DNA of 64,000 bases, from assembly GCF_000745475.1 (NCBI RefSeq), contig NZ_KN050692.1:699955-763954 (forward strand). Reading direction: 5' to 3'. Under the pieces are notes generated by a model, which saw only the letters and a program-made list of their open reading frames with translations, did no database searches and was not told the DNA's origin. A program made the translations under genes and the position numbers. Origin of the DNA: Allobosea sp. UNC402CLCol (GTDB lineage: Bacteria > Pseudomonadota > Alphaproteobacteria > Rhizobiales > Beijerinckiaceae). Shown here piece after piece: positions 1 through 64,000 of the stretch (positions are counted from its first letter, which is position 1; each line of letters opens with the position of its first letter).

Positions 1-2652
1 AAGCGCGTCATCCAGTTCGCCAAGCAGGGCTACAAGGACATCTCCTTCGACACCTATGACACCGATTGGGATTCCGACGCCTATCTCACCGTCTCCGGCC
101 AGAACTCGAACAACTCGGTCTCGCTGACCGACGACTTCCTGCGCGCCGTCGAGAACGACAATGACTGGAACCTGACCGCCCGTACCACCGGCAAGGTCCA
201 CAAGACGCTGAAGGCCCGCGACCTCTGGGAGAAGATCGGCTACGCCGCCTGGGCCTCGGCCGATCCCGGCCTGCACTTCAACTCGACGATGAACGACTGG
301 CACACCTGCCCGGCTTCCGGCCGGATCCGGGCGTCCAATCCGTGCTCGGAGTACATGTTCCTCGACGACACCGCCTGCAACCTGGCCTCGGCCAACCTGC
401 TGCAGTTCTACGACACCGAAACCAAGAGCTTCGACGTCGCGGCCTATGAGCATCTCTGCCGGCTCTGGACCGTCGTGCTCGAGATCTCGGTGACGATGGC
501 GCAGTTCCCGAGCCGCGAGATCGCCGAGCTCTCCTACGAGTACCGCACGCTCGGCCTCGGCTACGCCAATATCGGCGGCCTGCTGATGACCATGGGCCTC
601 GGCTACGACTCGGACGAGGGTCGTGCGCTCGCCGGTGCGCTCACCGCGATCATGACCGGCGTCGCCTATGCGACCTCGGCCGAGATGGCCGGCGAGCTCG
701 GCCCCTTCCCCGGCTACAAGAAGAACGCCAGCCACATGCTGCGCGTCATCCGCAACCACCGCACCGCGGCCCATGGCCTCGCCGACGGCTATGAGGGCCT
801 GAGCGTCACCCCGGTCCCGCTCGACCACGCAACCCTCGCCCGCCTCGGCGGCTCGGCCGTCACCATGGCGGAGCGCTCCCGCATCGTCTGGGACGAGGCG
901 CTGGAGCAAGGCAAGCGCTACGGCTATCGCAATGCCCAGGCGACCGTGATCGCACCGACTGGCACGATCGGCCTCGTCATGGATTGCGACACCACCGGCA
1001 TCGAGCCCGATTTCGCGCTGGTGAAGTTCAAGAAGCTCGCCGGCGGCGGCTACTTCAAGATCATCAACCGCGCCGTTCCGGATGCGCTGCGCGCGCTCGG
1101 CTACCGCGAGGCGGATATCGCCGAGATCGAGGCCTATGCCGTCGGCCATGGCTCGATGAAGCAGGCGCCGGGCGTCAACCCCTCGACGCTGCGCGCCAAG
1201 GGCTTCACCGACGAGAAGATCGAGGCGATCGAGAAGGGCTTGAAGAGCGCCTTCGACATCAAGTTCGTCTTCAACAAGTGGACGCTGGGCGAGGATTTCC
1301 TCACCGGCACCCTCAAGGTCCCGGCCGAGAAGCTCAACGACATGTCGTTCGAGCTTCTGCCCTTCCTCGGCTTCACCAAGGCCGAGATCGAGGCCGCCAA
1401 CGTCCATGTCTGCGGCGCGATGACCCTGGAAGGCGCCCCGCACCTGAAGACCGAGCACTACAACGTCTTCGATTGCGCCAATCCCTGCGGCCGCATCGGC
1501 AAGCGCTATCTCTCGGTCGAGAGCCATATCCGCATGATGGCGGCCGCCCAGCCCTTCATCTCGGGGGCGATCTCCAAGACCATCAACATGCCGAACGAGG
1601 CGACGGTCGAGGACTGCAAGAGCGCCTATATGCTCTCGTGGAAGCTGGCGCTGAAGGCGAACGCCCTCTATCGCGACGGTTCCAAGCTCTCGCAGCCGCT
1701 GAACTCGGCGCTGATCTCGGACGATGACGACGAGGCAGACGACGCGGTCGAGACGCTGGTCGCCCAGCCGATGGCGGCGCGCGCCACCCAGATCTCGGAG
1801 AAGATCGTCGAGCGCATCGTCGAGCGCATCGAGCGCAAGCGCGAGCGCGAGAAGCTACCGGATCGCCGCACCGGCTACATCCAGAAGGCCACGGTCGGCG
1901 GCCACAAGGTCTATGTCCACACCGGCGAGTATTCGGACGGGCGCCTCGGCGAGATCTTCATCGACATGCACAAGGAGGGCGCGGCCTTCCGGGCGATGAT
2001 GAACAACTTCGCCATCGCGGTCTCGCTCGGCCTGCAATACGGCGTGCCGCTGGAAGAGTATGTCGAGGCCTTCACCTTCACCCGCTTCGAGCCCTCGGGC
2101 TTCGTTGCCGGCAACCAGTCGATCAAGAACGCGACCTCGATCCTCGACTACGTCTTCCGCGAGCTCGCGATCTCCTATCTCGGCCGCAACGACCTCGCCC
2201 ATGTCGATCCCAGCGAGATCGGCCATGACGTGATGGGCGGCGGCGTCGGCCAGGACAAGGCGCCGGATGCGGCACCGATCACCTCGACCCCCCTCGCCTC
2301 GACCGGCTTCCGCCGCGGCAAGCCGATGAACCTGCTCGCCATCCAGGGCGGCGGCCAGGGAAGCCATGCTGCGAACGACGCGGTCGCCCGCTCGGTCGCC
2401 TCCACGACCGGCCTCGCCACCGCCGGCGCCACGGCTCTGAAGGAGGAGCCGGAAACCTATGGCGAGGCGGAAATGGCCAAGCTCGGCTTCGCCGCTCCGG
2501 CAGCCCAGCCGACGGCCTCCGAGCGGCGCGCCGAAGCGATCATGAAGGGTTATGTCGGCGACTCGTGCGGCGAATGCGGCAACTTCACCCTGGTCCGCAA
2601 CGGCACCTGCCTGAAGTGCAACACGTGCGGGAGCACGACCGGCTGTAGCTAG
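1..2652 (+). CDS. nrdJ: Adenosylcobalamin-dependent (class II) ribonucleotide reductase, 5' end outside window
   Basis: Reduces ribonucleotides to deoxyribonucleotides with B12 as radical source. The reading frame is open from base 1, so the N-terminal part lies outside; 883 residues are visible. Seen: the redox cysteine in HTCPASG (about bases 307-309), the active-site NPCSE with the thiyl-radical Cys and the conserved Asn and Glu (about 337-351), a charged linker rich in Glu/Arg (about 1795-1860), a domain of the kind found at the C-terminus of these reductases, and a final zinc ribbon with CxxC pairs in CGECGNF and LKCNTCG, ending in TGCS. That ribbon is typical of alphaproteobacterial NrdJ. 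No truncation or frameshift is seen at the 3' end. It is followed by a perfect hairpin and then by the defence island. Confidence 0.97.
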
Positions 2653-2753
2653 TTACTCCGTGTATTGATTGTTGTAGGCGCTCCGGAAGTTTGGTCTGAA
2701 TCCACCCAAAGTGCGCCTCGATGCACCCGGAAGTCTGCCTCACCCAAGAAAGA

Positions 2754-2777
2754 GCCCGCCGCTGACCAGCGGCGGGC
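2754..2777 (+). terminator. Hairpin after nrdJ, probable transcription terminator
   Basis: GCCCGCCGCT (2754-2763) pairs perfectly with AGCGGCGGGC (2768-2777) around a GACC loop, 100 bases after the nrdJ stop. The left side is preceded by an A-rich stretch (AAGAAAGA), but the right side has no T tract, so on the + strand it is an incomplete intrinsic terminator. On the minus strand it would be followed by CTTTCTT. The missing T tract could mark the place where foreign DNA joined the nrdJ locus; this is inference. Confidence 0.6.
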
Positions 2778-2855
2778 ACCAGGCCTAAAACGAACGGATT
2801 TATTAGCGCGACGATGAAGCCGATCGCCCCTCGCGGGCCGCATCAGGAGGCCGAG

Positions 2856-3062
2856 ATGGCGAAGAACACTGGTGATGGATTTCGACGGGGAGCGGTGAAC
2901 TCACGCACGCAGTTCCAGCGTGCTGATGGCCAATGGCAGAAGCGCGACGAGAGCACGGGGCACCTGATGGGCGTGAAGCAGTCGCCCGGCCCATGGAAGG
3001 GCGTGGCCAAGGAGCCGGACGGTCGAGACACCCCGAAGTCACCTGAGAACTGGGACAAGTAA
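2856..3062 (+). CDS. Small basic protein of unknown function, defence-island associated
   Basis: 68 residues. Start chosen at 2856 because AGGAGG lies at 2845-2850, close upstream; an in-frame ATG at 2814 has no such site. The protein begins MAKNTGDGFRRGAV and is polar and basic with no membrane segment or HTH. I recognise the style from small uncharacterised bacterial proteins that begin MAKNTGKG and are rich in KRDxSTGxFM, but I know no function. It ends 47 bases before the ImmA/IrrE start and is probably co-transcribed with it. It does not look like the HTH repressor that normally accompanies a CapP-type peptidase. Confidence 0.75.
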   Translation: MAKNTGDGFRRGAVNSRTQFQRADGQWQKRDESTGHLMGVKQSPGPWKGVAKEPDGRDTPKSPENWDK

Positions 3063-3109
3063 GCGTCCAGTTATCGTTGCAGGCGGCCTTCTTCGCGAAG
3101 GGATGGATC

Positions 3110-3784
3110 ATGACTGCCCATGCCTTCAGCGATAGGAAGGTGCCTTATCGCTCCGCACGCCAGATCAAAGGCACCGTTCGAGGTCTGCTCGATCGATGTG
3201 GGATGCAGGGGCTGCTTTCAATCGACATCGTTCGGCTGATCGAGGGATATCTCAAGCCCAAGCTGGAAGGCGGCCTCAAGATCGAATTGTATGATCAGGT
3301 CAAAGGCCAGCCGCCGGCTTACGTGTCGTACGGACCGCTGACGCTTCATGTGGATCGGGAGATTTGGGGAGACGCCAGGCAAGGCGAACCCGGTGCTCGA
3401 TACATCCTTGCCCATGAAGTCGGTCATATCGTCATGCATAAGCATCATTACCTCGGCTATTCGTTCGGCGAGGGCTCGCAGTTGAAGGCCCCGCCGGAAG
3501 AGGAAAGGGCCGAGTGGCAGGCCGACGTCTTCGGACACTTCCTGATGGTGACGGATAACGCCTTGATCGAAGATGCTCCGCTGCTTCACAAGGCAGCGGA
3601 CATAGGGGCGCCGATCTGGGTCTTGGCAAACGTTCAGCGATATGATGCCGCCCGCGACATCTTCGTCTTCATCGCCGGCCCGGCGTACGCCGGCGACCCC
3701 TGTGGTGGTTGCGGGAACTTCAGCCTTTCGCATCAGGGCGTCGAGTTGAAATGCGAGACCTGCGGGTGGAAGGTCGGCGTTTAG
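3110..3784 (+). CDS. ImmA/IrrE-family zinc metallopeptidase with a C-terminal NrdJ-like zinc ribbon
   Basis: 224 residues from the ATG at 3110, which has AAGGGA at 3099-3104; a TTG at 3077 is possible but poorer. Seen: HEVGH at residues 102-106 as the zinc and catalytic motif, then AEWQADVFGHFL, which supplies the usual third ligand region. ImmA/IrrE proteins cleave or relieve HTH repressors, and a relative (CapP) with its repressor CapH controls some CBASS operons. Here no HTH domain is fused and none is adjacent. Unusual: residues 196-219 form a zinc ribbon (C198, C201, C215, C218) that matches the C-terminus of the neighbouring NrdJ (pattern GDxCGxCGNF...LKCxTCG). The role of the ribbon is unknown; substrate recognition is one possibility. 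Confidence 0.88.
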   Translation: MTAHAFSDRKVPYRSARQIKGTVRGLLDRCGMQGLLSIDIVRLIEGYLKPKLEGGLKIELYDQVKGQPPAYVSYGPLTLHVDREIWGDARQGEPGARYILAHEVGHIVMHKHHYLGYSFGEGSQLKAPPEEERAEWQADVFGHFLMVTDNALIEDAPLLHKAADIGAPIWVLANVQRYDAARDIFVFIAGPAYAGDPCGGCGNFSLSHQGVELKCETCGWKVGV

Positions 3785-3820
3785 AGAGCCGAACCCGGTG
3801 ATTCGAGCCCCAACCGAAAC

Positions 3821-4762
3821 ATGGACGCGCCAACACACCCCCGAGAACTGTCGAGCATGCTGGTTCAATTGGGGGGCAATCGCTGGCTCGACGCGTCATT
3901 CGTTGACAATGCGATCTGCCGGAGTTGCCCCGTTCCATTGCAACCCGGTATCCGGCTCATCATCAGGATATCCCAGAACAGCAGCCTGTTGATCGACGCG
4001 GTCGTCCGGCTTCTCGCGTACGGGAACCAGCTCGCCGAGCGTGGCGTGCTGGTGACGATCGACTTCGAGGGCGGCCTGGAAAAGACCATGGGCTATCTTG
4101 ATCGGGTCGGCTTCTTCGATCACCTCGATGACCGCGTGACGGTCCTGCCCGCCCGCCCCGAGGTGTCTGGGGCCCTGATGTTCGGCGGCGGCAATGACGG
4201 CCTAGTGGAGATCGGAGCGGTCCGGAGCGGCATCGATCGCTTGCCGTTGCTCGATCGATTGGTGGAAGCGGTCCGCATCTCGTGTTCGGGGAGGTCGGAC
4301 TTCGCCGCGTTCGAAGACGCGATGTCGACGATCCTTTCCGAGCTGATCGACAACGTCTACGAGCACGGAGGCGCGTCGGCCACGGGTCATGCAGCTCTCC
4401 AACGCTACAGTGGAAGCAAGTCCGTGCGCGTCGTGGTTTCGGATGACGGTGACGGACTGATGCAGACGATCCGCCCTGCCCTGGGTCGGCGCGATCCGCG
4501 CTTCATCTCTCTCGGGGACGCCGACCTGCTCATCGAGATGTTCAGGGACGGGCTGTCGCGCATCGACGACCGCAAGCGCGGCAACGGGCTGAAGGGATGT
4601 GCGGCGAAAGCGATACGCTTCAACGCGAAGCTCGAAGTCCGCCTGGCGAGCCAGCGTGTGTCGCTCGTTCCCGTCGACGGGAGCTATGGCAACGCTTATA
4701 CGACGACCGGTCTTATGCCGCTGAAAGGCACGCACATCGCTTTTGTCCTCCCACTTGTTTAA
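3821..4762 (+). CDS. GHKL-fold ATP-binding protein, partner of the downstream STAS-like protein
   Basis: 313 residues. The C-terminal half is a histidine-kinase-like ATPase: N box ILSELIDNVYEHG (171-183), G1 box SDDGDG (207-212) and G2 box RGNGLKG (253-259). There is no phospho-acceptor His domain, receiver domain or membrane segment. The N-terminal half (about 45-115) has alternating hydrophobic strands and a YLDRVGFFDHL stretch, like the STAS-type domains seen in soluble ATP-binding proteins paired with DUF4325 proteins. It lies 36 bases after the ImmA/IrrE gene and 45 bases before the STAS-like gene on the same strand. By analogy with SpoIIAB/RsbW it may bind or phosphorylate its STAS partner (inference). 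The start has no clear ribosome-binding site; ATG at 3857 is an alternative. Confidence 0.85.
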   Translation: MDAPTHPRELSSMLVQLGGNRWLDASFVDNAICRSCPVPLQPGIRLIIRISQNSSLLIDAVVRLLAYGNQLAERGVLVTIDFEGGLEKTMGYLDRVGFFDHLDDRVTVLPARPEVSGALMFGGGNDGLVEIGAVRSGIDRLPLLDRLVEAVRISCSGRSDFAAFEDAMSTILSELIDNVYEHGGASATGHAALQRYSGSKSVRVVVSDDGDGLMQTIRPALGRRDPRFISLGDADLLIEMFRDGLSRIDDRKRGNGLKGCAAKAIRFNAKLEVRLASQRVSLVPVDGSYGNAYTTTGLMPLKGTHIAFVLPLV

Positions 4763-4784
4763 TATTGGTCACGCTGCTTAAATG

Positions 4785-4818
4785 ATTCGGATGATCCAGG
4801 TGCCCCAATGATCCGAAT
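4785..4818. promoter_or_regulatory. 8-bp inverted repeat spanning the start codon of the STAS-like gene
   Basis: ATTCGGAT (4785-4792) and ATCCGAAT (4811-4818) are exact reverse complements 18 bases apart, with the ATG at 4808 in the loop. In mRNA this could hide the start codon; in DNA it could be an operator. Either role is inference. Confidence 0.35.
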
Positions 4819-5341
4819 AGTCGATCTCATGCCCCGCCCCGAGGGGTGGGGACGAGCGATGGGTCGAGAGGTTTTTACGAAACTCCTCGACCAAGTCGAT
4901 CGCAATCCGGACCAGACCGTTTTCGCCATCTCTTTCGCTGGCGTGAAGCGCGTCGATTTCTCGTTCTCGTCGGAAACGGTCGTCGAGCTCGCGCGCCGGT
5001 TCCGGGGACGCAAGGGTTTTTATCTGCTCGACATCGGTGTTCCCGAGATAGAGGAGAACGTCGACGCCGCGGCTTTGCGGGTCGATCAGCCCCTGCTCGT
5101 TGTAGATGCAAAAGGTCAACATTTCATAGGCTTGGAGCCGACCGTTGGCACGAAGGAAGCACTAGCGATCGTTGTCGCCCGCCCCCAGGCGAGAGCATCG
5201 GACATAGCCGAGGCGATCCAGGTCTCGGTCGCCAACGCTTCCATGAAGCTGAAGCAGCTCTGGAATACGGGCTTCCTTCTCCGGAGGGAATCCGTCGCGG
5301 ACACCGGCGGCGTCGAATTCGTCTACCACCGGATCGCATAA
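4808..5341 (+). CDS. STAS-like (DUF4325-type) protein with a C-terminal winged-helix domain
   Basis: 177 residues. Residues 1-108 resemble the DUF4325 STAS-like fold: alternating strands and helices, with FSFSSE at 51-56 at the position of the conserved 'DFS..FADE' element. Residues 115-177 look like a winged helix: helix RASDIAEAI (129-137), a recognition helix (about 140-157) and a wing ending VEFVYHRI. Together with the GHKL ATPase just upstream this makes a partner-switch pair whose output could be DNA binding. The gene ends 109 bases before the CD-NTase start, and the gap holds a promoter with an inverted repeat. Control of the CBASS operon is therefore a reasonable hypothesis, not a demonstrated fact. 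No RNA-binding or enzymatic motif is seen. Confidence 0.8.
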   Translation: MIRIVDLMPRPEGWGRAMGREVFTKLLDQVDRNPDQTVFAISFAGVKRVDFSFSSETVVELARRFRGRKGFYLLDIGVPEIEENVDAAALRVDQPLLVVDAKGQHFIGLEPTVGTKEALAIVVARPQARASDIAEAIQVSVANASMKLKQLWNTGFLLRRESVADTGGVEFVYHRIA

Positions 5342-5370
5342 CCCCTTCCCCGCAAAAGGTTAACCAGATC

Positions 5371-5413
5371 TTGACATCGTTGTTATGATCACCCATAAAT
5401 GCAATAATTTATG
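5371..5413 (+). promoter_or_regulatory. Promoter of the CBASS operon with an overlapping inverted repeat
   Basis: TTGACA (5371-5376) is a consensus -35. After 17 bases comes CATAAA (5394-5399) as -10. The -10 lies inside an inverted repeat, CATAAAT (5394-5400) and ATTTATG (5407-5413), 6 bases apart, so a bound dimer would block RNA polymerase. The CD-NTase start is 38 bases further on. Confidence 0.6.
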
Positions 5414-5450
5414 CAGATTGGCGATCGAGCCAAAATCGGTGGGGAACATC

Positions 5451-6650
5451 ATGATCGTCGATCAGCGTTCGGTTTTCCGGAAGGCCTATCTCGTCAACCT
5501 TCTCACGCGGCTTTGCGCAGAGCTCGACATTCCCGAAGGGCGCCTCCGTCAGGCGCAGGAGCGCTATGAAGGCGCCGCGGAGTGGCTCGCGGCCGGGGAA
5601 CACTTCCTGCTCCGGGAGCTTTCGATCTACTTGCAAGGGTCGACCGCGCTGGGCACGTCGGTTAAGCCGATCGGGCGCAACGAGCACGATGTTGATCTCG
5701 TCGCGTTCATGCCGGCCGGCAGGACCGACCTCACTCCGGCTTTCGTCAAGGCGGTCGTCGGAGACCGCCTCAAGGCGAACGCCATCTATGCAAGGCTGCT
5801 GGAGGAGAAGTGCCGCTGCTGGCGTCTCGTCTATGCCAATGAGTTCCATCTCGACATCACCCCGGCGATCCTCAACTCGCGCTGCCGCGATGGTGGCGAA
5901 TTTGTTCCGGACCGGTCGTTACGCGAGTGGAAGGGGAGCAATCCCCGCGGCTATCGCCGCGCCTTCGAGCGGCGCGCGGCCCTGGTACCTCGCTTGCGCG
6001 TCACCAGGGCCTTCGACGACTCCGCCCACGCCCGGGCGGACATCGAGCCGTTCCCGACGACGGCCAGCGGTCGCAACCTCCTGTGCAATATCGTTCAGGT
6101 CGCGAAGCGGCACCGCGACGTCCATTTCGATGGTCGCGACCCCGCCCTGACGCCGATCTCGGTGATCCTGACCACGTTGTTGGCATGGAGCTACGAGGCC
6201 TGCGTCGCGGCGGCGGTCTACGACACCGAGTTCGACCTGATGATCGCGGTCCTGCGCCGCATGCCGGACTTCATCCGGACCACGTTGCCGGACGGATCGC
6301 CCGGCTACTGGATCCCGAACGAGACGACCCTCGACGAGAACTTCGCCGAACGCTGGAACGACGACCCTCGGCGGGCGCGGGCCTTCTACACCTGGCACAC
6401 CAAGGCGCTTGCCGACATGGAAGGGCTCGCGCTCACCGAGGGCACCGACCGCGTGCGGAACCATATGGAGGATGCCTTCGGCCCCCGCCCGGTGGAGCGG
6501 GCCTTCGCCACATTGGACCGGGAGGTCGCCACCGCGCGCGGCTCGGGCGTGCTGCGAGTGGCTCCGTTGGTCGGAGTGACGACCGCCCCTGCGGTTGCTG
6601 CGGCAGTCCCCGTGCGAGCCAACACGTTCTTCGGGCGGGACTGCCGTTGA
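5451..6650 (+). CDS. CBASS cGAS/DncV-like nucleotidyltransferase (CD-NTase, CdnG-like)
   Basis: 399 residues from the ATG at 5451, which has GGTGGGGA upstream; an ATG at 5385 lies inside the promoter and is unlikely. Makes a cyclic oligonucleotide alarm signal on phage infection. Seen: the nucleotide-binding GS at residues 63-64 in QGSTALGTS, and the metal-binding triad D80 and D82 (HDVDLV) with D135 (HLDITPA). Assignment to clade G rests on the Cap5-type partner, as described for the Asticcacaulis CdnG-Cap5 system that uses 3',2'-cGAMP; the product here is not proven. The C-terminus reads NTFFGRDCR and lacks the terminal Gly expected when an E2 conjugates the enzyme. It overlaps the next gene by 4 bases. 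Confidence 0.92.
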   Translation: MIVDQRSVFRKAYLVNLLTRLCAELDIPEGRLRQAQERYEGAAEWLAAGEHFLLRELSIYLQGSTALGTSVKPIGRNEHDVDLVAFMPAGRTDLTPAFVKAVVGDRLKANAIYARLLEEKCRCWRLVYANEFHLDITPAILNSRCRDGGEFVPDRSLREWKGSNPRGYRRAFERRAALVPRLRVTRAFDDSAHARADIEPFPTTASGRNLLCNIVQVAKRHRDVHFDGRDPALTPISVILTTLLAWSYEACVAAAVYDTEFDLMIAVLRRMPDFIRTTLPDGSPGYWIPNETTLDENFAERWNDDPRRARAFYTWHTKALADMEGLALTEGTDRVRNHMEDAFGPRPVERAFATLDREVATARGSGVLRVAPLVGVTTAPAVAAAVPVRANTFFGRDCR

Positions 6651-7141
6651 GCATCCCCGTCCATCCCCGCGAGCTCACCCTGTCGCAGCAACTCGTGAAC
6701 CTGCGCTCGAACCCGCTGAGCGTAGGCGACGGCGGGATTGCCGGAGGGGAATTGGTCTGGCGCTTCAGGGCCTCCCCTTCGCCCGTCTCGCGCGTCTACG
6801 ATCTCCGACTGACTTATGTGGAAGCGGAAGCGCCCAAGATTTTCGTCGATGAGCCTGACCTGACATTGCTCGCGAACGGGGTTCGCATCCCGCATCTCTA
6901 CTCGGAGCGCCCGGCCCGCCTCTGCCTGTACCTGCCCGAAGCCTATGAATGGCGTTCCAGCATGTTGCTCGACCGCACGATGGTGCCGTGGGCGATCCTG
7001 TGGCTCTGGTATTTCGAGGACTGGCTCGCGACTGGTGAATGGCGCGGCGGAGGGGTCCATGTGTCGGAGGGCGAGCCGGGCGTGGTTGGCCGCCATATTC
7101 GGCGGGCCCTTGTTGCGAAGCGCCGGACGGAGGCTGCATAG
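6647..7141 (+). CDS. CBASS E2-like conjugating protein (type II-short, no E1)
   Basis: 164 residues from a TTG at 6647 that overlaps the CD-NTase stop. Earlier in-frame codons lie inside the CD-NTase gene. The C-terminal half carries the signature I associate with the short CBASS E2 proteins: RLCLYLP, then [17 protein letters not shown] and EWRGGG. Cys93 in RLCLYLP is the only cysteine and is the candidate catalytic residue. In type II-short CBASS the E2 primes or regulates the CD-NTase by a ubiquitin-like reaction. No E1 or JAB gene is present here. It is followed 2 bases later by the effector, so the three genes form one translationally coupled operon. Confidence 0.85.
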
Positions 7142-7143
7142 CT

Positions 7144-8301
7144 ATGGCCGGAACGAAAATCGATCCGAAGGTCCAGTACGCGCTGTGGGCAAGATCGGCC
7201 GGGCGTTGCCAGTATCGTGGCTGCAACGAGAGCCAGGTCGGGGATCTGCTCGCCGGGAAGACGATGGGCAAGTTCGGCTTCGTCGCCCATGTCATCGGCG
7301 ACGAACCGAAGGGCAAGACCGGCAAGGGCGGGCCGCGCTACGATCCGGTTCGTTCGGCAGCTCTCGCGGGCGACATCCGGAACCTGATGCTGCTCTGCGG
7401 CCGGCACCACAAGCTCGTGGACGTCGACGCCAAGGACGATCATCCCGAAGCGGTCCTGCTCGCCATGAAGGATGAGCATGAGCGGCGGATCGAGATCCAG
7501 ACCTCGATTCTGCCTGATCGTGCCTCGCACGTGTTGAGGTTCGGTGCCAACATCGGTTCGAACCAGGCGCTGGTATCCCGGCAGGACATCTTCGATGCAA
7601 TGATTCCCGAGAGGTACCCGGACAACGACGGGCGTCCCATCGACCTCGACATGCCGGGCTTTTCGTTTGAGGACACCGAGCCCGCCTATTGGCATGGACT
7701 GCAATCCAACATGCGTCGCCAGTTCGCCGATCAGGTCAGGGGACGCATCGAGCGGCAGGAGATCCGCCATCTCAGCGTGTTCGCCCTCGCCCCGATGCCG
7801 CTGCTGATCGAGCTCGGCCGGATGCTCGGCGAGATCGTCAAGGTTTCCGTCTACCAGCGACACCGCGAGCCGGAGACATGGAAGTGGCAGTCGGATAAGT
7901 CGCCCATCGAGTTCGTTATCGGTGAGCCGACCGCTGCCACAGGGACAACGGTGGCCTTGAAGCTCGGTGTCAGCGCCACCGTGAACGACGAACGCATTGA
8001 GGCGGTCCTCGGCGCAAGCATACCGATCTGGTCCGTCACGGCGGCCGCGCCCGGGAACGACGTCATGCGGCGCCCGGAGGATCTTGCCGCCTATCGGAAA
8101 AACCTCCGGGGCTTGTACGACCGCATCAAGGCCGTTCATGGCGAGAATGCCATGATTCATGTCTTTCCAGCGGTCCCTGTATCCGTTGCGGTCGAAACCG
8201 GGCGCGTGTGGACGCCCAAAGCGGACCTGCCGCTGCTGATTTATGACCAAAACCGCAAGAGCGGTGGCTTCTTTCCCGCAGTCGAGATCAGACACGTCTG
8301 A
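7144..8301 (+). CDS. cap5: CBASS effector, HNH endonuclease-SAVED fusion (Cap5 type)
   Basis: 385 residues. GGAGG lies at the proper distance before the ATG. The N-terminal domain is an HNH nuclease with zinc ligands in CQYRGC (C22, C27), H49 in AHVIG, N80 and the H88-H89 pair in CGRHHKLVD. From about residue 170 the sequence is compatible with a SAVED domain, which binds the cyclic nucleotide and triggers oligomerisation and DNA cleavage in the Cap5 family, killing the infected cell. It is the last gene of the operon and converges on the next operon; 82 bases separate the two stops. Confidence 0.9.
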
Positions 8302-8383
8302 ATGACGACAAGGATCGCAGTGGCTGCCTGGGAATAAGGCTCGTCCGCCAGTCTCCTGTATCGACGCTGTGACCAAAGGGTCG

Positions 8384-8401
8384 TCAGCCGTTTTCGGCTG
8401 A
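8384..8401. terminator. Small hairpin between convergent operons
   Basis: TCAGCCG (8384-8390) pairs with CGGCTGA (8395-8401) around TTTT. It overlaps the last codons of the minus-strand gene and has no T tract on either side, so a role in termination is uncertain. Confidence 0.25.
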
Positions 8402-9079
8402 ATTCGATAGGGATTCGGCAATCAACCCGCTAACCGCAGCATCATCCAAGAAGCGCTGGAGTCTCGGCAATTGGTCAGATTGCCGAATGGGCAGCGCCAT
8501 CGCCTGCCGAATTTCCATGAACGGTTCTTCGATCAGCCGTAGGCCCGGATTTCGCGCGACGAACGCTGCTGCGGGTTGTCGAATTCCGGCTCCTGCCTCA
8601 AGGCCCCGCGAGAGAAAGTGAGGCAGGACCTCGGCCGAGGTCGGAACGCGCACGATCTCGGCATGCTTCAGCGTCCGCGTAAGATGCAGATCGTAGGCGG
8701 CGCCGCGCCCGACGGAAACCCGCACGCCCGCCTGGTCGACATCCCGAATGCTTTGGAACGGCGATGCCGCCGCGACCACGAACACGCCCTCGATCGTGAG
8801 GTAAGGCTCGGTGAAGGCAATCTCCGTGGCCCGCTTGGGATCGATGGCGAGGAAGGCCACGTCCCAGATATCGTCTGCCGCCGCATCGACCACCTTGCCA
8901 GCACCGTCGAACGGGATGAGGTCGAGCGCCAGCCCTTCGCGGTCGGCTAATGCCCGCGCAAGCGCTACCGTGACCCCGATCAGCTCACCGTTCGGGCGGC
9001 GCTGCGCAAGAACCGGGTTGCCCAGGTTGATAGCGGCCCGCAGCCTGCCGCTTTCAGTCAACATGTCCGCATCCGCCAC
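8384..9079 (-). CDS. Leaderless (cytoplasmic) family-3 substrate-binding-like protein
   Basis: 231 residues with the order of a type II periplasmic binding protein: GRLRAAINLGNP at the start of lobe 1, WDVAFLAIDPKRA, FTEPYLTIEG at the hinge, and a C-terminal lobe. There is no signal peptide: the protein starts MADADMLTESGRLR. It is the last gene of a minus-strand operon (aconitase, prpF, gntR, this gene), 6 bases after the GntR gene. A signal-less binding fold beside a regulator suggests an intracellular sensor or a loss of the export signal; this is inference. A second such protein (46850-47632) has the same kind of neighbours, so the missing leader is probably not an accident of start choice. 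Confidence 0.75.
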   Translation of the reverse strand: MADADMLTESGRLRAAINLGNPVLAQRRPNGELIGVTVALARALADREGLALDLIPFDGAGKVVDAAADDIWDVAFLAIDPKRATEIAFTEPYLTIEGVFVVAAASPFQSIRDVDQAGVRVSVGRGAAYDLHLTRTLKHAEIVRVPTSAEVLPHFLSRGLEAGAGIRQPAAAFVARNPGLRLIEEPFMEIRQAMALPIRQSDQLPRLQRFLDDAAVSGLIAESLSNSAENG

Positions 9080-9085
9080 TGCTCC

Positions 9086-9991
9086 TCACGAGGATTGCAA
9101 GCCGCTCATCATGGGAGCCTTCTCCAGAGCGGCATCGGTAAGATGGAGCTGCATCCGATCCGCGGCTCCCGTCCTGTCGCCAGCCATGAGCAACTCGATG
9201 ATACCAAGGTGTTCGAGGCAGACACGGCGAGCGCGCTCGCGATCGAGCGGGCGGCCATATTCCATGAGCCGCCGCAACTGGTTCAGCCTTGCCAAGGTCT
9301 GCACGAAGAAGCGGTTTCCGGACATCGCCGCGATACCCTCGTGGAAGGACGAGTTGATCTCGAAAAGCTCGATCTGCCCGAGCCGCCGATACCCTTCCTC
9401 AAGGACGAAGGTTTGCTGGTCACGCAGCGAGCGCAGCCGGTCCATGTCGGGCGCGAACTCGGGAGATCGCATCGCCGTCGGCTCCATCATCTGGCGAAAG
9501 CGATAGTTCTCGCGATAGGCGTCGAGGGTGTCGATCAGGGGCTGGAATTCCCATCCGCGCCCCTGCCGGCGCTCAACCCAACCTTCCGAGGCCATCCTCG
9601 CCAGGATGTGGCGCAGCCGTGCCCGGGAGAGGTCATAGCGGCGGATGAGCTCGTTCTCGCTCACCACCTCTGGAAGCCTATGGTTCAAGCGGTCCATCGC
9701 GATCGCGAGATAGGTGGCCGACGCATCTTCGCCGGCTTCCGCTTCTCCCGCTGATGCCTTTTCTCGGACAGAGAGGTCCTTGAGGAAGAAGCCCTTGTTC
9801 GGCCGGCGCTCCAGGACGCCTGCCTCGGCCAGATGCGCCATCGCGGCGCGGATGGGCGTCCGGGAAGCCCCCAGCACGGGCTGCAACGAGTCCTCGGTAA
9901 GATGATGGCCGTTTTGCCAGCCCGACGACCGCGCATGCGACAAGATCTGATTGGCCAGCTTGAGCTGCAACGTGGTCGGCTGTTGTGACAT
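9086..9991 (-). CDS. GntR/FCD-family transcriptional regulator with two winged-helix segments
   Basis: 301 residues. The N-terminal winged helix (about 10-70) has LTEDSLQPVLGASRTPIRAA, the usual GntR recognition helix. A second winged-helix-like segment (about 85-150) has ENELIRRYDLSRARLRHIL and ERRQGRGW. An all-helical FCD ligand-binding domain follows, with FHEGIAAMSGN typical of the metal/carboxylate site. FCD proteins of this kind sense organic acids and repress their catabolic operons. It starts 1 base after the prpF stop, so it is part of the operon it probably controls. The likely operators are the direct repeats at 13850-13889. Confidence 0.9.
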   Translation of the reverse strand: MSQQPTTLQLKLANQILSHARSSGWQNGHHLTEDSLQPVLGASRTPIRAAMAHLAEAGVLERRPNKGFFLKDLSVREKASAGEAEAGEDASATYLAIAMDRLNHRLPEVVSENELIRRYDLSRARLRHILARMASEGWVERRQGRGWEFQPLIDTLDAYRENYRFRQMMEPTAMRSPEFAPDMDRLRSLRDQQTFVLEEGYRRLGQIELFEINSSFHEGIAAMSGNRFFVQTLARLNQLRRLMEYGRPLDRERARRVCLEHLGIIELLMAGDRTGAADRMQLHLTDAALEKAPMMSGLQSS

Positions 9992-9992
9992 T

Positions 9993-11141
9993 TCAGGCCC
10001 CGTTCGACGCCGGAATGGCTACCTCACCCTGCATCAAGCGCCTAGCGGTCCGGAACAGGACGGCGCTGTCAGCGGTCCACCCGCGCTCTGTCTCATGCAC
10101 GACGGAGCCGACGGAAACCAGGCCGGACGGATTCGCGACGCGCACTTCACCAGCGGCATTGGCCGGCTTCGAGAGGCGGTTGGGAATCGTGCCGGCAATC
10201 TGGGTCGCCACCCCGAGATTGAGGCCGCCCGTGCCAGGGATGGCCTTGTGTGCGCGTTGCATCGAAATCATGCGTGTCGCGACATCGAACTGATCGGGCG
10301 TGAAGGCTTCTCCGTCCAGGGCCTCGAACGCCACCGGAGCGGAAACCAGCGCTATGCGCGGCGTCTGGAGACCGATAGCCTCGGGCATCGCGCCAAGGCC
10401 GGCGAGAACGCCGGCGCGGCGACGAAGAGCTTCCAGCTTGTCCATGACGCCGGGGGTGGCCTCGACCTGATCCGGGGTTTCCGCGCCGGTCAGCCCGAAA
10501 GCGGCCGCCTCGACATAGGCGATCAGGGACGTCGCATCGACGATCGAGACCTCAAAGCGGCCATCCACTCCGAGGTCGATGGTGTCGACGACATGCCCGG
10601 TGGGCAGCAATTTTCCGGTCACCGCTCCGTCGGGGTCAAGGAAATCCAGGCGAATTCGCGATCCCGGGGTCGCAACGCCCGCGATGGTGTAGTCACCCTG
10701 GGTTTCGGCCTTGCCGTCCTTCACCTGGAAACGGGAATGAATCAGCTTCCTTGTGTTGGTCTGGTGGATGCGGACCAGCGCTTCTCCATCCGTAGCCGGC
10801 ACGAACCCTTCATCGACCGCGAAATGGCCGACGGCGGAAGACAGGTTGCCGCAGTTGTTGGTCCAGTCGGCCACCGGCTGATCGACGGCGATCTGGATGA
10901 AGGTGTAGTCGACATCCGCGTCGGGATGCGTCGGCGGCCCGATGATCACGGCCTTCGACAGCGAGGAGATGCCGCCGCCCATGCCGTCGAGCTGGCGGCC
11001 GTAGGGGTCGGGGCTGCCCAGAGCGGCCACGAGCATCTTGCTGACGGTGTCGCGATCCTGCGGCAGAACCTTTGCGTTGAAGAACACGCCCTTGCTCGTG
11101 CCGCCGCGGTAGAAGACCGCGGGAATGAATTGCTGGCTCAT
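9993..11141 (-). CDS. prpF: PrpF, aconitate / 2-methylaconitate cis-trans isomerase
   Basis: 382 residues. Start at 11141 because its ATG overlaps the aconitase stop (ATGA); a longer frame to 11216 would run inside the aconitase gene. PrpF proteins isomerise the double bond of 2-methylaconitate; the Shewanella protein also binds and converts trans-aconitate. Seen: YRGGTSKGVFF near the N-terminus, LDGMGGG, and NNCGNLSSAVG, the conserved cysteine loop of the active site. Its place between an AcnD-like aconitase and a GntR regulator, opposite TctCBA, fits breakdown of an imported tricarboxylate. Confidence 0.93.
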   Translation of the reverse strand: MSQQFIPAVFYRGGTSKGVFFNAKVLPQDRDTVSKMLVAALGSPDPYGRQLDGMGGGISSLSKAVIIGPPTHPDADVDYTFIQIAVDQPVADWTNNCGNLSSAVGHFAVDEGFVPATDGEALVRIHQTNTRKLIHSRFQVKDGKAETQGDYTIAGVATPGSRIRLDFLDPDGAVTGKLLPTGHVVDTIDLGVDGRFEVSIVDATSLIAYVEAAAFGLTGAETPDQVEATPGVMDKLEALRRRAGVLAGLGAMPEAIGLQTPRIALVSAPVAFEALDGEAFTPDQFDVATRMISMQRAHKAIPGTGGLNLGVATQIAGTIPNRLSKPANAAGEVRVANPSGLVSVGSVVHETERGWTADSAVLFRTARRLMQGEVAIPASNGA

Positions 11142-13810
11142 GCAGTCCTCGCGATCGGTGCGTTGGTGCCCATATACTCTCGCCAGACGAAGGGCAGGAT
11201 GCCTCCGTTGCGCCAATAGGCGATGTCCTCAGGGGTATCGAGGCGAATGGTGAGAGGAATAGCGAATGCTTCCCCATTGGTCCGGGTGATACGGCAGGTC
11301 ACCTGGTCACGAACGGAAAACTCGCGATCCAGACCCACGACATCATAGATCTCAGAGCCGTCGAGTTCGAGCGCTTCACGGTCGATGCCATCGGCGAACT
11401 GAAGCGGCAAGACGCCCATGCCGACGAGATTGGTGCGGTGGATCCGCTCGAACCCTTCGGCGATCACCGCCTTCACGCCGAGCAGGGCCACGCCCTTGGC
11501 AGCCCAATCGCGCGACGAGCCGCAGCCATAGTTCTTGCCTGCGATGACGACGAGCGGGGTGCCGCGATCCATATAGGCCTGGGCGGCTTCGAAGATCCGC
11601 ATCTGCTCGCCATCCGGCATGACCCTGGTGAAGCCGCCTTCCACGCCGGGAACGATGCGGTTGCGCAGGCGGATGTTCGCGAAGGTGGCGCGGACGGCGA
11701 CCTCGTGATTGGCCCTGCGGGTGGTGTAGTTGTTGAAGTCCGCCTTCTTCACACCATAGGACAGAAGCAGATCCGCCGACGGCGTGCCGAGGCTGATCGC
11801 ACCGGACGGCGAGATGTCGTCGGTGGTGATCGAGTCGCCCAGAATGACCAGCGGGCGCGCGCCACGGATATCGAAGCCGCGCACCGGTTGCGGCGAAAGA
11901 CCTTCGAAATAAGGAGGCTGGCGGACATAGGTGCTGCCCTGCTGCCACGGGAACAGCGCGGAAGGCTTGGTCACGAGCCTTGCCCAGGGCTCGCCTCCAT
12001 CGAAGAGGTCGGCATATTTCTCGGCGAAGACCTCGGGCGTATAGGCCGTCGCGACCAGCGCGTCGATCTCGGCGAAGGAGGGCCAGATATCGGCGAGATA
12101 AACGTCCTTGCCGTCTGCGGCGGTTCCGATCGGCTCCCGGGTGACATCGACCGTCATCGACCCGGCAATGGCGTAGGCGACGACCAGGGCGGGGGACGCC
12201 AGATAGGCGGCACGGACATTCGGGTGGATACGCCCCTGGAAGTTCCGGTTGCCCGAGAGGACGGCCGTCGCCAGGATTTCGTTGCCTTCGATCGCGTCGG
12301 CGATCGGTTGAGGCAGCGGCCCGGACCCCCCATTGCAGGTGGTGCAGCCGAAGCCAACGACCTGGAAACCGAGCGCGTCGAGATCCCGTTGCAATCCGCA
12401 GCGCTCCAGGATTTCGGCCACCACATGGCTTCCAGGAGCGAGCGAGGTCTTCACCCAGGGCTTCGAGTTCAGCCCCAGGCGCGCGGCGTTGCGGGCGATC
12501 AGCCCCGCGGCGATCATGCCGACCGGGTTCGAGGTGTTGGTGCAACTGGTTATGGCCGCGATCGCCAGATCGCCGTCCTTGATCGAGAAGCCGCTTCCCG
12601 CGACCGGGTGGCCCTGCTGTGAGGGTTCCCGGCCGGCGATCTCCCGGCAATGCACGGCGAACGCGGTCGCGGCATCGGCAAGATCGAAGCGATCCTCGGG
12701 ATTCTTGGGGCCCGCCATCGACGGGCGGATATCGGCCAGATCTATCTCGACCACGAGGTCGAAGACGGGTGCCGGGGTCGCCTCGTCCCGCCACAGCTTC
12801 TGGGCGCGGGCATAGGCCTCGACCAGGGCAATCTGGTCGGCCGGGCGGGCTGTCATTTCCAGAAAGTCGATCGAACGCCGATCGATCGGGAAATAGACGG
12901 CGGTGGCCCCGTATTCCGGCGCCATGTTCGCGATGGTTCCGCGGTCGGCGACCGAGAGCTGCTGCAAGCCGGGTCCGAAGAACTCGACGAACTCGCCGAC
13001 GACACCGACCTTGCGCAGGCGCTCGGTGATGGTTAGCACGAGGTCGGTCGGCATCACGCCTTCGCGCAATCGGCCCTTGACCTCGACCCCGATGACGCGC
13101 GGCAGCGCCATCGCGACGCCCTTGCCGAGCATCACGGCCTCGGCCTCGATGCCACCGACGCCCCAGCCGAGGATGCCGAGGCCGTTGATCATCGGCGTGT
13201 GGCTATCCGTTCCGACGCAGGTATCGGGCGACGCCACCTGCATCCCCTTCAGCTCTTCCAGCCAGACGACTTGTCCGATCTTCTCGATATGGATCTGGTG
13301 CATGATGCCCTTCCCGGGCGGGACCACGCGGACGCCGTCGAAGCTTTCCGAGCACCAGCGCAGGAAGGCGAAACGCTCGGCATTCCGGCGGTACTCCATC
13401 TCCAGGTTGAGGCGGGGCGCATCGCGCGTGCCGAAGAAATCGACCTGGAGCGAATGGTCAATGACGATGTCGACGGGCACAGCCGGATTGACGACGCCGG
13501 GGTCCTTGCCCTCGCTCGCAAGCGCGTCGCGCAGTCCGGCCATGTCGACCAGCATCACTTTCGCCAAGATGTCCTGGCCGTAGATCCGCGTCGGCTTGAA
13601 GGTCAGCGCAGCGCCCACCTCGCGCGCGAGGACGGCCCGAACCTGGGCTTCGTTCGCCACACCTTCGAAGAACTGCTGCCGCAGCAGGTTTTCCAGCACG
13701 ATCCGCAGCGAAAACGGCAACTGCTCGATGCCGGGATAACGAGCGATCGGCACATAGCGCGCCCTGCCGACCTCGGGCCCCAACGCGGCCAGCGTGGCTC
13801 TTTCCAACAT
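11138..13810 (-). CDS. acnD: Aconitase-family hydratase, AcnD-like (2-methylisocitrate / isocitrate dehydratase)
   Basis: 890 residues from the ATG at 13810, with GGAGG upstream. It reversibly dehydrates a citrate-type acid with a [4Fe-4S] cluster. Cluster ligands seen: C423 in ITSCTNTSN, and C489 and C492 in GCTTCNGGSG. The N after the last cysteine (CTTCNGG) is nearer to AcnD than to AcnA, which usually has CxTCIGNSG. GTDSHTP and the C-terminal swivel domain (GSSRDWAAKG) are complete. Coupling to prpF by ATGA overlap supports the AcnD-PrpF pairing. No prpC or prpD is present, so the substrate must come from outside or from another locus. General aconitase activity cannot be excluded. Confidence 0.9.
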   Translation of the reverse strand: MLERATLAALGPEVGRARYVPIARYPGIEQLPFSLRIVLENLLRQQFFEGVANEAQVRAVLAREVGAALTFKPTRIYGQDILAKVMLVDMAGLRDALASEGKDPGVVNPAVPVDIVIDHSLQVDFFGTRDAPRLNLEMEYRRNAERFAFLRWCSESFDGVRVVPPGKGIMHQIHIEKIGQVVWLEELKGMQVASPDTCVGTDSHTPMINGLGILGWGVGGIEAEAVMLGKGVAMALPRVIGVEVKGRLREGVMPTDLVLTITERLRKVGVVGEFVEFFGPGLQQLSVADRGTIANMAPEYGATAVYFPIDRRSIDFLEMTARPADQIALVEAYARAQKLWRDEATPAPVFDLVVEIDLADIRPSMAGPKNPEDRFDLADAATAFAVHCREIAGREPSQQGHPVAGSGFSIKDGDLAIAAITSCTNTSNPVGMIAAGLIARNAARLGLNSKPWVKTSLAPGSHVVAEILERCGLQRDLDALGFQVVGFGCTTCNGGSGPLPQPIADAIEGNEILATAVLSGNRNFQGRIHPNVRAAYLASPALVVAYAIAGSMTVDVTREPIGTAADGKDVYLADIWPSFAEIDALVATAYTPEVFAEKYADLFDGGEPWARLVTKPSALFPWQQGSTYVRQPPYFEGLSPQPVRGFDIRGARPLVILGDSITTDDISPSGAISLGTPSADLLLSYGVKKADFNNYTTRRANHEVAVRATFANIRLRNRIVPGVEGGFTRVMPDGEQMRIFEAAQAYMDRGTPLVVIAGKNYGCGSSRDWAAKGVALLGVKAVIAEGFERIHRTNLVGMGVLPLQFADGIDREALELDGSEIYDVVGLDREFSVRDQVTCRITRTNGEAFAIPLTIRLDTPEDIAYWRNGGILPFVWREYMGTNAPIARTA

Positions 13811-13849
13811 GACGCTCCTCCGTGAACTCGCGCAGCTATTATATCTTGC

Positions 13850-13889
13850 ATATCCAAAAAACAATAGCTACGGATATCCAAAATACAAT
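13850..13889. promoter_or_regulatory. Two 16-bp direct repeats in the divergent acn/tctC promoter region
   Basis: ATATCCAAAAAACAAT (13850-13865) and ATATCCAAAATACAAT (13874-13889) differ at one base and are 24 bases apart, on nearly the same helix face. The second is preceded by GG, giving the palindrome GGATATCC. They lie in the 110-base AT-rich gap between divergent operons and are the best candidates for binding sites of the GntR protein encoded at 9086-9991. Confidence 0.5.
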
Positions 13890-13920
13890 CACTCGCCATC
13901 CAACAGGGAGGATGCGAACA

Positions 13921-14868
13921 ATGCGCAGGACGATGCTTTCCATCGCTATGGCGGTCGGATTCGCGGGAATGGCGGTGGCGGAGCCCGCCAAGGTCATGGT
14001 TCCGGCGGGAGCAGGCGGCGGGTACGACACCACGACCCGCCTCGCGATGACCATGCTCGACAAGAGCGGTCAGTTCAAAGACGGGGCCGTGTTCACCAAT
14101 AAGCCAGGCGCGGGCGGGACGCTCGGCCTCGGCGAGTTCATCCGCACCAGCAAGGGGCAGGACAACGCCCTGATGGGTATGGGCGTGATCCTGCTGGGGT
14201 CGATCATGGCGACAAAAGGTTCGCCGCAGATCGCCGAGACGACGCCGATCGCGCGGCTTACTTTCGAGTATAATGGCCTGGCGGTGCCGGCGAATTCGCC
14301 CTTCAAGACCGTGAAGGATCTCAGCGAGGCCCTGAAGGCCAATCCGGGCGCGGTGGCGTTCGGCGGCGGCTCGGCCGGCGGCGTCGATCACATCATCGCC
14401 GGGATGATCGCGAAGAATGCCGGTCTTCCGCTGCAACGGCTGAACTACATCGCCTATGGCGGCGGCGCCGAAGCAGTCACGCAGCTCGCCGGCGGCAAGA
14501 TCTCCGTCCTCGTCTCGGGTGCGTCGGAGCTCAAGGGCCTGGCCGATGCCGGGCGCGTCCGGATCATCGCCGTCACCTCGGACAAGCGCCTGGCCGGTGT
14601 CGACGCCCCGACCTTGAAGGAGAGCGGCGTCGATATCGTCCTCGGCAACTGGCGCGGCATCGTCGGTGCCCCGGGCATGTCGGCCGCAGCGCGCAAGACT
14701 TGGGTCGAGCGCTTCGGAAAAGCAACGGAGAACCCGGAATGGAACGCGGAACTGGATAAGTCCGGGCTTCAGAGCGCCTATCTCGGCGGCGACGACTTCT
14801 CTGCCTTCATCGCCAGCGAGAACGCCCGGATCAAGCCGATCCTCGAGGAGCTCGGGGTTGCCAAATGA
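13921..14868 (+). CDS. tctC: TctC, Bug-family tricarboxylate-binding periplasmic protein
   Basis: 315 residues. Start at 13921 because GGGAGG lies about 8 bases upstream; longer frames would cover the promoter. A signal peptide is visible (RRTMLSIAMAVGFAGMAVA). The mature part has the Bug fold features: VMVPAGAGGGYDTTTR around the carboxylate-binding loop, NKPGAGGTLG, and FGGGSAGGVDHI in the second lobe. It delivers a tricarboxylate to the TctAB membrane complex, with which it is co-transcribed (ATGA overlap with tctB). Confidence 0.92.
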   Translation: MRRTMLSIAMAVGFAGMAVAEPAKVMVPAGAGGGYDTTTRLAMTMLDKSGQFKDGAVFTNKPGAGGTLGLGEFIRTSKGQDNALMGMGVILLGSIMATKGSPQIAETTPIARLTFEYNGLAVPANSPFKTVKDLSEALKANPGAVAFGGGSAGGVDHIIAGMIAKNAGLPLQRLNYIAYGGGAEAVTQLAGGKISVLVSGASELKGLADAGRVRIIAVTSDKRLAGVDAPTLKESGVDIVLGNWRGIVGAPGMSAAARKTWVERFGKATENPEWNAELDKSGLQSAYLGGDDFSAFIASENARIKPILEELGVAK

Positions 14869-15368
14869 CCTCGGTGGTCAAGTCCTCCCCAACGCGACGC
14901 CCGTCGCGCTGGGGTTTGCCGGCCGGTGTCCTGATCCTCGGGGCCGTCCTGCTGCATGAGGCCACGGACCTGCCGCTGGCGCAGGCTTATGCCGGGATCG
15001 GCCCCGGTTTCTTCGTCCTCGCGATCGGCCTCATCCTCACCGCCCTGGGCCTCGCCCTCGGCTATCAGGTCATGAAGGGCACCACCTTCGAGCCCGAGGA
15101 GACCGAGGGTGCCGACGTCAGCCGGCCGATGTCATGGACAGGCTTCCTGACGGCCGCGGCGGGCGTCTTTCTGCCGGTCGCCCTTGTTGGCTATGCCGGC
15201 TTCCCGATCGGCGGAGCGGTGGCCTACGCCCTGGTCACGCGCGCATACGGATCGAAGCGGCCGCTGGTCGATGTTGTCATCGGCTTCGTCGTAACGTCGA
15301 TCACCTGGTTCGCCTTCACGAAGCTCGGCGTCCAGCTCGGCGCCTTCTTCCCGCCCGGAGGCTTCTGA
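14865..15368 (+). CDS. tctB: TctB, small membrane subunit of the tripartite tricarboxylate transporter
   Basis: 167 residues with four hydrophobic segments (about 17-35, 44-66, 93-112 and 135-158) and a charged loop between the second and third, the usual TctB plan. It overlaps tctC by 4 bases and tctA by 1 base (TGATG), as is normal for these operons. Confidence 0.9.
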
Positions 15369-16879
15369 TGTCCATTTTCGATGCGCTGATGCATGGCTTC
15401 GGGGTCGCCATGCAGCCGATGAACCTCTTGTGGGCACTGGTCGGCTGTGCGCTGGGGACTGCGATCGGCGTCCTGCCCGGCATCGGACCGGCCCTCACGA
15501 TCACCCTTCTCCTGCCGGTCACCGTGAGCATGTCGCCGACCGCGGCCTTCATCATCTTCGCCGGCGTGTTCTACGGCGCCATGTATGGCGGCTCCACCAC
15601 CTCGATCCTGATCAACACGCCCGGCGAATCCGGCTCGATGATCACGGCGCTCGAAGGAAACAAGATGGCAAAGAACGGCCGCGGCGCTGCGGCGCTCGCG
15701 ACCGCCGCCATCGGCTCTTTCGTTGCCGGAACGATCGGCACCGTGCTGCTCACGGTCGCTGCCCCGACGATCTCGGAAATCGCCTTCGTCTTCGGCCCCG
15801 CCGAGTATTTCGCGCTTGCGGTTCTGGCTTTCACCTCCGTCTCTGTCGTGCTCGGTACCTCGATCCTGCGCGGGCTGGTTTCGCTCTTCTTCGGCCTTGC
15901 GCTCGCAGTCATGGGCACCGACTATCAGGCCGGGCTGCCGCGATTGACCTTCGGCGTTCCCGAGCTGTCCGACGGTATAGGCATCACCATCGTATTGGTC
16001 GCGATGTTCGCCGTCGGCGAAATCCTCTTCGTCGCGAGCCGGCTCAGCCAGGACCCGCAGAAGCTGATCGAGGTCAACGGGCCGATCGCGATGTCGCGCG
16101 AGGATTGGCAGAGATCCTGGAAGCCCTGGCTGAGAGGGGCGGCGCTCGGTTTTCCGATCGGCGTCATGCCGGCCGGAGGATCGGAAATCCCCACGCTGCT
16201 GTCTTATACGCTCGAAAGGCGTCTGTCGAAGAAGCCAGAAGAGTTCGGGCATGGCGCGATCGAGGGCGTCGCCGGCCCGGAGGCCGCCAACAATGCGGCC
16301 GTCGCCGGCGTCATGGTCCCCCTGCTCACGCTCGGCCTGCCGACATCGGCCACCGCCGCGGTGATGCTGGCCGCCTTCCAGAACTACGGGCTCCAACCCG
16401 GGCCGACGCTGTTCACCAGCAATCCGGAATTGGTCTGGGGCGTGATCGCCTCCCTCTATATCGGCAACCTGATGCTGCTCGTCCTCAACCTGCCGATGGC
16501 GCGGGTCTGGGTGAAGCTGCTCGCCATTCCGAAACCGCATCTCTACGCCGGCATTCTGATATTTTCGCTGGTCGGCGTCTGGGGCATTTCCCAGTCCTGG
16601 GTCGAACTGCTCGCCCTCGGTCTGCTCGGCCTGGTCGGCTACGGCTTTCGCTGCTGCTCGGTTCCGATTGCGCCCGCATTGATCGGCCTCATTCTCGGCC
16701 CGATGGCCGAATTGCAGCTTCGACGCGCGCTGGCAATCGGCCAGGGCGATCCGCTGACGCTGGTCGCTTCTCCGATCGCAGCAGGTCTTCTGGTCGTCGC
16801 GGCGCTGCTGCTGCTGATCCCGCTGATTCGGTTCGTCCAAACCCGCCGCCTCGAAACCTCGACATTGCCCGCCGGCTGA
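15368..16879 (+). CDS. tctA: TctA, large membrane subunit of the tripartite tricarboxylate transporter
   Basis: 503 residues, the usual size. The start overlaps the tctB stop. About ten or more hydrophobic segments. The family glycine-rich motifs are present: [12 protein letters not shown] near residue 35 and a second copy of similar type, [18 protein letters not shown], in the middle (an internal repeat is typical of TctA). [14 protein letters not shown] is also typical. It carries out proton- or sodium-driven uptake of the acid bound by TctC. Confidence 0.95.
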
Positions 16880-16921
16880 TTAAACCGGCATCAGAACCGT
16901 GAACGAGTAGGAAAGACGCAA

Positions 16922-17788
16922 ATGGTCAGCGCGCACTCGAACTTCCGCGAGCAGCTCATGAAGCGCGAAGGTCTGCTCGTGCCTGGGGCGGCGAATGCTC
17001 TTGCCGCTCTCGTTATTGCGGATCTCGGCTATGAGGCGATCTATCTCTCCGGTGCAGGGCTGACGAACACGTTTCTCGGCCTGCCGGATTTGGCGTTCAT
17101 TTCTCTGCCCGAGCTCGTGCAGCACACGATGGCCATCAAGGCGGCCACCGACCTCCCCCTGATCGTTGACGCGGACACCGGGTTCGGCAACGCCTTGAAC
17201 GTCAGGCACACGGTTCAATCGCTGGAGCGGGCCGGAGCCGACGTCGTTCAACTGGAAGACCAAGTTTCTCCGAAGAAGTGCGGCCATTTCTCCGGAAAGG
17301 AAGTCATTCCGGCGGAGGAGATGGCGGGAAAAATCCGCGCTGCCGTCGACGCGCGCCGTTCGCGTGAGACACTCATCATGGCGCGTACCGACGCGCGGGC
17401 GGTTGAAGGATTCGAACGTGCGGTGGAGCGTGCCCAACTCTATGAACAATCCGGCGCGGATATCATTTTCGTCGAGGCTCCGGAAAGCATCCAAGAGATG
17501 GAAAGCTTGCCGCAACTGATTGCCGCGCCGCTTCTGATCAACATCGTGGTTGGTGGAAAAACCCCGGTTGTCAGCCAGGAGCGCCTCGCCCAGATGGGGT
17601 TCGCGCTGGTGCTCTATGCCAACGTAGCGTTGCAGTCCGCGATCAAAGGCATGCAATCGGCTCTCGGGCAGCTCAAGGAGCGCGGTGAACTCGATGAGAC
17701 CGGTCCGGTCGCCAGCTTTCGCGAGAGGCAGCGGTTGGTCCGAAAGCCCGAGTTCGACGCGCTGGAAAAGCGGTATAGCGCCATTTAA
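16922..17788 (+). CDS. Isocitrate lyase/PEP mutase-family lyase (PrpB-like)
   Basis: 288 residues. AGGAAAG lies before the ATG. TIM-barrel enzyme of the PrpB group: DADTGFGN holds the magnesium-binding Asp residues, and KKCGHFSGK carries the catalytic Cys120. PrpB cleaves 2-methylisocitrate to pyruvate and succinate; related enzymes cleave isocitrate to glyoxylate and succinate, or decarboxylate oxaloacetate. Behind TctCBA and opposite aconitase and PrpF it fits the last step of breakdown of an imported tricarboxylate. The exact substrate cannot be read from the sequence. Confidence 0.87.
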   Translation: MVSAHSNFREQLMKREGLLVPGAANALAALVIADLGYEAIYLSGAGLTNTFLGLPDLAFISLPELVQHTMAIKAATDLPLIVDADTGFGNALNVRHTVQSLERAGADVVQLEDQVSPKKCGHFSGKEVIPAEEMAGKIRAAVDARRSRETLIMARTDARAVEGFERAVERAQLYEQSGADIIFVEAPESIQEMESLPQLIAAPLLINIVVGGKTPVVSQERLAQMGFALVLYANVALQSAIKGMQSALGQLKERGELDETGPVASFRERQRLVRKPEFDALEKRYSAI

Positions 17789-17916
17789 CGCAGATGGACG
17801 CTGAATGCCCCGCTGCATGTTGATCACGGCGCCCTTGGGAAGCTGGCATCCTGGGCAACACCGACGCGGAACCCCGGGATGAAAGATCGCGTTGGCGGTA
17901 CATTGGGCCAACGACG

Positions 17917-18927
17917 GTGATCTCAGTGCCACGAGCTATTATCGAGCTGCTGAAGTTCTTCCGGGCAGCCTTGCTAGGTGGATGCGTCGTGCTGGCACCG
18001 GTAGCTGCGCAAGCCCTCACTTCCGACGAGGTGAACCGAGCGGGTCCCCCGGCCACCACGAAAAGCAAGGAGACGCGCGCCAACGCATCGATCGTCAAGG
18101 CTCAGGTCTTGCTGGCGCGTCAGGGGGTCTCGCCCGGGGAGATCGACGGACTGGACGGCGACAACTATCGGAAGGCCATCGACCAGTTCCGTCGCCGCGA
18201 AAATCTCGGAACCGGCGAGATAATCGACGCCGCGACATGGCAGGCCCTTAAAGGGGACGTCAGCTCGGACATCGTCTCGGACTACGTCGTGACGAAGGAC
18301 GATATCAAAACCCGGTTCGTCCGGCGCATCCCTCACGATTACGCTCGCCAGGCCCGGATGAAGCGGCTCGGCTACAGGAACGCGCAGGAGATGTTCGCCG
18401 AACGCTTTCACATGAGCGAAGGCCTCCTCAGGGTCCTCAACCCGCGAACGCATGATTGGAAGCGTGAAGAAACGCTGCACGTCGTCTCGGTCGGTCGAAC
18501 CGCTCCTTCGGACGAGGCGCGAACCGTCGAGGCCGACAAGACCAATGGCATGGTTCGAGCGCTCGATGTGACGGGAAAGGTGATCGCGATGTATCCGGCC
18601 ACGATCGGCAGCGAGGATACCCCATCGCCCGAGGGCGAATATCAGGTGGTGAGGGTCGTGAAGAACCCGACCTATCACTACGATCCGGTCAAGAATTTCC
18701 AGCAGGGGAAGAACAAGCGCAAACTGGTGCTCCCCAGCGGTCCCAACAACCCGGTCGGCACGGTCTGGATCGAGCTGTCCAAGCCGACCTTCGGCATTCA
18801 TGGTACGCCGGAGCCTTCGAAGATCAGCAAGGCGTCATCGCATGGCTGCGTGCGGCTCACGAATTGGGATGCCGAGGAACTGGCCCAGCTTGTCAGGCCC
18901 GGCACGACGGTCCGCTTCGTCGACTAG
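17917..18927 (+). CDS. L,D-transpeptidase (YkuD domain), periplasmic
   Basis: 336 residues from a GTG start; no strong ribosome-binding site is seen, so the start is uncertain. A signal peptide is visible (ALLGGCVVLAPVAAQA). Residues about 55-110 look like a peptidoglycan-binding helical domain (QVLLARQGVSPGEIDG...TWQALKG). The YkuD domain (about 205-335) has IHGTPEPSKI and SHGCVRL with the catalytic Cys311. It forms 3-3 cross-links in peptidoglycan or anchors outer-membrane proteins. It stands alone between the tricarboxylate operon and unrelated genes. Confidence 0.93.
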   Translation: MISVPRAIIELLKFFRAALLGGCVVLAPVAAQALTSDEVNRAGPPATTKSKETRANASIVKAQVLLARQGVSPGEIDGLDGDNYRKAIDQFRRRENLGTGEIIDAATWQALKGDVSSDIVSDYVVTKDDIKTRFVRRIPHDYARQARMKRLGYRNAQEMFAERFHMSEGLLRVLNPRTHDWKREETLHVVSVGRTAPSDEARTVEADKTNGMVRALDVTGKVIAMYPATIGSEDTPSPEGEYQVVRVVKNPTYHYDPVKNFQQGKNKRKLVLPSGPNNPVGTVWIELSKPTFGIHGTPEPSKISKASSHGCVRLTNWDAEELAQLVRPGTTVRFVD

Positions 18928-19003
18928 CCTACATAACCCGGGCTGCTGGGCTGAAGACGTGCCCGAGCCGGGGGCATCGCTCTGGACCGCAGGATCATAG
19001 GCG

Positions 19004-19909
19004 ATGGCTGCGCGCGAGCACAACGACGTCGAAATCCGCGAAGATGGAGAGGGCCCAGGAGCGATCGTTTCCTTCCCGTTCGACGCCGCTGCCGTCGAAC
19101 GCTTTCGGGACGCTTTTCCGAGAGCGCGCTGGAACGACGACCTGGCTGCTTGGCGGATCCCGGGCACGACGGCGATGCTTCGCGCGGCGCGATGGCTCGA
19201 TCGTGAGCTGCCGAGCGCCTTCAGCCTCGCCGACCAGCGCGGCCGCGATTCCTTTTCGTTCGAGCCGATCGTCAGCCCTTATCTGGAGGTCGCCGATGAG
19301 ATCGTCGTGCAGACCCCTTATTCACGAACCGTCGTCGAGGAGTTGCGCGCGGTTCCGTGGGCGTGGTGGAACGGAGAAGACAAGGCTTGGCACGTACCAT
19401 TCCGCTCGATCGATGAACTTCGCAGGAGATGGCCGGCGATCGAGGCCGCCGCCGAACGCAGCGAGCCAGAGGCTCGAAAGCAACGGAGCGAAGCGGCGAA
19501 ATCCGCGCCCGAATACGAAGACGCCAAAGCAGCGATGACTGAGCGCCGCCGCCGGCGCTATCCCGTCCCGGCGAGCGAGCAGCCGCCGCTCGACAGAGTG
19601 CTGATGTCCCATGAAGGACCGCTCGTCGTCCTTGAGGTTACCGGCGAGGTCGTTCCCGCGGAGACCGCCGCCCGGCATTACCCTTGGAGTTCCGGACAGC
19701 CCGACGATCTGGTCTGGGCATTGTGGCGTCGCCCGACGCACGACGAACTTGTAAAAACCTGGCCTGCTCGACATCCCGCCGCGGTGAGCGCCCTCCTCCG
19801 AGGATGGTGGCAACCTACGCTGGAGGAACTGCGCATCGTGCGCCGCGCGGCGAGGTCATTGGAGCGCGCTCGAGAAACGCGTCGCACGAGCCAATCTTCC
19901 CGGGACTGA
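19004..19909 (+). CDS. Uncharacterised Trp-rich protein with HARP-like repeats
   Basis: 301 residues, soluble, no signal peptide. I do not recognise a named family with certainty. Two similar segments are visible: residues about 25-65 (FDAAAVERFRDAFP with RWNDDLAAWRIP) and about 100-145 (YSRTVVEELRAVP with WWNGEDKAWHVP). This pattern, in which an entity computes where helix, 'W-W' and a final 'P' stand, resembles the HARP domain of annealing helicases such as SMARCAL1 (Y..VV..L...P...W......W.VP). No helicase domain is present. The C-terminal third is Arg-rich with a further Trp-rich piece (LLRGWWQPTLEEL). A nucleic-acid-binding role is a guess. Confidence 0.65.
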   Translation: MAAREHNDVEIREDGEGPGAIVSFPFDAAAVERFRDAFPRARWNDDLAAWRIPGTTAMLRAARWLDRELPSAFSLADQRGRDSFSFEPIVSPYLEVADEIVVQTPYSRTVVEELRAVPWAWWNGEDKAWHVPFRSIDELRRRWPAIEAAAERSEPEARKQRSEAAKSAPEYEDAKAAMTERRRRRYPVPASEQPPLDRVLMSHEGPLVVLEVTGEVVPAETAARHYPWSSGQPDDLVWALWRRPTHDELVKTWPARHPAAVSALLRGWWQPTLEELRIVRRAARSLERARETRRTSQSSRD

Positions 19910-19966
19910 TTGGACACAACGAAGGAGGCACTGTGGGTGAGGCGCGCTTGACTCGTCATCCTACAT

Positions 19967-19981
19967 GTTCTCTCTATGTTC
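19967..19981 (+). promoter_or_regulatory. LexA-type SOS box, GTTC-N7-GTTC
   Basis: GTTC (19967-19970), seven bases, GTTC (19978-19981) is an exact match to the direct-repeat LexA site described for alphaproteobacteria. It lies 21 bases before the start of the 77-residue gene, and TTGACT (19948-19953) sits at a suitable -35 position, so LexA bound here would cover the -10 region. Confidence 0.6.
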
Positions 19982-20002
19982 TTCTAATCGAGGATATGAT
20001 CG

Positions 20003-20236
20003 ATGGCACCAGTCGAGGCTTCCCGCCCGCCTGAACCGGACCCGTTTGCCGTTTCCGATGCGAAGATCGATGCGGTCCTGGAGGAAGCCAGCGGAGATTC
20101 CCGGGAGGCGATCCGGACGGTCCTGCGGGATCTTGCCGTCATGGCAGCCGACGCCGATGCAGCTTCGTCGCGCGGTTTCTTGCGCGGTCGCTTTTCGGAG
20201 GGGCGGCGCCGTCCTCGCGTCGTCGACAAAACATGA
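20003..20236 (+). CDS. Small hypothetical protein, probably SOS-regulated
   Basis: 77 residues. AGGA at 19991-19994 precedes the ATG. The protein is acidic and helical in the middle (AIRTVLRDLAVMAADADAA) and ends SRGFLRGRF followed by a basic tail. I recognise the 'L..LA.DAD.A.SRGFxRG' pattern from small uncharacterised proteins of Hyphomicrobiales, but know no function. The LexA-type box directly upstream suggests DNA-damage induction. Its stop overlaps the next start (ATGA). Confidence 0.7.
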   Translation: MAPVEASRPPEPDPFAVSDAKIDAVLEEASGDSREAIRTVLRDLAVMAADADAASSRGFLRGRFSEGRRRPRVVDKT

Positions 20237-20634
20237 AACGCAAGGGTGAGCTGTCGCCCTCGGAGGTTGACCGTCGCTGGCCTCACCAGATCGCAGTCGA
20301 GATCCCGCCGGGCCATGGGCTCGGCATTGTCCCATCGACAGGACCCCTATCCTCGCTCGCGCCACGGGGCCATGGGCAAGAGCTTTCCGTGCGCGTGGAA
20401 GGCTCGCTGATCTTCAATGATGCCGACATGACGGTGATGGCTGCACTCGATGGACGCGGGCTCGCGACCAGCTTTGAAGCCCAGGTTGCGGAGCATGTCT
20501 CGTCGGGGCGCCTGATCAGCGTGCTGGAAGATTGGTGTCCGCCCTACCCTGGCTTCTTCCTCTACTACCCGAGCCGAAGGCAGACGCCACCCGCCCTGGT
20601 CGCGTTGATCGAAGCGCTGCGCTATCGCGTCTGA
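20233..20634 (+). pseudogene. Chimeric ORF: N-terminus of a small conserved protein fused to the C-terminus of a LysR regulator
   Basis: 133 codons. The first part (MKRKGELSPSEVDRRWPHQ, to about residue 33) is the start of a small conserved Hyphomicrobiales protein that normally follows the upstream gene. From about residue 46 (GQELSVRVEG) to the end the sequence is the last 90 or so residues of a LysR substrate-binding domain. It matches the end of the intact LysR encoded at 26645-27544 in the pattern RVEG...AALDG.GL......V..GRLI.VL.DWCP...[13 protein letters not shown]...LRYR. There is no DNA-binding domain. This looks like a recombination junction; whether the product is made or does anything is unknown. 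Confidence 0.7.
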
Positions 20635-20821
20635 GTCCATGCGGCGCCGTGGAGGCCGCGCGGGCTTTCCTGTTGCTACGTCTCGGGCTGCACCTCGGAT
20701 TGGGGCAAAAGAACCTACGGCAGCTCATGGTCTGGTCGGAACGTCAGCTCCAAGACATGAAGCGCGGGGGAACTGCGCTGGAGCGACAGGGACGGAGGCT
20801 GGAAGATCCTGATACCGCGGA

Positions 20822-21390
20822 TCAGCCTGTGGTGAAGACGACGGTCGGCATCTGCAAGGAACCGGCATTGGTGTTCACCGACCGATCGAAAGAGAGCGTG
20901 TCAGCGTTGAAGCGGCACTCGGCCGTGTCGGAGAAAGCAGTCTCGATGAAGCGCCAGTGCATTCGCATGATCCGGCGTGGGCCAGGTGGCACTGCCGAGA
21001 CAGAGCATGCTGTCGGGCTGGTACTCGTGATGCAGCCGATTCCCGGTCATCGTCGTTCGCGCCTCGTGCACTCCGGCGCTCGCGACCGTGATGGTGTGGA
21101 TGCCGCGGTCATCGACCATGACGAATGACAGACCGTCGGGCGTCGGACTGATATTCAGGCTCTTGATTCTGGCATCATTGGGCGCGGCGAGATAGGTTCT
21201 GCCGCCGATCTCCGCGAGCAGCGGCGATGTCGCGGCCCCTCGGGCGTTCCCATCCGCAGCGCTTCCAGACGCGCCTTCAGCAGGTCGTCCGCCGCTTCGT
21301 CACCCGGTGTCTCGAGGGCCGGAATGATGGCGGTGTAGACCTGGTCCATCAGCCGCGGGTCCCCGCGATCGTCTCCACACCCGTCATGAT
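20822..21390 (-). pseudogene. Decayed serine hydrolase (beta-lactamase family) C-terminal region, copy A
   Basis: Reading the minus strand in three frames restores one protein: MDQVYTAIIPALETPGDEA in one frame, then GRTYLAAPNDARIKSLNISP through TGNRLHHEYQPDSM to WPTPDH in another, then MHWRFIETAFSDTAECRF to MPTVVFTTG in a third. At least two frameshifts break it. I associate this layout (WRF[IV][ED]TAF.D....F..D.....RSVN) with the C-terminal domain of serine beta-lactamase-like hydrolases of Hyphomicrobiales. The catalytic N-terminal domain is not present. A second, shorter remnant lies at 44230-44490, and 219 bases here (20832-21050) closely resemble 44252-44468. Confidence 0.65.
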
Positions 21391-21396
21391 CATCCT

Positions 21397-21426
21397 CTGA
21401 TCCTTCCGAAAAGATGGAAGGATCAG
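21397..21426. repeat. Perfect 11-bp inverted repeat
   Basis: CTGATCCTTCC (21397-21407) and GGAAGGATCAG (21416-21426) pair perfectly around GAAAAGAT. No T tract follows on either strand. It sits at the edge of the decayed serine hydrolase and could be an old terminator or the end of a lost element. The 282 bases from here to the next gene show no other recognisable content. Confidence 0.5.
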
Positions 21427-21708
21427 CCGCAGCCGATAACAGAGGCTAACCTTCAAAGCGCTAACCGCCCTCACGGGGCCAACATTGCAGGCGATCTCCC
21501 ACGCCCGGCGCGTCTGTCCCAAAGCGCGTCTGCATCGATTGAACGCGCCAGAGTTACCGCGTCAGATAGCGCGAAAGCTTCGTAAAGACGACGCCCCTCT
21601 TCCGGCGGGGATTGTGTTCCCCGCCAGAACTGAGATTTGACGAGAGTGGTCTTGCTTCTCTAGCCTGGGCCATATTTGTGCCGAAGCGGGTCGCGCAATT
21701 CATCCTCC

Positions 21709-22473
21709 TCAGCGCATGACGAAGCCTCCGTCCACCGAGATGGATTGGCCGGTCACATAACTCGCGGCGTCGCTGCACAGCCACAGAACCGCATTCGCGA
21801 TTTCCTCAGGACGACCGACGCGACCCATCGGGATCATCTTTTCCATGGCCTTGAGCGCATCACCTTGCCCCTCGGTCACCATCTGATCGGCCATCGGCGT
21901 CCAGATCAGTCCGGGGCAAATCGCGTTGACGCGGATGCCGCGCGTCCCGTATTCCAGCGCGGCGCTCTTGGTGAAGCCGAGCACGCCGTGCTTAGCGGCG
22001 TGGTAGATGCCGCGCTCGGCGCCGCCGACAAGACCTCCCAGAGATGAGCAGTTAACGATCGCGCCGCTGCCTTGCTTGCGCATCTGCTGCAACTCAAACT
22101 TCATGCAGCTCCATTCGCCGCGCAGATTGACGCCCATGACGCGGTCATAATCCTCGCGCGTGGTGTCGGCCGTCTCGGCAAGAACATTCTGGACGCCGGC
22201 ATTGTTGTAGGCGGCGTCGAGCCGGCCGAACGTTTCGACCGTCTTTGCGACCATGGCTTCGACCTGAGCGTCATCGGCGACGTCGCAACGGATGGCGATG
22301 GCCTTGTAACCCTGCGCGGTCAAGTCCGCGGCCGCAGCCTCGACCGCGTCCCCGTTCCAATCCGCGAGGGCGACGGATGCCCCCGACGCTGCAAATGCCT
22401 GCGCGGTGGCCAGGCCAAGCCCAGAAGCGGCTCCCGTCACCAAAGCGACTTTGTTTTCGAATGAAATTATCAT
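21709..22473 (-). CDS. Short-chain dehydrogenase/reductase
   Basis: 254 residues. Classical SDR: TGAASGLG (13-20) binds the cofactor, NNAG (90-93), Ser143/144, Tyr157 and Lys161 (YHAAK) form the active site. DW at 38-39 after the second strand favours NAD. The C-terminus (VTGQSISVDGGF) is typical. GGAGAG precedes the start. It ends a run of minus-strand genes that begins beside a LysR gene (26645). The substrate is unknown. Confidence 0.92.
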   Translation of the reverse strand: MIISFENKVALVTGAASGLGLATAQAFAASGASVALADWNGDAVEAAAADLTAQGYKAIAIRCDVADDAQVEAMVAKTVETFGRLDAAYNNAGVQNVLAETADTTREDYDRVMGVNLRGEWSCMKFELQQMRKQGSGAIVNCSSLGGLVGGAERGIYHAAKHGVLGFTKSAALEYGTRGIRVNAICPGLIWTPMADQMVTEGQGDALKAMEKMIPMGRVGRPEEIANAVLWLCSDAASYVTGQSISVDGGFVMR

Positions 22474-22493
22474 CGTTCTCTCCGATCCAGGGA

Positions 22494-23213
22494 TTAGGCG
22501 GACTGCTGGTCGCGGCTTTTCAACACTTCGCCGACGATGGGGACGGCGGAGAAGGCGTTGGGCCAGCCGGCGTAGAAGGCCACCTGCGCGATGATTTCGC
22601 CGGCCTGTTCCTGTGTCAGGCCGTTGTCCATCGCCTTGTTGAGGTGGAAGGTGATCTGAGCGACGTGCCCCGCCGCCATCAGGCTGCTGACCGTCACGAG
22701 ACTCCTGTCGCGCGGTGCGAGATCAGGACGTAGCCAAAGTTTGAGGAAGAGGACGTCCGCCGTAAGCTGAACAAGCCCGGGCGAGATCGGGCCGGTATTC
22801 TTTTCGACGTTGGCCGCGCGGGTGGCCTCGGCGGCCGCATCGAGCGGCAGGAGCTTCGGATTCGCCGGCGGAAGCTCGCCCGCGCCAATGCCGCGTTCGC
22901 CAAAGACGTCCTTGACGATGCCTATCGTGGCGCTCGCATTGCCGAGCCCGGCATAGAAAGCGAGATGCGTGACGATCTCCGAGATCTCCGCCGGCTTCAG
23001 TCCGCTGTCGAGCGCGAGCCGGAGATAGAAGGGAAGGTCGAGCGTCTGGTTGCGGGTGATCAGCACCGACAAGGTCACGATGCTGCGGTCGCGCGGCGAC
23101 AATTGCGGACGCTTCCACAGATCGTCGAGAACATCGCCCTGCATGTAATCTCGCAGCGCCGGCGCGACGGACAGGACATCGTCGGAGACCAGCGTGGGTT
23201 CATTGGTGGGCAT
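22494..23213 (-). CDS. Carboxymuconolactone decarboxylase-family protein, two CMD domains
   Basis: 239 residues from the ATG at 23213, chosen because AAGGA lies 7 bases upstream; longer in-frame starts exist up to 23282. Two copies of the all-helical CMD domain follow each other (about 30-110 and 150-235), each with the pattern LSPRDRSIVTLS / LAPRDRSLVTVS, then a helix and 'AFYAG'. The CxxC of the AhpD peroxidase group is absent, so it is more like the gamma-carboxymuconolactone decarboxylase group. Its partner enzymes are the SDR genes on both sides. Exact reaction unknown. Confidence 0.88.
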   Translation of the reverse strand: MPTNEPTLVSDDVLSVAPALRDYMQGDVLDDLWKRPQLSPRDRSIVTLSVLITRNQTLDLPFYLRLALDSGLKPAEISEIVTHLAFYAGLGNASATIGIVKDVFGERGIGAGELPPANPKLLPLDAAAEATRAANVEKNTGPISPGLVQLTADVLFLKLWLRPDLAPRDRSLVTVSSLMAAGHVAQITFHLNKAMDNGLTQEQAGEIIAQVAFYAGWPNAFSAVPIVGEVLKSRDQQSA

Positions 23214-23326
23214 GATCTGATCCTTCATGGGCTTCGGGTGCACCGCCGCCATTCCGGCAGCGGAATGCGCGGAGCCCGGCATGCAACGGGAGGCAGCGGA
23301 GTCGGTTACCGGGTCGGCCGCGTTCG

Positions 23327-24067
23327 TCAGTAGGCCTGCGCGGTCGGCCGGTAGAGGATCTCGTTGATGTCGACGTCCTCGGGCTGGCTGATGGTGAAGG
23401 CCACGCAGCGTGCGAAGGAGTCCGGGGAAATCGCGACCTGGTCGTAGAGCTCGCGCACACGACCCGCGACCTCGGCATCGGTGATCGTGTTGGGAAGCTC
23501 GGTCGCCACCGCACCGGGGGAAATGATGGTGGTCCGGATATTGTAGGGCTTCACCTCCTGCCGGAGGCCTTCGGAAATCGCCCGCACGGCATGCTTGGTG
23601 GCGGAATAGACCGCGCCGCCCGGTCCGACCTTATGACCCGCGACCGAGGACACGTTGATGATGTGCCCGCTCTTCTGCGCTTTCATGTGCGGCAGTGCGG
23701 CAGCGATGCCGTACAGCACGCCCTTGATGTTGACGTCGATCATACGATCCCACTCGTCGACCTTGAGGTTCTCGAGCAGGGATTGCGGCATCAGGCCAGC
23801 ATTGTTGATCAGCACGTCGACGCGGCCGTGCATCTCGACGGCGCGGGCAACGAGTTGCTCGACGTGTTCGCGATGAACCACGTCGGTTTTCAGCACGGCG
23901 CGGTCGCCGAGTGACAGTTCTGTGGCCAGCGCTTCGAGCCGGTCGATGCGCCGCGCGCCGAGGACCAGCTTGGCGCCGTCCTTGGCAAGGCGGCGAGCGG
24001 CGGCTTCGCCCAGCCCGCTGCTGGCGCCGGTGATGACGACCACCTTGTCCTTGATGTTCTCGGTCAT
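23327..24067 (-). CDS. Short-chain dehydrogenase/reductase, probably NADP-dependent
   Basis: 246 residues. TGASSGLG (13-20), NNAG (88-91), Ser140/141, Tyr154 and Lys158 (YSATK) are all present. The Ala-Arg-Arg after the second strand favours NADP. It resembles the YdfG-like oxidoreductases induced together with efflux pumps. Its ATG overlaps the stop of the MFS gene upstream (ATGA), so the two are coupled. Confidence 0.92.
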
Positions 24068-25269
24068 GAGGAGATCCTTTCCTGCTCCGGTTGATGGTGA
24101 GAACGCAGCCGCAGCGCGATCGGCACGGCGCAGAGCGCAAGCAGCGCGTTGATGAGGAAGATCGACCCGAGCCCGGCCACATTGGCGACGAGACCGAGAA
24201 GCGGCGCGAGGATGCCCAGCGATAGATCGATGAAGGCACTGTAGACGCCCATCGCCAGCCCGCGCGCTTCCATCGGCGCCCGCGCGACCGCCTCCATGCC
24301 GAAGCCAGGATAGACGAGCGCGTAGCCAAAGCCGGCCAGCGCTGTGCCCACGAAGGCGAGCCAGGCGAAGGGCGAGAACCAGACCAGCGCCATGCCGACG
24401 CTATGGATGACGACGAAGATTATCGCGGTCCTGGCGCCGCCAAGGCGATCGGGTAAAGGTCCGAAGAAGACGCGGGCAACCATCAGCGCCACGGCAAATG
24501 CTGTGAAGGACAGCCAGGCGGGTTGCCAGCCGCGCTGGACAAACAGCAGCACCGCGAAAGCGGTCATCGTGCCATAGCCGATGCCCGCAAAAGCCATGCC
24601 CATACCGGGAAGCCAGACGGCCTTCAGGACCCTTGCGATGGCCTTCTCGCCCTGGGGCGCAGGTTTCACCGTCGGAATGGGCGCGACCAGCGCAAGCGTC
24701 GCCACGGCACCCGCGAACGTTGCCAACCCGATCGCGGCAAAACCCCAGTTGGCGTAGAGAAAGCTGCCCAGTGGCGCGCCTGCGGCCAGCGCGACGAACA
24801 TCGCCGTGCCGATCCAAGCGATCATCTTCCCGGCATGGCCCGGGCCGGCGAGCGCCAGGCACCAGCTCTGGGCGCCGGTCATGATGAAGCTTTCCGCTCC
24901 ACCAAGAAGCGCGCGTCCGGCCAGCAGGATCGCGACTGACAGGACGGGACTGGCTAAGGCGAGTAGTGAGAGAAGGTAGAACACCCCCGCAAGCGCCGCC
25001 ATGATCAGCCCCGCTGTCACCGCATGTTTCGGGCCGCGCCGGTCCGAAACGCTGCCCGACCAGAAGCGCGAGATTAGGGACGCGGCGAACTGCGCACCGG
25101 AGACGAGGCCGATCATGAAAGGCCCGAAGCCGAGCTGGTCGTGGATATGCAGCGGCAGGGACGGAAGCGCGGCGCCCGTGACCAGGAACACCGTGAAGAC
25201 CGAAGCCATCAGGGACAGCACAGACCTGCCGGCCGGGGAGACCGACCGTTGGGGCATCGTCATGGACAT
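24064..25269 (-). CDS. MFS transporter, probable efflux pump
   Basis: 401 residues from the ATG at 25269, which has GAGGAAG upstream. Twelve hydrophobic segments are visible. The MFS signature appears after TM2 as [16 protein letters not shown] and in the second half as [15 protein letters not shown]. The overall look is that of the YhhS/arabinose-efflux group. The substrate is unknown; the neighbouring reductases suggest a toxic carbonyl or phenolic compound, which is inference. Confidence 0.9.
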
Positions 25270-25442
25270 TTGTTCTTCCTCGGGCTGCGGGCCCGTCACA
25301 ATCTCGGCGATATTTCTGAGGCGCTCGCGCCCTCGCCCGCCTCGAATGCGACCTCTTCCGTCATGCCGACGGCGGTGGTTCCTTTGCCGCCGCGGTCACC
25401 CTTCATGAAACGGATCGCCAAGGCACTCGGTCGCCCGCCGCT

Positions 25443-26060
25443 TCAAATTTGAAGCCGCTCAATAAACCGCTGCTGATATTGGGCTAATTGCGCCGCCGTG
25501 ACCGCCTGAAACGCTAGTGGCGGCAGATAGGTCATACCACAATGTAGAGCACTGGCTTTCATCGGGGTGAAGACGTCTGCCAGATCGATGCCGATCCTGC
25601 CCGATTGGCCGTATGTGGAAGCGCCGCCGCCCGCGGTCGTCACCACGAGCATTTCCTTGCCCTGCCACAGTCCCGGTCCGACACTTCCCCATACGTCGTT
25701 CAGGTAAGCTTTCATCATCGGCGTGATGTTGAACCAATGGGTTGGGAATAAAAACGCGATCCGGTCATGCGCTCTGGTGATTTCGCGCTCTCTCTGCCCA
25801 TCAATGGCGCGGGTGTCGAAGCCGTAGATGGTTTCCAGATTCCGCACTGTAACGCCGTCAACGCTCTCGCCGGCCTGCTGCAATCCTTTGATCATCACTG
25901 ATCGCTCGGGGTATGGGTGAGATGCAATGAGAAGAGTCTTGATGCGAGTCTTGTGCGGCTTTTCGGCCTTCTGCGCCTCCGCAGCGCCGGCCGTAAGCAA
26001 CCCGCTGCTGACTGTAGCAGCCAGAAGTAGGTCAGCTTTGAGGAAGTCGCGTCGATTCAT
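25443..26060 (-). CDS. Flavodoxin-fold NAD(P)H:quinone oxidoreductase-like protein with a Tat signal
   Basis: 205 residues. It starts MNRRDFLKADLLLAATVSSGLLTAGAAEA written here in two parts: the twin-arginine motif NRRDFLK and a hydrophobic run ending in an AEA cleavage site. The rest is a flavodoxin-like fold: IKTLLIASHPYPERS as the FMN phosphate loop, FPTHWFNITPMMKAYLNDVW as the MdaB/KefF-type segment, and TTAGGGASTYG. These enzymes are normally cytoplasmic, so export of the folded flavoprotein is unusual. It would act on quinones or a toxic substrate in the periplasm. Confidence 0.82.
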   Translation of the reverse strand: MNRRDFLKADLLLAATVSSGLLTAGAAEAQKAEKPHKTRIKTLLIASHPYPERSVMIKGLQQAGESVDGVTVRNLETIYGFDTRAIDGQREREITRAHDRIAFLFPTHWFNITPMMKAYLNDVWGSVGPGLWQGKEMLVVTTAGGGASTYGQSGRIGIDLADVFTPMKASALHCGMTYLPPLAFQAVTAAQLAQYQQRFIERLQI

Positions 26061-26126
26061 TCGATGAATCCTTTACGGAAGAAGAGTCTGATCGCGGAGG
26101 CGTAGATTCCGATGCAAACGCTGCCG

Positions 26127-26522
26127 TTAACCGTGATATTGCTTGTCTGTGACCGGTTCGAGCCAGTCGACGACCTTGCCGTCCTGCACCTCGTTGACCG
26201 CGATATGCGTCATGGCCGTTTCAGGCGATGCGCCGTGCCAGTGCTTCTCGCCGGCGGGAAACCAGACCACGTCGCCGGGCCGGATTTCCTCGATGGGGCC
26301 GCCCCAGCGCTGCACGCGGCCGAAGCCGGAGGTCACGATGAGCGTCTGGCCAAGCGGATGCGTGTGCCACGCGGTGCGGGCGCCCGGCTCGAAAGTGACC
26401 TGCGCGCCCTGAACGCGCTCGGGCGCGTACGGATTGAGCAGCGGGTCGACGCGGACCGCGCCGGTGAACCAGTCGGTCGGACCTTTTGCCGAGGGGCGCG
26501 TGCCGGCGCGGATGATCTCCAT
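26127..26522 (-). CDS. Cupin-domain protein
   Basis: 131 residues from the ATG at 26522. A single beta-barrel with both cupin motifs: [14 protein letters not shown] with the metal-binding histidines, and [16 protein letters not shown] with the last one. It resembles the small manganese cupins annotated as (R)-mandelonitrile lyase-like, which often lie beside carboxymuconolactone decarboxylase-like genes, as here. The frame continues upstream to 26651 but that part runs into the promoter of the divergent LysR gene. Confidence 0.88.
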
Positions 26523-26644
26523 GGGATGTGTCCAATTCCTGTTTCGCGGCGTTCTGCCAGGCGATTTCGAAATTGAATGTAGCCAACACGGGATCGTCGA
26601 ATTAGATGGCGTAATCTTGATGCGGTTTTGAGCAGGATTCACAA

Positions 26645-27544
26645 ATGCCAAAAGAACGCATCAACGATATGATCGCTTTCCTGGCGGTCGCGCGGGAGCG
26701 CAGCTTCACCAGAGCCGGTGCGAAACTCGGCGTGACGGCCTCCGCTCTCAGCCACACCATAAAGGCCCTCGAAGAACAGCTCGGCGTCAGGCTTCTAGCG
26801 CGCACGACGCGCAATGTAGCGCCGACGGAAGCGGGGGAACGCCTGATGAAGGCGATCGGCCCACATTTCGATCAAATCGAGGTGGAGATCGAGGCGCTCG
26901 GCGAATTGCGCGACAAGCCGGCCGGTACGGTGCGCATCACCTGCAACGATTACGTGATCGACACCATCTTCCGGCCGAAGCTCGGCCCCTTCCTGCGCGA
27001 TTATCCCGATATCCATGTCGAGCTCGCGATCGACTACGGCTTCACCGACATCATCGAACAGCGCTTCGATGCCGGCGTCAGACTCGGCGAAGCCGTCAGC
27101 AAGGATATGATCGCCGTGCGCATCGGCCCGGACTGGCGTTTCGCCGTTGTCGGCTCGCCGTCCTATTTCGAGCGGCGCTCACCGCCTCTCACCCCGCAGG
27201 ACCTCACCAACCACAATTGCATCAATCTGCGCCTGAACAGCGCCGGCGGGCTCTATGCCTGGGAATTCGAAAAGGATGGGCGCGAATTGCGCGTGCGTGT
27301 CGAAGGCCAGCTTGCCCTCAACAGCGCGGTGTCCATGCTCAATGCGGCACTGGACGGCTTCGGCCTGGGCTACGTCCCCGAGGATCTCGCCAGACCTTAT
27401 ATTGCCGATGGACGCCTCATCGATGTGCTGGCGGACTGGTGCCCGGTCGTTCAGGGCTATCACCTTTACTATCCGAGCCGGCGGCAGCTTTCGCCGGCTT
27501 TCGCCCTGCTGGTCGATACGTTGCGCTATCGCCGGACGGAATAG
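26645..27544 (+). CDS. LysR-family transcriptional regulator
   Basis: 299 residues. The N-terminal winged HTH (about 5-63) contains [20 protein letters not shown] and [16 protein letters not shown]. The effector domain follows and ends [26 protein letters not shown]. It belongs to the large group that often controls short-chain reductase and cupin genes. It is divergent from the cupin-led minus-strand genes and probably regulates them. Its C-terminus is paralogous to the fragment at 20368-20634. Confidence 0.93.
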
Positions 27545-28096
27545 GCGTTGGAGGTGCGAGTGGAACCGGGCGCTCAACTCGCAGTAAGCCGCTGCGGACG
27601 ATCTCACGATCGAGTTAGACTGAACCTCAGCGTCCGCGCGATCATTGAGATTGAGTGCCGACGCTTTCTCTCGGAGCTCGACTTATCAAGCCCGGACCTC
27701 AGCGCTGCCGCTCAGGATCTGTTTCCGTACTGAGCGGAGCCACGAGGACTTCGGCTTCGATGCGCTGATCCTTGACTGAAGGGGGTATTACATTGGAAGC
27801 GTCGGCGCGGTGACGCGCCATCGCGACAGGCGGCGCCAGTGTCCGGCATCCCGTCAAACCATAATGTCACTTGGTGCACAATTTCTGTCGCTTTTGGAAC
27901 AGTGCCCCCCTGATGCCAATCCAATATTAGTCGACCAATTCAAAACGCCGGGCGCAACGCCAGCCGGAGAATTGACGAGCTAAATTGCTACCTGATGACG
28001 CATTGGAAGTCGCCGATTCAGCAACCTTCAATACGTAACGCTTTTGACTGAATATAAAATCCAAGAATAACAATATTTGCAGAGGGGAATTCTGCA
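27545..28096. other. Gene-free stretch upstream of the flavoprotein/sarcosine oxidase cluster
   Basis: No convincing gene in either strand. The right end is AT-rich and holds the likely promoter of the next operon: TTGACT (28044-28049) followed at about 17 bases by a poor -10. GAGGGGA (28081-28087) is the ribosome-binding site of the gene at 28097. The left half has no recognisable content. Confidence 0.5.
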
Positions 28097-29671
28097 ATGT
28101 CTCGCATAGATGAGCGGTCGACGGCTGGCAAGCCGTTGCCCGTAGGGGAACATTTGCGCCTTCTCATCGTCGGCGCGGGTCCGGCTGGCCTGGCCGCGGC
28201 GCTTGAAGCTGCTCGGCGCGGCGTTGAAGTCGTATTGGTCGATGAACATCCCGTCGACAGCGCCCTGATGGGCCTCGACGTCCCTTTCCATTTCGGCCAA
28301 CGCATGAGCGGAGCGACCCGCAACAAGACGCGCATGATGGAAGCGATCGCGGCTTCCGATGACCGGATCGCGGAAGCCTTCGAAGCCGGAGTTGACGTTC
28401 GTCTTGGCGTCTCCGCCTGGGGCCTGTTCTCCCCCAAGCCCGGCCTCCGTTGGCTGAATCGGCCGATCGTCGGTCTCAGCGATGGCGAGAGCAGTTGGTA
28501 CGCTTCATTCGATGCCGCGATCCTCGCCACGGGGCGTCGCGATATCGGGCTGGCTTTCCCGGGTTGGGAACTGCCGGGCGTCATGGGCGTCACCGCAGCG
28601 CAGACGTTGCTGCAACGCTATGACGCGCTGGAGAGCCAGCGGATCGTCATCCTAGGTTCCGGCGCGGAGGCGACGAGCTTTGCGGAGGCCGCCGTAGCGG
28701 CGGGCCGTACGGTCGTTGCGATGGTCGAGGTGGCAGACGCTCCCCGTGATCCCGAAGGCTGCGAGATACTGGCTGCACAGGGCGTGTCGATCCTGACGGG
28801 AGCGATGGTGGCGCGCGCGACCGGCGGAGCGGACGGCGTCGAAGGCGTGGAGCTGAACGGAACCGAGGGCCGCCATCTTTCCTGCGACACGGTCGTGCTC
28901 GCCATCGGTACCGCACCCGTGATCGAGTTGTTCGACGTCGCCGGTGCCGAGATCGCCTTCATGGCTACGCGCGGCGGTCACGTGCCGCTGACGGACACCG
29001 AAGGCCGAACGTCCATTGCCGGGCTGTTCGCAGCCGGAGACTGCGCCGGGATCAACGGGGATAAGACCGCGGATTCCAAGATCTCCGCGGAGGAAGGCCG
29101 TCGTGCAGCCGTCGCGGCGTGCGGCGAGCTCGAAAGCGGCTCGCGCGCGCCCTGGAAGGTGATTTCGGTCGATGGCACGGCAACCGACGATGTCGAGGCC
29201 AGCCGGTCGGCGTGGATCGAAGCGGCGATGACCGTCGCGGATACCGAAACGCACATCTGCCAGTGCGAGGAAGTCAGCATCCCCGATCTTCTCGGCGTTC
29301 GACCGCCGCGTTACCTGCCGCGCGACCAGGCGCCGATGCTGGCGCGCGACCTCTCCTCTCTCGCCAATGACGGCCTCGTCCATCAGGACCAGATCAAGCG
29401 GCTGACGCGTGCGGGCATGGGACCCTGCCAAGGCCGACGTTGCCGTGAACAAGTCAGCGCGGTTCTGGCGCAGGCAACCGGGACGCCGCTCGCGAAGCTT
29501 CCACTGCCGAGCTATCGCGCGCCGGTGCGACCGCTCCCGCTCTCCGCCTTCGCGGAAGATCTCGAACCCGGTGTCGTCAGCGACAACTGGGAGGGCTGGT
29601 TCGGCATATCCGGGCAATGGGATCCGTTCTGGACGCTTTCCGAGGGCGCCAGCGCGGAGGAGCGCTCATGA
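28097..29671 (+). CDS. FAD-dependent oxidoreductase of HcnB / opine-oxidase A type with a BFD-like [2Fe-2S] domain
   Basis: 524 residues. The N-terminus binds FAD (VGAGPAGLA, 25-33). A second nucleotide site (VILGSGAEA, about 190) and the ATG/GDCAG motif (FAAGDCAGI) complete a two-dinucleotide fold. The C-terminal part is a BFD-like domain with C388 and C390 (CQCEE) and C444 and C449 (GPCQGRRC) as [2Fe-2S] ligands. This is the layout of HcnB, OoxA and NoxA, which work with a DAO-type partner to oxidise glycine or opines. The partner is the next gene (ATGA overlap). No HcnA-type small ferredoxin gene lies nearby, which speaks against cyanide synthesis. Confidence 0.87.
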   Translation: MSRIDERSTAGKPLPVGEHLRLLIVGAGPAGLAAALEAARRGVEVVLVDEHPVDSALMGLDVPFHFGQRMSGATRNKTRMMEAIAASDDRIAEAFEAGVDVRLGVSAWGLFSPKPGLRWLNRPIVGLSDGESSWYASFDAAILATGRRDIGLAFPGWELPGVMGVTAAQTLLQRYDALESQRIVILGSGAEATSFAEAAVAAGRTVVAMVEVADAPRDPEGCEILAAQGVSILTGAMVARATGGADGVEGVELNGTEGRHLSCDTVVLAIGTAPVIELFDVAGAEIAFMATRGGHVPLTDTEGRTSIAGLFAAGDCAGINGDKTADSKISAEEGRRAAVAACGELESGSRAPWKVISVDGTATDDVEASRSAWIEAAMTVADTETHICQCEEVSIPDLLGVRPPRYLPRDQAPMLARDLSSLANDGLVHQDQIKRLTRAGMGPCQGRRCREQVSAVLAQATGTPLAKLPLPSYRAPVRPLPLSAFAEDLEPGVVSDNWEGWFGISGQWDPFWTLSEGASAEERS

Positions 29672-30849
29672 ACGCGACCAACGGGACCAAGGGTGCCAGC
29701 GTCATCATCGTAGGTGGGGGCGTCAGCGGCCTGAGCAGCGCCTGGTGGCTTGCCCGGGCGGGCGTCGATGTCATGGTCATCGAGAAGGGTATCGTCGGCT
29801 GGGGCGCCTCCGGGCGAAACGGCGGCGGCGCGACGCACCATCAAAGCCCCCTCTTCCTCGAGGAGCAGCGGCTGTGGCCGCAGATGGATGAGCTGCTCCG
29901 CTATCCGACCGAATTCCAGCCGAAGCGCATTCGCATCGCTTTGAGCGACCAGCAGGTCGAGGAGTTCAAGATCGGCGTCGACAATACGCGCGGTCAGGGC
30001 TTCCCCGCCGAATGGCTCGACCCGAAGCAGGTCCGCGATCTCGTTCCCCTCGCCGGAAACAATGTCGTCGGCGGCGTCTATTACGAGCGCGGCGGCCACG
30101 CGAACCCGCAACGGACCGTGCAGGCCTATGCCTGGGCCTTGCAGGATCTCGGCGGACGCATCCTGCAACATACCGCGGTCACCGGCTTTCAACGCCGGGG
30201 CGGCAAGGTCGCCGCCGTCGAAACCAACGCGGGCGTCTTCTCCTGCGACACGCTGATCCTGGCGGCCGGGCCGCAGACCGGTCGGCTCTCGGCCCTGCTC
30301 GACAGCGAAGTCCCGGTCACCGCGGCACGGGCCGAGATGATCGTCACGGAACCGCTGCCGTTGATGCCGATCGGCGGTGTCGACGGCAATCATCTCTACG
30401 GCCGCCAGACCTTACGCGGGAATCTCGCCTATGGCGGCGGGCCGCATGAATGGCTTAGGCCGGAGGATGACGCGGTCGCTGTGCGCCCCTCAAGCCCGCT
30501 CGCCCGCAACGTCGCCAAGCGCCTCGCCGAACTCTTTCCGAAGGCCGCCCATATCCGCGTAATCCGTAGTTGGGCCGGGGTCATCGAAAACACGCCAGAC
30601 GGCCGCCCCGTGATCGATCGGCTCCCGACCGCCGCGAACGCGATCGTCGCGACCATGTCGAGCGTGGGCTTCGGCCTGTCACCGGCAACGGGACGCGCGA
30701 TCTCGCAGCTCGTGATCGACGGCCGGTGCGACTTCGCCGACCTGTCGAGCTTTCGCTTGTCGCGCTTCGGCAACCTGAGCCCGGACTGGCGCGAAGAGCG
30801 CGGCTGGCTTCCCCCTCAAACGGAAGATGACGATGCCCGCGCGGCCTGA
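29668..30849 (+). CDS. DAO-type FAD-dependent oxidoreductase, HcnC / opine-oxidase B-like
   Basis: 393 residues. The ATG at 29668 overlaps the stop of the preceding gene. VGGGVSGLSSAWWLARAG binds the ADP part of FAD; GWGASGRNGGG is the usual loop of the SoxB/DadA family; near the end RSWAGVIENTPDGRPVID and the final glycine-rich loop bind the isoalloxazine. It would carry the amine-oxidising site of a two-subunit dehydrogenase with the product of 28097-29671. The next gene overlaps its 3' end. Confidence 0.88.
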   Translation: MNATNGTKGASVIIVGGGVSGLSSAWWLARAGVDVMVIEKGIVGWGASGRNGGGATHHQSPLFLEEQRLWPQMDELLRYPTEFQPKRIRIALSDQQVEEFKIGVDNTRGQGFPAEWLDPKQVRDLVPLAGNNVVGGVYYERGGHANPQRTVQAYAWALQDLGGRILQHTAVTGFQRRGGKVAAVETNAGVFSCDTLILAAGPQTGRLSALLDSEVPVTAARAEMIVTEPLPLMPIGGVDGNHLYGRQTLRGNLAYGGGPHEWLRPEDDAVAVRPSSPLARNVAKRLAELFPKAAHIRVIRSWAGVIENTPDGRPVIDRLPTAANAIVATMSSVGFGLSPATGRAISQLVIDGRCDFADLSSFRLSRFGNLSPDWREERGWLPPQTEDDDARAA

Positions 30850-32110
30850 ACCGATCGCCGATCGCTATTCGGCCTGGCGCCTGCTGAAGGAGAGCTTCTC
30901 CGGCAATCAAGGCTGGAGACCCGCCTGGCGCAAGCCCGAGCCCAAGGCTTCCTATGACGTGATCATCGTCGGCGGCGGCGGCCACGGGCTGGCGACGGCG
31001 CATTACCTCGCCAGCGTTCACGGCATTACCAATGTCGCGGTGGTCGAGAAGGGGCCGATCGGCCTCGGCAATGGCGGGCGCAACACCACGATCGTGCGCT
31101 CGAATTACGGACTGCCGAGCAATACGCGCTTCTACGAGCACTCGCTGAAGCTCTGGGAGGGCCTCGAGCAGGACCTCAACTACAACGTCATGATGAGCCA
31201 GCGCGGCGTGCTCAACCTGTTCCATTCGGACTCGCAGCGCGATGCCGCCGCCAGGCGCGGCAACTCGATGCGGCTTCAGGGCGTCGACGCGGAACTGCTG
31301 GATCGAGACGGTGTGCGCGTATACGCACCGTTCATCGAGATGGATAATCCGATGTTCCCGATCTTTGGCGGCCTGATGCAGCGGCGCGGAGGCACCGCGC
31401 GGCACGACGCGGTGATCTGGGGGTTCGCCCGGGCCGCCGACCGACGCGGCGTCGATATCATTGAGCAGTGCGAGGTTACCGGCATCCGCCGCGAAGGCGG
31501 GCGCGTCACCGGCGTCGAGACCACTCGAGGCTTCATCGGCGCCAAGAAGGTCGGCGTCGCCGTTGCCGGAAATACATCGCGCCTGGCGACTATGGCTGGC
31601 CTTAGCCTGCCGGTGGAATCGCACCTGCTGCAGGCCTTCGTCTCCGAGGCGATCAAGCCGATGATCGATGGCGTCGTGACGTTCGGCGCCGGGCACTTCT
31701 ACATCAGCCAGTCGGACAAGGGCGGCCTCGTCTTCGGCGGCGACCTCGACGGCTACAATTCCTATTCCCAGCGCGGAAATCTTCCGGTGGTCGAGCACCT
31801 GCTGGGTGCGGCCGTCTCGATGATCCCTACCCTGTCCCGTCTGCGGGTGCTGCGGCAATGGGCCGGCATCATGGACATGACGATGGATTCCTCTCCCTTC
31901 ATCTGCAAGACGCCGATCGACGGCCTCTATTTCAACGGCGGCTGGTGCTACGGCGGCTTCAAGGCCACCCCGGGCTCAGGCTGGTGCTTCGCCCATACAA
32001 TCGCGCGGGACGAACCCCACGCCTTCAACGCCGACCTGACGATCGACCGCTTCCGCGACGGCCGCATGATCGACGAACGGGGCGCTGGCCCCAATCCCTG
32101 GGCGCAGTGA
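30833..32110 (+). CDS. soxB: Sarcosine oxidase, beta subunit
   Basis: 425 residues. ATG at 30833 is preferred because GGAAG ends 6 bases upstream; ATG at 30827 is the alternative. It overlaps the previous gene by 17 bases. Heterotetrameric sarcosine oxidase demethylates sarcosine to glycine, with transfer of the methyl group to tetrahydrofolate. Seen: FAD loop VGGGGHGLATAHYLA, NGGRNTTIVRSNY, and His191 in GTARHDAV, which in this family binds FMN covalently. C-terminal GGWCYGGFKATPGSG is typical. It is the first of four sox genes in the order B-D-A-G. Confidence 0.96.
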   Translation: MPARPEPIADRYSAWRLLKESFSGNQGWRPAWRKPEPKASYDVIIVGGGGHGLATAHYLASVHGITNVAVVEKGPIGLGNGGRNTTIVRSNYGLPSNTRFYEHSLKLWEGLEQDLNYNVMMSQRGVLNLFHSDSQRDAAARRGNSMRLQGVDAELLDRDGVRVYAPFIEMDNPMFPIFGGLMQRRGGTARHDAVIWGFARAADRRGVDIIEQCEVTGIRREGGRVTGVETTRGFIGAKKVGVAVAGNTSRLATMAGLSLPVESHLLQAFVSEAIKPMIDGVVTFGAGHFYISQSDKGGLVFGGDLDGYNSYSQRGNLPVVEHLLGAAVSMIPTLSRLRVLRQWAGIMDMTMDSSPFICKTPIDGLYFNGGWCYGGFKATPGSGWCFAHTIARDEPHAFNADLTIDRFRDGRMIDERGAGPNPWAQ

Positions 32111-32123
32111 GGGGGCGGCGGCA

Positions 32124-32399
32124 ATGCATCTTATCCCCTGCCCCTATTGCGGCGAACGCCCCCAGGAAGAGTTTCACTATCGCGGCGACGCGACGGTGCG
32201 GCGACCGGCACCGGATTCCGGTGAACAGGCCTTCTACGACTACGTCTACACGCGAGCCAACCCGCGCGGTTGGCACGATGAATGGTGGCACCACTACGCG
32301 GGCTGCCGACAGTGGATCAAGGTTCGGCGGAACACGTTGACCCATGTCGTCGCGGCTTCGGCCGGACCTGCGGATGCGCTGCCGGAGGCGACGCCATGA
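32124..32399 (+). CDS. soxD: Sarcosine oxidase, delta subunit
   Basis: 91 residues. Small zinc-binding subunit: C6 and C9 (CPYCGER) with H57 and C61 (HYAGC) match the ligand spacing known for tetrameric sarcosine oxidase. The WHDEWWHHYAGCRQW region is diagnostic. The stop overlaps the alpha-subunit start (ATGA). Confidence 0.95.
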   Translation: MHLIPCPYCGERPQEEFHYRGDATVRRPAPDSGEQAFYDYVYTRANPRGWHDEWWHHYAGCRQWIKVRRNTLTHVVAASAGPADALPEATP

Positions 32400-35323
32400 C
32401 TTCGAAGCGCCTGCCCTCCGGCGGATCCGTCGATCGCGCCAAGACGATCCGCTTCAGCTTCGATGGTCGTAGCCTCACCGGCCACCCGGGCGACACCCTC
32501 GCCTCGGCCTTGCTCGCGAACGGCGTCAGGCTCGTCGGGCGGTCCTTCAAGTATCATCGGCCGCGCGGCATCATGACCGCGGGGCCGGAGGAGCCGAACG
32601 CACTCGTCGAACTGCGGGACGGCGCGCGGCGTGAACCGAACAGCAAGGCCACAGAGATCGAGCTGCACGACGGCCTGGTCAGCGCCAGCCAGAACCGCTG
32701 GCCCTCGCTTTCCTTCGACCTCATGGCGGTCAACGGGCTTGCCGGTTCCGTCTTCTCGGCCGGGTTCTACTACAAGACCTTCATGTGGCCGAAGAGCTTC
32801 TGGGAGAAGCTGTATGAGCCGCTGATTCGCCGCGCCGCAGGCCTCGGCCGTGCCGCATCCGAACCCGATCCCGATCACTACGAGGCGATGCACGCGCATT
32901 GCGACGTGCTCGTGGTCGGTTCGGGGGCGGCCGGTCTCGCCGCGGCACGCTCGGCCGGAGAAGCCGGAGCACGCGTGATAGTGTGCGAACGCGATTTCCT
33001 TCTCGGCGGCGGCCTCCTCCTCCTGTCCCCGGCAGATGAAGCTTGGCGGAAGGAGATGCTGGCTTCTCTTGAAGGGCTGCCGAACGTCGAGATCCTGACC
33101 CGCACCAACGTGTTCGGCTATTACGACCACAACCTGCTGGGAGCCGTGGAGCGCGTCGCGGACCACAAGGTCCAGCCCGACCCGCATGAGGTTCGCCAGC
33201 GCTATCGGACATTCCGAGCGAAGCAGGTCGTGCTGGCCACCGGCGCGAGCGAGAGACTGATCGCGCTTCCCGGGAACGATCGCCCCGGCACGATGATGGC
33301 CGGAGCGGCGCTCACCTATCTCCGCCGCTTCGGCGTAGCGCCCGGCAGAAATGCCGTCGTCTTCACGAACAACGATAGCGCCTACGAAACCGCCCTCGCC
33401 CTTGCCGAGGCGAGGACCGGAAAGGTCACGCTTGTCGACGTCCGGGCGCAGAGCTCGCTCGCCGACGCACTGACTGCGCGCGGCATCAACGTCAGGCTCG
33501 GCTGCGAGGTCACGTCCTTCGATGGCAAGACGGCGATGATCCGCCGTCGCGGCGGCGCCGGGGGCGAGAAGATCGTCGCCGACCTCCTCAGTCTCTCCGG
33601 AGGTTGGAACCCGAACGTTCAGCTTGCCAGCCAGTCCGGCGCGAAGCCCCGCTGGGACGCGACGCTGGCGAGCCATGTCCCCGGAGACCCGGTGCAGGCC
33701 GAACGGTCGGCGGGGGCGGCGAATGGCAGTTTCGGCATCGGAGCGGCCGCGCAGGAAGGCGCGAAGGCCGGGCGAGATGCGGCGGCAGCGGCCGGGTTCG
33801 AAAAGGCATCGGAGTTCGCGCTGCCCCAACCCGGTCGGGCCGAGCAGCCGATTGCTCCCTTCTGGGAGGTCGAGGGCCCCGGCAAGAGCTTCGTCGACCT
33901 GCAACACGACGTCACCGCCGCCGACATCAGGCTCGCTCATCGAGAGGGCTTCAGCCATGTCGAACATGCCAAGCGCTACACGACGCACGGCATGGCAACC
34001 GACCAGGGCAAGCTCGGCAGTCTGGTCGGATCCGCGATCCTGGCCGAGGCGCGCGGGGAAACGGTCGACGCCGTCGGCGTGCCGACGCACCGGCCCTACA
34101 CCATGCCGGTCGCCTTCGGAGCGCTGGCGGGCCATGCCTCGGGCGCGCACTTCCAGCCCGTCCGCCGCACGGCATTGCATGATTGGCACCTGCGAAACGG
34201 TGCCGCGATGCAGCCGACAGGGGCCTGGATGCGCCCCTTCTTCTATCCCAAGCCCGGCGAGACCGGCTGGGATCCGATCTTCCGCGAGGCGCGCGCCGTC
34301 CGGTCGTCCGTCGGAATCTGCGACGTCTCCACCCTCGGCAAGATCGACGTCCAGGGCCCCGATGCCGCGACCTTCCTGGACCGCCTCTACATCAACACCT
34401 TCTCGACCCTGGCGGTCGGCAAATGCCGCTACGGCGTGATGCTCCGCGAGGACGGCATCGTCTTCGACGACGGCACCACATCCCGGCTCGCCGAGGACCA
34501 CTTCCTGGTCACCACCACCACCGGCAATGCCGCCCCGGTGCTGGAGCATATGGAGTTCCACGCACAGACGGTCTGGCCCGAACTCGACGTCCAGTTCTGC
34601 TCGGTGACGGACCAGTGGGCGCAGATTGCTGTCGCCGGACCGAAATCCCGCGAGACGCTCGCCGCCGCCGTCGAAGGTCTCGACCTCGCCAATGAGGCCT
34701 TCCCCTTCATGAGCGCGGGTGAAGGCAAGATTTCCGGGGTCCCGGTCCGCCTGTTCCGGATCAGCTTCTCCGGCGAACTCGCCTACGAAATCGCCGTGCC
34801 GTCGGGTCGAGCCGAGACCGTCTGGGAAGCAATCCTGGCTGCGGGCAAGCGGTTCGGCATCGTGCCGTACGGGCTCGAGGCCATGAGCCTGATGCGGATC
34901 GAGAAGGGCCATGCGGCCGGGCCCGAGCTGAACGGGCAGACGACCGCCGCCGATCTCGGCATGGGCCGGATGATGAAGAAGAGTGGCGACGTGATCGGGC
35001 GCGTCCTCGCTGGTCGCCCGGGCCTTGCCGATCCCGGCCGCCCACGCCTCGTCGGCATCCGCCCGGTCGATACGAGCAAGCGCCTGCGCGGCGGCGCCCA
35101 CATCGTGCGGGAGCCGAGCTCGGGAACAAGCATGGGCTGGGTCAGCAGCGTGACCCAGTCGATCGAACACAATTGCTGGATCGGCCTGGCCCTCGTCGAG
35201 AACGGCGAGTCCGTTAAAGGCCAGCGGCTCGTCGCCATCTCGCCGCTCCATGACGAGAGCGTCGAGGTGACAATCACCAGTCCCCATCATGTCGATCCGG
35301 AGAACGCTCGTGTCCGCGCTTGA
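32396..35323 (+). CDS. soxA: Sarcosine oxidase, alpha subunit
   Basis: 975 residues, close to the normal size. Domains in order: a ferredoxin-like N-terminal fold without cluster cysteines (about 10-95), an NAD/FAD-binding domain (VVGSGAAGLAAA near 172) with a pyridine-nucleotide-reductase layout, and a C-terminal aminomethyltransferase (GcvT-like) domain from about 600 that binds tetrahydrofolate and takes the methyl group as methylene-THF. The start overlaps soxD. The 3' end overlaps soxG by 14 bases if the GTG start is used for the latter. Confidence 0.96.
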   Translation: MTSKRLPSGGSVDRAKTIRFSFDGRSLTGHPGDTLASALLANGVRLVGRSFKYHRPRGIMTAGPEEPNALVELRDGARREPNSKATEIELHDGLVSASQNRWPSLSFDLMAVNGLAGSVFSAGFYYKTFMWPKSFWEKLYEPLIRRAAGLGRAASEPDPDHYEAMHAHCDVLVVGSGAAGLAAARSAGEAGARVIVCERDFLLGGGLLLLSPADEAWRKEMLASLEGLPNVEILTRTNVFGYYDHNLLGAVERVADHKVQPDPHEVRQRYRTFRAKQVVLATGASERLIALPGNDRPGTMMAGAALTYLRRFGVAPGRNAVVFTNNDSAYETALALAEARTGKVTLVDVRAQSSLADALTARGINVRLGCEVTSFDGKTAMIRRRGGAGGEKIVADLLSLSGGWNPNVQLASQSGAKPRWDATLASHVPGDPVQAERSAGAANGSFGIGAAAQEGAKAGRDAAAAAGFEKASEFALPQPGRAEQPIAPFWEVEGPGKSFVDLQHDVTAADIRLAHREGFSHVEHAKRYTTHGMATDQGKLGSLVGSAILAEARGETVDAVGVPTHRPYTMPVAFGALAGHASGAHFQPVRRTALHDWHLRNGAAMQPTGAWMRPFFYPKPGETGWDPIFREARAVRSSVGICDVSTLGKIDVQGPDAATFLDRLYINTFSTLAVGKCRYGVMLREDGIVFDDGTTSRLAEDHFLVTTTTGNAAPVLEHMEFHAQTVWPELDVQFCSVTDQWAQIAVAGPKSRETLAAAVEGLDLANEAFPFMSAGEGKISGVPVRLFRISFSGELAYEIAVPSGRAETVWEAILAAGKRFGIVPYGLEAMSLMRIEKGHAAGPELNGQTTAADLGMGRMMKKSGDVIGRVLAGRPGLADPGRPRLVGIRPVDTSKRLRGGAHIVREPSSGTSMGWVSSVTQSIEHNCWIGLALVENGESVKGQRLVAISPLHDESVEVTITSPHHVDPENARVRA

Positions 35324-35924
35324 TCGCCGTTCGCGCTTCCCGGTCTCCCGCTCGCTCTCCGGTGGGCGAAACGGAGGAGACGCCCTCACCATCACGGAGC
35401 AGCATGCTGCGCTGGTGCAGGTCACCGCGCGCAAGGGGCGTCAGAATGACGTCTCCGCCACCCTCAGCCGGACCTTTTCGATTGAGCTACCCGCTTCCGA
35501 TCGCGTCGCCAGCGGTTCGACTGGCACGGCGATCTGGGTCCAACCCGGAAGCTGGCTTATCCGGGCATCGGATGATCAGCGGGAGGAGCTGGCGGCGCGT
35601 CTCCGCCAAGCCCTCGATGGCAGCGCCGCCGTGGTCGATCAAAGCCATGGCCGAAGCGTGTTCGAGCTCAGCGGCAAGCACGCACAATCGGTGCTCGCCC
35701 GCCTGTGCCGCCTGGATCTGCACGATCGGGTGTTCCCGCCTGGGAGCAGTGCCTCGACCATCGTCGGCCATGTTTCCTGCCAGCTCTATCGCAACGAAGC
35801 GCCGGTCCCCTTTTTCAGCTTGATCGTCGGCTCGACCTTCGCCGAGTGGCTTCTCGACGAACTCCAAGGCGCGGCCGCCAGCCATGGCTGGAGCTTCCAG
35901 CCCGCGCAAAACGCTGCCGCATGA
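35310..35924 (+). CDS. soxG: Sarcosine oxidase, gamma subunit
   Basis: 204 residues from a GTG at 35310 with GGAGA six bases upstream; an ATG at 35289 would add seven residues. GcvT-like fold without the catalytic parts, as is normal for the gamma subunit. Seen: VTARKGRQNDV, GPxxW-like QPGSWLIRA and the DQSHGRSVFELSG segment. It completes the sox operon. A PLP-dependent enzyme follows 34 bases later. Confidence 0.92.
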   Translation: MSALDRRSRFPVSRSLSGGRNGGDALTITEQHAALVQVTARKGRQNDVSATLSRTFSIELPASDRVASGSTGTAIWVQPGSWLIRASDDQREELAARLRQALDGSAAVVDQSHGRSVFELSGKHAQSVLARLCRLDLHDRVFPPGSSASTIVGHVSCQLYRNEAPVPFFSLIVGSTFAEWLLDELQGAAASHGWSFQPAQNAAA

Positions 35925-35958
35925 TCTCTCCCACCGACAAGAACCGGAACAGCGCGCC

Positions 35959-37164
35959 ATGACAGCTCATCGTTCCAACCGTCAGCTCGGCTTCCAGACG
36001 CGATCGATCCACGAGGGCTACGACCCGTTGTTGGAACGAGGCGCGGTCTCGCCGCCGATCTACATGACATCCACCTTCGCCTTTCCCAATGTGGCGGCGG
36101 CTGACGCGGTGGTCGCCGATGAGGCCGAGGGGTTCCTTTACGGACGCGAGCACAACCCGACGCAGCAATTGCTGGAACAGCGCGTTGCCTCGCTGGAAGG
36201 CGCGGAAGCCGGAGTCACGGCCGCATCCGGCATGGCGGCGATCAGCTCGCTCTTCCTGTCTCTACTCTCGCCGGGCGACGAGATCATCGTCCACCGAACG
36301 CTCTACAACAACACAACGGCGCTGACGGGCGAGGGTCTGCCGCGCCTTGGGATCAATGTCGTCAAGGTCGACCTTTCGTATCCCGCCAACCTGACAGCGG
36401 CCGTCACGGAGAGAACCCGGCTCGTCTACTTCGAGACTCCGATCAACCCGACTGGAGAAGTGCTTGATATCGCCGCGATCTCGGCTCTGGCGCACCAGGC
36501 CGGATTGCGGGTCGTGGTGGACTCGACCTTCGCTTCACCAGCGTTGCAGCGGCCGCTGGAGCATGGCGCGGACATCGTCGTCCATTCGCTGACCAAGTAC
36601 ATCAACGGGCACGGCGACCTTCTCGGCGGCATCGTGCTCGGCGATGCCGAAACCATGCACAAGGTGCGCGGGCTGGGTCTTCGTTATCTTACCGGCGCGA
36701 CGCTGTCGCCGATGGCCTGCTTCCTCGTCCTGCGCGGTCTCAAGACGCTCAAGGTGCGGATGCGCCAGCACAGCGAGAATGCGCTCGCCGTGGCCCAGAT
36801 GCTGGACGCCCATCCGGCCGTCCGCGTCGTCCGCTATCCATTCCTGGAGAGCACCCCCGGCTATGCGATAGCCCGCAAGCAGATGAGCGGCGGCAGCGGC
36901 ATGATGTCGTTCGAGCTGCACGCCGGCTACGACGGTGCGGTGCGGATGATGGACAGGCTGAAGCTGATCGCCCGCGCCGTCAGCCTGGGCGACGTCGAGT
37001 CGCTCATCATGCACCCGGGTGGTTTGTTGCAGGCGCGACGCAAGGTCTACCCCGAAGCCCAACTCGGCACCGGCGTGACCATGGACCTGATGCGCCTGTC
37101 TATCGGCCTTGAAGATGCCGACGACCTGATCGCCGACCTCGAACAAGCACTGAGCGGAGACTGA
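35959..37164 (+). CDS. Cys/Met metabolism PLP-dependent enzyme (gamma-lyase/synthase family)
   Basis: 401 residues. PLP lysine K213 in HSLTKYINGHGD; YGREHNPT and SGMAAISS bind the phosphate. The overall fold is that of methionine gamma-lyase, cystathionine gamma-synthase and O-acetylhomoserine sulfhydrylase. At the place where methionine gamma-lyase has its characteristic cysteine (LYGCT), this protein has LYNNT, so true methionine gamma-lyase activity is doubtful. It sits inside the sarcosine-oxidase/transporter operon, 3 bases before the permease, so it probably acts on the demethylated product or on the imported compound. Substrate unknown. Confidence 0.85.
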   Translation: MTAHRSNRQLGFQTRSIHEGYDPLLERGAVSPPIYMTSTFAFPNVAAADAVVADEAEGFLYGREHNPTQQLLEQRVASLEGAEAGVTAASGMAAISSLFLSLLSPGDEIIVHRTLYNNTTALTGEGLPRLGINVVKVDLSYPANLTAAVTERTRLVYFETPINPTGEVLDIAAISALAHQAGLRVVVDSTFASPALQRPLEHGADIVVHSLTKYINGHGDLLGGIVLGDAETMHKVRGLGLRYLTGATLSPMACFLVLRGLKTLKVRMRQHSENALAVAQMLDAHPAVRVVRYPFLESTPGYAIARKQMSGGSGMMSFELHAGYDGAVRMMDRLKLIARAVSLGDVESLIMHPGGLLQARRKVYPEAQLGTGVTMDLMRLSIGLEDADDLIADLEQALSGD

Positions 37165-37167
37165 GCC

Positions 37168-38133
37168 ATGAACGGAGACGTCATCGGTTACGTCCTGCGC
37201 CGGATCCTGCATTCGATCCCGCTCGTCATCGGCGTCTCCATCATCGGCTTCGGCATCATGCACCTGGCGCCCGGGGGGCCGCTGGCGGTCTACACCTTGA
37301 ATCCAACCATCACCGTCACGGACATCGAGCGCCTCCGCGTCGCGCTCGGCCTAGATCAGCCCATCCACCTGCAATATCTAAGCTGGGCGAAAGCGATGCT
37401 GACAGGTTCCTGGGGCGTCACCTTCTTCGGCGGCCGCCCTGTCCTCGAAGTCATCCTAGAGCGAGTGCCGGCGACGATGATCCTGATGGGCACGTCGTTG
37501 GCGCTGGCCATCGTCATTGGCACGTTGATCGGTATCCTCGGCGCGGTCAAACGCAACTCGATCTTCGATTATCTGGCGACGACGGGCGCCATGCTCGCCT
37601 TGTCCTTTCCGACCTTCTGGTTCGGCCTGATGGCCATCTATGTCTTCGCGATCCAGCTCGGCTGGCTGCCGTCCGGCGGCATGTACGAGCTTGGCGAGGA
37701 AGGTAATCCCTGGGACTTGGCGCGCCACCTCGTGTTGCCGGTCATGGTGCTGACGCTGGTCTTGCTGGCCACCTGGAGCCGCTATTCGCGCTCCAGCTTC
37801 CTTGACGTGATCCAGCAGGACTACATCCGCACCGCGCGGTCGAAGGGGCTCGGCGAGCGCCAGATTCTCTTCCGCCACGCCCTGCGCAACGCGGTGATCC
37901 CGCTCGTTGCCCTGCTCGGCGTGCAATTGCCGACCTTGTTCTCCGGCGCCCTCGTCGCGGAAACGATCTTCAGTTGGCCCGGGATGGGGCGCCTCTTCGT
38001 CGATGCGCTCAACATGAAGGAATACCCCATCCTGATGGGGATGATCATGTTCACGGCGCTCTTCGTCATCGTCGGCAATCTGATCGCGGACGTCGCCATC
38101 GCGGCGATCGATCCGCGCGTGAAATTGGCCTGA
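37168..38133 (+). CDS. Peptide/nickel-type ABC transporter permease (DppB-like)
   Basis: 321 residues, six membrane segments. N-terminal YVLRRILHSIPLVIGVSIIGF and the FMHLAPGGP-type stretch, then the EAA loop (YIRTARSKGLGERQILFRHALRNA), are diagnostic of DppB/OppB. It makes the channel with the DppC-like protein that follows 10 bases later. Confidence 0.94.
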   Translation: MNGDVIGYVLRRILHSIPLVIGVSIIGFGIMHLAPGGPLAVYTLNPTITVTDIERLRVALGLDQPIHLQYLSWAKAMLTGSWGVTFFGGRPVLEVILERVPATMILMGTSLALAIVIGTLIGILGAVKRNSIFDYLATTGAMLALSFPTFWFGLMAIYVFAIQLGWLPSGGMYELGEEGNPWDLARHLVLPVMVLTLVLLATWSRYSRSSFLDVIQQDYIRTARSKGLGERQILFRHALRNAVIPLVALLGVQLPTLFSGALVAETIFSWPGMGRLFVDALNMKEYPILMGMIMFTALFVIVGNLIADVAIAAIDPRVKLA

Positions 38134-38143
38134 GGACGCGGAC

Positions 38144-39031
38144 ATGGCTGACATCTCCGTTTCCAACACAGTCCCCGCCCGTTCCTACGCCCAGACGATC
38201 GCGCGGCGCTTCCTATCCCATCGCCTCGCCGTCGCGGGCGCCATCATGGTCGTGTTGCTCTGCGCCTCGGCGCTGTTCGCGCAGCTCGTCTCGCCGCAGG
38301 ATCCCATGCGGATCGACACCTCCCAGCGCTTTCTGCCGCCTTTCGTCTCGTGGAGCCATGTGCTGGGCACGGACGATCTTGGCCGCGACACACTGAGCCG
38401 ACTGCTCTATGGCGGCCAGGTTTCGCTTGCGGTCGGCATCGTCGCGATGTTGACGACCATGGTCACGGGGACGCTGGTCGGGCTCGCTGCCGGCTACTAC
38501 GGCGGGATCATCGACAACCTGCTGATGCGCCTGGTCGACACCCTGCTCTGCTTCCCGCAGGTGTTCTTGCTGCTCGTCATCGCGGCGTTCGTGCCTCCGA
38601 CCATCCTGTCGATCTCGCTGATCATCGGGCTGACCTCCTGGATGGAGGTGTCGCGCATCGTTAGGGCGCAGGTCTCCTCTCTGAAGGAGATGGACTTCAT
38701 CCAGGCATCTCGCGGCTTCGGCGCCTCTAACTGGCGGATCATGCTGGTCGAGCTGCTGCCGAACATCATGGCGCCGGTGCTTGTCGCCGCGACGCTCAAG
38801 GTCGCGACCGCGGTGCTGATGGAGTCCTACATCAGCTTCCTCGGCTATGGCGTCCAGCCGCCGATGGCGAGCTGGGGCAACATGCTCACCAACGCCCAGG
38901 GCTACTTCGACACCGTGCCCTTCCTGGCAATCCTCCCGGGCGTCCTGATCACCTTCACCGTCATGAGCTTCAACTTCCTGGGCGATGGCCTCCGCGACGC
39001 CATCGACGCCCGGCTGAAGATCGATCCCTGA
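38144..39031 (+). CDS. Peptide/nickel-type ABC transporter permease (DppC-like)
   Basis: 295 residues. Typical DppC plan: a first membrane segment, a long outside loop with LGTDDLGRDTLSRLLYG, four to five further segments and the EAA loop (FIQASRGFGASNWRIMLVELLPN). The C-terminus (FLGDGLRDAIDARLK) is diagnostic. It is followed by the binding protein. No DppD or DppF ATPase gene is present in the operon or elsewhere in the window. Confidence 0.94.
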   Translation: MADISVSNTVPARSYAQTIARRFLSHRLAVAGAIMVVLLCASALFAQLVSPQDPMRIDTSQRFLPPFVSWSHVLGTDDLGRDTLSRLLYGGQVSLAVGIVAMLTTMVTGTLVGLAAGYYGGIIDNLLMRLVDTLLCFPQVFLLLVIAAFVPPTILSISLIIGLTSWMEVSRIVRAQVSSLKEMDFIQASRGFGASNWRIMLVELLPNIMAPVLVAATLKVATAVLMESYISFLGYGVQPPMASWGNMLTNAQGYFDTVPFLAILPGVLITFTVMSFNFLGDGLRDAIDARLKIDP

Positions 39032-39064
39032 ACCAAATTCCAACCAGAAAGAGGGGAATGCGCG

Positions 39065-40702
39065 ATGCCTACGAAGTTCTCGCCCACCCGCCGTACCGTG
39101 CTCAAGGGCGCCGCGGCATCCGGTCTGATCGTCCCGGTGACGGGCATCTATAGCCCCGCCATCGCGCAGAAGCGTGACCGCATCATTCTCGGCACCACAC
39201 AGGAGCCGGTGCAGTTCAATCCGCTGCTCTATGTGAATGCCGGTGCGGAGAATATCCCGGAAGCCTGCCTGTTCGATGCGCTCTGGGACGTCAACGAAAA
39301 GGGCGAGTTCATTCCCAATCTCGCCGCACGCATCCCTACGGTCGAGAACGGGGATATCTCGGCCGACGGAAAGGTTTGGCGCATCAACCTCAAGCGCGAC
39401 GTCAAATGGAGCGACGGCCAACCCTTGACGGCCAAGGACGTCGAATTCACCTACCAGACCATCATCAATCCCAAGGTCGCGGTGCGCTCGCGCAGCGGCT
39501 TCGATCTGATCAAGAACTTCAAGGTCGCTGATCCATACACCGTCGAGATCGAGCTCGAACGGCCGTTCGTGCCCTTCATGTGGGCTTGGCAGAACATGCA
39601 CATCGTGCCCCACCACCTGCTGTCGAAGGAGGAGAACATCAACACCTCCGGCTTCAACGCGCAGCCTATCGGAACCGGCCCCTACCTGCTCAAGACCCGC
39701 ACAGCAGGCAGCCACATGGTCTACGAGGCCAACCCGAACTATCACCGCGGCGCGCCCAAGATCCGGCAGTTCATCCACAAATTCGTGCCCGATCAGCTTG
39801 TGGCCTATGGCCAGGCCAGGACGGGCGAGATCGACTACATCGGCGTGTCCGGGGTGCCGTTCGATCGGTGGACCGAGGCCGCCAAGCTCCCCGACCGGCA
39901 CTTCTTCCCGCTCGCGCAGCCCTGGGTCCAGTTCGTCTACTTCAACTGCGGCAAGCCCCAGTTCAAGGATCCCAAGGTCCGCAAGGCCCTGTACCTCGCC
40001 CTCGAGATGCAGAAGGCGATCGATGACGTGTTCTTCGGCGCCTACAAGCGCACCCTCTCCTACCTGCACACGACCCACTGGGCCTACAACCACGATCTCA
40101 AGGACTCCGGCCCCAATCCGCAGCTCGCGGCTAAGATGCTCGACGAGGCCGGCTGGAAGGTCGGTGCCGACGGCGTCCGCGAGAAGGACGGCGTCAAGAT
40201 GAAGTTCTCGATGTCGACGACGGCCGGGTTCCCGGCGCGCCAGGCGACCCAAGCCATCTTCCAGCAGAACTGGAAGGCGATCGGCGTCGAGATGGAGATC
40301 AAGAACATGCCCGCCTCGGTCGTCTGGGGCGAGTACACGACCAAGTCGCAGTTCGACACGCTCCTGGTGTCGTGGGAGCCGACGGTTGGCATGGATCCCG
40401 ACTACACTGCCCGGGCGCATTCGAAGATGATCCCGGCGAAGACCGGCAGCGGTTCGAATTACACCCAGTACGAGAACGCCGATGTCGACCGGCTGCTCGA
40501 GGAAGGTGTCCGCCAGACCAGCGTGGAAGAGCGCAAGAAGACCTACGCCCGCATCCAAGAGATTCTGCTGGAGGAGGTCCCGTTCGGACCCCAGGGCGGC
40601 GTTTATCAGGGTCAAATGACGCACAAGGCCCTGCAAGGCATCAAACCGAACCAGTACGTGGTCGACGCCGCCTGGAACGTCCACGAGTGGTCTTGGGGCT
40701 GA
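39065..40702 (+). CDS. Family-5 extracellular substrate-binding protein with a Tat signal
   Basis: 545 residues. The signal has twin arginines (TRRTVLKGAAASG) and ends near IYSPAIAQ, so export is probably by Tat. The mature part has the family-5 layout: LGTTQEPVQFNPLL, then DGKVWRINLKRDVKWSDGQP as the classical motif, and IGTGPYLLK. Such proteins bind peptides, opines, nickel or glycosides. With sarcosine oxidase and opine-oxidase-like genes the ligand may be an N-methylated amino acid, a betaine-type peptide or an opine; this is inference. Confidence 0.93.
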   Translation: MPTKFSPTRRTVLKGAAASGLIVPVTGIYSPAIAQKRDRIILGTTQEPVQFNPLLYVNAGAENIPEACLFDALWDVNEKGEFIPNLAARIPTVENGDISADGKVWRINLKRDVKWSDGQPLTAKDVEFTYQTIINPKVAVRSRSGFDLIKNFKVADPYTVEIELERPFVPFMWAWQNMHIVPHHLLSKEENINTSGFNAQPIGTGPYLLKTRTAGSHMVYEANPNYHRGAPKIRQFIHKFVPDQLVAYGQARTGEIDYIGVSGVPFDRWTEAAKLPDRHFFPLAQPWVQFVYFNCGKPQFKDPKVRKALYLALEMQKAIDDVFFGAYKRTLSYLHTTHWAYNHDLKDSGPNPQLAAKMLDEAGWKVGADGVREKDGVKMKFSMSTTAGFPARQATQAIFQQNWKAIGVEMEIKNMPASVVWGEYTTKSQFDTLLVSWEPTVGMDPDYTARAHSKMIPAKTGSGSNYTQYENADVDRLLEEGVRQTSVEERKKTYARIQEILLEEVPFGPQGGVYQGQMTHKALQGIKPNQYVVDAAWNVHEWSWG

Positions 40703-40718
40703 TACCGGCCCCTAAGAG

Positions 40719-40746
40719 GCGCTGGGCTTCCCCCGAAGCCCGGCGC
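40719..40746 (+). terminator. Stable hairpin after the binding-protein gene
   Basis: GCGCTGGGCTTC (40719-40730) pairs with GAAGCCCGGCGC (40735-40746), one T-G wobble, around CCCC, 17 bases after the stop. No T run follows, so it may act as a processing or attenuating structure rather than a full terminator. Confidence 0.5.
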
Positions 40747-40822
40747 GCATCCGGACAGCAAGCGCCGTTACTCCCCGGCCAGCTTATCGAGGCGCGCTGA
40801 GAGCCGCTGACATCCAACAGGA

Positions 40823-40858
40823 GGCGATCACCCAACCGGCCACTTCGGCTGGATCGCC
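40823..40858 (+). promoter_or_regulatory. Second hairpin in the leader of purU
   Basis: GGCGATC (40823-40829) pairs with GATCGCC (40852-40858), and an inner stem CCGGCC/GGCTGG adds to it. It lies 72 bases before the purU start. It could be a terminator or attenuator; I see no match to a riboswitch class that I can name. Confidence 0.3.
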
Positions 40859-40929
40859 TTCCCATGTCCAAAAACCGTCCCGGGCGGGCTCGTCACCCGA
40901 GCTTTGTCCGCAACTCACGAGAAATCGCG

Positions 40930-41790
40930 ATGCCGACCGATCAACATATCCTGACCCTGTCGTGCCGCAATCGACCGGGAATCGTGGCGGCGGTATCGCG
41001 TTGCCTGTTCGACCACGGCGGCAACATTCTCGGCGCCAATCAGTTCGATGACGTCGAAACCGACAAATTCTTCATGCGGGTCGTCTTCAATTTTCCCGGC
41101 GAAGGATCGCTGGGCGGGTTCTCCCGGGAGTTCTCGGAGCTCGCCGACAGCTTCGGAATGACATGGAGCGCGCGGCGGCGCGATGATCGTCAGCGGGTGC
41201 TCCTGCTCGTGTCGCGCTCCGATCACTGCCTCGTCGACCTGCTCTATCGTTGGCGTATCGGCGAACTCCCGATGGACATCGCCGGGGTCGTCTCGAACTA
41301 TCCGCGAGAAACCTATCCCGATCTGGATTTCGGCGAGATCCCGTTCCACCACTTCCCCATCGCCAAGGAGACGAAGCCGGAGCAGGAGGCGCGCATCTGG
41401 GCGCTGGTCGAGCAGGAACGCGTGGATCTCGTCATCCTCGCTCGCTACATGCAGGTCCTATCGGACGAGCTCAGCGCGCGCTTGAGCCAACGGTGCATCA
41501 ACATCCATCATTCGTTCCTGCCGGGGTTTAAGGGAGCGAAACCGTACCACCAGGCCCATACACGCGGCGTGAAGCTGATCGGAGCCACCGCGCACTATGT
41601 CACCGCCGACCTCGATGAAGGGCCGATCATCGAACAGGACGTCGAACGCATTTCGCATAACGACACCCCCGAGGATCTGGTCCGCAAGGGGCGCGATATC
41701 GAGCGTCGCGTGCTCTCCCGCGCCGTGGCCTGGCACTTGGACGGGCGGGTTCTTGCCAACGGCAGCAAGACCATCGTCTTCCGCGATTGA
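40930..41790 (+). CDS. purU: Formyltetrahydrofolate deformylase
   Basis: 286 residues from the ATG at 40930 ([12 protein letters not shown]); an in-frame ATG at 40864 would add an unlikely basic leader. An N-terminal ACT domain (about 5-85) is followed by the formyltransferase-like domain with the catalytic Asn-His-Asp set (INIHHS at about 205 and DLDEGPII). It hydrolyses 10-formyl-THF to formate and THF. Beside sarcosine oxidase it drains the one-carbon units made during demethylation; the same pairing is common in sarcosine/betaine loci. Confidence 0.95.
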
Positions 41791-41860
41791 TTGGCGGCCG
41801 GACTTATGCGGACGTCCATAGCAGCCGCCTGCCCAGGGGATTGATTGGGTGGCCCGGCGA

Positions 41861-41889
41861 TCGTCAACGAATACCGGCTCGGTTGACGA
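41861..41889. promoter_or_regulatory. Inverted repeat upstream of the AraC-type regulator gene
   Basis: TCGTCAAC (41861-41868) and GTTGACGA (41882-41889) are perfect arms 13 bases apart in the gap between purU and the regulator gene. The size fits a site for a dimeric regulator, perhaps the product of the next gene. An imperfect outer extension (GGTGGCCCGG / CCCGGCCACC) may add to it. Confidence 0.4.
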
Positions 41890-41980
41890 GAAGGATGGTC
41901 CGGCCCGGCCACCCTCTCCCGATCCGGGCCGAACCGGCGATGAACAGGACAATTGGACTTCGCCGTTGACCTTCGATGCC

Positions 41981-43009
41981 ATGCCCGGCCCAATTGGGAC
42001 GGGCGGGCCCCTGCCCGCCCGACATTCGCCCAATGCGGTTCCCGGGTGCCCTGTGGCCACGACGTTCGGATTTCTCGTAAACGACGGCTTCCCGCTGCTG
42101 TCCTTGGCATCGTCCGTCGAGTCGCTTCGAGCCGCGAACGCCGTAACCGGAAAGGAGCTGTACCGATGGTGCTTCCTGACGACGAGCGGCCGCGACACGC
42201 TGTCGTCCTGCCGGATGCTCGTTCGACCGGATCACAACAGCTTCGAGGCCGTATCGGTCGACATCATGGTCGTATGCGCGGGTGACAGCGCGATCCATTT
42301 TCATGACGAGCGCGTGTTCGCGTTCCTCCGGCGGCTCTCCCGAAAGGGCGTGCGGATTGGCGGTCTGTCGGGCGGCACCTTCGTTCTAGCCCGGGCCGGT
42401 CTCCTGGAGGGAAAGCGCTGCACCGCTCACTGGGATCATGTTCCGGCCCTGCGCGAACAGTTCCCCAAGCTCAAGCTCAAGCAGACGCTCTTCGAATTCG
42501 ACGGACAGTGCTTCACTTGCGCCGGCGGCAACGCGGCATTGGACATGATGAACGCGCTGATCGCGACGGACCACGGCCCGGCTGTCGCTCGCAATGCCAG
42601 CGAATGGCTGATCCAGACCCAGATCCGCCAGGCCGAAGACCATCAGAGGATGGGCGTTCGGGAGCGGTTCGGCCTATTCCATCCCTTGCTCATCAAGGCG
42701 CTGGACCGGATCGAGGCCACGTTGGACGAGCCCATCGAACGCGAAGCACTCGCGGATTCCGTGGGGTTGTCACTGAGGCAGTTGGAGAGGCTCTTCGCCT
42801 CCCATCTTCACATGACGATCCATCAGTACGTCGTGAAGCTTAGGATCGACCGAGCCAAGATCCTCATTCGGCAGACGTCCCTTCCGCTCGGCGAAATCGC
42901 GATTGCGTCGGGCTTCTCGAATTTCAGCCATTTCTCGCGGATCTATAAGCGGCAGATTGGAGTCTCTCCGCGAGAAACGCGCCAGAACGAAAGAGCTCCC
43001 CCGAGATAG
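41981..43009 (+). CDS. GlxA-family AraC regulator with an N-terminal GATase1/DJ-1-like domain
   Basis: 342 residues from the ATG at 41981; the frame is open further upstream (GTG at 41849), so the start is uncertain. Residues about 25-205 form a class-I amidotransferase-like ligand domain (FGFLVNDGFPLLSLASSVESLRAAN, IGGLSGGTFVLARAGLL). The C-terminus has the two AraC HTH motifs (LADSVGLSLRQLERLF and IGEIAIASGFSNFSHFSRIYK in the form LGEIAIASGFSNFSHF). GbdR and SouR, which control betaine and sarcosine catabolism in Pseudomonas, belong to this group. It probably activates the 28-41 kb cluster. Confidence 0.9.
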   Translation: MPGPIGTGGPLPARHSPNAVPGCPVATTFGFLVNDGFPLLSLASSVESLRAANAVTGKELYRWCFLTTSGRDTLSSCRMLVRPDHNSFEAVSVDIMVVCAGDSAIHFHDERVFAFLRRLSRKGVRIGGLSGGTFVLARAGLLEGKRCTAHWDHVPALREQFPKLKLKQTLFEFDGQCFTCAGGNAALDMMNALIATDHGPAVARNASEWLIQTQIRQAEDHQRMGVRERFGLFHPLLIKALDRIEATLDEPIEREALADSVGLSLRQLERLFASHLHMTIHQYVVKLRIDRAKILIRQTSLPLGEIAIASGFSNFSHFSRIYKRQIGVSPRETRQNERAPPR

Positions 43010-43059
43010 TCCGCCGCCGAGGCTCGGCCACATCTTCCTGGCTACGAGCAATCGGAAGG

Positions 43060-43440
43060 CTACCCGATCACGCTTGTCGCGAGCTGAAATTCAGGATCGC
43101 TGTAGACGCCCACCACATCGCCGATCGCGCCCTCGTCGTCATAAGTGAAGGCCACCGCGCCGATTTCAATGACCTCGTCCTGGGTATGGAGCAGCCCCGT
43201 AGTTTCGGTATCCACCAGCACCACGAGGTTCGGGAACGCGCTTCGCTCCCGGGGGACGATCCGGCGGGGCGCGAGCTGCCGGAGCCACCTGAAGTGCACG
43301 CTCTCTTCCAGCCTTCGGGCAAGCTCTTCGTCATCGCCTGCTGGACGGACGATCTCGGGGCGCCACCTTCTCGGAGCTAGTCGCGGCGTCTGCCGATAGC
43401 CCGGTGCGTCGTCAAAAATATCGATCTGGGTGGATGCCAT
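43060..43440 (-). pseudogene. Truncated 3'-5' exonuclease (DnaQ-like)
   Basis: 126 codons. The N-terminal leader and the first exonuclease motif, VVLVDTETTGL followed by EVIEIGAVAF, are clear. Then the frame leaves the family after DVVGVY and stops at 43060, so exonuclease motifs II and III are missing. The intact family has at least 150 more residues. It is not expected to be active. It lies in a scarred stretch with a second remnant at 44230-44490. Confidence 0.75.
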
Positions 43441-43647
43441 CTTCTTGCCGCGGCCCTAGCCGTTTTCTTCGCCGCCGACTGCCAGGGAGCGCGTCCTGCC
43501 GGCGCCCTCGGTCCGGCTGGCCGATCAGAATGGCGATCCCATCGTCGCGAGGGAGGTCGACGCTGAAGTGGAAGCATCGGGAAAGGCCCAAGCCACCTCT
43601 ACTTCCTGCTTCAGTGCATTCGTCGGTGGTTGACGGTGAGGCAGCAA

Positions 43648-44034
43648 CTATTCACCACGCTCCAGCAGCTCGATCCGGACGCCATCCGGCGCACGGACGA
43701 AGGCGATCAGCAGGCCCGGCCGCACTGTGGTGGGACCCGAGATGACCTCGACACCCTTGCCCGTGAGTTCGGCCAGCGCCTCGTCGAGCTTGTTGACCGT
43801 CAGCGCCAGGTGGTCAATGCCTCGCACGGGCCCTTCGGGACGGGCAAGGGCCCCGTCGCCGGCACGATCGATGAAGATCGGAAGGCCGACGAGATCAATG
43901 GTCACGCGCAACTGATCGCCGTTCTCGACGCGCGATACCTGGGACGCGCCAAAATGTGTCTCGTAGAAATCCGCCGCCGCGTCCGGATCCTCAGACCGCA
44001 GGTGAATGTGATCCCACTTCGGCTTGATCGCCAT
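43648..44034 (-). CDS. VOC-family (glyoxalase/dioxygenase fold) protein
   Basis: 128 residues from the ATG at 44034, with GGAG 5 bases upstream. Two beta-alpha-beta-beta-beta units: the first starts WDHIHLRSEDPDAAADFY, the second GIDHLALTVNKLDEAL, and the end is DGVRIELLE. Histidines at the start of each unit and the final Glu are at the places of metal ligands in glyoxalase I-like enzymes. It lies near the methylglyoxal synthase gene (44508) on the same strand, but a remnant of another gene separates them, so a link is only suggestive. The 207 bases between it and the truncated exonuclease hold nothing recognisable. Confidence 0.85.
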   Translation of the reverse strand: MAIKPKWDHIHLRSEDPDAAADFYETHFGASQVSRVENGDQLRVTIDLVGLPIFIDRAGDGALARPEGPVRGIDHLALTVNKLDEALAELTGKGVEVISGPTTVRPGLLIAFVRAPDGVRIELLERGE

Positions 44035-44229
44035 TCCGCTCTCCAGTTCATTCGACGGGACGTGCCGGTCGAAAAGGTGGCGCCCGGATCGGCAAGCCAT
44101 CACGCGTGGGGCGTCTTCGTCCGAGCATAGCAATTGCCCCCAATTCACCCATAGGCGAAAGGCCCGCGGCTCCACTAGACCACATGGACTTACGCCGACC
44201 GAGGCTGATGCGTAGGCCGGGGTCGAAAG

Positions 44230-44490
44230 TCATGCCGCAGGGCAGCCTGCCGTGAAGACGATGGTCGGCATCCGTAACGGACCGGCATTGTGTTCACGAC
44301 CGATCGAAAACGAGCGTGTCACCGTCGAAGCGGACTCAGCCATGTCCGAGAACGCAGTGTCGATGAAGCGCCAGTGCATTTGCAGGTGATCCGGCGTGGG
44401 CCAGGCGATGCTGCCAAGGTAGAGCATGGTGTTGGGCTGGTACTCGTGATGTAGCCGGTTACCGGTCAATCGTCGCGACGATCTTGGCAT
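44230..44490 (-). pseudogene. Decayed serine hydrolase C-terminal fragment, copy B
   Basis: The minus strand reads LTGNRLHHEYQPNTM, AWPTPDHLQMHWRFIDTAFSD and, after damage in the middle, AGPLRMPTIVFTAG. It is the same protein family and segment as the remnant at 20822-21390, and 217 bases (44252-44468) closely match 20832-21050. Only the C-terminal part is left, and the region after TAFSD is out of frame. Confidence 0.65.
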
Positions 44491-44507
44491 GGCGTGTGCG
44501 TCGCATC

Positions 44508-44897
44508 CTATCGCTTTCGCTGGTCGAAAAGGCCGGAACCGGCCAGGGCCGTCGCGGTACTCGGGCTGAACGCAGCGGGAATATTGTACACGAGCACGAG
44601 CCTCAGCAGCGCCTTGACGTCTACATCGTGCGGCTGCGCGGCGAGCGGTTCCGGAAAGAACAGCAGTATGTCCAATTCGCCCTGTGCGATCATCGCGCCG
44701 ATCTGCTGGTCACCGCCGAGCGGCCCGCTTTTTACCAGACGGATAGCCGCCTCGGGCATCGCGACGCGCAGAAGGCCGCCGGTCGTGGCGGTGGCGACTA
44801 TGCGATGTCGGCCGATGGATCTGGCGTGGCGCTCGGCCCAGGACACGAGATCCGGCTTCTTGCTGTCATGGGCCACCATACCAATCGTTAGAGTCAT
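44508..44897 (-). CDS. mgsA: Methylglyoxal synthase
   Basis: 129 residues. Converts dihydroxyacetone phosphate to methylglyoxal and phosphate. The match to the family is strong: VAHDSKKPDLVSWAERH with His10, TATTGGLL for phosphate binding, SGPLGGDQQIGA with the catalytic Asp63, and AQPHDVDVKALLRL with His90. It starts 3 bases after the otnC stop, so it belongs to that operon. As OtnC releases dihydroxyacetone phosphate, the two enzymes could act in sequence. Confidence 0.95.
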   Translation of the reverse strand: MTLTIGMVAHDSKKPDLVSWAERHARSIGRHRIVATATTGGLLRVAMPEAAIRLVKSGPLGGDQQIGAMIAQGELDILLFFPEPLAAQPHDVDVKALLRLVLVYNIPAAFSPSTATALAGSGLFDQRKR

Positions 44898-44900
44898 GTC

Positions 44901-45536
44901 TCAGTTCCGGAACACGCGCTTGAGTTCGTCGACCTCGGCCTGGCCAAGCAGATTGTGATTGCGCCCGGAGAGGAGCAACAGGAGCTTGGCGGTCTCCTCC
45001 AGTTCCTCCGCTGCGTAGACGGTGCTCAAGAGATCCTTCCCCGCCACGACCGGACCGTGATTGGCGAGCAGAACCGCGGCCTTCCGTCCACCGAGTTCCC
45101 TGATCATCTCGCCCATCCTCGGATCGCCGGGACGCACATAGGGCAAACGCCTGACCGCCCCGACGCGCATCACGACGTAGGGCGTCAACGAGGGAACCGC
45201 GTCTTCCTCGTCGATCCCGTTCAGGCAGGAAAGGGCAGTCGCATAGGTCGAATGAAGATGAACCACGGCCCCGGTTCCCAAGCGCGTCTCGTAGAAGGCC
45301 TTATGAAGGAATATCTCCTTGGATGGCTTGTCCCCCGAGATATGGCGCCCGTCACAGTCGATCTTGGCAATGCGATCCACTTCAAGAAAGCCAAGGCAAG
45401 AATTCGTCGGGGTGATCAGGATTCCATCGTCGACTGCGACACTGATATTGCCCGAAGACCCGACTGAGTAGCCGCGCTCGAAGAGCGAGCGGGCCAGCCT
45501 GACGAGTTCGGCACGCGTGGCGGCTTCGTTCATCAC
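44901..45536 (-). CDS. otnC: Class II aldolase, 3-oxo-tetronate 4-phosphate decarboxylase-like
   Basis: 211 residues. Zinc-dependent aldolase fold: SSGNISVA near the N-terminus, GAVVHLHSTYATALS with two zinc-binding histidines, and LLANHGPVVAG with the third. With OtnK it converts a 3-oxo four-carbon acid, after phosphorylation, to dihydroxyacetone phosphate and CO2. The start overlaps the otnK stop by 4 bases. Confidence 0.92.
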   Translation of the reverse strand: MMNEAATRAELVRLARSLFERGYSVGSSGNISVAVDDGILITPTNSCLGFLEVDRIAKIDCDGRHISGDKPSKEIFLHKAFYETRLGTGAVVHLHSTYATALSCLNGIDEEDAVPSLTPYVVMRVGAVRRLPYVRPGDPRMGEMIRELGGRKAAVLLANHGPVVAGKDLLSTVYAAEELEETAKLLLLLSGRNHNLLGQAEVDELKRVFRN

Positions 45537-46804
45537 GCTGTCCCGTCAAGCGTCGCCAGCGCGCGCGCGAAGAAATCGATTTGCCCGAAGTTCCCGGATT
45601 TGAGGGCGAGCGCCAGGCGACCGTTCTGCGTCGATACAGCGGGCACTCCGGGAGCGATCTCCGGCCCGATGTTGAGGGATTCGACACCCAGAGCCGAAGC
45701 GACCGCACCGGAGGTTTCGCCGCCGGCAACGACCAGACGCCGGAGCCCTCGGGAAACGAGGGCAGTGGCAGTTTCCGCGAACAGTCGGTCGATCGCATGC
45801 GCAACGACGTCGGTTCCGAAGCGAGCCTGCAAGGCGCGCACGCCCTCGGGGGGTTGCGACGTACTGACCAGCGGCGCCCTGCCCTCGTTCCGCTCGATGA
45901 AGTCGATCACATCCGACGCGGAGACACCGCCCTCGACGATTTCGACCACGGGCAAGCGGAGCACCGGATGCGCCTTCTCGTGCTCGGCGATCTGGGCAAG
46001 CGTCGCCTGGGAGCAGCTTCCGGCGAGTATGGCTTCGCGCCCTGACACGGGCAGGAATGTCTTCTGCGCGGCCTCAACCAAACCAGCGCGGTGGAAGTTG
46101 CGCGGCAGGCCGATCGCGATGCCCGATCCGCCGGTAACGAAGGGTGCTTCAGCGCATGCCTCTCCAATCGTAAGCAGATCCGCATCGGTGAGAGCATCGA
46201 CGATGACCAGCGTGTCGCCGTCGGCGGCGCACTTTGCCAACGCAACGCTCAGACCGGCGCTACCTTTCGCCACCGTGGTCCAGGGCACGAACCCAACCGA
46301 CTCGCGGGACTGGGCGCGCAGCCAGCGCCGGATGTCGCTGTCCGTCATGGGGGTCAGCGGATGATGACGGAGGCTCGACTCGTTCAGCGGCACGTCGCCG
46401 ACGAATAGATTTCCCATGTAGACGCTGCGCCCGGCCCCCGGGAAGGCAGGACAAGCAACCACTCCGCGAACGCCGAGCTCCGCGGCGATCGCCTCGCCGA
46501 CCGGCCCGATGTTGCCTTCGGCAGTCGAGTCGAAGGTCGAACAGTACTTGAAGACGATCTGGCGACAGCCCTGCTGCCTGAGCCAGGCGAGAGCCGCGAG
46601 GGACTGCTCGACCGCTTCCGCCGCGGGGATGGAGCGGCTCTTGAGCGCTACCACGCCCGCCTGACATTCAGGCGCAGCGGGTCGCGACGGTACGCCGAGA
46701 AACTGCGTCGTAGCCAGACCGGGGGACCCGCCGCCACCTTTGGCGAGGGTATTTGCGATGTCGCTCGCGCCGGTGAAGTCGTCCGCGATGACCCCGATAA
46801 GCAT
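45533..46804 (-). CDS. otnK: Four-carbon acid sugar kinase (DUF1537, OtnK-like)
   Basis: 423 residues. The N-terminal domain starts GVIADDFTGASDIANTLAKGG, the family hallmark for sugar-acid binding; the C-terminal domain has VVAGGETSGAVASAL, the nucleotide-binding loop. It phosphorylates 3-oxo-tetronates or related acids. Co-transcribed with otnC and, further upstream, with the dehydrogenase at 47634-48710 that would make its oxo-acid substrate. Confidence 0.95.
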   Translation of the reverse strand: MLIGVIADDFTGASDIANTLAKGGGGSPGLATTQFLGVPSRPAAPECQAGVVALKSRSIPAAEAVEQSLAALAWLRQQGCRQIVFKYCSTFDSTAEGNIGPVGEAIAAELGVRGVVACPAFPGAGRSVYMGNLFVGDVPLNESSLRHHPLTPMTDSDIRRWLRAQSRESVGFVPWTTVAKGSAGLSVALAKCAADGDTLVIVDALTDADLLTIGEACAEAPFVTGGSGIAIGLPRNFHRAGLVEAAQKTFLPVSGREAILAGSCSQATLAQIAEHEKAHPVLRLPVVEIVEGGVSASDVIDFIERNEGRAPLVSTSQPPEGVRALQARFGTDVVAHAIDRLFAETATALVSRGLRRLVVAGGETSGAVASALGVESLNIGPEIAPGVPAVSTQNGRLALALKSGNFGQIDFFARALATLDGTA

Positions 46805-46849
46805 GTCGCACTCGTCCGTAGGGTTAGGAAACGGGATCGGTCCTGGGGC

Positions 46850-47632
46850 TCAGGCCGCTCGATCCGGCTCCCGAGAAGCGACCGTCAATCCGATTACGCC
46901 ATGCTTCGCGATCAACTCAGCAACGAGACCGATCTCGACCGCTGTCTCCACGAAGGCGCGGAGATAGTCGATGGCCATGCCTGATACCTTCGGAGTTCCA
47001 ATCGCCTGCTGCACCGACATAAAGCGGCCCTCCAGCAGCTTCGAGCCGGGGAGCCGAGCCTCGTCCTCGATCAGCTTCTGGCGAAGCCCGGCGAGGGCAT
47101 CGAGCTTGCCGTCGATGAAGAGGCTGTAGGTCTCATCGAAGCCGTTGCCCCAGATCATCTCAGCCTCGTGGACGTTCCGCTCCAACCAGAGGCCATAGGC
47201 CGTCCGGGCGGCGGCCGCGATCCGATGGCCCTTTCGATCCACCTCCGACACCTGGCTGAGTGGGGATCCCGGGGGCAGCAGATAAGTCGCCTCGATCTCG
47301 GCATAGGCGGAAGTGAAATCGATCAACGCAGCGCGTTGCGGCTCGGCTGCGACCAGACCGATGTCCCACTCGTCGCGCTCGGCCGCATCGGCGAGCTTGC
47401 CCGGGTTCTCGTAGGAGACGTACTCCAGCGGCAGATCGAGGCAGGCGGCAAGTGCGGCCGCCATGTCAGGGGAGACTCCGGCCGGGCCGCCATCCGACGA
47501 CCGGCTTGAGACCAGCAGGAAGTTCGAGAGGTTGATCCCCGCCCGCAGCTTGCCATGCCGCGAGAGAGCCACGCGGACCTCCGCCGGCGCGGGGCCAAGC
47601 CTAGCCTTCAAGCCCTCCACCGTCGCGGGCAT
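46850..47632 (-). CDS. Leaderless (cytoplasmic) family-3 substrate-binding-like protein, second copy
   Basis: 260 residues, paralogous in layout to 8384-9079: HGKLRAGINLSNFLL, EWDIGLVAAEPQRA, FTSAYAEIEATY at the hinge and a second lobe. No signal peptide; the protein begins MPATVEGLKARLG. It starts 1 base after the dehydrogenase stop and precedes otnK, so it is co-expressed with enzymes rather than with a transporter. An intracellular binding, sensing or delivery role is inferred from the same arrangement in both acid loci. Confidence 0.75.
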   Translation of the reverse strand: MPATVEGLKARLGPAPAEVRVALSRHGKLRAGINLSNFLLVSSRSSDGGPAGVSPDMAAALAACLDLPLEYVSYENPGKLADAAERDEWDIGLVAAEPQRAALIDFTSAYAEIEATYLLPPGSPLSQVSEVDRKGHRIAAAARTAYGLWLERNVHEAEMIWGNGFDETYSLFIDGKLDALAGLRQKLIEDEARLPGSKLLEGRFMSVQQAIGTPKVSGMAIDYLRAFVETAVEIGLVAELIAKHGVIGLTVASREPDRAA

Positions 47633-47633
47633 C

Positions 47634-48710
47634 TCAAGCCGCCTTCAAGGTCTCGGCGACGAGCTGGCCGAACCGCTTCGTGCCGGTCTTGCCGCCGAGG
47701 TCCGGGGTACGCGAGACCGGGTCGGTCAGAACCTCGTCGATCGCCTTGTCTATGGCGTGGAAGGCCTGCTCGAAAGCGGGCATACCGCGCTTCTCTCCGA
47801 GCCACTGCAACAGCATACCGCAGGACAGGATCATCGAGACCGGATTTGCCTTGTCCTGGTTCTGGATGTCGGGCGCCGAGCCGTGTTGCGCCTGGGCACA
47901 GCAATGCGTGTCGCTCGCCATCATCGACCCGGCCAAGCCGAGGCTGCCCGAGAGCTCGCTCGCCAGGTCGGAGATGATGTCACCGTAGAAATTCGTCGCG
48001 CAGATGACGTCGAACCGCTCAGGGTTACGCACCAGATGCGCGGTCGAGGCGTCGATCAGCAAGTCGTCGAGCTGAACATCCGGGAATTCCTGCGCCACCT
48101 TGCGGACCTCGCGCAAGAAGAGGCCATCCGTCTGATGGAAGCTGTTGGCCTTGTGCACGGCCGTGACTTTCTTGCGGCGCTTGGCCGCCAGCTCGAACGC
48201 CCGGCGGGCGATCCTGTTCGAGCAATGGGCAGTGATCTTGCGAAGCGAGATCGCCATGTCCGGCGACGGCATGAGCTCGGCCCAGCCCAGATGCATATTG
48301 CGGTCGGGATAGAAGCCTTCGGTGGCCTCACGCATGATGACGAGGTCCATCGTCTTGCCCGGCTTCATGTTGGATTCGATGAAGGGGCGCGTGCGTGCCG
48401 GGCGAACGTTGGCGTAAAGGTCGAGCCCGATCCGGAAGCCCGCCGAGACGTTGCGACCACCCTTCTCCGGCGCCGGATAATCAGCATGGGACTGGGTGCC
48501 AAGGATTACCCCGTCGTAATCGGCCCGGGCCCTGTCCAGCACGCTTTCGCGCAGCGTGGTACCGTGCTTCTCGAGGCTCTTGAACCCGACATCGTCGTAA
48601 TCGAAGGCAAGGCCGAGGCCGAACTTGTCGCTGGCGACCTCGAGAACGTCGATCGATGCCGCAACGATTTCGGGACCGATACCGTCGCAGGGCAGAACGA
48701 GAATCTTCAT
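47634..48710 (-). CDS. Isocitrate/isopropylmalate dehydrogenase-family enzyme
   Basis: 358 residues. NAD(P)-dependent beta-decarboxylating dehydrogenase: LPCDGIGPEIVAASIDVL at the N-terminus, the substrate-binding Arg set around RPARTRPF and VIMREATEGFY, HKANSFHQTDGLF with the catalytic Lys, and NFYGDIISDLASELSGSLG with the metal-binding Asp residues. Relatives act on isocitrate, isopropylmalate, tartrate or malate. First gene of the minus-strand operon with the leaderless SBP, otnK, otnC and mgsA. A 26-base palindrome lies 35 bases upstream. Confidence 0.92.
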   Translation of the reverse strand: MKILVLPCDGIGPEIVAASIDVLEVASDKFGLGLAFDYDDVGFKSLEKHGTTLRESVLDRARADYDGVILGTQSHADYPAPEKGGRNVSAGFRIGLDLYANVRPARTRPFIESNMKPGKTMDLVIMREATEGFYPDRNMHLGWAELMPSPDMAISLRKITAHCSNRIARRAFELAAKRRKKVTAVHKANSFHQTDGLFLREVRKVAQEFPDVQLDDLLIDASTAHLVRNPERFDVICATNFYGDIISDLASELSGSLGLAGSMMASDTHCCAQAQHGSAPDIQNQDKANPVSMILSCGMLLQWLGEKRGMPAFEQAFHAIDKAIDEVLTDPVSRTPDLGGKTGTKRFGQLVAETLKAA

Positions 48711-48744
48711 GATGCTTCCTCAATTTCCGGCTCAGGCCTTTGAA

Positions 48745-48770
48745 TTGGCTATTGCATCGTATAAAACCAA
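48745..48770 (-). promoter_or_regulatory. Probable GntR operator upstream of the dehydrogenase operon
   Basis: On the minus strand: TTGGTTTTATA, six bases, AATAGCCAA. It is an imperfect palindrome and shares the first 11 bases, the length of 26 and the CCAA end with the site at 49822-49847. It lies at the place of the promoter for 47634-48710. A smaller palindrome, TGGCTTTAGCCA (48784-48795), lies 14 bases further on, toward the GntR gene. Confidence 0.6.
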
Positions 48771-48849
48771 ACATCGGTCAAGGTGGCTTTAGCCAATTGG
48801 GATCGCTATTAGACTCACACATCCAGCATCACGGTCACACGCCCCGCGC

Positions 48850-49749
48850 ATGGCAAGCAGCCCCCTCGCTCTTCGTATCGCCAACGACATCGTCGCCCAG
48901 ATCGGCATGGGCGAGCTCGAACCCGGCTCACATCTGGCGACCGAGGCGCTGGCTGCACGCTTCGAAGTCTCGCGCTCCCCTGTTCGGGAAGCGCTATCGA
49001 TTCTGTCCAGCAAAGGGCTGATCGAAAGCCGCCGGAATCGTGGTTTCTTCGTTCTTCCGCCCCCCTCTGGAAACGGCGCGAACGCGATCGAGCCACTGGT
49101 TCCGGCTGTCGATGAGCCCTATTACCTTTTCGCAGAGGATTGGCTGCACGACAGGATCAGCGCAGACCAGACAGAGCAGGCAATCCGGGATCGGTACGGC
49201 CTTTCGCGTGCCCAGGCCCAGGAACTTCTGCTGAGAGCTGCGAGAGAAGGATGGGCCGAGCCCAAGCCAGGCTACGGCTGGAAGCTGCGTCAGGTCGCCA
49301 AGACAGCCGAAGCCTTTGAAGCGATCTACCGGTTTCGTGCCGTCATCGAACCCGCTGCGCTACTGGAGCCGACCTTCTGCTTCGACAAGCGCTCAGCCGC
49401 GGCGCTCCGGAAGACCCAGGAGCGACTTGCATCCGGCAAGCTCGAAGGCATGGCCCCGGCAGCGATGACCGCGGCAGGGGCCGAGTTTCACGAGGCGATC
49501 ATCCGGATGTCGAACAATCCGATGTTCTTCCAGGCCTTGGAACGGGCAAACCAGTTGCGCCGCCTGGCGGAGTATCGCCTGAAAGTCGATCCTAAGCGCA
49601 TCTCGCTGCAAAGCCTCGAGCACCTTCAGATCCTCGACCTCCTTGCCAGGGGCGACAATCTTGAAGCCGCGCATCTGATGCGGCGACACCTGAGCGGGGC
49701 CCTGGCATCCAAGTCGCCGGTCATTCACCCGCGGCACGAGTCGATTTAG
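48850..49749 (+). CDS. GntR/FCD-family regulator with two winged-helix segments, second copy
   Basis: 299 residues. First winged helix (about 5-68) with HLATEALAARFEVSRSPVREAL; second helix-turn-helix-like segment (about 105-150) with QAIRDRYGLSRAQAQELLL and KPGYGWKL; then an FCD domain with FHEAIIRMSNN. It has the same unusual plan as the regulator at 9086-9991. It is divergent from the dehydrogenase operon and followed by the transport operon. Both flanking operons carry the same type of palindrome, so it probably controls both and perhaps itself. Confidence 0.92.
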   Translation: MASSPLALRIANDIVAQIGMGELEPGSHLATEALAARFEVSRSPVREALSILSSKGLIESRRNRGFFVLPPPSGNGANAIEPLVPAVDEPYYLFAEDWLHDRISADQTEQAIRDRYGLSRAQAQELLLRAAREGWAEPKPGYGWKLRQVAKTAEAFEAIYRFRAVIEPAALLEPTFCFDKRSAAALRKTQERLASGKLEGMAPAAMTAAGAEFHEAIIRMSNNPMFFQALERANQLRRLAEYRLKVDPKRISLQSLEHLQILDLLARGDNLEAAHLMRRHLSGALASKSPVIHPRHESI

Positions 49750-49821
49750 AGCCTACCCCGCCTTCCTCCCGCCCCCATACGCCCCGGTTTCCGGGGTCAG
49801 ACGAACTATACACAAAGTCAG

Positions 49822-49847
49822 TTGGTTTTATATATTGCTAAAACCAA
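49822..49847 (+). promoter_or_regulatory. Probable GntR operator upstream of the transport/aconitase operon
   Basis: TTGGTTTTA (49822-49830) and TAAAACCAA (49839-49847) are perfect 9-base arms around TATATTGC, 51 bases before the ATG at 49898. Its likeness to the site at 48745-48770 is strong evidence that both bind one regulator. Confidence 0.65.
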
Positions 49848-49897
49848 TCTTGCTGCTAAGTTGCCCGGATAACAACAACCATTCGGGAGGCTTCAGT

Positions 49898-51001
49898 ATG
49901 ATCAATCGTCGCCAATTCGTTCTCGGCTCCGCGGCTGGCGTTAGCGCATTGAGCTTCGGGTTTCCCGCCGGGGCGCAAACGATCCCCGCCGGCTATCCGG
50001 CCGATTACAAGGACATCGTCGAGAAGGCGCGCGCCGAGGGCGCGGTGTCGATCTACACGTCGACGGATGATGTGCAGGGGCGCCCGCTGGTCGAGGCCTT
50101 CAAGTCCGCCTTCCCCGGCATCCGCGTCGACTACAACGACATCGGCACCAACGGCGCCTACAACCGCGTCATCTCCGAAGCCGCCGCCAAGCAGGTCGGC
50201 TCTGACGTCGTCTGGACGTCGGCGATGGATCTCCAGATGGTGCTCGTGCAGCGTGGTCTGGCCGAAGCCTACAAGTCTCCGGAGACCAAGAATCTCCCGA
50301 ACTGGGCGAACTTCAACGACACGCTCTACGGCACGACGGCCGAGCCGGTCGGGATCCTCTATAACAAGGCGCAGACGGCATCGCTGAAATTGCCGAAGAC
50401 GCGCGTCGAGTTGCTCGCCTTCATGAAGGACAACAAGGACGCGCTGAAGGGCAAGCTCGCGACCTTCGATCCCGAGAAGAGCGGGACCGGGTTCCTGTTC
50501 TTCAACAACGACGCGAAGACGCGGTCCGACACGTTCGATCTCGTCCGGGCCTTCGGCGCCGCCGACGGCAAGATCTACGGTAGCTCGGGCGCGATGCGCG
50601 AGAAGATCGTCTCCGGCGAGCACGTCTTCGCCTTCAACATCATCGCCTCCTACGCGATCGAATGGGCGGCCAAGAATCCGGCGCTCGGCTACATCCTGAC
50701 CTCGGACTACACGGCAGCCTTCTCGCGCGTGGCGAATATCTCGAAGGGCGCTCCCCATCCCAACGCGGCCCGCGTCTTCCTTGACTTCCTTCTCTCGCCC
50801 GCCGGGCAGTCCGCGCTGGCGGCCAACGGGGCTCCGTCGATTCGTACCGACGTCACAAACGGCATCAACCTCGCCAAACTCAACGAGATGGCGAACGGCA
50901 ATCTGAAGCCAATCCCGATCACGACCGCCTTGCTGGAAGCCACGGAGCCGAAGAACCGCGCTGAGTTCTTCCGCCGCTGGAAAGAGGCGCTGCGCGGCTG
51001 A
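49898..51001 (+). CDS. Fe3+-type (AfuA/FbpA-like) ABC transporter substrate-binding protein
   Basis: 367 residues from the ATG at 49898, with GGGAGG upstream. Export signal with NRRQFVLGSAAG and a cut near FPAGAQT (Tat or Sec). The mature part has the family-1 layout: EKARAEGAVSIYTSTDD, SDVVWTSAMDLQ, LYGTTAEPVGILYNK. Relatives bind ferric iron, putrescine-like compounds, phosphonates or sugar phosphates. With aconitase and acid enzymes the ligand may be an organic acid or its metal complex; unproven. Confidence 0.9.
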   Translation: MINRRQFVLGSAAGVSALSFGFPAGAQTIPAGYPADYKDIVEKARAEGAVSIYTSTDDVQGRPLVEAFKSAFPGIRVDYNDIGTNGAYNRVISEAAAKQVGSDVVWTSAMDLQMVLVQRGLAEAYKSPETKNLPNWANFNDTLYGTTAEPVGILYNKAQTASLKLPKTRVELLAFMKDNKDALKGKLATFDPEKSGTGFLFFNNDAKTRSDTFDLVRAFGAADGKIYGSSGAMREKIVSGEHVFAFNIIASYAIEWAAKNPALGYILTSDYTAAFSRVANISKGAPHPNAARVFLDFLLSPAGQSALAANGAPSIRTDVTNGINLAKLNEMANGNLKPIPITTALLEATEPKNRAEFFRRWKEALRG

Positions 51002-51027
51002 GCCGCGCAGTTCCCGGAGCCGCCATC

Positions 51028-52713
51028 ATGTCTCTCGCAGTTCAAGCACCTCGCTACAGGGCCACCGTCATCCTGGCCCTGTTCGCGATGGTCGCGGCTC
51101 CGGCCGTCCTGATCATCTACCAGAGCTTCCTGAATGCGCCGTTCTTCGACGAAGCCGCCCGGCCGAGTCTCGAAGCCTACGAGTTCATCCTCACCGATCC
51201 CGAGTTCTACCGGGCGCTCTGGACGACCACGCTCTACGCCTTTGGCATGGTGCTCGTCGCCGTGCCGCTGGGCGGAATCCTGGCCTTCCTGATCACGCGG
51301 ACGGATCTGAAGGGGCGCGGCTGGCTCGAGCCTCTCGTGCTCGTGCCGATGTTTCTGTCCTCAATCGTGCTCGCCTTCGGCTACACGGTCGCGATCGGAC
51401 CGTCCGGCTTCGTCACGATCGCGTTCAAGAGCATCTTTGGATCGGCGCCGTGGAGCATCTACACGCTGCCGGGCATCATCCTGATCGGCGGCCTCAGCCA
51501 CGTCCCGACCGTCTATCTCTATGTCGCCTCAGCTATGCGGCGGCTCCCCAGCGATCTCGAGGAAGCCGCACGCACGGCGGGCGCTAGCGTCTGGCGCGTC
51601 TCGCTCGATGTCACCCTGCCGATGGTTCTGCCGGCGCTGGTCTTCAGCGCGGCGCTGAACCTGCTGCTGGGCTTCGAGACCTTCGGTATCCCACTCGTCC
51701 TCGGCGATCCCAACGGCATTCTCGTGCTCACGACCTATATCTACAAGGTCAACACGATCTTCGGTGCGCCGACCTACCAGGTGATGGCAGCGGTCACCGT
51801 CTTCCTGATCCTTATCACGCTGCCGCTCGTCTTCATCCAGCGCCGGCTGCTGCGTCATGCGCGTCGTTTCGCGGCCGTCGGTGGCAAGGGTGCGCGCACC
51901 AACCTGCTGAAACTCGGTCGCGCCGGACAGATCATCGCACTCTCGATCATCGGTATCTGGCTGATCGTCTCGGTCTTCCTCCCCGTCGGCGGTGTGATCC
52001 TGCGTGCCTTCGTCGAGAATTGGGGTGAAGGCATCCGCATCACCGAGCAACTGACGCTCGATAACTTCAGGCGCATCTTCGAGCTGCCGAGCCTCTCGCG
52101 CGGCATCATCAACACGATCCTGCTCGCAGCGTTCGGCGGGGCCGTTGCCGTCGGCTTCTATCTGATGGTGGGCCTTGCAGGTCACCGCAATCACGGTAAG
52201 ACCGGCACGCTGCTGGATTATTCCGTCCTGATCCCGCGCGCCTTGCCGGGACTGATCGTCGGCCTCGCCTTCTTCTGGCTGTTCCTTTTCGTGCCGTTCC
52301 TCGTGCCGCTGCGCACGACGCTGTTCAGCCTGCTGATCGCCTACATCATCGTCGGCTTGTCCTACGGGCTGCGCATCATCCAGGCGACACTCTTGCAGGT
52401 CGCTCCCGAACTCGAGGAGTCGGCGCGTACCGCCGGCGCCACCACCTTCAGGACCTGGCGCGACGTGGTGATCCCGCTGGTCAGGCCCGGTCTCGCCGGG
52501 GCCTGGGCGATGATCATGATCGTCTTCCTCCGGGAGTACGCCACCGGCGTCTACCTGATGAGCTCCGGGACCGAGGTCATCGGCTCTCTGATGGTCTCCC
52601 TTCTGACCTCCGGCGCGATGGACCAGATCGCCGCGCTCTCCTTCATCTCGATTCTGCTGACCGCGGTCGGGCTCACGCTCGCCCTGCGCCTCGGAGCCAA
52701 GATCCATGACTGA
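51028..52713 (+). CDS. ABC transporter permease with two fused membrane domains (FbpB/ThiP type)
   Basis: 561 residues with about twelve membrane segments in two halves. Each half has an EAA loop: DLEEAARTAGASVWRVSLDV near 180 and ELEESARTAGATTFRTWRDV near 465. Fusion of the two halves is normal for the Fe3+/thiamine group. It overlaps the ATPase gene by 8 bases. Confidence 0.94.
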   Translation: MSLAVQAPRYRATVILALFAMVAAPAVLIIYQSFLNAPFFDEAARPSLEAYEFILTDPEFYRALWTTTLYAFGMVLVAVPLGGILAFLITRTDLKGRGWLEPLVLVPMFLSSIVLAFGYTVAIGPSGFVTIAFKSIFGSAPWSIYTLPGIILIGGLSHVPTVYLYVASAMRRLPSDLEEAARTAGASVWRVSLDVTLPMVLPALVFSAALNLLLGFETFGIPLVLGDPNGILVLTTYIYKVNTIFGAPTYQVMAAVTVFLILITLPLVFIQRRLLRHARRFAAVGGKGARTNLLKLGRAGQIIALSIIGIWLIVSVFLPVGGVILRAFVENWGEGIRITEQLTLDNFRRIFELPSLSRGIINTILLAAFGGAVAVGFYLMVGLAGHRNHGKTGTLLDYSVLIPRALPGLIVGLAFFWLFLFVPFLVPLRTTLFSLLIAYIIVGLSYGLRIIQATLLQVAPELEESARTAGATTFRTWRDVVIPLVRPGLAGAWAMIMIVFLREYATGVYLMSSGTEVIGSLMVSLLTSGAMDQIAALSFISILLTAVGLTLALRLGAKIHD

Positions 52714-53773
52714 TCTCGTTGTCGACAACGTCCAAAAATGGCTGGGCGGCCTTCAAATCCTCTCCGGCGCCAGCTTCACCGCACAGAAGGGCCGCATCGT
52801 CGCGCTGCTCGGCGCCTCCGGTAGCGGCAAGACTACGCTGCTGCGTTGCATCGCCGGCCTTGAACAGCCGGAAATCGGGCGGATCGCGATCGGCGGCACA
52901 CCCGTTCTGGACGACAAGGCGGGCGTCGCCCTGCCCCCGGAGCAACGGAAGATCGGGCTGGTGTTCCAATCCTATGCCCTATGGCCGCACCGATCCGTAT
53001 TCGACAACGTCGCCTATGGACTGAAGCTCCGCAATCTGCCTCAGAGCGAGATCAAGACGAAGGTTGAGGCCATCCTCGACAAACTCGGGCTTGCCCATCT
53101 TGCCGCGCGCTATCCAGACCAGCTCTCCGGCGGACAGCAGCAGCGTGTCGCGATCTGCCGGGCTCTCGTCTACGAACCCAAGGTCCTGCTGCTCGACGAG
53201 CCGCTCTCCAATCTCGATGCCAAACTGCGCGAGGAAGCGCGGTTCTGGATCCGCAAGCTGATCCTAGAGCTGGAAATCTGCGCGATCATGGTGACGCATG
53301 ATCAGGCTGAGGCTCTTGCCATTGCCGACCAAGTGCTACTCCTGAAGGGTGGGAGCATCGTGCAGTCTGGCAGCCCGCGCGAAATCTATGGCAAGCCGGA
53401 GACGTTCTACGCCGCCGATTTCATGGGTGCGAATAACGTCCTCGCAGGCAAGCTTGTCCGCGACGCCGGCGAGCCCGATGCGATCGACTGTGCCGGGCTG
53501 TCCCTTGCAGGCATCTGGAAAGACAGGGAGCCCCCGGTCGATCCTGCCTCGGTTAAAGCCGTCATCAGGATGGAGGCGATCTCGGTCACGGCGGATGCCG
53601 TTCCGGACAGTGCTCCGTTCGATGTCGAGGGCTGCATCTATCTCGGCGAGAAATGGGAGTACCGCCTGAAGCGCGGCGACCTGCGCCTGCGTGCCCAGGG
53701 CCATGACGAACTCCCCGGTCCGGTCGCCCACTGCCGGATTCCGGCCTCGGCAACCTGGCTGTTCAACCCGTGA
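52706..53773 (+). CDS. ABC transporter ATP-binding protein (FbpC/PotA type)
   Basis: 355 residues. Walker A GASGSGKTT (about 36-44), Q loop in VFQSYALWPH, signature LSGGQQQRVAICRAL, Walker B VLLLDEPLSNLDA, H loop MVTHDQAEAL. A C-terminal TOBE-like regulatory domain follows from about 240. It drives the permease at 51028-52713. Confidence 0.96.
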   Translation: MTDLVVDNVQKWLGGLQILSGASFTAQKGRIVALLGASGSGKTTLLRCIAGLEQPEIGRIAIGGTPVLDDKAGVALPPEQRKIGLVFQSYALWPHRSVFDNVAYGLKLRNLPQSEIKTKVEAILDKLGLAHLAARYPDQLSGGQQQRVAICRALVYEPKVLLLDEPLSNLDAKLREEARFWIRKLILELEICAIMVTHDQAEALAIADQVLLLKGGSIVQSGSPREIYGKPETFYAADFMGANNVLAGKLVRDAGEPDAIDCAGLSLAGIWKDREPPVDPASVKAVIRMEAISVTADAVPDSAPFDVEGCIYLGEKWEYRLKRGDLRLRAQGHDELPGPVAHCRIPASATWLFNP

Positions 53774-53783
53774 AGTTGGTTCG

Positions 53784-54446
53784 ATGACCAAGCGCACCCG
53801 TATCGCCCTGATCCACGCCACCCCGGTGGCGGTCGATCCTATCGCGCAGTCGTTCCGAGACCTCTGGCCGGAAGCAGAGCCGCTCGGCGTCCTCGACGAC
53901 GGGCTGGCCATCGATCGCGCCGCGGCAGGAGCACTGACCGACGAACTATCCGACCGCATCGGCGCGCTCGCCGCCTATGGCGCTTCGACCGGTGCAAGGG
54001 CGATCCTCTTCACCTGCTCGGCCTTCGGCGCGGCGATTGAGGCTGCGGCACGGGTACTACCGATCCCGGTACTCAAACCGAATGAGGCGATGTTCGAGGA
54101 GGCACTCGGCATCGGCGACGACATCGGCATGGTCGCGACCTTCGGACCCGCGGTCGCCGGGATGGAGGAGGAGTTCGTCGAGGAGGCTAAGCGGATCAGG
54201 CCGACCGCCCGGATCAGGACGCACCTAGCCCCCGGAGCGATCGAGGCTCTGCGCGGCGGTGACGCGGAAACGCACAACCGCCGGGTCGCCGAAGGAGTGA
54301 CCGAGCTCGGCGAATGTCACGCCATCCTGCTCGCGCACTTCTCGACCTCAAGGGCACTGTCGGCGTGCAAGGCCGCGACCTCCCGTCCCGTCCTGTCATC
54401 GCCAGATGCCGCTGTCCGGAAGCTCCGGCGCCTGCTGGAGAACTGA
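53784..54446 (+). CDS. Asp/Glu racemase-fold protein lacking the second catalytic cysteine
   Basis: 220 residues from the ATG at 53784. Fold typical of Asp/Glu/hydantoin racemases: IALIHATPVAVDPI at the start, ILFTCSAFGAAIE with the first catalytic Cys, IGMVATFGPAVAG, and ILLAHFSTSRAL where the second Cys motif should be. Without that cysteine a racemase is unlikely; related one-cysteine or variant members are isomerases, decarboxylases or maleate isomerase-like enzymes. It stands 10 bases after the ATPase and before a Bug protein, so it is part of the acid operon. Confidence 0.82.
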   Translation: MTKRTRIALIHATPVAVDPIAQSFRDLWPEAEPLGVLDDGLAIDRAAAGALTDELSDRIGALAAYGASTGARAILFTCSAFGAAIEAAARVLPIPVLKPNEAMFEEALGIGDDIGMVATFGPAVAGMEEEFVEEAKRIRPTARIRTHLAPGAIEALRGGDAETHNRRVAEGVTELGECHAILLAHFSTSRALSACKAATSRPVLSSPDAAVRKLRRLLEN

Positions 54447-54489
54447 ACAACGAAGCTCGCGAAGTCGAGCCATAACCAGGGAGGCCCAG

Positions 54490-55479
54490 ATGACAAAGAC
54501 GGTGGTCGGAGCCAAGGCAATCCTTGCGGGTATCCTGTTATGCGCAGGACTCGCACCTACCCGTGCACAGACCTTCCCGGAGCGGCCGATCACGATGATC
54601 GTCCCGTTCGCGGCTGGTGGCGCTGCCGATGCAACTGGTCGGATCCTCGCGGAGGGCATGGGCAAGGCGCTCGGCAAGGCCGTCATCATCGAGAATGCCG
54701 GCGGCGCGGGCGGAGCAACCGGCACGGCTCGCGTCAAGAATGCCCAGCCTGACGGATATACCATTGGATTGGGGCACACGGGCACACTCGCCGCGGCGGT
54801 AACCGTGATGCCAAAACTGCCACATAACCCGCGGTCGGATTTCGCATACCTCGGCATCGTTGCGGCGACCCCGAACATCATCTTCGTTCGCAAGGACTTC
54901 CCTGCGAACGAACTGAAAGAATTCATCGCTGTCGCCAAGCAGAAGAAGGATCTGTTGACCTTTGGCCATTCCGGAAACGGAGCAGCCTCTCACATGACGT
55001 GCCTTCAGTTTTTTGGCTTGATCCAGGCACCTCCAACCTATGTGCCTTATCGTGGTTTCGGCCAGACGATCAACGACATCATTGCAGGCAAGATCGACGG
55101 GTCTTGCGATCTGGTCGCTTCGGTTGCCGGGCAGGTACAGTCGGGGCTGGCGAAAGCCTTCGTGGTGGCCGCGAAGGATCGCTCACCGACACTACCTGAA
55201 GTTCCGACGGCTGCGGAAGCAGGCCTCCCTGAATTCGTGTCGGAGACCTGGACCGGGCTCTTCGCACCGAAGAATACGCCCAAGCCGATCCTGGATATCC
55301 TCGAGAAGGCCATCGCAACCGCGCTTAACGAGCCCGAGGTAGCGAAGCGGCTAGCCACCATCGGTGCGCGCGTACCGAGTATGGACGAGCGCGGGGGTGG
55401 AACCATGCAGAAGCTCGTGAACGCCGAGATCGAGCGCTGGGCCGATATCCTCAACAAGGCGGGCTTCAAGCCCGAATAG
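54490..55479 (+). CDS. Bug-family (TctC-like) binding protein without TctAB
   Basis: 329 residues from the ATG at 54490, with GGGAGG upstream. Signal peptide AILAGILLCAGLAPTRAQ. Bug hallmarks: FPERPITMIVPFAAGGAADATGR, then ENAGGAGGATGTAR and FGHSGNGAASH. No tctA or tctB lies near; tctBA at 14865-16879 are the only ones in the window. It could feed that distant TctAB, or act as a sensor or scavenger. Confidence 0.92.
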   Translation: MTKTVVGAKAILAGILLCAGLAPTRAQTFPERPITMIVPFAAGGAADATGRILAEGMGKALGKAVIIENAGGAGGATGTARVKNAQPDGYTIGLGHTGTLAAAVTVMPKLPHNPRSDFAYLGIVAATPNIIFVRKDFPANELKEFIAVAKQKKDLLTFGHSGNGAASHMTCLQFFGLIQAPPTYVPYRGFGQTINDIIAGKIDGSCDLVASVAGQVQSGLAKAFVVAAKDRSPTLPEVPTAAEAGLPEFVSETWTGLFAPKNTPKPILDILEKAIATALNEPEVAKRLATIGARVPSMDERGGGTMQKLVNAEIERWADILNKAGFKPE

Positions 55480-55484
55480 GCGAC

Positions 55485-58112
55485 GTGGACGACAAAGAAC
55501 ACCAACGCTGGACGCCGTTCGAGGTCGGAGGTGAAACCATCCTCCGCCTCGATATCGCGTCGTTGATCGGACCGGATTACCGCAGGCTGCCGCATGTGCT
55601 GCGCATTCTGTTCGAAAACGCGATACGAACCGCGGCCGTGGCAGAAACTCGGCACCTGCCGCAGGTCTTCCGGGATTGGCTCGCCGATGGCACGAGCCTC
55701 GCCGAGATTCCGTTCCTTCCGAACCGCATCATGATGCATGATACGACCTGCGGCCCCGCACTCGTCGACATCGCCGCGATGCGTGACGTCCTGAGCGAAC
55801 ACGGCCGCGACCCCGACCTGCTGATGCCCCGGATTCCGGTCGACGTCTCGACCGATCATTCCTCGGGCGTGGACTTCTTCGGCCGCGCCGACGCCTTCCG
55901 GAGAAATCTGGAGAAGGAGTTCGGGCGCAACGCGGAACGCTATCGGCTCATGAAATGGGCATCGGCAGCCATGCCGGGAATCCGCGTCCATCCGCCAGGC
56001 TCCGGCATCATGCACACGATCAATCTGGAGCGCCTTTCGCGCGTGGTCGTCCGTGAGATACGCGACGGCCGGCACTACGCGTTTCCCGACGCGCTGATCG
56101 GAACCGACAGCCACACCCCAACCGTCAATGGCCTCGGTGTCCTTGGCTGGGGCGTCGGCGGCCTCGAAGCCGAGGGCGCGCTTTTCGGCGTCCCAGTAGT
56201 GCTGCGCATCCCGGACGTGATCGGCGTGCGGCTGATCGGACGGCTGCGTAACGGCGCGATGGCCACGGACCTGGCGTTGGAGGCGACACGTGCCCTGCGC
56301 GAGATCGGCGTGACCGGCGACTTCGTCGAGTTTCACGGTCCCGGCGTCGCCACGCTCTCGGTCGGCGAACGCGCCGCCATCGCCAACATGGCGCCGGAAT
56401 ACGGTGCCTCGACGGGATACTTCCCGATCGACGCGGCCTCGCTGGCCTATCTCGCCAAGATCGGCCGCTCGGCGGCCGAGTGTCGGCTGGTAGAAACCTA
56501 CGCCAAGGCAGCGGGGCTCTGGTTCGATCCGGACGACGTGATCCGCTTCACCCGAAGCATCACGATCGACCTCGACGCCATCGGGCCGAGCGTTGCCGGG
56601 CCTCGCCGTCCTCAGGACCGCCTACCAGCGGGCGGGACACGTGGCTGCTTCATCCCACCCTTGGCCACCGGCGCCGATCCGGTGCCGGACGGCGCGGTCG
56701 TCATCGCCGCCATTACGAGCTGCACCAACACCTCCGATGCCAGCATGCTGGCGGCCGCGGGCATCCTCGCCCGCAAGGCCCGGGCACTGGGGCTTCGACC
56801 CAAGGCCTACGTTAAGACATCGCTGGCGCCGGGGTCGCCGACGGCCGAGCGCTTCCTGCGCCGAGCCGGGTTGATGTCGGACCTCGAGGCACTCGGCTTC
56901 GGCATCGTGGGCTATGGCTGCACAACCTGCATCGGCAATTCCGGCGCCCTGCCGGATATGGTGCGGGCCGAACTCGGGCGCCCCGGCTTCCGCCCGGTCG
57001 CCGTTCTGTCCGGCAACCGCAACTTCCCGGGACGCGTCCATCCGGACCTCGAATATGGCTTCCTTGCTTCGCCCCCGCTCGTGATCGCCTTCGCGCTCGC
57101 CGGGACAGTGAACATCGAGATCACGCACGATCCGATCGGTGTTGCGGCCGATGGCGTACCCGTAATGCTTCACGACATCTGGCCAACAGGTGCGGAGATC
57201 GACGCTGCTGTAGCAGGCGGCTGGGACATCGGCGATTTCGACTCCGCCTATCGCGAGGCAGCGACACGCCCTCTTTGGGTCGATCTCGATGCGCCCAAGG
57301 GTCCGCGCTTCCCCTGGGATCAGGCGTCCACCTATTTGCGTAGGCCCCCGTTCGTGCGTCCGACGGGACTGCCACCGTCCGAGGGGCCAGCCCGCGCCCT
57401 GCTCGTACTCGGCGATGACGTCACGACCGACCACATCTCGCCCGCCAACCAGATCCGGCCGGGCAGTGCCGCGGGCCGCTACATCATCGAACGCGGCGGC
57501 GATCCGGCCGATCTCAACGTCTACGCCTCGCGGCGCGGCAATTTCGAGGTGATGGTACGCGGCGCCTTCACCAACCGCCTCGCGATCAATTGGCTCGTCC
57601 CGGACGCACCCGCCGGTATGACGCGACACGAGCCATCGGGCGATGTCGTACCGTTGACCGAAGCTGCCGAGCGCTACCGCCGAGAGGGCGCGCCGCTGCT
57701 TCTCTTCGCCGGGGACCGCTACGGAATGGGTTCGTCGCGTGACTGGGCAGCGAAGGCTGTGGCCCTGCTGGGCGTGCGAGCGGTCATCGCGTCGAGCATC
57801 GAGCGCATACACCGCACGAATCTGATTGGAATGGGCGTGCTGCCCCTCCTGCTGCCACAGGGTGTTTCTCCGAGCTCGCTCGAAATTGCGTCGACGGACG
57901 TTTTCGAGATCGACCTGTCTCCGGACGGGTTGACCCCACGCTGCGACGTGCCGTTCGCCATCGTGAGGGTAGACAGCCGCAAGGAGCGCTTCGTTTTGCG
58001 AGCCGGGATCGAGACCTCCCTCGAGGTCGCCCTCCTCAAGTCCGGCGGATTGATCCCGCACGTTCTGTCGGGACTGCTGGACGAGCCAGAGCTGGCGAAG
58101 GGAGCGGCATGA
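55485..58112 (+). CDS. acnA: Aconitase-family hydratase, AcnA-like
   Basis: 875 residues from a GTG at 55485, 5 bases after the Bug gene. Cluster ligands C413 (ITSCTNTSD), C479 and C482 (GCTTCIGNSG). The CIGNSG form is that of AcnA, unlike the CNGGSG of 11138-13810. GTDSHTPTVNGLG and the swivel domain GSSRDWAAKAVALLG are complete. It is embedded in a catabolic operon, so a special substrate (a substituted citrate or homologue) is as likely as citrate itself. Confidence 0.9.
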   Translation: MDDKEHQRWTPFEVGGETILRLDIASLIGPDYRRLPHVLRILFENAIRTAAVAETRHLPQVFRDWLADGTSLAEIPFLPNRIMMHDTTCGPALVDIAAMRDVLSEHGRDPDLLMPRIPVDVSTDHSSGVDFFGRADAFRRNLEKEFGRNAERYRLMKWASAAMPGIRVHPPGSGIMHTINLERLSRVVVREIRDGRHYAFPDALIGTDSHTPTVNGLGVLGWGVGGLEAEGALFGVPVVLRIPDVIGVRLIGRLRNGAMATDLALEATRALREIGVTGDFVEFHGPGVATLSVGERAAIANMAPEYGASTGYFPIDAASLAYLAKIGRSAAECRLVETYAKAAGLWFDPDDVIRFTRSITIDLDAIGPSVAGPRRPQDRLPAGGTRGCFIPPLATGADPVPDGAVVIAAITSCTNTSDASMLAAAGILARKARALGLRPKAYVKTSLAPGSPTAERFLRRAGLMSDLEALGFGIVGYGCTTCIGNSGALPDMVRAELGRPGFRPVAVLSGNRNFPGRVHPDLEYGFLASPPLVIAFALAGTVNIEITHDPIGVAADGVPVMLHDIWPTGAEIDAAVAGGWDIGDFDSAYREAATRPLWVDLDAPKGPRFPWDQASTYLRRPPFVRPTGLPPSEGPARALLVLGDDVTTDHISPANQIRPGSAAGRYIIERGGDPADLNVYASRRGNFEVMVRGAFTNRLAINWLVPDAPAGMTRHEPSGDVVPLTEAAERYRREGAPLLLFAGDRYGMGSSRDWAAKAVALLGVRAVIASSIERIHRTNLIGMGVLPLLLPQGVSPSSLEIASTDVFEIDLSPDGLTPRCDVPFAIVRVDSRKERFVLRAGIETSLEVALLKSGGLIPHVLSGLLDEPELAKGAA

Positions 58113-58981
58113 ACATGGTGATGACCCTGCCCGAGGGTGCCTGCGATTGCCATGTCCACGTCTTCGGTCCGCCGGAGCGCTATCCCTTCGCTCCGGATCG
58201 GGTCTACACCCCCGGCGCGGCGAACGAGGAGATGCTGCTGAGTCTGCATCGCCGCCTCGGCATGGATCGGGTGGTGCTGGTCCAGCCCAGCCCCTACGGC
58301 TTCGACAACGCCCGCATGCTGGCTGCCCTCAACCGCCTGGGCGAGCGCGCCCGCGCCGTGGCGGTCTTGTCCCCCGACGCCCCGGAACGGGAACTGACTG
58401 CGATGAAGGCGACAGGCGTCTCCGGCCTGCGCCTCAACGTCGACACCGGGGGGATCGTCGATCCGGACGCCATCTGGGCAGCGCTCGCCACCGAATCCGA
58501 ACGCTGCGCGCGCGTGGGCTGGCATACGCAGATCCTGACCCGCCTGTCCGTGATCGACACGCTTGAGGCCCGCATGGTCACCCTGCCCGCGCCCCTCGTC
58601 GTCGATCATTTCGGGCGCCCGGATATCGACGGCCCCATCGATCAGCCCGGCTTCCCGGCCCTGTTGCGCCTGCTCGGCACCGGCAAGGTCTGGGTCAAGC
58701 TGTCCTCGATCGGACGCCTGTGCGGGCCGCGACCGCAGGGTCAGATCGCCCCCTTTATCCGGGCGCTGGTCGGCACCCGGCCCGACCGCCTGGTCTGGGG
58801 TTCGGACTGGCCGCATACCGGCGGAGGCCGCGGCAACCGGTCGATCGATAAAATTGAGCCGTTCTCAGAGGTCGACGACCAGGCCTCGCTGGCAGCCCTG
58901 TCGAACGCGATCGGCGATCGCGCTACGCTCCACCGCATCCTCGTCGACAATCCCGCGCGACTTTACGGATTCCAGCTATGA
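58109..58981 (+). CDS. Amidohydrolase-family lactonase (2-pyrone-4,6-dicarboxylate hydrolase-like)
   Basis: 290 residues; ATG overlaps the aconitase stop. TIM-barrel metal hydrolase: CDCHVHVFG gives the HxH motif, DHFGRPDI the conserved loop and LVWGSDWPH the last metal-binding Asp. Members hydrolyse lactones such as 2-pyrone-4,6-dicarboxylate or galactarolactone. Next to an aconitase this suggests opening of a lactone of a polycarboxylic acid; this is inference. Confidence 0.88.
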   Translation: MNMVMTLPEGACDCHVHVFGPPERYPFAPDRVYTPGAANEEMLLSLHRRLGMDRVVLVQPSPYGFDNARMLAALNRLGERARAVAVLSPDAPERELTAMKATGVSGLRLNVDTGGIVDPDAIWAALATESERCARVGWHTQILTRLSVIDTLEARMVTLPAPLVVDHFGRPDIDGPIDQPGFPALLRLLGTGKVWVKLSSIGRLCGPRPQGQIAPFIRALVGTRPDRLVWGSDWPHTGGGRGNRSIDKIEPFSEVDDQASLAALSNAIGDRATLHRILVDNPARLYGFQL

Positions 58982-59769
58982 CCAGGCCATTCGACACGCC
59001 GCCCGAGCTCGCCAGCGCCAATCTCGACCTCGTCATCTGCGGTTTCCCCGGCAAGTCCGCCTGCCATGGCGGCCTCGGCTGGAGCACCGTGGCTCTCCTC
59101 AGGCATGGCGAACGGATTGCGCTGGTCGACGCCGGCAATTTCGGGATGCGCAAGCTGATCCTCGAACAGCTCGGCCAGCGCGGGCTGAAACCCGCCCAGG
59201 TCACCGACCTGCTGCTGACGCATTCGCACTACGACCACTCGGTGAACTGGACGCTGTTCCGGGATGCTCGGATCGTGGTCGGCGCCGTCGAGCTGGCCTG
59301 GGCTCTCGACGAACCCTGGGGCGAGACCCCTGTTCCGGAGCTCTACGTGCGCGCGCTCAACGATTGGCCGACCTGCGAGAAGGTCGCCGACGGCGCCGAG
59401 GTGTTCCCAGGCATGACCGCGCATCTAGCGCCAGGTCATACGCCCGGTTGCCTGGTTTTCCATTGGCGGACGCCGACGCGCGACATCATCTTCACCGGGG
59501 ATGCCGCCAAGAACCGGGCTGAGCTCGTCTCGGGCGACACCGACATGACGTACAACGCCGCGATCAGTCGCGCCTCGATCGAGATGATCAAGGAGCGCTG
59601 GCGAGCCCGTCCCGGCACCGTCGTCATTCCCGGGCATGACCTGCCGATGGTTCTCGTCGACGGAAAGCCGCAATACCTCGGCAAGCGCAAGGCCGCGATC
59701 CGGGCCTGGTTCGGCGACAACATGACGACGCTGACCGAGCTGGATCTGGCGGCCACCGGAACTGGTTGA
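58978..59769 (+). CDS. Metallo-beta-lactamase-fold hydrolase
   Basis: 263 residues; the start overlaps the preceding gene (ATGA). Metal motif THSHYDHSVNW (HxHxDH), APGHTPG with the third His, FTGDAAKN with the bridging Asp, and a late GHD. Lactonases, glyoxalase II and sulfatases share this fold. As the last gene after a lactonase-like amidohydrolase it probably hydrolyses a lactone or thioester intermediate. The 272 bases after it hold no recognisable feature. Confidence 0.9.
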   Translation: MTRPFDTPPELASANLDLVICGFPGKSACHGGLGWSTVALLRHGERIALVDAGNFGMRKLILEQLGQRGLKPAQVTDLLLTHSHYDHSVNWTLFRDARIVVGAVELAWALDEPWGETPVPELYVRALNDWPTCEKVADGAEVFPGMTAHLAPGHTPGCLVFHWRTPTRDIIFTGDAAKNRAELVSGDTDMTYNAAISRASIEMIKERWRARPGTVVIPGHDLPMVLVDGKPQYLGKRKAAIRAWFGDNMTTLTELDLAATGTG

Positions 59770-60041
59770 AGTCGAACCACTTCGGCAGCAGCATTACTAT
59801 ACGCGCAGAGCTGCCAAAGCCGGTTGCATCGGTTTCTCCAATCACCTCCATCGACCGCTCCCTTCGATGGATAAGCCTTGTCCTCTTGCGTCACCGGCGC
59901 AACTCGAACGGCATGACCAACGTTCTGAGCCAGGCCACTAGCTGGGACTGAGAGTCGCAGCGCGACATAATTTGGGGGAAGATTCAGTAATCGCCGCGAC
60001 GATTTCCGCCCGCCTCTGGCAACGATCCTCAGGATCGGAAG

Positions 60042-60842
60042 TCAGCCCGCCGCGGCAGCTTCCCGGAAGCGGTTGACGAAATCTTCAAGAGTGGCGCGAT
60101 CCGTGTCCGAGATCGCCCAGTAAGTGAATGCCCCGTCGGCCCAGCGGATCAGGGAAAAGCCGCCGGCGGCCCGCTCGGCCCCAGCCGGTATGGAGGCGGT
60201 TCTGCCGTCCTGTGGTGCGGCCACGAGGGTGATCAGATGCTCACGATGCTTGTAGACGAGAGCCGGAACCGGCTTGTCCGCGATCACCTCGACACGGCCG
60301 CCCAGGAGCGAAAAGCCATCCTTTGCGAGGTCGGGCGCTGCGGGCGACAGGCCGATGCGGGCGTCGAGCCAAGGCTTGACCGTATGTCGGTCCGACGAGG
60401 CGACATCCACCGGGCTTGCGGCCAGCAGGCTGCGGCGATGGCTGCTGGCGACGGCGGCAGCGAAGCTGTCCGGCGCGTTGCGTGTCATCGCCCATTGGGT
60501 CAGCCCGCTCGTCAGAACAGCGGTGACGAGGATCGAGGCCGCCATGGCGCGCCAGCCAAGCCAAGCGGAGTGGGCAGATGCTGGCCGTGCCGCCGCCTGG
60601 GGGGCAACGCCCAGCGCAGCGATGCGGGCCTGGAACGCATCGCTAACGTCGGGGCGAGGCAGGTTGCGAACGGCAGTTTGCAGGGCGGCAATGCGAGCGT
60701 GCTCGGCCGCGAGCGCCGGATCTTCCACCAGTCGTCGCTCCAGAGCCAAGGTCGTGGCGGCATCGAGCTCGCCATCGACCAGGGCATGAAGCAGCAACTG
60801 AAGGTCCGCAGGATCCGACGGCAATTCCATATTTTTTCTCAT
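60042..60842 (-). CDS. Membrane anti-sigma factor
   Basis: 266 residues. N-terminal zinc-less anti-sigma domain (LLLHALVDGELDAATTLALERRL) as in RsiW/ChrR-type proteins, one membrane segment at about 92-112 (MAASILVTAVLTSGLTQWAM), and a periplasmic C-terminal domain. The start overlaps the sigma gene by 4 bases. It would hold the ECF sigma factor at the membrane until a stress signal is sensed outside. Confidence 0.88.
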   Translation of the reverse strand: MRKNMELPSDPADLQLLLHALVDGELDAATTLALERRLVEDPALAAEHARIAALQTAVRNLPRPDVSDAFQARIAALGVAPQAAARPASAHSAWLGWRAMAASILVTAVLTSGLTQWAMTRNAPDSFAAAVASSHRRSLLAASPVDVASSDRHTVKPWLDARIGLSPAAPDLAKDGFSLLGGRVEVIADKPVPALVYKHREHLITLVAAPQDGRTASIPAGAERAAGGFSLIRWADGAFTYWAISDTDRATLEDFVNRFREAAAAG

Positions 60843-61411
60843 CGGCTCCCCCCGAGCTGCGCCGCAAGCAGTGCGCGCGCCCGCGACAGCCGCGACATCA
60901 CGGTGCCCAGCGGCACATGGAGCATCGTCGCGATCTCCCGGTAGCCGAGGCCGTTGACGTCCCGCAGCACGAGAACCTCGCGAAACGGGTGCGGCAGCAG
61001 CGTGATCGCAGTTTCAAGCGCGGCCGCGTCCGCCTTGGCGATCAAGGCCGCCTCCGGCGTGCCGGCATCCGTGTCGGCGTCGGCGGCCAATGCGTCGAGA
61101 TCGGCGAGGTCGCCGACGGCGACGATGCGGCGCGGGTGATTTCGCGCGAGCCAGGCATAGGAGGCATTGCGCACGATCGTCAGCAGCCAGGCGCGCGCAT
61201 TGCCGCCCGCATAGGTCGCCAGTCCCTTATAGGCCTTCAGGCAAGCCTCCTGAACCACGTCCTCAGCGTCATCGGCATTGCCGGTCAACCAGCGGGCAAG
61301 CGCCAGCGCATCGGAGAGATGGGGAAGAACCACCTCGCTGAAGCGTTCCGCCGAGGTCTTGCCGGTCAACACCGCGACATCATCCGCTTCTCCGGGCACA
61401 ACGCATCTCAC
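60839..61411 (-). CDS. ECF-family RNA polymerase sigma factor
   Basis: 190 residues from a GTG that overlaps the cupredoxin stop (GTGA). Sigma region 2 contains GNADDAEDVVQEACLKAYK and ARAWLLTIVRN; region 4 contains LPHPFREVLVLRDVNGLGY and IATMLHVPLGTVMSRLSRAR. Coupled to the anti-sigma gene. The operon also holds a cupredoxin and an exported phosphoesterase, which suggests an envelope, metal or redox stress regulon. Confidence 0.93.
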   Translation of the reverse strand: MRCVVPGEADDVAVLTGKTSAERFSEVVLPHLSDALALARWLTGNADDAEDVVQEACLKAYKGLATYAGGNARAWLLTIVRNASYAWLARNHPRRIVAVGDLADLDALAADADTDAGTPEAALIAKADAAALETAITLLPHPFREVLVLRDVNGLGYREIATMLHVPLGTVMSRLSRARALLAAQLGGSR

Positions 61412-61752
61412 GGAGTGACGGTGATGGTACCTTGCATATGCGGATGAAGCGCGCAGAAATACGGAAAATCACCCGGTTTCGTGAAGGTAAAGACGTAGGA
61501 ATCCCCGGTGTCGAGCGCCTTGGACCGGAAGGAGCCGTCATTCGCCACGACGACATGGGGAATGTCGTCGTCGTTCTGGAAGGTCACAGTCGCTCCGGCC
61601 TTCACCGTGAGCACCTTGGGGGCAAAGGTGAAGTTGTCGATCTTGACGCGCGCGGCATCCGCGGCCCGCAAAGGGGCCTGCGCCATAGCGACGATGCCGA
61701 GACAGACAAGGGCGCAGGCAAGCGGTCGTGGGCTGACGTTTATGCGGATCAT
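61408..61752 (-). CDS. Exported cupredoxin (amicyanin-like)
   Basis: 114 residues from the ATG at 61752; an ATG at 61761 is also possible. Signal peptide LACALVCLGIVAMAQAPLRA. Type-1 copper ligands H66 (IPHVV), C100, H103 and M106 (CALHPHM), with the C-x2-H-x2-M spacing of amicyanin. A small periplasmic electron carrier. It overlaps the sigma gene. Confidence 0.93.
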   Translation of the reverse strand: MIRINVSPRPLACALVCLGIVAMAQAPLRAADAARVKIDNFTFAPKVLTVKAGATVTFQNDDDIPHVVVANDGSFRSKALDTGDSYVFTFTKPGDFPYFCALHPHMQGTITVTP

Positions 61753-61781
61753 GGGAGGCATCCTTCTATGCACCGCGCGGT

Positions 61782-62729
61782 TCAGGGGCCTGCGAGGGTG
61801 CTGTCGATGATCGCAAGCTCCTCCTTGCCTCGCTTCACCGCGACCTGGGTGATGCCGAGAAGAGAGCGCAACTGGCCGGCCGGCACGGTCATCGGTCCCG
61901 GTGATGGCGCGGTGCCGGGTGCGGGCTGCGGGAAAGCCGTCGAAAGGGCCGTGTGGAAAGTGACGTTGCCCTCCACCTTCTGCATGATCTGGTGAATGTG
62001 GCCGTTGAGCACGGTGACCGAGCCGAAGCGCTTGAGCAGAGCCAATGCCTGCGCCGCATCGTCGGTGCCCCAGCCCCATTCCGGGTAGATCGCCCAGAGC
62101 GGGATATGGGCGAAGACGACGATCGGCGTCGAGGCGCCGACGGCTTTGAGGTCGTCGGCCAGCCAAGCGAGCTGGTCTGCCCCGAGATTGCCGAGGCCCC
62201 CGGCCTTGAGATTGACGACATTGACCAGGCCGATGAAATGCACGCCGTTCTGGTCGAAGGAATACCAGCCGGCGCCCTTGGTACCCGCGCCGTAGCGGTC
62301 GAGATAGGCGCGCCCGTTGTTCTCGTCGATGATATCGTGCTCTCCGGGCACATAGTGCACGTCGTACCCGGCGCCGCCGATGATCTGCCCGGCTGTGTCG
62401 AACTGCGCAGCCGTGGACAGATGGGTGATGTCGCCGGTGTGGATCATGAAGGAGGGCTTTTCGGGCAAGGCTCGCACCTTGCCGACGGCTTCCTTCAACG
62501 TGTCGATGGCGTGCGGGTTAGCTGCCTTGTCGAAACCGATATGGCTGTCCGAGATCTGCAGGAACGTGAACCCCGTCGCCGCCTCGGCTGCGCTGGCCTC
62601 GCCAAGCAGGCCGAGCGACACGGGCACGCCGCCCGAAACCGTCCAGAGGACGCCGGTACCCGCCCAGATCATGCACTCGAGGGCGTGCCGGCGGCCGATA
62701 TGCTCGTCATCGTTACCGTGCTGGGTCAT
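61782..62729 (-). CDS. Exported metallophosphoesterase
   Basis: 315 residues. Twin-arginine signal (GRRHALECM followed by a hydrophobic run to ASAAEA). Calcineurin-like motifs: ISDSHIGFD, HTGDITH, PGEHDI, FAHIPLW and NGHIHQ. The third motif has Glu where the usual form is GNH, a variant that I cannot interpret. First gene of the operon that leads to cupredoxin, sigma and anti-sigma. Confidence 0.9.
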   Translation of the reverse strand: MTQHGNDDEHIGRRHALECMIWAGTGVLWTVSGGVPVSLGLLGEASAAEAATGFTFLQISDSHIGFDKAANPHAIDTLKEAVGKVRALPEKPSFMIHTGDITHLSTAAQFDTAGQIIGGAGYDVHYVPGEHDIIDENNGRAYLDRYGAGTKGAGWYSFDQNGVHFIGLVNVVNLKAGGLGNLGADQLAWLADDLKAVGASTPIVVFAHIPLWAIYPEWGWGTDDAAQALALLKRFGSVTVLNGHIHQIMQKVEGNVTFHTALSTAFPQPAPGTAPSPGPMTVPAGQLRSLLGITQVAVKRGKEELAIIDSTLAGP

Positions 62730-62769
62730 GTCGATCTCCTGCGTCGCCGCCAGTGGCAGATGCTGAGGA

Positions 62770-62796
62770 GATCGGCAGAGCGGCGGGTTTATTCCC
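62770..62796 (-). promoter_or_regulatory. Candidate ECF-type promoter of the phosphoesterase-sigma operon
   Basis: On the minus strand GGGAATAAA (62796-62788) has the look of an ECF -35 element, followed after 14 bases by GATC. It lies about 60 bases before the ATG at 62729. Autoregulation by the ECF factor of this operon is likely but not shown. Confidence 0.35.
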
Positions 62797-63189
62797 GTCC
62801 GTGCCGCATCACATGTTCACAGGGGCGTGATGAGGTCAGCTTGCTCTCGGTCGTGTCGTTGTGGCGTTGCGGAAGTCCGTTCCTGGGCGCTGCGCCGGTT
62901 TCCGCTTTTGAAAACAATGAACTTGGCGCTGGGCTGAATGATTGAACCTCAGAGCCGGAGCTGCCTCTCGAAGAAATTCTTCTGGCGTTTGCGCGCTGCC
63001 GCGGGTTGGCCCCGGCCGCCTGCGTCTGCCCGGTTTTAGCCCTTGGCTGACATCTAGAATGTCCGTTATCAGGTGGTCCATCCGATCCATGGTTGCGACT
63101 GCGTGAGCGTTGCCTTGCGATTGGGCTACGGTCCGCGCGAGCATCGACATTAGACTTCTGGTCTCTCAAGAATCCGGCATGCGAATTCG
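62797..63189. other. Stretch without a convincing gene
   Basis: No intact gene. The minus strand at about 63150-63046 can be read as ATMDRMDHLITDILDVSQG, which resembles the phospho-acceptor helix region of a histidine kinase, but the match is short and no further kinase motif follows. It may be a remnant. Confidence 0.35.
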
Positions 63190-64000
63190 TCAAGCTGCAC
63201 GGACCATCGCGCGCGGGCTGGCCACATGCTCTTTGAGCACCGTTTCCAAGGAATCGACCTCCTGAAGCCGCACATCGTAGCTCCACAGATCCGCGATAGA
63301 CTGTAGCACCTGCGCAGCGGCCTTATCCTGGAGCAGGCAGCCGTTCACGACGCTGTGGCGCAGGAGCAGGCGCCGATCGCCGGCGAGGTCGACATCGACG
63401 ATCTCAATATTGGGATCGGTCCAGCTGACATCGTATTCGCGGGCGAGCTGGCGCCGAATGCGGCGATAGCCGCGCTCGTCATGGATCGCCGAGATCACCA
63501 CGCCCTCGGTTTGAGCCGGGTCGTCGCAGAGGCTGAACACCCGCATCTGCCGCATTAAATGCGGGCTGAGGAACTGGCTGATGAAGCTCTCGTCGCGGTA
63601 GTTTGCCCAGACGTCGCGCAGGACGGCCATCGCGTCGCCGCTCCCGGCAATCTCCGGAAACCACTCGCGATCCTCCTGCTCGGGCGCGGTGACGATCCTC
63701 TCGATGTCCTGCATCATCGCGAAGCCGAGCGCGTAGGGGTTGAAGCCCGGGAATCTCGGATCGTCATAGGCCGGCTGGAACACGACGTTGGAATGCGACC
63801 TGAGGAACTCGAGGAAGTTCCCGTCGCTGATTGCCCCGAGCTCATGGAGCCGCGTCATGATGCGGTAGTGGACATAGGTCGCGGTGCCCTCGTTCATCAC
63901 CTTGGTTTGGCGCTGAGGGTGAAAATACTGCGCGATTTGGCGAACGATCCGCAGGATTTCGCGCTGCCAAGCATGCAGCCGCGGAGCCGATTTTTCTAGG
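63190..64000 (-). CDS. SpoVR-family protein, N-terminal part outside window
   Basis: The frame is open from the window end (base 63999) to the stop at 63190: 269 residues of the C-terminal half. Diagnostic stretch: WQREILRIVRQIAQYF, then PQRQTKVMNEGTATYVHYRIM, and NPYALGFAMMQDIERI. SpoVR proteins are often encoded with the YeaH/DUF444 and PrkA kinase genes in stress-response operons; those would lie beyond the window. The C-terminus (LLQDKAAAQVLQSIADLW) is complete. Confidence 0.95.
   Translation of the reverse strand, partial: LEKSAPRLHAWQREILRIVRQIAQYFHPQRQTKVMNEGTATYVHYRIMTRLHELGAISDGNFLEFLRSHSNVVFQPAYDDPRFPGFNPYALGFAMMQDIERIVTAPEQEDREWFPEIAGSGDAMAVLRDVWANYRDESFISQFLSPHLMRQMRVFSLCDDPAQTEGVVISAIHDERGYRRIRRQLAREYDVSWTDPNIEIVDVDLAGDRRLLLRHSVVNGCLLQDKAAAQVLQSIADLWSYDVRLQEVDSLETVLKEHVASPRAMVRAA

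What the first reader, a model, noticed from the sequence alone, without database searches (positions are those of the whole stretch)
3821..5341. Partner-switch pair whose STAS-like member carries a DNA-binding domain
The GHKL protein has complete N, G1 and G2 boxes but no kinase relay parts, as in SpoIIAB/RsbW. The STAS-like protein has, in place of a simple antagonist fold, a C-terminal winged helix (residues about 115-177). A switch that ends directly in DNA binding, without a sigma factor, would be a different wiring from known partner-switch systems.
Basis: partly seen in the sequence, partly recalled or inferred. Interest (0 to 1): 0.75.

Follow-up and report, generated by a model that had tools for sequence, protein, structure and literature searches.

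The report
CapK–CapS kinase–repressor switch controlling CBASS immunity
Two neighbouring bacterial genes encode a kinase and a DNA-binding repressor that very probably keep the adjacent anti-phage suicide system switched off until DNA damage is sensed; this kind of switch was described in 2026, and this copy belongs to a separate branch whose kinase lacks one domain.

Summary
In detail: 3821-4762 encodes a GHKL protein, 4808-5341 a STAS domain followed by a winged helix (AlphaFold2 pLDDT 95.5). It is a CapK/CapS pair, a system published in June 2026 (PMC13373217): ssDNA-activated CapK phosphorylates the repressor CapS and the immune operon is derepressed. Solved CapS structures match the window protein over both domains (E 1e-30). 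The phospho-serine (S52), DNA-contact residues (N143, K149, G167, G168), ssDNA-contact tryptophan (W22) and kinase asparagine (N178) are present. An operator profile built only from other loci has its two best matches in 64 kb in the pair's two intergenic regions. So the 'switch that ends directly in DNA binding' is real but not a new wiring. Additional here: a well-supported clade of five CapS whose four complete CapK partners lack the N-terminal HTH; effectors swapped behind related pairs; and wide operator spacing upstream of capS commoner than the published narrow one. The mechanism in this organism is inferred, not tested.

The parts
3821..4762 (+). capK-like gene: STAS-like N-terminal domain plus GHKL kinase domain, 313 aa; lacks the N-terminal HTH of described CapK
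   Evidence: Pfam HATPase_c 8.9e-7; AF2 pLDDT 88.4; W22 and N178 correspond to E. roggenkampii CapK W68 and N218; only 36 bases separate it from the preceding ORF
4808..5341 (+). capS-like gene: STAS domain (about 1-107) plus winged helix (about 109-177), 177 aa
   Evidence: phmmer to PDB 9z71 E 1.1e-30 and 9z72/9z73 E 7.5e-30; AF2 pLDDT 95.5; structure comparison
4772..4801 (.). [quoted passage not shown]
   Evidence: best of all positions in the 64 kb window for the profile from other loci (12.6 bits; 0.02 expected); second best for the clade profile
5389..5418 (.). predicted CapS operator before the CBASS operon: ATAA-N10-TTAT, right flank GCAGA; overlaps the -10
   Evidence: second best in 64 kb for the general profile (4.4 bits; 0.41 expected); best for the clade profile (21.1 bits; none in 100 simulated windows)
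5360..5368 (+). single half-site TTAACCAGA next to the -35
   Evidence: exact half-site of the family motif; lies in the third-ranked profile position 5340-5369, whose score (-1.3) is practically tied with unrelated places; weak evidence
5371..5399 (+). likely promoter of the CBASS operon: TTGACA, 17-base spacer, CATAAA
   Evidence: positions; same layout in the closest relative L095 (TTGACG-17-CATAAA); the simple promoter scan did not list this pair of hexamers but two others nearby
5451..6650 (+). CD-NTase (CBASS nucleotide cyclase), start taken at 5451
   Evidence: PADLOC Cyclase 2e-108, Pfam SMODS 1.4e-10
6647..7141 (+). E2-like protein of the CBASS operon
   Evidence: PADLOC E2 6.2e-52
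7144..8301 (+). HNH-SAVED effector nuclease (Cap5-like)
   Evidence: PADLOC endonuclease effector 4.1e-154; Pfam SAVED 2.7e-54

Best explanation
The pair is a CapK/CapS regulatory module of the CBASS operon 5451-8301. CapS is a dimeric repressor that binds palindromic operators at 4772-4801 (its own promoter) and 5389-5418 (the -10 of the CBASS promoter). When single-stranded DNA from damage or phage infection binds CapK (tryptophan W22), CapK uses ATP to phosphorylate CapS at serine 52; the CapS dimer falls apart, leaves the DNA, and both capS and CBASS are derepressed. Shown here: homology, domain architecture, the key residues, gene order and operator-like sites. Inferred from the experimentally studied Enterobacter and Vibrio pairs: phosphorylation, ssDNA sensing, dimer dissociation and derepression.
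For: CapS matches the solved CapS structures over residues 12-174 (9z71, E 1.1e-30) and 9-176 (9z72/9z73, E 7.5e-30). Published key residues map onto S52, N143, K149, G167, G168 (E. roggenkampii numbering checked), all invariant in 35 aligned CapS; in a wider set of 74 rows S52 is S in 70, T in L008, A in L009, gap in 2. CapK W22 is W in 63 of 63 rows that reach the column (5 of 68 do not), and N178 is N in 68 of 68. A CapK-like gene was found in 67 of 71 loci, on the same strand before capS. Profile scans put their two best positions of the 64 kb in the two intergenic regions of the pair. Behind related pairs lie CBASS, ubiquitin-like, Thoeris and other immune operons. Paper.
Against: No experiment exists for this organism. 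Half-sites in the window deviate from the published TTAA (TTAA/TGAT and ATAA/TTAT); under a strict criterion (both halves positive, sum at least 6) the window shows no pair at spacing 10 in either intergenic region, while L095, L091 and L002 do. By score alone the 5389 site is not rare for the general profile (0.41 expected per 64 kb), and 2 of 100 simulated windows reached the score of the best site. The clade member L094 has a match between its capK and capS (13.2 bits at 403) but none after capS. The narrow palindrome described in Enterobacter is absent. CapK is only 29% identical to E. roggenkampii CapK and lacks the HTH. The six sites of the clade profile were themselves picked with the general profile.
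Confidence: 0.93

Rival explanations
1. A VapK/VapS-like pair: an HTH-less kinase with a STAS antitoxin that controls a PIN toxin by protein contact instead of transcription.
For: The window kinase lacks the N-terminal HTH, like VapK in the paper.
Against: The STAS protein carries a full winged helix, whereas VapS has only a short C-terminal region; none of the six proteins of 3110-8301 given to Pfam is a PIN domain; the ssDNA residue is W as in CapK, not F as in VapK; operator-like sites are present.
Confidence: 0.03
2. A classical partner switch: the GHKL protein holds a sigma factor and the STAS protein releases it.
For: Fold resemblance of CapS and CapK to SpoIIAA and SpoIIAB (paper) and of the window protein to a stressosome chain.
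Against: No sigma factor among the six proteins of 3110-8301; conserved DNA-contact residues and operator-like sites in the module itself.
Confidence: 0.02
3. The same proteins, but with another input or the opposite sign: CapS acts as activator, or CapK senses something other than ssDNA in this HTH-less clade.
For: CapK is divergent (29% identity to E. roggenkampii CapK), lacks the HTH, and the operator at 5389-5418 has altered half-sites.
Against: The predicted operator covers the likely -10, as expected for a repressor; W22 is kept; deleting the HTH of E. roggenkampii CapK had no effect on signalling (paper).
Confidence: 0.05

Closest known systems
CapK + CapS (Chambers et al., EMBO J 2026, PMC13373217)
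   Same: Gene order, STAS-GHKL kinase plus STAS-wHTH repressor, phospho-serine, DNA-contact residues, ssDNA-contact tryptophan, 10-base operator spacing, immune operon downstream.
   Different: Window CapK lacks the N-terminal HTH; both predicted operators have the wide spacing; half-sites deviate from TTAA.
VapKSC (same paper)
   Same: HTH-less STAS-GHKL kinase and STAS substrate.
   Different: Window STAS protein has a wHTH, no PIN toxin among the module's genes, W instead of F at the ssDNA position.
CapW/BrxR and CapH+CapP
   Same: DNA-damage-responsive regulators next to CBASS and other immune operons (as described in the paper).
   Different: Different proteins: a WYL regulator, or an HTH repressor with a peptidase; PADLOC listed no such model for the pair.
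SpoIIAB/SpoIIAA, RsbW/RsbV (compared in the paper; details recalled)
   Same: GHKL serine kinase phosphorylating a STAS domain.
   Different: They act on sigma factors; no DNA-binding domain on the STAS protein.

Membership tests
CapK/CapS | STAS domain followed by wHTH in the substrate protein | tested here: met
   AF2 model and structure comparison; PDB 9z71/9z72 homology over both domains
CapK/CapS | Conserved phospho-acceptor serine (E. roggenkampii CapS S54) | tested here: met
   S52; invariant in 35 aligned CapS
CapK/CapS | wHTH DNA-contact residues N145, K151, G169, G170 | tested here: met
   N143, K149, G167, G168
CapK/CapS | CapK GHKL domain with active-site asparagine (N218) and ssDNA-contact tryptophan (W68) | tested here: met
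   N178 and W22 in alignment with E. roggenkampii CapK
CapK/CapS | N-terminal HTH on CapK | tested here: not met
   21 residues before W22 versus 45 or more in 58 of 68 rows; no room upstream. The authors found the HTH dispensable, so I treat it as a variable feature
CapK/CapS | capS directly follows capK, immune operon downstream | tested here: met
CapK/CapS | Wide palindrome (TTAA-N10-TTAA) before the downstream operon | tested here: inconclusive
   Spacing and right flank fit and the site ranks second and first in 64 kb for two profiles, but the half-sites are ATAA/TTAT and a strict half-site test fails
CapK/CapS | Narrow palindrome (TTAA-N-TTAA) before capS | tested here: not met
   Absent in the window; a wide-spaced site is there instead. 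Not general: exact narrow site in 19 of 68 non-clade loci, near-copies included
CapK/CapS | ssDNA-activated phosphorylation, dimer dissociation, derepression on DNA damage | not testable with these tools
   needs bench work
VapKSC | PIN-domain toxin gene in the operon | tested here: not met
   none of the six proteins of 3110-8301 given to Pfam matches a PIN family
VapKSC | STAS protein with short C-terminal region instead of wHTH | tested here: not met
   full wHTH at about 109-177
Anti-sigma/anti-anti-sigma partner switch (SpoIIAB/AA type) | A sigma factor as the controlled partner | tested here: inconclusive
   no sigma factor among the six proteins examined; the rest of the window and genome was not tested
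DUF4325 STAS-like proteins (PF14213) | match to the Pfam model | tested here: not met
   not listed for the window protein at E 1 and no match in the own genome at E 0.001
CBASS (downstream operon) | CD-NTase with effector | tested here: met

The most novel reading that the evidence does not exclude
The window represents a distinct branch of the CapK/CapS family (five CapS, 100/100 support) whose kinase is naturally HTH-less and whose CapS reads a changed half-site at the wide spacing at both promoters. Together with the spacing survey this suggests that the interface-1 CapS dimer on wide sites, not the narrow palindrome, is the general operator architecture, and that the CapK HTH is an accessory gained or lost once.
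Probability: 0.4. Interest if true: 0.45.

Novelty: new member of a known kind. Interest (0 to 1): 0.4.

Why it matters
A kinase-repressor pair that converts ssDNA into transcription of a cell-killing immune operon explains how a dangerous defence system can be kept silent and poised. This copy shows that the module exists without the kinase's HTH and still sits in front of exchangeable immune operons: HNH-SAVED CBASS in the window, phospholipase CBASS in L095 and L091, a ubiquitin-like operon in L002. It offers a natural test of what the CapK HTH and the two operator spacings are for. The general finding is already in print, so the added value is moderate.

Tried and rejected
DUF4325 (PF14213), my first guess for the STAS part, gave no match. 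PADLOC's DrmA match to the GHKL protein (3.6e-5) was set aside as a shared ATPase fold. The weak PADLOC capP match of the upstream peptidase (2.1e-6, residues 89-142) suggested a CapH/CapP regulator; I did not count it as part of the module because the congener G005, which has no CapS match anywhere, carries the same peptidase and small protein behind nrdJ; the G005 contig ends shortly after the peptidase, and I made no search for a capH gene. Searching genome contigs with the window CapS alone found no relative. PDB sequence search with the window CapK found nothing at E 0.01. The phage records were searched only with the L003 CapS: no match. No STAS structure appears in Foldseek's 50 listed rows; the second look lists a stressosome chain and a sulfate-transporter chain. 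My greedy ORF caller missed the window capS (it kept an overlapping frame), so the window anchor was set by hand. Operon classes rest on these ORF calls and on single-linkage clusters labelled from a few representatives (L003, L006, L043, L051 and the window); 15 of 71 loci were not classed by cluster, and L004, L008, L009, L048, L049, L064, L086, L089, L090 stayed unexplained or are cut by contig ends. The locus counts include near-identical copies unless 'distinct' is said. Downstream profile scores of the loci that gave the profile are circular and are not used as evidence.

Full report
Pfam places a GHKL ATPase at residues 166-312 of the first (8.9e-7) and a MarR-type winged helix at residues 119-165 of the second (1.5e-4, just below Pfam's own cut-off). 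AlphaFold2 on an alignment of the window protein with 34 relatives predicts the second protein with mean pLDDT 95.5; residues 113-174 have the helix-strand-helix-helix-strand-strand order of a winged helix. Foldseek and VIA-align 2 align residues about 109-177 to CadC, BlaI and MecI (some of them bound to DNA), and VIA-align 2 aligns residues 1-105 to a stressosome chain (7b0u, Z 9.1, rmsd 3.1, 95 residues), which I know to be a STAS domain. The GHKL protein is predicted at pLDDT 88.4, with a mixed alpha/beta domain (12-109) in front of the GHKL domain; Foldseek lists CheA, WalK and GyrB type ATPases for it, one below E 0.001.

The surroundings change the picture. The three genes that follow are a CD-NTase (PADLOC 2e-108), an E2-like protein (6.2e-52) and an HNH-SAVED nuclease (4.1e-154), that is, a CBASS operon; I would call it short type II from memory.

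Relatives of CapS were gathered from plasmids (43 records), bacterial genomes (60 loci), viral contigs (one locus each), a class-wide sample (2 convincing of 385 genomes, the window's own included; 17 further genomes with weak matches, E 1.3e-5 to 9.6e-4, nearly all in the winged helix only, were set aside) and an order-wide sample (2 of 397, own included). Among 61 near genomes only the window's own had it, so it is a rare and probably mobile acquisition; in 5 of 5 congeners examined, blastn finds nothing like window 2653-30000 after nrdJ in the stretch fetched (6.9-13 kb including the nrdJ end). A CapK-like gene was found in 67 of 71 loci; the exceptions are L045 and L087, where the contig ends, and L008 and L009, orphan copies on Pseudomonas megaplasmids. 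Those two orphans are the only rows in which the phospho-acceptor serine is replaced (T and A), which fits loss of the kinase input.

Behind the pairs lie, by my clustering of 71 loci (near-copies included), 36 ubiquitin-like/E1 operons, 17 with the window's cluster of CD-NTase (window included), 3 with a YegP-like gene, and 15 not classed by cluster. Of the 15, profile searches identify a CD-NTase with Cap15 (L080), ThsA with TIR proteins, i.e. Thoeris (L076), TIR plus caspase (L078), DUF4747 (L044) and an E1-like protein (L070). L011, also among the 15, is a short piece whose longer copy L091 shows a patatin effector (PADLOC 2.5e-100) followed by what I read by eye as cyclase, E1-E2 and JAB genes.

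The literature search then found the system: Chambers et al., EMBO J 2026, PMC13373217, the only paper of the held library with CBASS, GHKL and STAS together, with CapK, CapS and CBASS together, and in a third search. I read the abstract, the whole Results, the Discussion and the Bioinformatics section. They report 443 capKS pairs (231 Bub, 75 CBASS, 12 type IV Thoeris, 57 YegP and others), crystal structures of CapS, phosphorylation of CapS S54 by ssDNA-activated CapK, dimer dissociation and derepression on DNA damage, and VapKSC as a toxin-antitoxin relative.

Tests of membership. phmmer of the window CapS against PDB sequences returns 9z71 (E 1.1e-30, residues 12-174) and 9z72/9z73 (7.5e-30, residues 9-176). 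These entries bear no CapS name in the output; I identify them as the published structures because the printed 9z71 residues are those of the E. roggenkampii protein WP_001567865.1 named in the paper (L092). E. roggenkampii S54, N145, K151 and G169/G170 (positions checked) correspond to S52, N143, K149 and G167/G168, invariant in 35 aligned CapS. CapK W68 and N218 (checked) correspond to W22 and N178; W in 63 of 63 rows that reach the column, N in 68 of 68.

Operators. In 72 loci with at least 250 bases after capS, an exact TTAA-N10-TTAA lies there in 46 (0.7 expected from dinucleotide shuffles). A 30-base profile from these 65 sites contains none from the window or its clade. Scanned over the 64 kb window, its best position is 4772 (between capK and capS, 12.6 bits) and its second 5389 (between capS and the cyclase, 4.4 bits); the third, 5340 just after capS (-1.3), is practically tied with unrelated places. 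Expected numbers per 64 kb are 0.02, 0.41 and 2.9, and 2 of 100 simulated windows held a position as good as the best. So only the first is striking by score alone; it is the joint location that persuades. In control stretches of 120 bases from the loci, 6 of 1835 reach 12.5 bits and 62 reach 4.4. A second profile from six sites of the relatives L095, L091 and L002 ranks 5389 first (21.1 bits, none in 100 simulated windows) and 4772 second (17.6 bits, 0.03 expected), the next best being 10.7; those six sites had been picked with the first profile, but no window letter went into either. In the closest relative L095 the promoter layout is the same: TTGAC[AG], 17 bases, CATAAA, the -10 lying in the left half-site. 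Against this: the window half-sites are TTAA/TGAT and ATAA/TTAT; a stricter test that wants both halves positive finds no pair at spacing 10 in the window; and the clade member L094 has a match before capS (13.2 bits) but none after it.

What is additional to the paper. First, window, L095, L091, L002 and L094 form one CapS clade among 63 rows (100/100), and the four complete CapK of this clade (that of L094 is cut) have 10-42 residues before the tryptophan by my ORF calls (L002 is 313 aa as annotated), against 45 or more in 58 of 68 rows; of the other ten rows four are the clade, five do not reach the column and one is L033 with 41. In the window only 36 bases separate capK from the preceding gene, so a missed HTH is excluded. 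The paper's HTH deletion had no effect, so this clade is a natural counterpart; whether the authors' list already contains such members I could not check. Second, L095 carries the same type of cyclase (the same PADLOC model ranks first) and an E2 read by eye, but a phospholipase effector in place of HNH-SAVED: the effector is swapped behind related regulators. Third, upstream of capS, half-sites at spacing 10 occur in 46 of 51 distinct non-clade loci, at spacing 1 in 30 of 51 (29 have both, one has spacing 1 alone, 4 neither); in control stretches 8 and 6 of 1712. Other spacings also rise above the rest, notably 5 (23 loci), so the sites have inner repeats. Exact narrow TTAA-N-TTAA occurs in 19 of 68 loci and lies within the best wide match in 17 of them. 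This does not contradict the published binding data for one species, but it suggests that the wide spacing is the more general feature of that promoter. The half-site model came from downstream wide sites, which may favour this reading.

I file the pair as a CapK/CapS member with one variable feature absent (HTH) and operators that are predicted, not proven.

Noticed in passing
window 3110-3781: A zinc-peptidase-like protein (Pfam M78, 3.7e-4, below the curated cut-off) ends in the same cysteine-rich tail as the B12-dependent ribonucleotide reductase encoded just upstream (NCBIfam PRK07562 match at residues 192-223). Of 37 near genomes only congener G005 has a full-length relative, also behind nrdJ; the other matches are nearly all to the tail of long nrdJ-sized frames.
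   Followed up: partly
window 2814-3062: A small protein without a Pfam family is homologous (E down to 4.7e-13, 10 loci) to a small protein encoded after capS in CapK/CapS loci; in the window and in congener G005 it sits behind nrdJ instead.
   Followed up: partly
L008:7995-8567 and L009:7929-8513: Orphan CapS on Pseudomonas megaplasmids without CapK, with the phospho-serine replaced by T or A and no operator match downstream; neighbours are mostly hypothetical proteins.
   Followed up: partly
L076:9846-12465: A Thoeris operon with a SIR2-STALD ThsA and two TIR proteins behind CapK/CapS; the paper's Results name type IV Thoeris.
   Followed up: partly
L034, L036, L038, L039, L041, L042: Gammaproteobacteria of five genera carry nearly identical CapS and the same CBASS gene clusters, followed by the same four extra genes (clusters C7-C10), which looks like a recently spread mobile island.
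   Followed up: no
L006:8781-9167: A YdjM-like membrane protein (Pfam 1.4e-14) stands between CapS and the SAVED/cyclase genes in L006; its cluster has 14 members.
   Followed up: no
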